Shown: positions 1-10,329 of the stretch, piece after piece
How positions within the stretch are numbered: position 1 is the stretch's first letter
How the letters are laid out: each line of letters starts with the position of its first letter
Source of the DNA: an archaeon
Lineage (GTDB): Archaea; Nanobdellota; Nanobdellia; Woesearchaeales; GW2011-AR9
DNA: 10,329 nucleotides
Assembly: GCA_023266155.1 (NCBI GenBank)
Contig: JAHFRS010000004.1
Coordinates: forward strand, 1 to 10,329
Direction: 5' to 3'
The notes under the pieces: model-generated
What the model saw: only the letters and a program-made list of their open reading frames with translations
Told to the model about the DNA's origin: nothing
The model's database searches: none
Translations under genes and position numbers: made by a program

Positions 1-1
1 A

Positions 2-217
2 GCTCTGCTCAGGAGACAGAATTTAAAACCGGAAGAAGTAGTGATGATTGGAGATAGAGTGAATGATTATGTTGATGCCGCCAAAGCCGGAATTAAACAG
101 GTTATTCTCGTTGAATATGGTTGGGGATATGATTCAAAAGAAATTCCCGAGCCCAGGCAGAAAATAAAAGTGAAAACGCCGAAAGATATTTTTAAAGCTG
201 TTAAGGTCTTGGAATAA
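2..217 (+). CDS. HAD-superfamily hydrolase, C-terminal part (5' end outside window)
   Basis: Frame 2 is open from the window edge to a TAA at 215-217, giving 71 residues. The visible stretch VVMIGDRVNDYVDAAKAGI is the HAD motif IV region: an acidic GD followed by a second Asp (here GDRVNDYVDA), which in this superfamily binds the Mg2+ of the phosphatase site, then the typical A-x-x-A-G turn. It is followed by a beta strand (KQVILVEYGWG) and a C-terminal helix (PKDIFKAVKVLE) as in HAD subfamily IA phosphatases such as phosphoglycolate-phosphatase or pyrophosphatase-like proteins. The nucleophile motif DxDxT lies upstream of the window, so substrate and exact subfamily cannot be judged. Confidence 0.85.
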   Translation, partial: ALLRRQNLKPEEVVMIGDRVNDYVDAAKAGIKQVILVEYGWGYDSKEIPEPRQKIKVKTPKDIFKAVKVLE

Positions 218-255
218 AGGTTTATTTTTTTTCATAACGGTGAATTCTCGATACG

Positions 256-264
256 TTTATAAAA
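256..264 (+). promoter_or_regulatory. TATA box of the tandem HIT genes
   Basis: TTTATAAAA is centred about 26 nt upstream of the ATG at 286. This is the usual archaeal distance from TATA box to transcription start, so the mRNA would begin at or next to the start codon (leaderless). No Shine-Dalgarno motif is seen before the ATG. Confidence 0.6.
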
Positions 265-285
265 CCTCTACCCCTTCCTGACCTC

Positions 286-1071
286 ATGCCTGAAATGACC
301 GCAGAACAGCAGCAAGCCCTGCAGGAAAAGATCAAAAAGATGTCGCCTGAAGAGCTCAAGCAGTTCCAAAAGCAGCAATGTATCTTCTGTCAGATTGTCG
401 CCGGGAAAGTTCCTGCTAAAAAAGTGTATGATGATCCTTTGTCTATCGCCATTCTCGATATCAATCCTGCTGTTCGCGGCCATCTGCTGATCATCCCTAA
501 AGAACATTATGCCATCATGCCGCAGGTGCCGGAGAAAGAAATCAGTCAGCTCTTTGTGGTTGCCAAGTACCTCTCACAGGTTTTACTCAAGACTCTTAAA
601 GCTACTGGCACTAACGTGTTTGTGGCCAATGGCTTAGCCGCCGGGCAGAAATCACAGCATTTTATGGTGCATCTTATTCCTCGTAAAGAAGGTGACGGAG
701 TCATGAGCTGGGATGAAAAAGTATTAGATCCTGCCATCCGCAGCAAAGTGCAGCAGCTAGTGGAAGGCCGGTTCAATGAATTGATGGGAGTCAAGAAAGA
801 GATTGTTCGTCTGAAAGAAAAAACAGTTCTGCCGTTGAACAAGAAGGAAGCCGCGGTAGAGAAAGAACCAGAAGACGAGAGTGCGGAAGAAGATTCCTCG
901 GAAAAATCAGCGGACGAGAACGTTGCCAAAAGTCAAAAACCAGCTCGAAATCCCAAGAAAAAGAAATCTATGAATTCTCCGCCGGAAGAAGATAAAACTT
1001 CCACGCCGAAAACAGAACAAGCTGATGATCAAGGTGTCAGTTTAGATGACATTGCTAATTTATTCAAGTGA
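286..1071 (+). CDS. HIT-family (histidine triad) protein with zinc-site residues and a long charged tail; catalytic His missing
   Basis: 261 residues. A short N-terminal helical segment (1-30) precedes a HIT domain (about 31-135): CIFC (C32, C35), GHLLIIPKEHY (H74), and the triad region QHFMVHLIPR. In HIT enzymes the triad is H-x-H-x-H and the middle His is the nucleophile; here it reads H125-F-M127-V-H129, so the nucleophile is Met. By comparison with GalT, whose zinc is held by two Cys, a His and the first triad His, the ligand set C32, C35, H74 and H125 is intact. The C-terminal 90 residues are a Lys/Glu/Ser/Pro-rich, probably disordered tail ending in a short hydrophobic helix (VSLDDIANLFK), which may be a docking peptide. 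The gene is followed after 9 nt by a second HIT gene, so the two likely form one transcript. Nucleotide binding without hydrolysis is an inference. Confidence 0.88.
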   Translation: MPEMTAEQQQALQEKIKKMSPEELKQFQKQQCIFCQIVAGKVPAKKVYDDPLSIAILDINPAVRGHLLIIPKEHYAIMPQVPEKEISQLFVVAKYLSQVLLKTLKATGTNVFVANGLAAGQKSQHFMVHLIPRKEGDGVMSWDEKVLDPAIRSKVQQLVEGRFNELMGVKKEIVRLKEKTVLPLNKKEAAVEKEPEDESAEEDSSEKSADENVAKSQKPARNPKKKKSMNSPPEEDKTSTPKTEQADDQGVSLDDIANLFK

Positions 1072-1080
1072 AATCCACCC

Positions 1081-1608
1081 ATGAAATGCGACTACTGTGA
1101 CTTGCTGGAAAGGAACCAAGGCATTTTATTTAGTGATAACGATGTCGTTGTGGCCGTGAAAGAAACTGCTCTCACTCCCGGGCAACTGACGATATTTACC
1201 AAAGACCATTTTACTATCCTTGAACTGGTGCCGGATAAGGTTCTGGCTCATTGTGCTGTGGTCGCCAATAAAGTGAGTATTGCCATCTTTGAAACCATGG
1301 GTTGCCAGGGCACCAATATCGTGATTGAAAATGGCCTTTCCGGCGGGCAGAACGTGCCTCATTTCGCTCTGGAAATCATTCCCCGGCGGGAAAATGACAA
1401 TTTACCGCTGCAATGGCTGCCCAAGCAGTTGATGGATGAGGAAATGGATACAGCTTTCTTGATGTTGAAAGAAGAAGGCGATAAATTAGTTAATGTCGGG
1501 AAAGAGGAAAAGAAGAAAGAAGTGGTGCTGAAAAGTACGACGGAGAAGCTGATAACCGAGGATGGCAAAGATAATTATTTGCTGAAGTCGCTGAGACGGC
1601 GGCCGTAA
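1081..1608 (+). CDS. Second HIT-family protein, triad further degenerated
   Basis: 175 residues starting directly with the zinc-type motif (MKCDYC: C3, C6). The HIT fold is recognisable in order: GQLTIFTKDHF (H43), a helix, GTNIVIENGLSGGQ, then NVPHFALEIIPR. The triad region reads H94-F-A96-L-E98 instead of H-x-H-x-H, so both the nucleophile and the last His are gone while the four putative zinc ligands (C3, C6, H43, H94) remain. A Lys/Glu linker (about 133-160) leads to a basic C-terminal end (NYLLKSLRRRP). The gene lies 9 nt after the first HIT gene with no TATA box of its own and no clear ribosome binding site, so it is probably co-transcribed. The pair may form a heterodimer, since HIT proteins are commonly dimeric; this is inference. 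It is unlikely to be an active HIT hydrolase. Confidence 0.85.
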   Translation: MKCDYCDLLERNQGILFSDNDVVVAVKETALTPGQLTIFTKDHFTILELVPDKVLAHCAVVANKVSIAIFETMGCQGTNIVIENGLSGGQNVPHFALEIIPRRENDNLPLQWLPKQLMDEEMDTAFLMLKEEGDKLVNVGKEEKKKEVVLKSTTEKLITEDGKDNYLLKSLRRRP

Positions 1609-1644
1609 TCAGAATTCTAAACAAGGTCTTATCCTAATCAGAGC

Positions 1645-1818
1645 CTACTTCTTCAATCTCAACTGCGGCTCTTTTTTATCCTGCAGAATGTTCAGAGCTA
1701 ATTCTTCCACGTAGCTGACGATCTGTTTGCGTTTTTCTTCCTCAATTTGCATATTCTGAAGAAATAAGTCTAAGCGGCGATTGTTGCTACGATCCTGCCT
1801 TTTTATCCTGCCGGTCAT
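1645..1818 (-). CDS. Small charged helical protein of unknown function (57 aa)
   Basis: Minus-strand reading from the ATG at 1818 to a TAG at 1645-1647 gives 57 residues: a basic N-terminus (MTGRIKRQDRSNNRRLD), a predicted amphipathic helix from about residue 16 to 46 (LFLQNMQIEEEKRKQIV, then SYVEELALNILQ), and a Lys-rich end. No family is recognised. Support comes from its placement: a TTTATAAA box is centred about 30 nt upstream of the ATG, it fills the otherwise empty gap between the HIT genes and the polymerase gene, and its composition (Glu/Lys/Leu heptad-like) is protein-like. It converges with the HIT pair and diverges from the polymerase gene. It may be a small nucleic-acid-binding or coiled-coil protein, but this is only a guess from charge and helix content. 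Confidence 0.55.
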   Translation of the reverse strand: MTGRIKRQDRSNNRRLDLFLQNMQIEEEKRKQIVSYVEELALNILQDKKEPQLRLKK

Positions 1819-1844
1819 GGTATTACTGGTGCTGGTGATGGAAC

Positions 1845-1852
1845 TTTATAAA
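1845..1852 (-). promoter_or_regulatory. TATA box for the 57-aa minus-strand gene
   Basis: TTTATAAA (palindromic) lies about 30 nt upstream of the minus-strand ATG at 1818. It is too far (about 73 nt) from the polymerase start at 1922, which has its own identical box, so minus-strand use is the simpler reading. Confidence 0.45.
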
Positions 1853-1890
1853 TTTTTGGCGGGACAATTTCATTTTTTCTCATCACAACC

Positions 1891-1899
1891 TTTATAAAA
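1891..1899 (+). promoter_or_regulatory. TATA box of the DNA polymerase gene
   Basis: TTTATAAAA centred about 27 nt upstream of the ATG at 1922, with no Shine-Dalgarno motif between; predicts a leaderless mRNA. It shares the 103-bp divergent intergenic region with the box for the small minus-strand gene. Confidence 0.6.
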
Positions 1900-1921
1900 T
1901 TACTACTCTTCTGAAATAACC

Positions 1922-4426
1922 ATGGAACTGCGCTTCTACCCGCTGGACTTCGACTACAGACTTAAGGACGGAAAAATCTATGTTTACCTCTATGGAAAAA
2001 CGGATTCCGGGCAAAAAATCTGTGTTCGTCAGGAATATCAGCCCTACTTTTATGCCTGGCTGCAGGGAGTGGATGAAGAATTGTTACTGCAGCGGCTGCC
2101 AAAAATCTCGGTCGAAACCACGGAGGGAACAGCAGCCATAACATCCTGGGAAAAAGTCGAGCGAGAATTGGTCGGGAAAAAGGAACAATTTCTGAAGATC
2201 TTTGTCAATTTCCCGAAAGCCGTGCCTCCCCTGAGCAGGGAATTAGAAACTTGGGGCGTGCGCTGTCATGAGAAAGATATCCTGTTCATTCACCGCTATC
2301 TGAGAGATCTGGGAATTACCCCCATGACGCTGCTGCAGGCTACGGGAGAATTCGTAGAGGAAAAAAAAATGAGAGTGCCCGTCTTTCTCGCCTCTACCAT
2401 CAGCCAGGTCAGTAAAGATGTTGTAGAAAAAGTGAAAATTCTAGCGGTGGACATTGAAACCTATGCCCTCAGGAAAGAAATTAATTTTCAAAAAAATCCA
2501 ATTCTGATGATCGGGTTATCAGGAGTAGATGAACAAGGAACAGAATTTCGAAAAGTATTGACGTGGAGACGTTTTCCCCATACGTTAGATTATCTGGAAA
2601 TTGTTTCAGATGAAGTTGAACTGCTCACGCGTTTTCGTGAGATTGTTCTGAATTATCAGCCCGATATCATTACCGGATATTACTCTGATGGATTCGATTT
2701 CCCCTATCTGAAAGCGCGAGCCGATAAATATGGGTTGCCTTTAGACCTTGGCTTGGATTGTTCTGAACTGCTCGCGAGCAGCCGTTCTTCCCAGGAAACG
2801 GAAGCTAAAATAAGAGGTATTCTTCATCTGGACGTCTTTAAATTCATCCGCAATATTTTTGGCAAGGATTTGAAAACCGACAGCCTCTCTCTGGATTCAG
2901 TGGCTGGGGAATTGTTAGGCCATCGCAAGCACGAGGTGAATTTGGATGAATTAGCAGCCGTTTGGGACCGTAATGCCCAGGAAAGTTCTGAAAATCTTGC
3001 GCCTTCTGAAAATTCACAAAAGATGGTAGATTTCTGCGAATATAACCTGCATGATGCCCATCTGACCCAGCAACTCTGCCGGAAATTATTGTTTGACATG
3101 ATTGAATTTACTAAATTAGTTGGTTTGCCGCTGTTTGATGTCATTCGCATGCGGTTCAGCCGGTTAGTGGAAAGTTATATCCTTAAGCGTGCAGTCGAAT
3201 ATGCTGTTATTGCGCCTAATAAGCCAGGGGATGAAGAAACCGAAGAACGCAGGAATGAATCTATTCAGGGCGCTTTTGTCTATGAGCCCACACCGGGAGT
3301 GTATAAAGATATCATAGTGTTTGACTTTCGCTCATTATATCCTACCATCATTACTGCTCATAATATCGGGCCAGAAGGCTATCATTGTTCTTGCTGTGCC
3401 CAGCAGCCGCATGTGCCCGGAAAGGAAGACTATTGGTTTTGCCAAAGGGAGAAAAAATTCCTTCCCACGGTGTTAGAAGAGCTGATTCTGCGCCGGGCCG
3501 ATTTAAAACGGCTGATCAAAGAGCAAAAAGCGCAGGGAAATGACGTGAAGATGCTGGAAGCGCGCAGTTATGCCCTGAAAACTCTGGCTAATTCATTTTA
3601 TGGTTATTTAGGGTTTTATGGTGCACGGTGGTATTCTCTGGAATCGGCGGCCTCCACGACAGCCTATGCGCGAAATTATATCAAGACGACGATTCAGCGG
3701 GCGGAAGAAAAAGGTTTTCACGTCTGCTATTCCGATACTGATTCCTGTTTTATCTTATTAGGCGACAAAATTATCGACCAAGCGTTAGAGTTCATGAACG
3801 AAATCAATTTTGATTTGCCCGGGCAGATGGAACTAGAATTTCAAGGATATTATTCCCGAGGCCTGTTTGTGGCCATCAAAGGCAGCGAGAAAGGCGCGAA
3901 GAAAAAGTATGCGCTGGTCGACAAGCAAGGGAAAATTAAAATTACCGGTTTTGAAATGGTGAGAAGAAACTGGTCGCCCCTCGCCAAAGAAGTTCAGGGA
4001 AAAGTGTTGTCAATGGTATTATCTGATCAGTATGAAGAGGCCCTGCTGTACGTCAAAGAGACGGTCAAAGAATTAAAAAAAGGCAGCATCATCACTGAAA
4101 GGCTGGTCATTAAAACACAGATCACTCGCGAGATGGAGCAATATTCTTCCATTGGGCCTCACGTGGCCGTGGCCAGAAAAATGCAGGAGCGCGGGGAAAG
4201 CATCACGCCGGGAACGGTGATTGAATACGTCATTGTCAAGGGTTTTGGCTTAGTGCGGGAGCGGGCCAAATTACCGGAAGATGTTCAACCGGGTGAGTAT
4301 GATTCAGAGTATTACCTTCATCACCAGCTGATTCCGGCGGTCTCGGGCATTTTTGCGGTCTTGGGATATAAAGAAGAGGAGCTATTGGGTGAAAGCAGCC
4401 AGACGGGGTTAGGAAAGTTTTTCTGA
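1922..4426 (+). CDS. polB: Family-B DNA polymerase with 3'-5' exonuclease and C-terminal PCNA-binding peptide
   Basis: 834 residues, near full length for an archaeal replicative PolB (thermococcal enzymes are about 775). It copies DNA and proofreads. N-terminal domain (1-150, MELRFYPLDFDYRL...) matches the region that senses template uracil in thermococcal enzymes. Exonuclease motifs: ExoI DIET (D177, E179), ExoII YYSDGFD (D256, D259), ExoIII YNLHD (Y374, D378). Polymerase motifs: A DFRSLYPTII (D468), B KTLANSFYG (K553, N557, Y560), C YSDTDS (D605, D607). A Cys cluster (C489, C491, C492, C507) lies between A and B. The last eight residues, QTGLGKFF, fit the PIP-box pattern Q-x-x-h-x-x-a-a, so the enzyme should dock on the PCNA clamp. 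One oddity: the usual Asn at the start of ExoII is Tyr here (Y254), while the catalytic acids are intact. The start is set by the TATA box 27 nt upstream. Confidence 0.97.
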   Translation: MELRFYPLDFDYRLKDGKIYVYLYGKTDSGQKICVRQEYQPYFYAWLQGVDEELLLQRLPKISVETTEGTAAITSWEKVERELVGKKEQFLKIFVNFPKAVPPLSRELETWGVRCHEKDILFIHRYLRDLGITPMTLLQATGEFVEEKKMRVPVFLASTISQVSKDVVEKVKILAVDIETYALRKEINFQKNPILMIGLSGVDEQGTEFRKVLTWRRFPHTLDYLEIVSDEVELLTRFREIVLNYQPDIITGYYSDGFDFPYLKARADKYGLPLDLGLDCSELLASSRSSQETEAKIRGILHLDVFKFIRNIFGKDLKTDSLSLDSVAGELLGHRKHEVNLDELAAVWDRNAQESSENLAPSENSQKMVDFCEYNLHDAHLTQQLCRKLLFDMIEFTKLVGLPLFDVIRMRFSRLVESYILKRAVEYAVIAPNKPGDEETEERRNESIQGAFVYEPTPGVYKDIIVFDFRSLYPTIITAHNIGPEGYHCSCCAQQPHVPGKEDYWFCQREKKFLPTVLEELILRRADLKRLIKEQKAQGNDVKMLEARSYALKTLANSFYGYLGFYGARWYSLESAASTTAYARNYIKTTIQRAEEKGFHVCYSDTDSCFILLGDKIIDQALEFMNEINFDLPGQMELEFQGYYSRGLFVAIKGSEKGAKKKYALVDKQGKIKITGFEMVRRNWSPLAKEVQGKVLSMVLSDQYEEALLYVKETVKELKKGSIITERLVIKTQITREMEQYSSIGPHVAVARKMQERGESITPGTVIEYVIVKGFGLVRERAKLPEDVQPGEYDSEYYLHHQLIPAVSGIFAVLGYKEEELLGESSQTGLGKFF

Positions 4427-4452
4427 AATAGTTGCGGCTGTAGATTATATAG

Positions 4453-4492
4453 TAAAGGACACAAATAAATGATTAAATTGTTGTGTCCTTTA
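4453..4492. terminator. 12-bp perfect inverted repeat just after polB
   Basis: TAAAGGACACAA (4453-4464) and TTGTGTCCTTTA (4481-4492) are perfect reverse complements with a 16-nt AT-rich loop, starting 27 nt after the polymerase stop codon. The position suits a transcript 3'-end structure, though archaeal termination normally relies on T-tracts and none follows closely. It could equally be a protein-binding palindrome or part of the neighbouring repeat cluster. Confidence 0.4.
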
Positions 4493-4493
4493 G

Positions 4494-4559
4494 ATACAAG
4501 AAATAAAGAGAATACTTTATTTCTGTACAGAAATGTGATAGTTTTCACATTTCTTGTAT
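4494..4559. repeat. Double hairpin from four alternating copies of a TACA(A)GAAAT word
   Basis: The word occurs as TACAAGAAAT (4495-4504), inverted ATTTCTGTA (4519-4527), direct TACAGAAAT (4526-4534) and inverted ATTTCTTGTA (4549-4558). This lets it form two adjacent stems (AGAAATAAAG/CTTTATTTCT, 4499-4508 with 4515-4524; AGAAATGTGA/TCACATTTCT, 4529-4538 with 4545-4554) or one long stem closing the outer copies (4494-4504 with 4549-4559). The middle copies share a CTGTACAG palindrome. It may be a small structured RNA or a decayed mobile element; no promoter is evident. Confidence 0.5.
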
Positions 4560-4588
4560 AGTGGCGGCTATCTATTGTTCAATTATTA

Positions 4589-4861
4589 GAGCCTGTCCCA
4601 ATAGGTGGCGTTGAGCAGCTTCGAACGCATCGATATCAATTTCGAATGGGCTGTCGAGTCGCTAGCGCTCGTGAGTTGCCTTACGGCAACCGTCCCCGTA
4701 GCTTTGTGAGGAACGAACAAAGTCACCAACGAAAGTGCGCTTTCGAGGTTTCCTGCAGGAAACGAACGAAGTGACTTGAGGGACAACCCCCCGCGACGCC
4801 CTTGCTGTCGGAATCGCGGGCGTTCGACATTAGGCTGCTCAACGCCTAACGGGACAGGCTC
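4589..4861. mobile_element. 273-bp MITE-like element with terminal inverted repeats and internal folded core
   Basis: Ends are inverted repeats: AGAGCCTGTCCC (4588-4599) with GGGACAGGCTCT (4851-4862), continued inward by GCGTTGAGCAGC (4608-4619) with GCTGCTCAACGC (4834-4845) and TCGAACGC (4621-4628) with GCGTTCGA (4820-4827). TTA flanks both outer ends (4586-4588, 4862-4864), as a 3-bp target duplication would; IS5-related elements of the IS1031/IS427 type use TNA targets. No transposase-sized reading frame lies inside. The core holds hairpins: GTTGCC/GGCAAC (4675-4690), CGAAAG/CTTTCG (4730-4745), a GTTTCCTGCAGGAAAC palindrome (4748-4763), an enclosing AAGTCAC/GTGACTT stem (4720-4726 with 4771-4777), and CCCGCGA/TCGCGGG (4790-4820). 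A non-autonomous transposon is the best call; a structured non-coding RNA with paired ends is the alternative. Its right end lies about 50 bp before the HEPN gene start. Confidence 0.55.
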
Positions 4862-4879
4862 TTAATCCACTTCGTAACA

Positions 4880-4887
4880 TTTAAATA
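4880..4887 (+). promoter_or_regulatory. TATA box of the HEPN-nucleotidyltransferase pair
   Basis: TTTAAATA is centred about 31 nt before the ATG at 4915 and only 10 nt before the GTG at 4894. That distance favours ATG 4915 as the start. It lies just outside the right end of the MITE-like element. Confidence 0.5.
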
Positions 4888-4914
4888 TACGTTGTGTTTA
4901 CTATAAGTAAACGT

Positions 4915-5442
4915 ATGTTTACCATGAGAAAAAAAAACACCCTGCCCGGCTCGGTTGCGGCCTTGCAGCAGGCTTATACTCATTGCGAACAGCGGGGAAG
5001 ATTTAAAGAAATTGATAAAACTGCCTACGCCGACTATCTGCTGCGCGCCCAGAAAGATTTGTCTTCTGCGGAAAGGGATCTCCACGCTGGCGATTTGCAC
5101 TGGGCGAGAGTAAAGGCCTACCAATCCCTGTTTCACCTACTTAATGCTCTGTTCGTCAAGCACGCAGGTTATTTTTCTAAAGACCACGGTTGCATTCTGG
5201 TGGCGTTGATGACGCACAATATTATTACCCCAGAGATTGCTGATCGGCTTCAGCTCTTAACCGCTAAAACGATTAAAGAAGCGGCGGCGCGGAAGGTGTA
5301 CCAGGATTTAGATGAATTTCGTCTGCAACGCAATTTTGCTTTATACAAGCCAAAAGCCTGGGAAGAGATTAAAACCGAAGATGTGGCAGAAGAAATCAAA
5401 AAAATTAAAGCGAACTTTAAAATTTTGCTGGAGCTGCTATGA
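4915..5442 (+). CDS. HEPN-domain protein paired with a nucleotidyltransferase (toxin-antitoxin-like), RX4H motif altered
   Basis: 175 residues from ATG 4915 (alternative starts GTG 4894 and ATG 4924). It is all-helical: a long first helix (YLLRAQKDLSSAERDLHAGD), the HEPN signature helix WARVKAYQSLFHLLNALFVKH, and a late helix with LQRNFALYKP. In HEPN ribonucleases of MNT-HEPN systems this last place carries R-x4-H; here it is R139-N-F-A-L-Y144, so the catalytic His is Tyr. The gene overlaps the next one by ATGA, and the partner is an MNT-type nucleotidyltransferase, the classic arrangement in which the nucleotidyltransferase modifies or neutralises the HEPN partner. A non-nuclease HEPN of the PaREP1/COG1895-COG2250 type is therefore as likely as an active toxin. 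The promoter sits next to the MITE-like element. Confidence 0.8.
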   Translation: MFTMRKKNTLPGSVAALQQAYTHCEQRGRFKEIDKTAYADYLLRAQKDLSSAERDLHAGDLHWARVKAYQSLFHLLNALFVKHAGYFSKDHGCILVALMTHNIITPEIADRLQLLTAKTIKEAAARKVYQDLDEFRLQRNFALYKPKAWEEIKTEDVAEEIKKIKANFKILLELL

Positions 5443-6044
5443 GCTTATTAACAGTTTTACCGTTGAGCAAAAATAAACTGGCGTTGTTAACAGAGATTTA
5501 CCTTGCTCAGGAAGATTACCTGAGGAATCTGGAGAAAAAAACCCATCTTAATCCTTCTTTACTGCACCGTTTGCTGGCTAACCTTTCTAAAGCCGGAGTA
5601 CTTTCTAAACAAAAAAAGGGGAGGGAGATTTACTACTCGTTATCTTCTGAACAGCACGATTTCTGGGAAAAAATGATCGAAACCTATCGTCGGGAGATCG
5701 TTCTAGAGAAATATGCCGATTTAAAAGTGCTCTTCAAACTGCTGTTAAGCAATAACCGGATCTTTAAAAATTCCCTGCAGATTTATCTTTTTGGCTCGTT
5801 TGCCGCTGGAGAGATTAATAAAGATAGTGATCTGGACCTGTTATTCATCACCCGGCAAAAAAAGGCAATTTTGGAATGGTGTCGAGAGGTTTCCGTCGTG
5901 CTTAACCGGGAAATTAATCCTTTGATTTATACTCCCGCCAGATTCCAGAAAGAGTTAGCGCGGAAAGAAACTTTGCTGACGTCCATTATTAATAAGGTTA
6001 GGAACAGAATTATACTCAAAGCTCGGTGGGAGACGATAGACTAA
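5439..6044 (+). CDS. Winged-helix/MNT nucleotidyltransferase, partner of the HEPN protein
   Basis: 201 residues. Residues about 8-70 form a winged helix-turn-helix (LLTEIYLAQEDYLRNLEKKT, a recognition helix near 39-52, then the wing GREIYYSLS), as in ArsR/MarR-like fusions. Residues about 105-190 are a minimal nucleotidyltransferase domain with GS(119-120)-x10-D131-L-D133, the metal- and nucleotide-binding motif, and an acidic residue at E159 that may be the third carboxylate. The start ATG overlaps the HEPN stop codon (ATGA) with GGAG five bases upstream, so translation is probably coupled. In MNT-HEPN pairs the nucleotidyltransferase AMPylates its HEPN partner. The DNA-binding domain suggests that the pair regulates its own promoter, which is inference. 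Confidence 0.85.
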   Translation: MSLLTVLPLSKNKLALLTEIYLAQEDYLRNLEKKTHLNPSLLHRLLANLSKAGVLSKQKKGREIYYSLSSEQHDFWEKMIETYRREIVLEKYADLKVLFKLLLSNNRIFKNSLQIYLFGSFAAGEINKDSDLDLLFITRQKKAILEWCREVSVVLNREINPLIYTPARFQKELARKETLLTSIINKVRNRIILKARWETID

Positions 6045-6053
6045 GCCCGTTAC

Positions 6054-6089
6054 TTTTTGCTGTTTCACCGATGACACAAAGGGCAAAAA
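6054..6089 (+). terminator. Weak inverted repeat after the nucleotidyltransferase gene
   Basis: TTTTTGC (6054-6060) and GCAAAAA (6083-6089) are reverse complements 22 nt apart, beginning 10 nt after the stop codon. The T5 run itself could end transcription. Weak, because AT-rich 7-mers pair easily by chance. Confidence 0.3.
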
Positions 6090-6102
6090 CTTTCCCAAAA
6101 CC

Positions 6103-6110
6103 TTTATATT
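6103..6110 (+). promoter_or_regulatory. TATA box of the tRNA-Ala gene
   Basis: TTTATATT, preceded by the purine-rich CAAAACC that could serve as BRE, is centred about 31 nt before the first tRNA base, giving a 5' leader of a few nucleotides for RNase P to remove. Confidence 0.55.
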
Positions 6111-6157
6111 AAAACCTTAATTCTTAGAAAAAGTAAAGGGCTCGTAGCTCAGTGGTA

Positions 6158-6192
6158 CTTTGCGTAAGCAAGAGCTTGCGCGAAGCGCAAAA
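6158..6192 (+). other. 35-nt palindromic insert in the tRNA-Ala D-loop
   Basis: The insert separates AGTGGTA from the 3' D-stem strand GAGC. It folds on itself: GCGTAAGC-AAGA-GCTTGCGC, or TTTGCG closing with CGCAAA, or TTGCGC-GAA-GCGCAA. I tested the two boundary placements that give an unchanged tRNA and found no bulge-helix-bulge for the splicing endonuclease, unlike the anticodon intron. It may be a non-canonical intron, an expanded D-loop that stays in the RNA, or an inserted palindromic element. Confidence 0.75.
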
Positions 6193-6208
6193 GAGCGCCT
6201 GCTTTGCA

Positions 6209-6298
6209 AGCAAGTTACACTATGCAAGTCGTACTCAAGTGGGGCATTCGCTTCGCTTAGCCCCACGACACTGGCAAAATAGTGCGGCTTGTCATAAG
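6209..6298 (+). other. 90-nt tRNA intron at canonical position 37/38 with bulge-helix-bulge
   Basis: Archaeal splicing geometry can be drawn exactly: outer helix = anticodon stem CCTGC/GCAGG; 4-nt central helix TTTG (6203-6206) with CATA (6293-6296), three pairs and one T-T mismatch; bulge CA|A (6207-6209); inner helix GCAAG (6210-6214) with CTTGT (6288-6292); bulge AG|A (6297-6299). Inside are a CACTAT/ATAGTG stem (6218-6223 with 6279-6284) and a GTGGGGC/GCCCCAC hairpin (6239-6245 with 6260-6266). It is removed by the tRNA splicing endonuclease. No reading frame of note lies inside. Confidence 0.85.
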
Positions 6299-6321
6299 AG
6301 CAGGAGGCCTCGGGTTCGATC

Positions 6322-6458
6322 CCCGACGAGTCCATGAACAAAGTGAAATGGAGCCGGCGGACCCGACAACTGCAGTTGTCGTTGCCCGACGAGTCCATGA
6401 GCAAAGCGAAGGGAACGGCGGGCTCAAAGGTAGCTCCTTTGTTTGCCCGACGGGTCCA
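6322..6458 (+). repeat. Tandem copies of the tRNA 3' end with palindromic spacers
   Basis: CCCGACGAGTCCA, the 3' T-stem strand plus acceptor and discriminator, occurs in the tRNA (6322-6334), again identically at 6385-6397, and as CCCGACGGGTCCA at 6446-6458; periods are 63 and 61 bp. After the first two copies the similarity runs on (ATGAACAAAGTGAA versus ATGAGCAAAGCGAA, then a CGGCGG word). The rest of each unit is a hairpin of unrelated sequence: the perfect palindrome CGACAACTGCAGTTGTCG (6364-6381) and CAAAGG-TAGCT-CCTTTG (6425-6441). Repeated tRNA 3' ends are typical traces of integration at tRNA genes, but no integrase gene is present here. Confidence 0.8.
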
Positions 6459-6463
6459 TTTTT
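6459..6463 (+). terminator. T5 tract ending the tRNA transcript
   Basis: TTTTT follows the third copy of the tRNA 3' end directly. No T-run of this length occurs between the mature tRNA end (6334) and here, so the primary transcript probably includes both repeat units. The convergent regulator gene ends at 6470. Confidence 0.5.
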
Positions 6464-6469
6464 ATCCTT

Positions 6470-7387
6470 TCAATTTACCGCCTGCGTCGTCAAATTCGGC
6501 TGTGAAATCAGAAATAATAATTTTGATAGATACATGGAATGATAAATAATTATTGATTCTTCTTTAGTGCATTTCTCGAACAATTCATGACCCTCTTTAA
6601 AATAAATTTCTTCCCACTCTTTGTTTATCTTGGCAAAATGGCGTGAATCTTTTTTGAAAAACATTTCTTTGAAGAGCAGGAACAGGCTGCAGACCCGAAA
6701 GTACAACTTTTTGACTTCTTCTCTGGCTTTGGGCTTTTTGATCTTACTTATTTTTTGATATAAGTAATAATGATTATGCTCAATAAGGATCAATCTTTCT
6801 AATAGCAGATGAAGAAAACTTTCTTCTTTTCTATTGGTAATGCTGGTCTTATGCAAAGTTCTGGTGCAGAACAGTAAAAAACGCCTGACATCATTTGATT
6901 GCGTTTCTATCTCAGAAAGACGCGGAAAAGAGAGTTTTTTGATATCCTCTTGAACTAGCTCTTGAGTGTAGGTGATGATATTTAATGAACGCTGGAGCAA
7001 CGTATTGAATTGCTCTGCGGAAGGCTGAGCAGTGGCGGCTATTTTGCAGAAATTATTTTTGTGTTCCACGATTTCAAAGCCAATGAGGTTGGAGACGATT
7101 CGTTGGATAATGGGAAAAGTATGGGCATCATTAAGTTTAAGGTCCAGAATATCAACTCCTTTCAGATAATAGTTTTCTACTATGATTCGATAATATTCTG
7201 AAGTGCCCCTCTCTAAAGTTAAAGAAATAGTGTGCAGTTCTGGCTGTTTTTGAGTTCGGATCAGGAGTCCATCCGCTTCTTCATTCAGTTCAATTTCATC
7301 TTTTGCGTTGAGATGGTGATCTCTGATCCATTCAATAGGCAGGGTGATGGTGTAGGCGCTTTTCTGTTTGATGATGCGGCGTTTCAT
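6470..7387 (-). CDS. AbrB-PhoU family regulator
   Basis: 305 residues. Residues 1-50 (KRRIIKQKSAYTITLPIEWI, then DEIELNEEADGLLIRT) form an AbrB/SpoVT swapped-hairpin DNA-binding domain; residues about 120-295 are an all-helical PhoU-like domain. This fusion is common in archaea and is annotated as a phosphate uptake regulator. Bacterial PhoU carries two E-x3-D metal motifs; the first place retains acidic residues around E159-D166, but the second (LERLILIEHNHYYLYQKI, 196-213) lacks the usual Asp, so metal clusters may not form. No Pst phosphate transporter genes are beside it, so its target is open. The gene is divergent from the helix-turn-helix gene across a 96-bp AT-rich gap and convergent with the tRNA. 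The coding DNA is visibly more AT-rich than that of polB. Start set by the TATA box 28 nt upstream. Confidence 0.85.
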   Translation of the reverse strand: MKRRIIKQKSAYTITLPIEWIRDHHLNAKDEIELNEEADGLLIRTQKQPELHTISLTLERGTSEYYRIIVENYYLKGVDILDLKLNDAHTFPIIQRIVSNLIGFEIVEHKNNFCKIAATAQPSAEQFNTLLQRSLNIITYTQELVQEDIKKLSFPRLSEIETQSNDVRRFLLFCTRTLHKTSITNRKEESFLHLLLERLILIEHNHYYLYQKISKIKKPKAREEVKKLYFRVCSLFLLFKEMFFKKDSRHFAKINKEWEEIYFKEGHELFEKCTKEESIIIYHSMYLSKLLFLISQPNLTTQAVN

Positions 7388-7411
7388 ATCTAAAGCTGGT
7401 TCTTTGACGGG

Positions 7412-7419
7412 TTTATATA
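7412..7419 (-). promoter_or_regulatory. TATA box of the AbrB-PhoU gene
   Basis: Read on the minus strand as TATATAAA, centred about 28 nt before the ATG at 7387; leaderless start predicted. Confidence 0.5.
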
Positions 7420-7445
7420 TTTTTCGTATGATTACTACGGATAAA

Positions 7446-7457
7446 ATATAATATATA
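7446..7457 (+). promoter_or_regulatory. AT-rich promoter of the helix-turn-helix gene
   Basis: An alternating A/T run (ATATAATATATA) lies about 30 nt before the ATG at 7484 and directly abuts the in-frame ATG at 7457. If this is the TATA box, translation starts at 7484, not 7457. Confidence 0.45.
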
Positions 7458-7483
7458 TGGTATCAAGACTTGAAAGTAATAAC

Positions 7484-8137
7484 ATGGAAAGAAAAACACT
7501 TGCTGAACGGATTAGAGAGATTATTGAAGAGAGGAGAACTTCAAATAGTTTGTCTTCTGAAATCACCTCTAACCGCGCCTATTCGTTTGTTATTGATAGT
7601 TCTCGTTCCTGCGCTCTGAAGGATTTAGAGAGTTTTGCCTCATTGCTTGATCACTTGCCGTTGGTATTTTATGATAAAATGACGGGAAAGGCAGAGGAAA
7701 GTACCGATCAGAGATATCGTTATGGAATAATTCCTTTCCGAAAATATATGGAGGAAATCTTTGAGAATAAAATGGCAGAATTTAACTTGTCTCAGGCAGA
7801 GCTAGCTAAACGAGCAAAACAAGCCCCCTCAACAACTTCTATGATCCTGTCAGGTATCCGTAGCTGTAAAACTCATACCCTTGAATTGATGGCTGATGCC
7901 ATAAATTTATTTCCGGTCTACTTGATACCGAAGAATACTGGAGTTGTACCTGTAGAATTATACAAAAGCCATCTAGACCAGTTAGTCGACTTATTTCGTC
8001 AGTATGTGCTGATTAAAGATTCAGAAATTCAACCGGATGATTTGCGTCGAGCTATTGATTACGGAGAGAGAATTGCTGAATGGACGGAAGCATTACGAGT
8101 GCGATATGCTGCGCTAACTTCACCTCACAAAAAATAA
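7484..8137 (+). CDS. Helix-turn-helix (XRE/lambda-repressor-like) protein of unknown target
   Basis: 217 residues from ATG 7484; an in-frame ATG at 7457 would add nine residues but overlaps the putative TATA run. The N-terminal helix (MERKTLAERIREIIEERR) is followed by a region of about 60 residues with no recognised family. Residues about 100-148 form a lambda-repressor-like helix-turn-helix: NLSQAELAKRAKQAPSTTSM, ILSGIRSCKTHTLELMADAI. Helix 2 has the usual Q-x-x-L-A pattern and helix 3 is the recognition helix. A C-terminal helical part (160-210) may mediate dimer formation. It is a likely DNA-binding regulator, perhaps of its own divergent promoter region shared with the PhoU-like gene. 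It ends 110 bp before the rRNA promoter and is not part of the rRNA transcript by promoter position. Confidence 0.8.
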   Translation: MERKTLAERIREIIEERRTSNSLSSEITSNRAYSFVIDSSRSCALKDLESFASLLDHLPLVFYDKMTGKAEESTDQRYRYGIIPFRKYMEEIFENKMAEFNLSQAELAKRAKQAPSTTSMILSGIRSCKTHTLELMADAINLFPVYLIPKNTGVVPVELYKSHLDQLVDLFRQYVLIKDSEIQPDDLRRAIDYGERIAEWTEALRVRYAALTSPHKK

Positions 8138-8247
8138 AATATCAATGGAAAATTATAAAAAATAATTTGAATTATTGTGGCCGGTTGTAAAGAGAAAAAT
8201 ATCTGTATTTTCAGTAAAGCAAAATCCTGCTAAACCTTTCGGAAACC

Positions 8248-8257
8248 TTTTTAAATA
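8248..8257 (+). promoter_or_regulatory. rRNA promoter (BRE + TATA)
   Basis: CGGAAACC followed by TTTTTAAATA matches the archaeal BRE-TATA layout of strong rRNA promoters. Initiation about 26 nt downstream, near 8279, would give a leader of about 90 nt before 23S. The preceding stretch 8138-8239 holds no gene that I can see. Confidence 0.65.
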
Positions 8258-8279
8258 CCCCCTTATATTTCAACTTTAA

Positions 8280-8370
8280 CGCCTTCAGGAAACCATTTCC
8301 TGGCGGTGATCTAGGTAGCTATGAGGAGAGTTCTCCTCGTTATAACTCATAGTAATGAACCGTAGGTAGA
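8280..8370 (+). other. Structured 5' leader of pre-23S rRNA
   Basis: Two hairpins precede the mature end: CAGGAAA-CCA-TTTCCTG (8286-8302) extended by CGC/GCG (8280-8282, 8303-8305), and a second with CTATGAG/CTCATAG (8319-8325, 8346-8352) or the competing GAGGAGA-GT-TCTCCTC (8323-8338). The long processing stem that normally surrounds archaeal 23S cannot be tested because the 3' flank is outside the window. Confidence 0.5.
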
Positions 8371-10329
8371 TTAGGCAAAAAGTACGCTGCTAGATGGATG
8401 ACTAGGTTCGAAACGCTGAAGAAGGACGTGACCAGCAACGATATGCCCCGGCGAGCTGCAGGTAAGCATTGAACCGGGGATCTCCGAATGCGACTTCGCA
8501 TCAAGGCCAGTCATGGTCAGGGAACGCAGGGAACTGAAGCGTCTTAGTACCTGTAGGAAAAGAAATCAATTGAGATGCCGTCAGTAAGAGCGACCGAACG
8601 CGGCACAGTCCAAACTGAATCCGTGACAGTAATGTGATGGAAATGTAGTGCGGTGGACTTTCCTTCCGGCCTTAATTCTGACTCTAAGTTTCCTGGAATG
8701 GAACACGACACAGGGTGATAGTCCCGTCGAGGAAAGAAAGAAGGTCTTGGAAAGTATCCTGAGTACTGCTCCTCGGAAATGGAGTGGGAAACTGGGGGGC
8801 ATTAACCCCTAAGACTAAATACGTTTCGAAACCGATAGCAAACCAGTACCGTGAGGGAACGTTGAAAAGAACCCTTAACCGGGTGTTAAAAGACTCTGAA
8901 ATCTAGCAGTTATAGTGAGATAGGGCTCTTCGGAGTTCTATCGTGCTCTTTGAATAAAGTGCTAGGGAGTATGTCTACGTGGCGAGGATAACCTGAAAAG
9001 GGGTATCCATAGCGAAAGCAAGATCCCGCAAGTAATGAGGGGAGTGGCCTGAAAGTGCCATAAGTCACGTGGGCATGACCTGAAACCGAGCGAACTATTC
9101 CTGGGCAAGGTGAAGCGAGGGTAAAACCTTGTGGAGGCCTGAAGAGGTTTTGTGTGCAAGCATTCTTCTGACTTGGGAATAGGGGTGAAAAGCCAATCGA
9201 GCTCGGTGATAGCAGGTTCCTGCCGAAACTGACCGTAGTCAGGTCTCGGACGAGATTGTTGTGGTTGTAGAGCGACGGATTGAGAATTTAGGTGGGGAAA
9301 CTCATCGATTCACTGTCCAACTCCAAATGCTGCAACGTCGTAGACTCCGGGAAACAGGGAATCTTGGGGTAAACTTGATTTCCGAGAGGGGAACAACCCC
9401 GACTATGGTTAAGGCCCCAAAGTGTCAGCTCAGTGATAAAGGGTTAAAGGTGTTCGTGATCGTAGACAGCGAGGAGGTTGGCTTAGAAGCAGCCATCCTT
9501 TAAAAAGTGCGTAACAGCTTACTCGTTGAGATCATGAGCCCTGAAGATGGACGGGTCTAAGCTGACCGCCAATACCATAGACCACGATAAGTGGGTGTAG
9601 GCAGGCGTCTTGTATGGATAGAAGCATTTTCGTAAGAAGATGTCGACCGTGCAGGAATGAATATCCTAGTGGTAGTAGGATCTTAGCAGAGTGAGAATCT
9701 CTGTCGTCGAATGGGCAAGGGTTCCTTGGCAATGTCGATCAGCCAAGGGGTAGTCGGTCCTAACTTTTCTCGTAATGGAGGAAGAGGAAAGGGAAAGCGG
9801 TTAATATTCCGCTACTAGTTTCATATGCGTGGCAACACCAGCGTTGTTCCTGACGCGGTGGAAGAGGCCCACATTTCTTGTCTGAAATGTTAATCTGGAT
9901 AGATCCCGGGAGTATCATCATGATGAGAACGGGATAAAACCAGAGATGAGCAGGCCTATGGTCTGTTGGGCTGGTTTCTGCCGCCCCTGAAAAGGGAACA
10001 GCGAAAAATTGGAACTATCCGTACCCAGAACCAGCACTGGTGCCCCTCGGTGAGAAGCCTAAGACGTGAGAGTCTAATCTAGCTCAGGGAATTCGGCAAA
10101 TTAGTCCCATACCTTCGGTATAAGGGATCCCTGGACTGGTGTCTGTATGGATGCCAGTTCAGGGCACAGTGACTAAGGTGGTCCGACTGTTTAACAAAAA
10201 CTTAACGTTCTGCGAGGCCGTAAGGCTGTGTATAGAACGTGATATCTGCCCAGTGCCAGTACTTTAAGCATCGTTTCAACGGTGTGAAGAGCTGGTAAAC
10301 GGCGGGAGTAACTATAACTCTCTTAAGGT
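8371..10329 (+). rRNA. 23S ribosomal RNA, 5' two thirds (3' end outside window)
   Basis: Conserved large-subunit segments occur in the right order: the 5' end region GATGGATGACTAGG (about 8393) and GAAGAAGGACGTGACC, the stretch TAGTACCTGTAGGAAAAG (8546), CCAGTACCGTGAGGGAACG (8845), GGTGATAGCAGGTTCC (9204), the GTPase-centre region GAAGCAGCCATCCTT with GCGTAACAGCTTACT (9487-9524), GGTTAATATTCCGCTAC (9799), and TAAACGGCGGGAGTAACTA with CTCTCTTAAGGT at the window end, equal to about E. coli position 1940. The 5' end is placed by counting back from GGATG, so it is good to about 10 nt. Length to the window end matches the E. coli spacing, so no intron or large insertion lies in this part; the peptidyl transferase centre is beyond the window. 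Sequence deviates from textbook archaea at several conserved loops, as expected for a fast-evolving lineage. Confidence 0.97.

Follow-up and report, generated by a model that had tools for sequence, protein, structure and literature searches.

How does a tRNA gene that is interrupted in both its D-loop and its anticodon loop give rise to a working tRNA? The question is raised by a tRNA-Ala(UGC) gene in a 10,329-nucleotide stretch of DNA (here, "the window"), which is contig C141 of a draft genome from the Woesearchaeales (G000; 1.19 Mb, 186 contigs, 82.66% complete, 5.56% contaminated). Relatives of its DNA polymerase B, 60-70% identical in the best segment, are encoded at nine named loci (5 from Woesearchaeota, 2 from Nanoarchaeota, and 2 labeled simply as archaeon), and we accordingly treat the organism as a member of the Woesearchaeota. 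A first-pass annotation had placed the gene, with its two interruptions, at positions 6138-6334. It described the anticodon-loop insert as a standard intron, found no bulge-helix-bulge (BHB) motif for the palindromic insert in the D-loop, and proposed that the latter is removed by a different route, is retained in an enlarged mature D-loop, or is a fresh palindrome that the tRNA tolerates. The comparisons described below instead make it very probable that this is a functional Woesearchaeota tRNA-Ala(UGC) gene carrying two archaeal-type introns, one of 35 nt at site 20/21 and one of 90 nt at site 37/38.

As read from the sequence, the gene occupies 6138-6334 on the plus strand, on which all of its parts lie, and is 197 nt long with its inserts and 72 nt when mature. 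Exon 1 (6138-6156) supplies the 5' strand of the acceptor stem, the 5' strand of the D stem (6147-6150), and the D-loop bases AGTGGT. Exon 2 (6192-6208) runs from A21 through the 3' strand of the D stem (6193-6196) and along the anticodon arm up to A37, including the anticodon TGC (6205-6207); exon 3 (6299-6334) adds A38, the 3' strand of the anticodon stem, the T arm, and the 3' strand of the acceptor. The acceptor stem, GGGCTCG/CGAGTCC, includes the G3-U70 pair. Default ARAGORN calls no tRNA gene in the unspliced window. When the sequence is spliced computationally at both inserts, it calls a 72-nt tRNA-Ala(tgc) with every stem paired, which confirms the two interruptions and the isotype first assigned; thus, removal of the D-loop insert leaves a regular cloverleaf, as is expected of a BHB intron.

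Does each insert carry a splice motif? For the 90-nt insert at 37/38 (6209-6298), a helix check agrees with the earlier description: a 3-4-3 BHB with a single T.T mismatch in the central helix, an inner helix of 7 bp, and an outer helix of 5 bp. The claim that the D-loop insert lacks such a motif proved wrong. At 6157-6191, the 4-bp D stem itself (GCUC/GAGC) forms the outer helix; the central helix pairs AGUG (AGTG in the gene, 6151-6154) with CGCA (6186-6189) at three of four positions (G-C, U.G, and G-C), leaving an A.A mismatch next to the D stem. The two 3-nt bulges are GU^A (GT^A in the gene, 6155-6157), which completes the 5' side of the motif (6151-6157), and AA^A (6190-6192), which completes the 3' side (6186-6192). 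The inner helix is a run of 12 contiguous pairs, 6158-6169 with 6174-6185, so that the hairpin spans 6158-6185. The result is a 3-4-3 motif with two 3-nt bulges, flanking helices on both sides, and one central mismatch, from which cuts would be expected after 6156 and after 6191. The 35-nt palindromic insert had been reported one base later, a register that yields the identical mature product.

In a scan for splice pairs along the gene, which used a custom score with minimum helix lengths, the 37/38 intron ranked first (19.0) and the D-loop intron second (18.0). Shuffling the D-loop insert 20,000 times, half with dinucleotides preserved and half plainly, and accepting either of two registers, gave 213 sequences that form three or more of the four central pairs together with an unbroken inner run of 4 or more; the corresponding values for the real insert are 3 and 12. 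Because this many shuffled sequences pass, the motif by itself is suggestive but not conclusive, and the case for a D-loop intron rests on conservation of the motif in relatives.

The motif is indeed kept. Two other genomes of the family, G017 and G198, carry a related insert at this site, making three sequences from two lineages in all. In each of the three, the outer helix is formed by the D stem, there are two 3-nt bulges, three of the four central pairs form, and the A.A mismatch recurs; the inner helices measure 12 bp in G000, 6 bp in G017, and 7 bp in G198. There is also a compensating change: exon U16 faces an intron G in G000, and exon G16 faces an intron U in G017 and G198. Given the BHB, the regular spliced tRNA, and the related introns with their paired change, the D-loop insert can most likely be regarded as an unexceptional archaeal tRNA intron, located at one of the known noncanonical sites, and a separate route of removal, as first proposed, finds no footing when the insert has a BHB of its own whose outer helix is the D stem.

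We therefore envisage, on the basis of sequence comparison, a precursor in which the D stem would act as the outer helix of the D-loop BHB, the central helix would form between D-loop bases and the 3' portion of the intron, and the inner helix would come from the hairpin within the intron. The splicing endonuclease would then cleave in both 3-nt bulges, and an RNA ligase would join the exons. We infer that this cutting and joining occurs in the cell and that the cleavage would be performed by the single alpha-type endonuclease of the lineage.

The alternative that fares best, although we judge it quite improbable, is that the D-loop insert is never spliced and that mature tRNA-Ala retains an enlarged, hairpin-bearing D-loop. 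By itself the insert does fold as a 12-bp hairpin. Retention would nonetheless give no reason to expect the 3-4-3 placement, a compensating change among relatives, or a restored AGTGGTA loop, and a pattern search matched a normal, uninterrupted Ala(UGC) D-loop at 12 places in 11 of 49 family genomes. An enlarged loop and a tolerated fresh palindrome are likewise difficult to reconcile with position, outline, and pairing that are kept in G017 and G198.

Slightly less probable still is a decaying gene copy that has taken up a palindromic insertion while a different tRNA-Ala(UGC) serves in its place. Short stretches of the tRNA 3' end do recur downstream (6385-6397 and 6446-6458), and with an assembly that is just 83% complete, a second Ala(UGC) copy may exist elsewhere in the genome. 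Against this, the stems and the G3-U70 pair are intact, the D-loop insert is kept across genera, and the pattern search matched no uninterrupted Ala(UGC) D-loop in G000, G017, or G198, the latter two being 96% complete. The genomic setting also bears on the matter. According to Rfam, a 23S rRNA gene begins at 8370 in the window, downstream of tRNA-Ala, with two protein genes in between (6470-7387, minus strand; 7457-8137, plus strand). In 13 relatives (the set used for the 23S tree, below), the Ala gene starts 257 to 502 nt ahead of the 23S match, and in five of six loci scanned with Rfam (L131, L140, L147, L078, and L079, from four relatives) it lies between 16S and 23S; the same scan found no rRNA within the locus excerpted from G000 itself (L148). 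Since the relatives' copy sits in the rRNA spacer, the gene is the tRNA-Ala(UGC) of the ribosomal spacer, which is longer here than in those relatives, and this position, together with the lack of a matched uninterrupted D-loop, weakens the idea of a decaying copy, which the first-pass annotation had named as the outcome that would undo its claim.

We note in passing that the two genes at 6470-8137 encode a MazE/AbrB-domain protein and a helix-turn-helix (HTH) protein, the spacer of relatives being a few hundred bases, and that on the other side of tRNA-Ala (4894-6044) lie adjacent HEPN-domain and nucleotidyltransferase-domain genes, arranged as in a HEPN/MNT toxin-antitoxin pair.

That the D-loop insert is an artefact of assembly or binning deserves hardly any credence: the genome is a draft from a metagenome with 186 contigs and 5.56% contamination, but G017 and G198 have related sequence interrupting the identical site, and in G001 the 90-nt intron recurs with 93% identity. 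Group I introns are far longer than 35 or 90 nt, and we rejected this class for both inserts on grounds of length and because the window has no Rfam match to it at E values up to 1. Such introns have been reported in archaea, including Woesearchaeota (PMC6125680). Weak Rfam matches to mir-280 and sR14 in the window were disregarded.

How widespread is the D-loop intron? An exact pattern for an interrupted Ala(UGC) D-loop, run against 352 genomes of the order, matched three of them, namely G000, G017, and G198, a lower bound given that such a pattern would miss diverged genes. A survey of 60 genomes including our own, with one mismatch allowed, gave 17 places in 16 genomes; 16 genes remained after L049, which has a different anticodon, was dropped. 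Two of these 16 (G000 and G017) carry the D-loop insert, and three others (G001, G026, and G035) have T-loop introns. Is the insert conserved in relatives, then, as the first-pass annotation had left to comparison? Only in part: it occupies the identical position in G017 and G198 and is absent from G001, a member of the same genus as G000, so that the distribution is patchy, which, like the A.A mismatch common to all three carriers, counts against the intron reading. A tree was built from 14 partial 23S sequences, with L051 and L061 left out as short and L065 as a second copy from G002; in it, G000 groups with G001 (support 92/94) and G017 with G198 (100/97). A single-origin clade of the three carriers is rejected on these partial sequences (AU test, P = 0.003), and the intron requires two changes on the tree. 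Because the three carriers have the outer ACTT and GAAGCNCA parts in common, two gains are no more possible an explanation than transfer or an old loss.

The Ala gene is far from alone in being interrupted. All 16 tRNA genes of G000 that we could parse at full length are interrupted (each at least 85 nt), a figure that is no census, because the draft is incomplete and tRNA patterns were used to find the genes. In G000, 15 matches to the Rfam tRNA model came up at E values up to 10, five of them at E values up to 0.001; each of the 15 was inspected, and none is an uninterrupted tRNA gene. By reading, D-loop inserts are present in the Ala gene, two Pro genes, an Ile gene, an Arg-like gene, and a gene at C40, six in all, and T-loop inserts in eight genes; not all of these inserts were ranked on top by the splice-pair scan. 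Isotypes are tentative for several of the tRNAs, among them those at C90, C11, and C40. The Pro(GGG) gene, for example, has a 27-nt intron with four of four central pairs, and three introns, placed 1, 2, and 5 by the scan, interrupt the Arg-like gene at C65. D-loop and T-loop introns with BHB motifs in other genes of the same genome further weaken the proposals of a different route, an enlarged loop, or a tolerated palindrome for the Ala gene.

Across the family, a T-loop-intron pattern (GGTTCAAA-N12-42-GAAAGTCC) occurs at 91 places in 42 of 49 genomes; the reversed pattern gave no match in the same genomes. The exon parts rejoin as the loop TTCAAAT, which places the site at 59/60 by our own numbering. 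Are these introns bounded by strict motifs as well? We examined 31 of them, from 30 loci (L081-L110) out of the 91 places. Of the 31, 20 form the fourth central pair, while at the strict register 3 of 31 have at least 4 inner bp, against 2% of shuffles, and the mean inner-helix run is 1.26, against 0.70 in shuffles; longer inner runs appear at shifted registers. The proposal that all T-loop introns are strict 3-4-3 motifs was dropped on these counts (3 of 31), and the T-loop introns are relaxed on the intron side.

The anticodon-loop intron raises a different question, namely, whether such introns move. A repeat core within it (6234-6257) occurs at four places in G000 and seven in G001, with up to 3 mismatches allowed; its reversed control occurs at none in either genome. 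By reading, the repeat fills the Ala 37/38 intron of both genomes, three T-loop introns of G001 (in an Asp-like gene, a Lys gene, and a third gene), and an Arg-like T-loop intron of G000. The remaining five places lie outside recognizable introns, and two of them adjoin repeated tRNA 3' ends (L144 and L153). The 90-nt G000 Ala intron is 93% identical to the G001 Ala intron; 84%, 87%, and 81% identical to the Asp-like, Lys, and third T-loop introns of G001, respectively; and 63% identical to the Arg-like T-loop intron of its own genome. For the comparisons with T-loop introns, the alignment scores range from 60 to 130, against at most 23 in 500 shuffles each. Because one family of 37/38 introns fills the T-loops of other tRNAs and also occurs outside introns, we infer that spread by transposition-like copying is most likely.

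Several arrangements near tRNA genes may be recorded here. At L153 (contig C27 of G001), a copy of the Ala-intron repeat is flanked on both sides by nearly the same tRNA T-arm/acceptor end, which looks like an insertion accompanied by duplication. At L035 (contig C47 of G000), the 3' part of a tRNA-Ser gene recurs 93 nt downstream and is followed by a reversed Ala-intron repeat (L144). At L071 (contig C40 of G000, about 302-500), a tRNA gene is followed by a short element, which by eye resembles the one behind tRNA-Ser, and then by a partial repeat of the gene's 3' end. Finally, the 3' end of tRNA-Ala, CCCGACGAGTCCA (6322-6334), has the two downstream copies given above, the second with one change, at spacings of 63 and 61 nt with short palindromes in between.

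Which enzyme would remove so many introns? PF01974 has one match in 46 of 49 family genomes, none in 2, and two overlapping pieces in 1; it matches in all 25 genomes with completeness of 90% or more and contamination of 5% or less. With E values up to 10, there is still one match in 9 of 12 genomes; the weak second matches in the other 3 (E values of 0.01 to 0.12) fall at a cutoff that also hit two bacterial controls. The enzyme of G000, encoded at L006:1189-1788, has 199 amino acids and aligns across the entire chain of 1a79, the Methanocaldococcus jannaschii alpha4 splicing endonuclease, as well as with 3iey_A; the catalytic Tyr, His, and Lys are present in the alignment. In the N domain, a stretch of 100 residues aligns to 108 of 3p1z_B, from A. 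pernix. This single gene for a two-domain catalytic subunit, with neither fusion nor second subunit found, fits the alpha4 type, although a very divergent partner subunit may conceivably exist. Relative to 1a79, the enzyme has a longer N-terminal tail and an N-domain loop that is one residue longer, in which a lysine has no counterpart. The loop is short (consensus RFGxxxExGKxELSLLE), and the lysine is present in 20 of 21 aligned family sequences, drawn from 47 genomes with a PF01974 match; in the alignment, the loop falls close to Y160/K161 in the loop of ARMAN-2 (PMC12397907).

The enzyme thus does not fit the broad-specificity types (alpha-beta/CSL or epsilon2/ASL), as no second subunit was found and the loop is short. 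According to reviews, relaxed-motif introns are efficiently removed by alpha-beta and epsilon2 enzymes only, species with CSL or ASL loops tend toward more introns (both PMC6379350), and alpha-only enzymes favor strict motifs (PMC6379350 and PMC12397907), a preference that, with many T-loop introns of the family being relaxed, counts against the splicing proposed here. The lineage would therefore depart from the published link between enzyme and introns unless the short loop substitutes for the longer ones or a divergent partner was missed. Very tentatively, and as the less probable outcome, we speculate that the family combines near-complete interruption of its tRNA genes with a single-subunit endonuclease made broad by the lysine loop and that its introns are a mobile repeat bearing its own splice motif. 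The repeat would land in the anticodon loop, the T-loop, or tRNA 3' ends; insertions would be tolerated because it brings that motif along; and the lysine loop would do what CSL or ASL loops do in other archaea.

How does this compare with what is known? The statement that noncanonical introns are found mainly in Thermoproteales was too narrow: published reports add Nanoarchaeota, Thaumarchaeota, and Asgard archaea (PMC4090602, PMC8450103, and PMC11291895), with reports from Crenarchaeota and Thaumarchaeota in PMC8450103, and sites 20/21 and 59/60 are both among the archaeal intron sites published in PMC4090602. As described in PMC4090602 and PMC8450103, Thermoproteales and other Crenarchaeota share with our genomes BHB splice sites, up to three introns per gene, and similar introns at different sites in different tRNAs. 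They differ in having a two-subunit enzyme, where one alpha-type gene was found in the Woesearchaeota, and in that one Woesearchaeota intron has copies outside recognizable introns. The apparently mobile introns have parallels in the transposition of introns reported from Thermoproteales (PMC4090602) and in a mobile-element model put forward for Caldiarchaeum (PMC3293823). PMC11291895 reports that 92 to 95% of tRNA genes are interrupted in three Asgard genomes; Atabeyarchaeia and Freyarchaeia are alike in that nearly all tRNA genes are interrupted, often multiply and at noncanonical sites. They belong to another phylum, and the likeness rests on intron frequency and sites. We found no report of tRNA BHB introns in Woesearchaeota in the open-license text of PubMed Central; subscription or preprint work may exist.

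The D-loop insert itself is known archaeal biology; its setting is more unusual. Counts of tRNA genes in these genomes warrant caution, as ARAGORN and the Rfam model miss interrupted genes here (default ARAGORN called none in five further tRNA loci of G000). Worth following are the family-wide interruption alongside a lone alpha-type endonuclease gene and the shared, moving intron. Noncanonical introns together with that lone gene offer a test of the proposal that introns and endonuclease types coevolve, and G000 and G001, two members of one genus that differ in introns of known sequence, are a natural system in which to study how tRNA introns spread.
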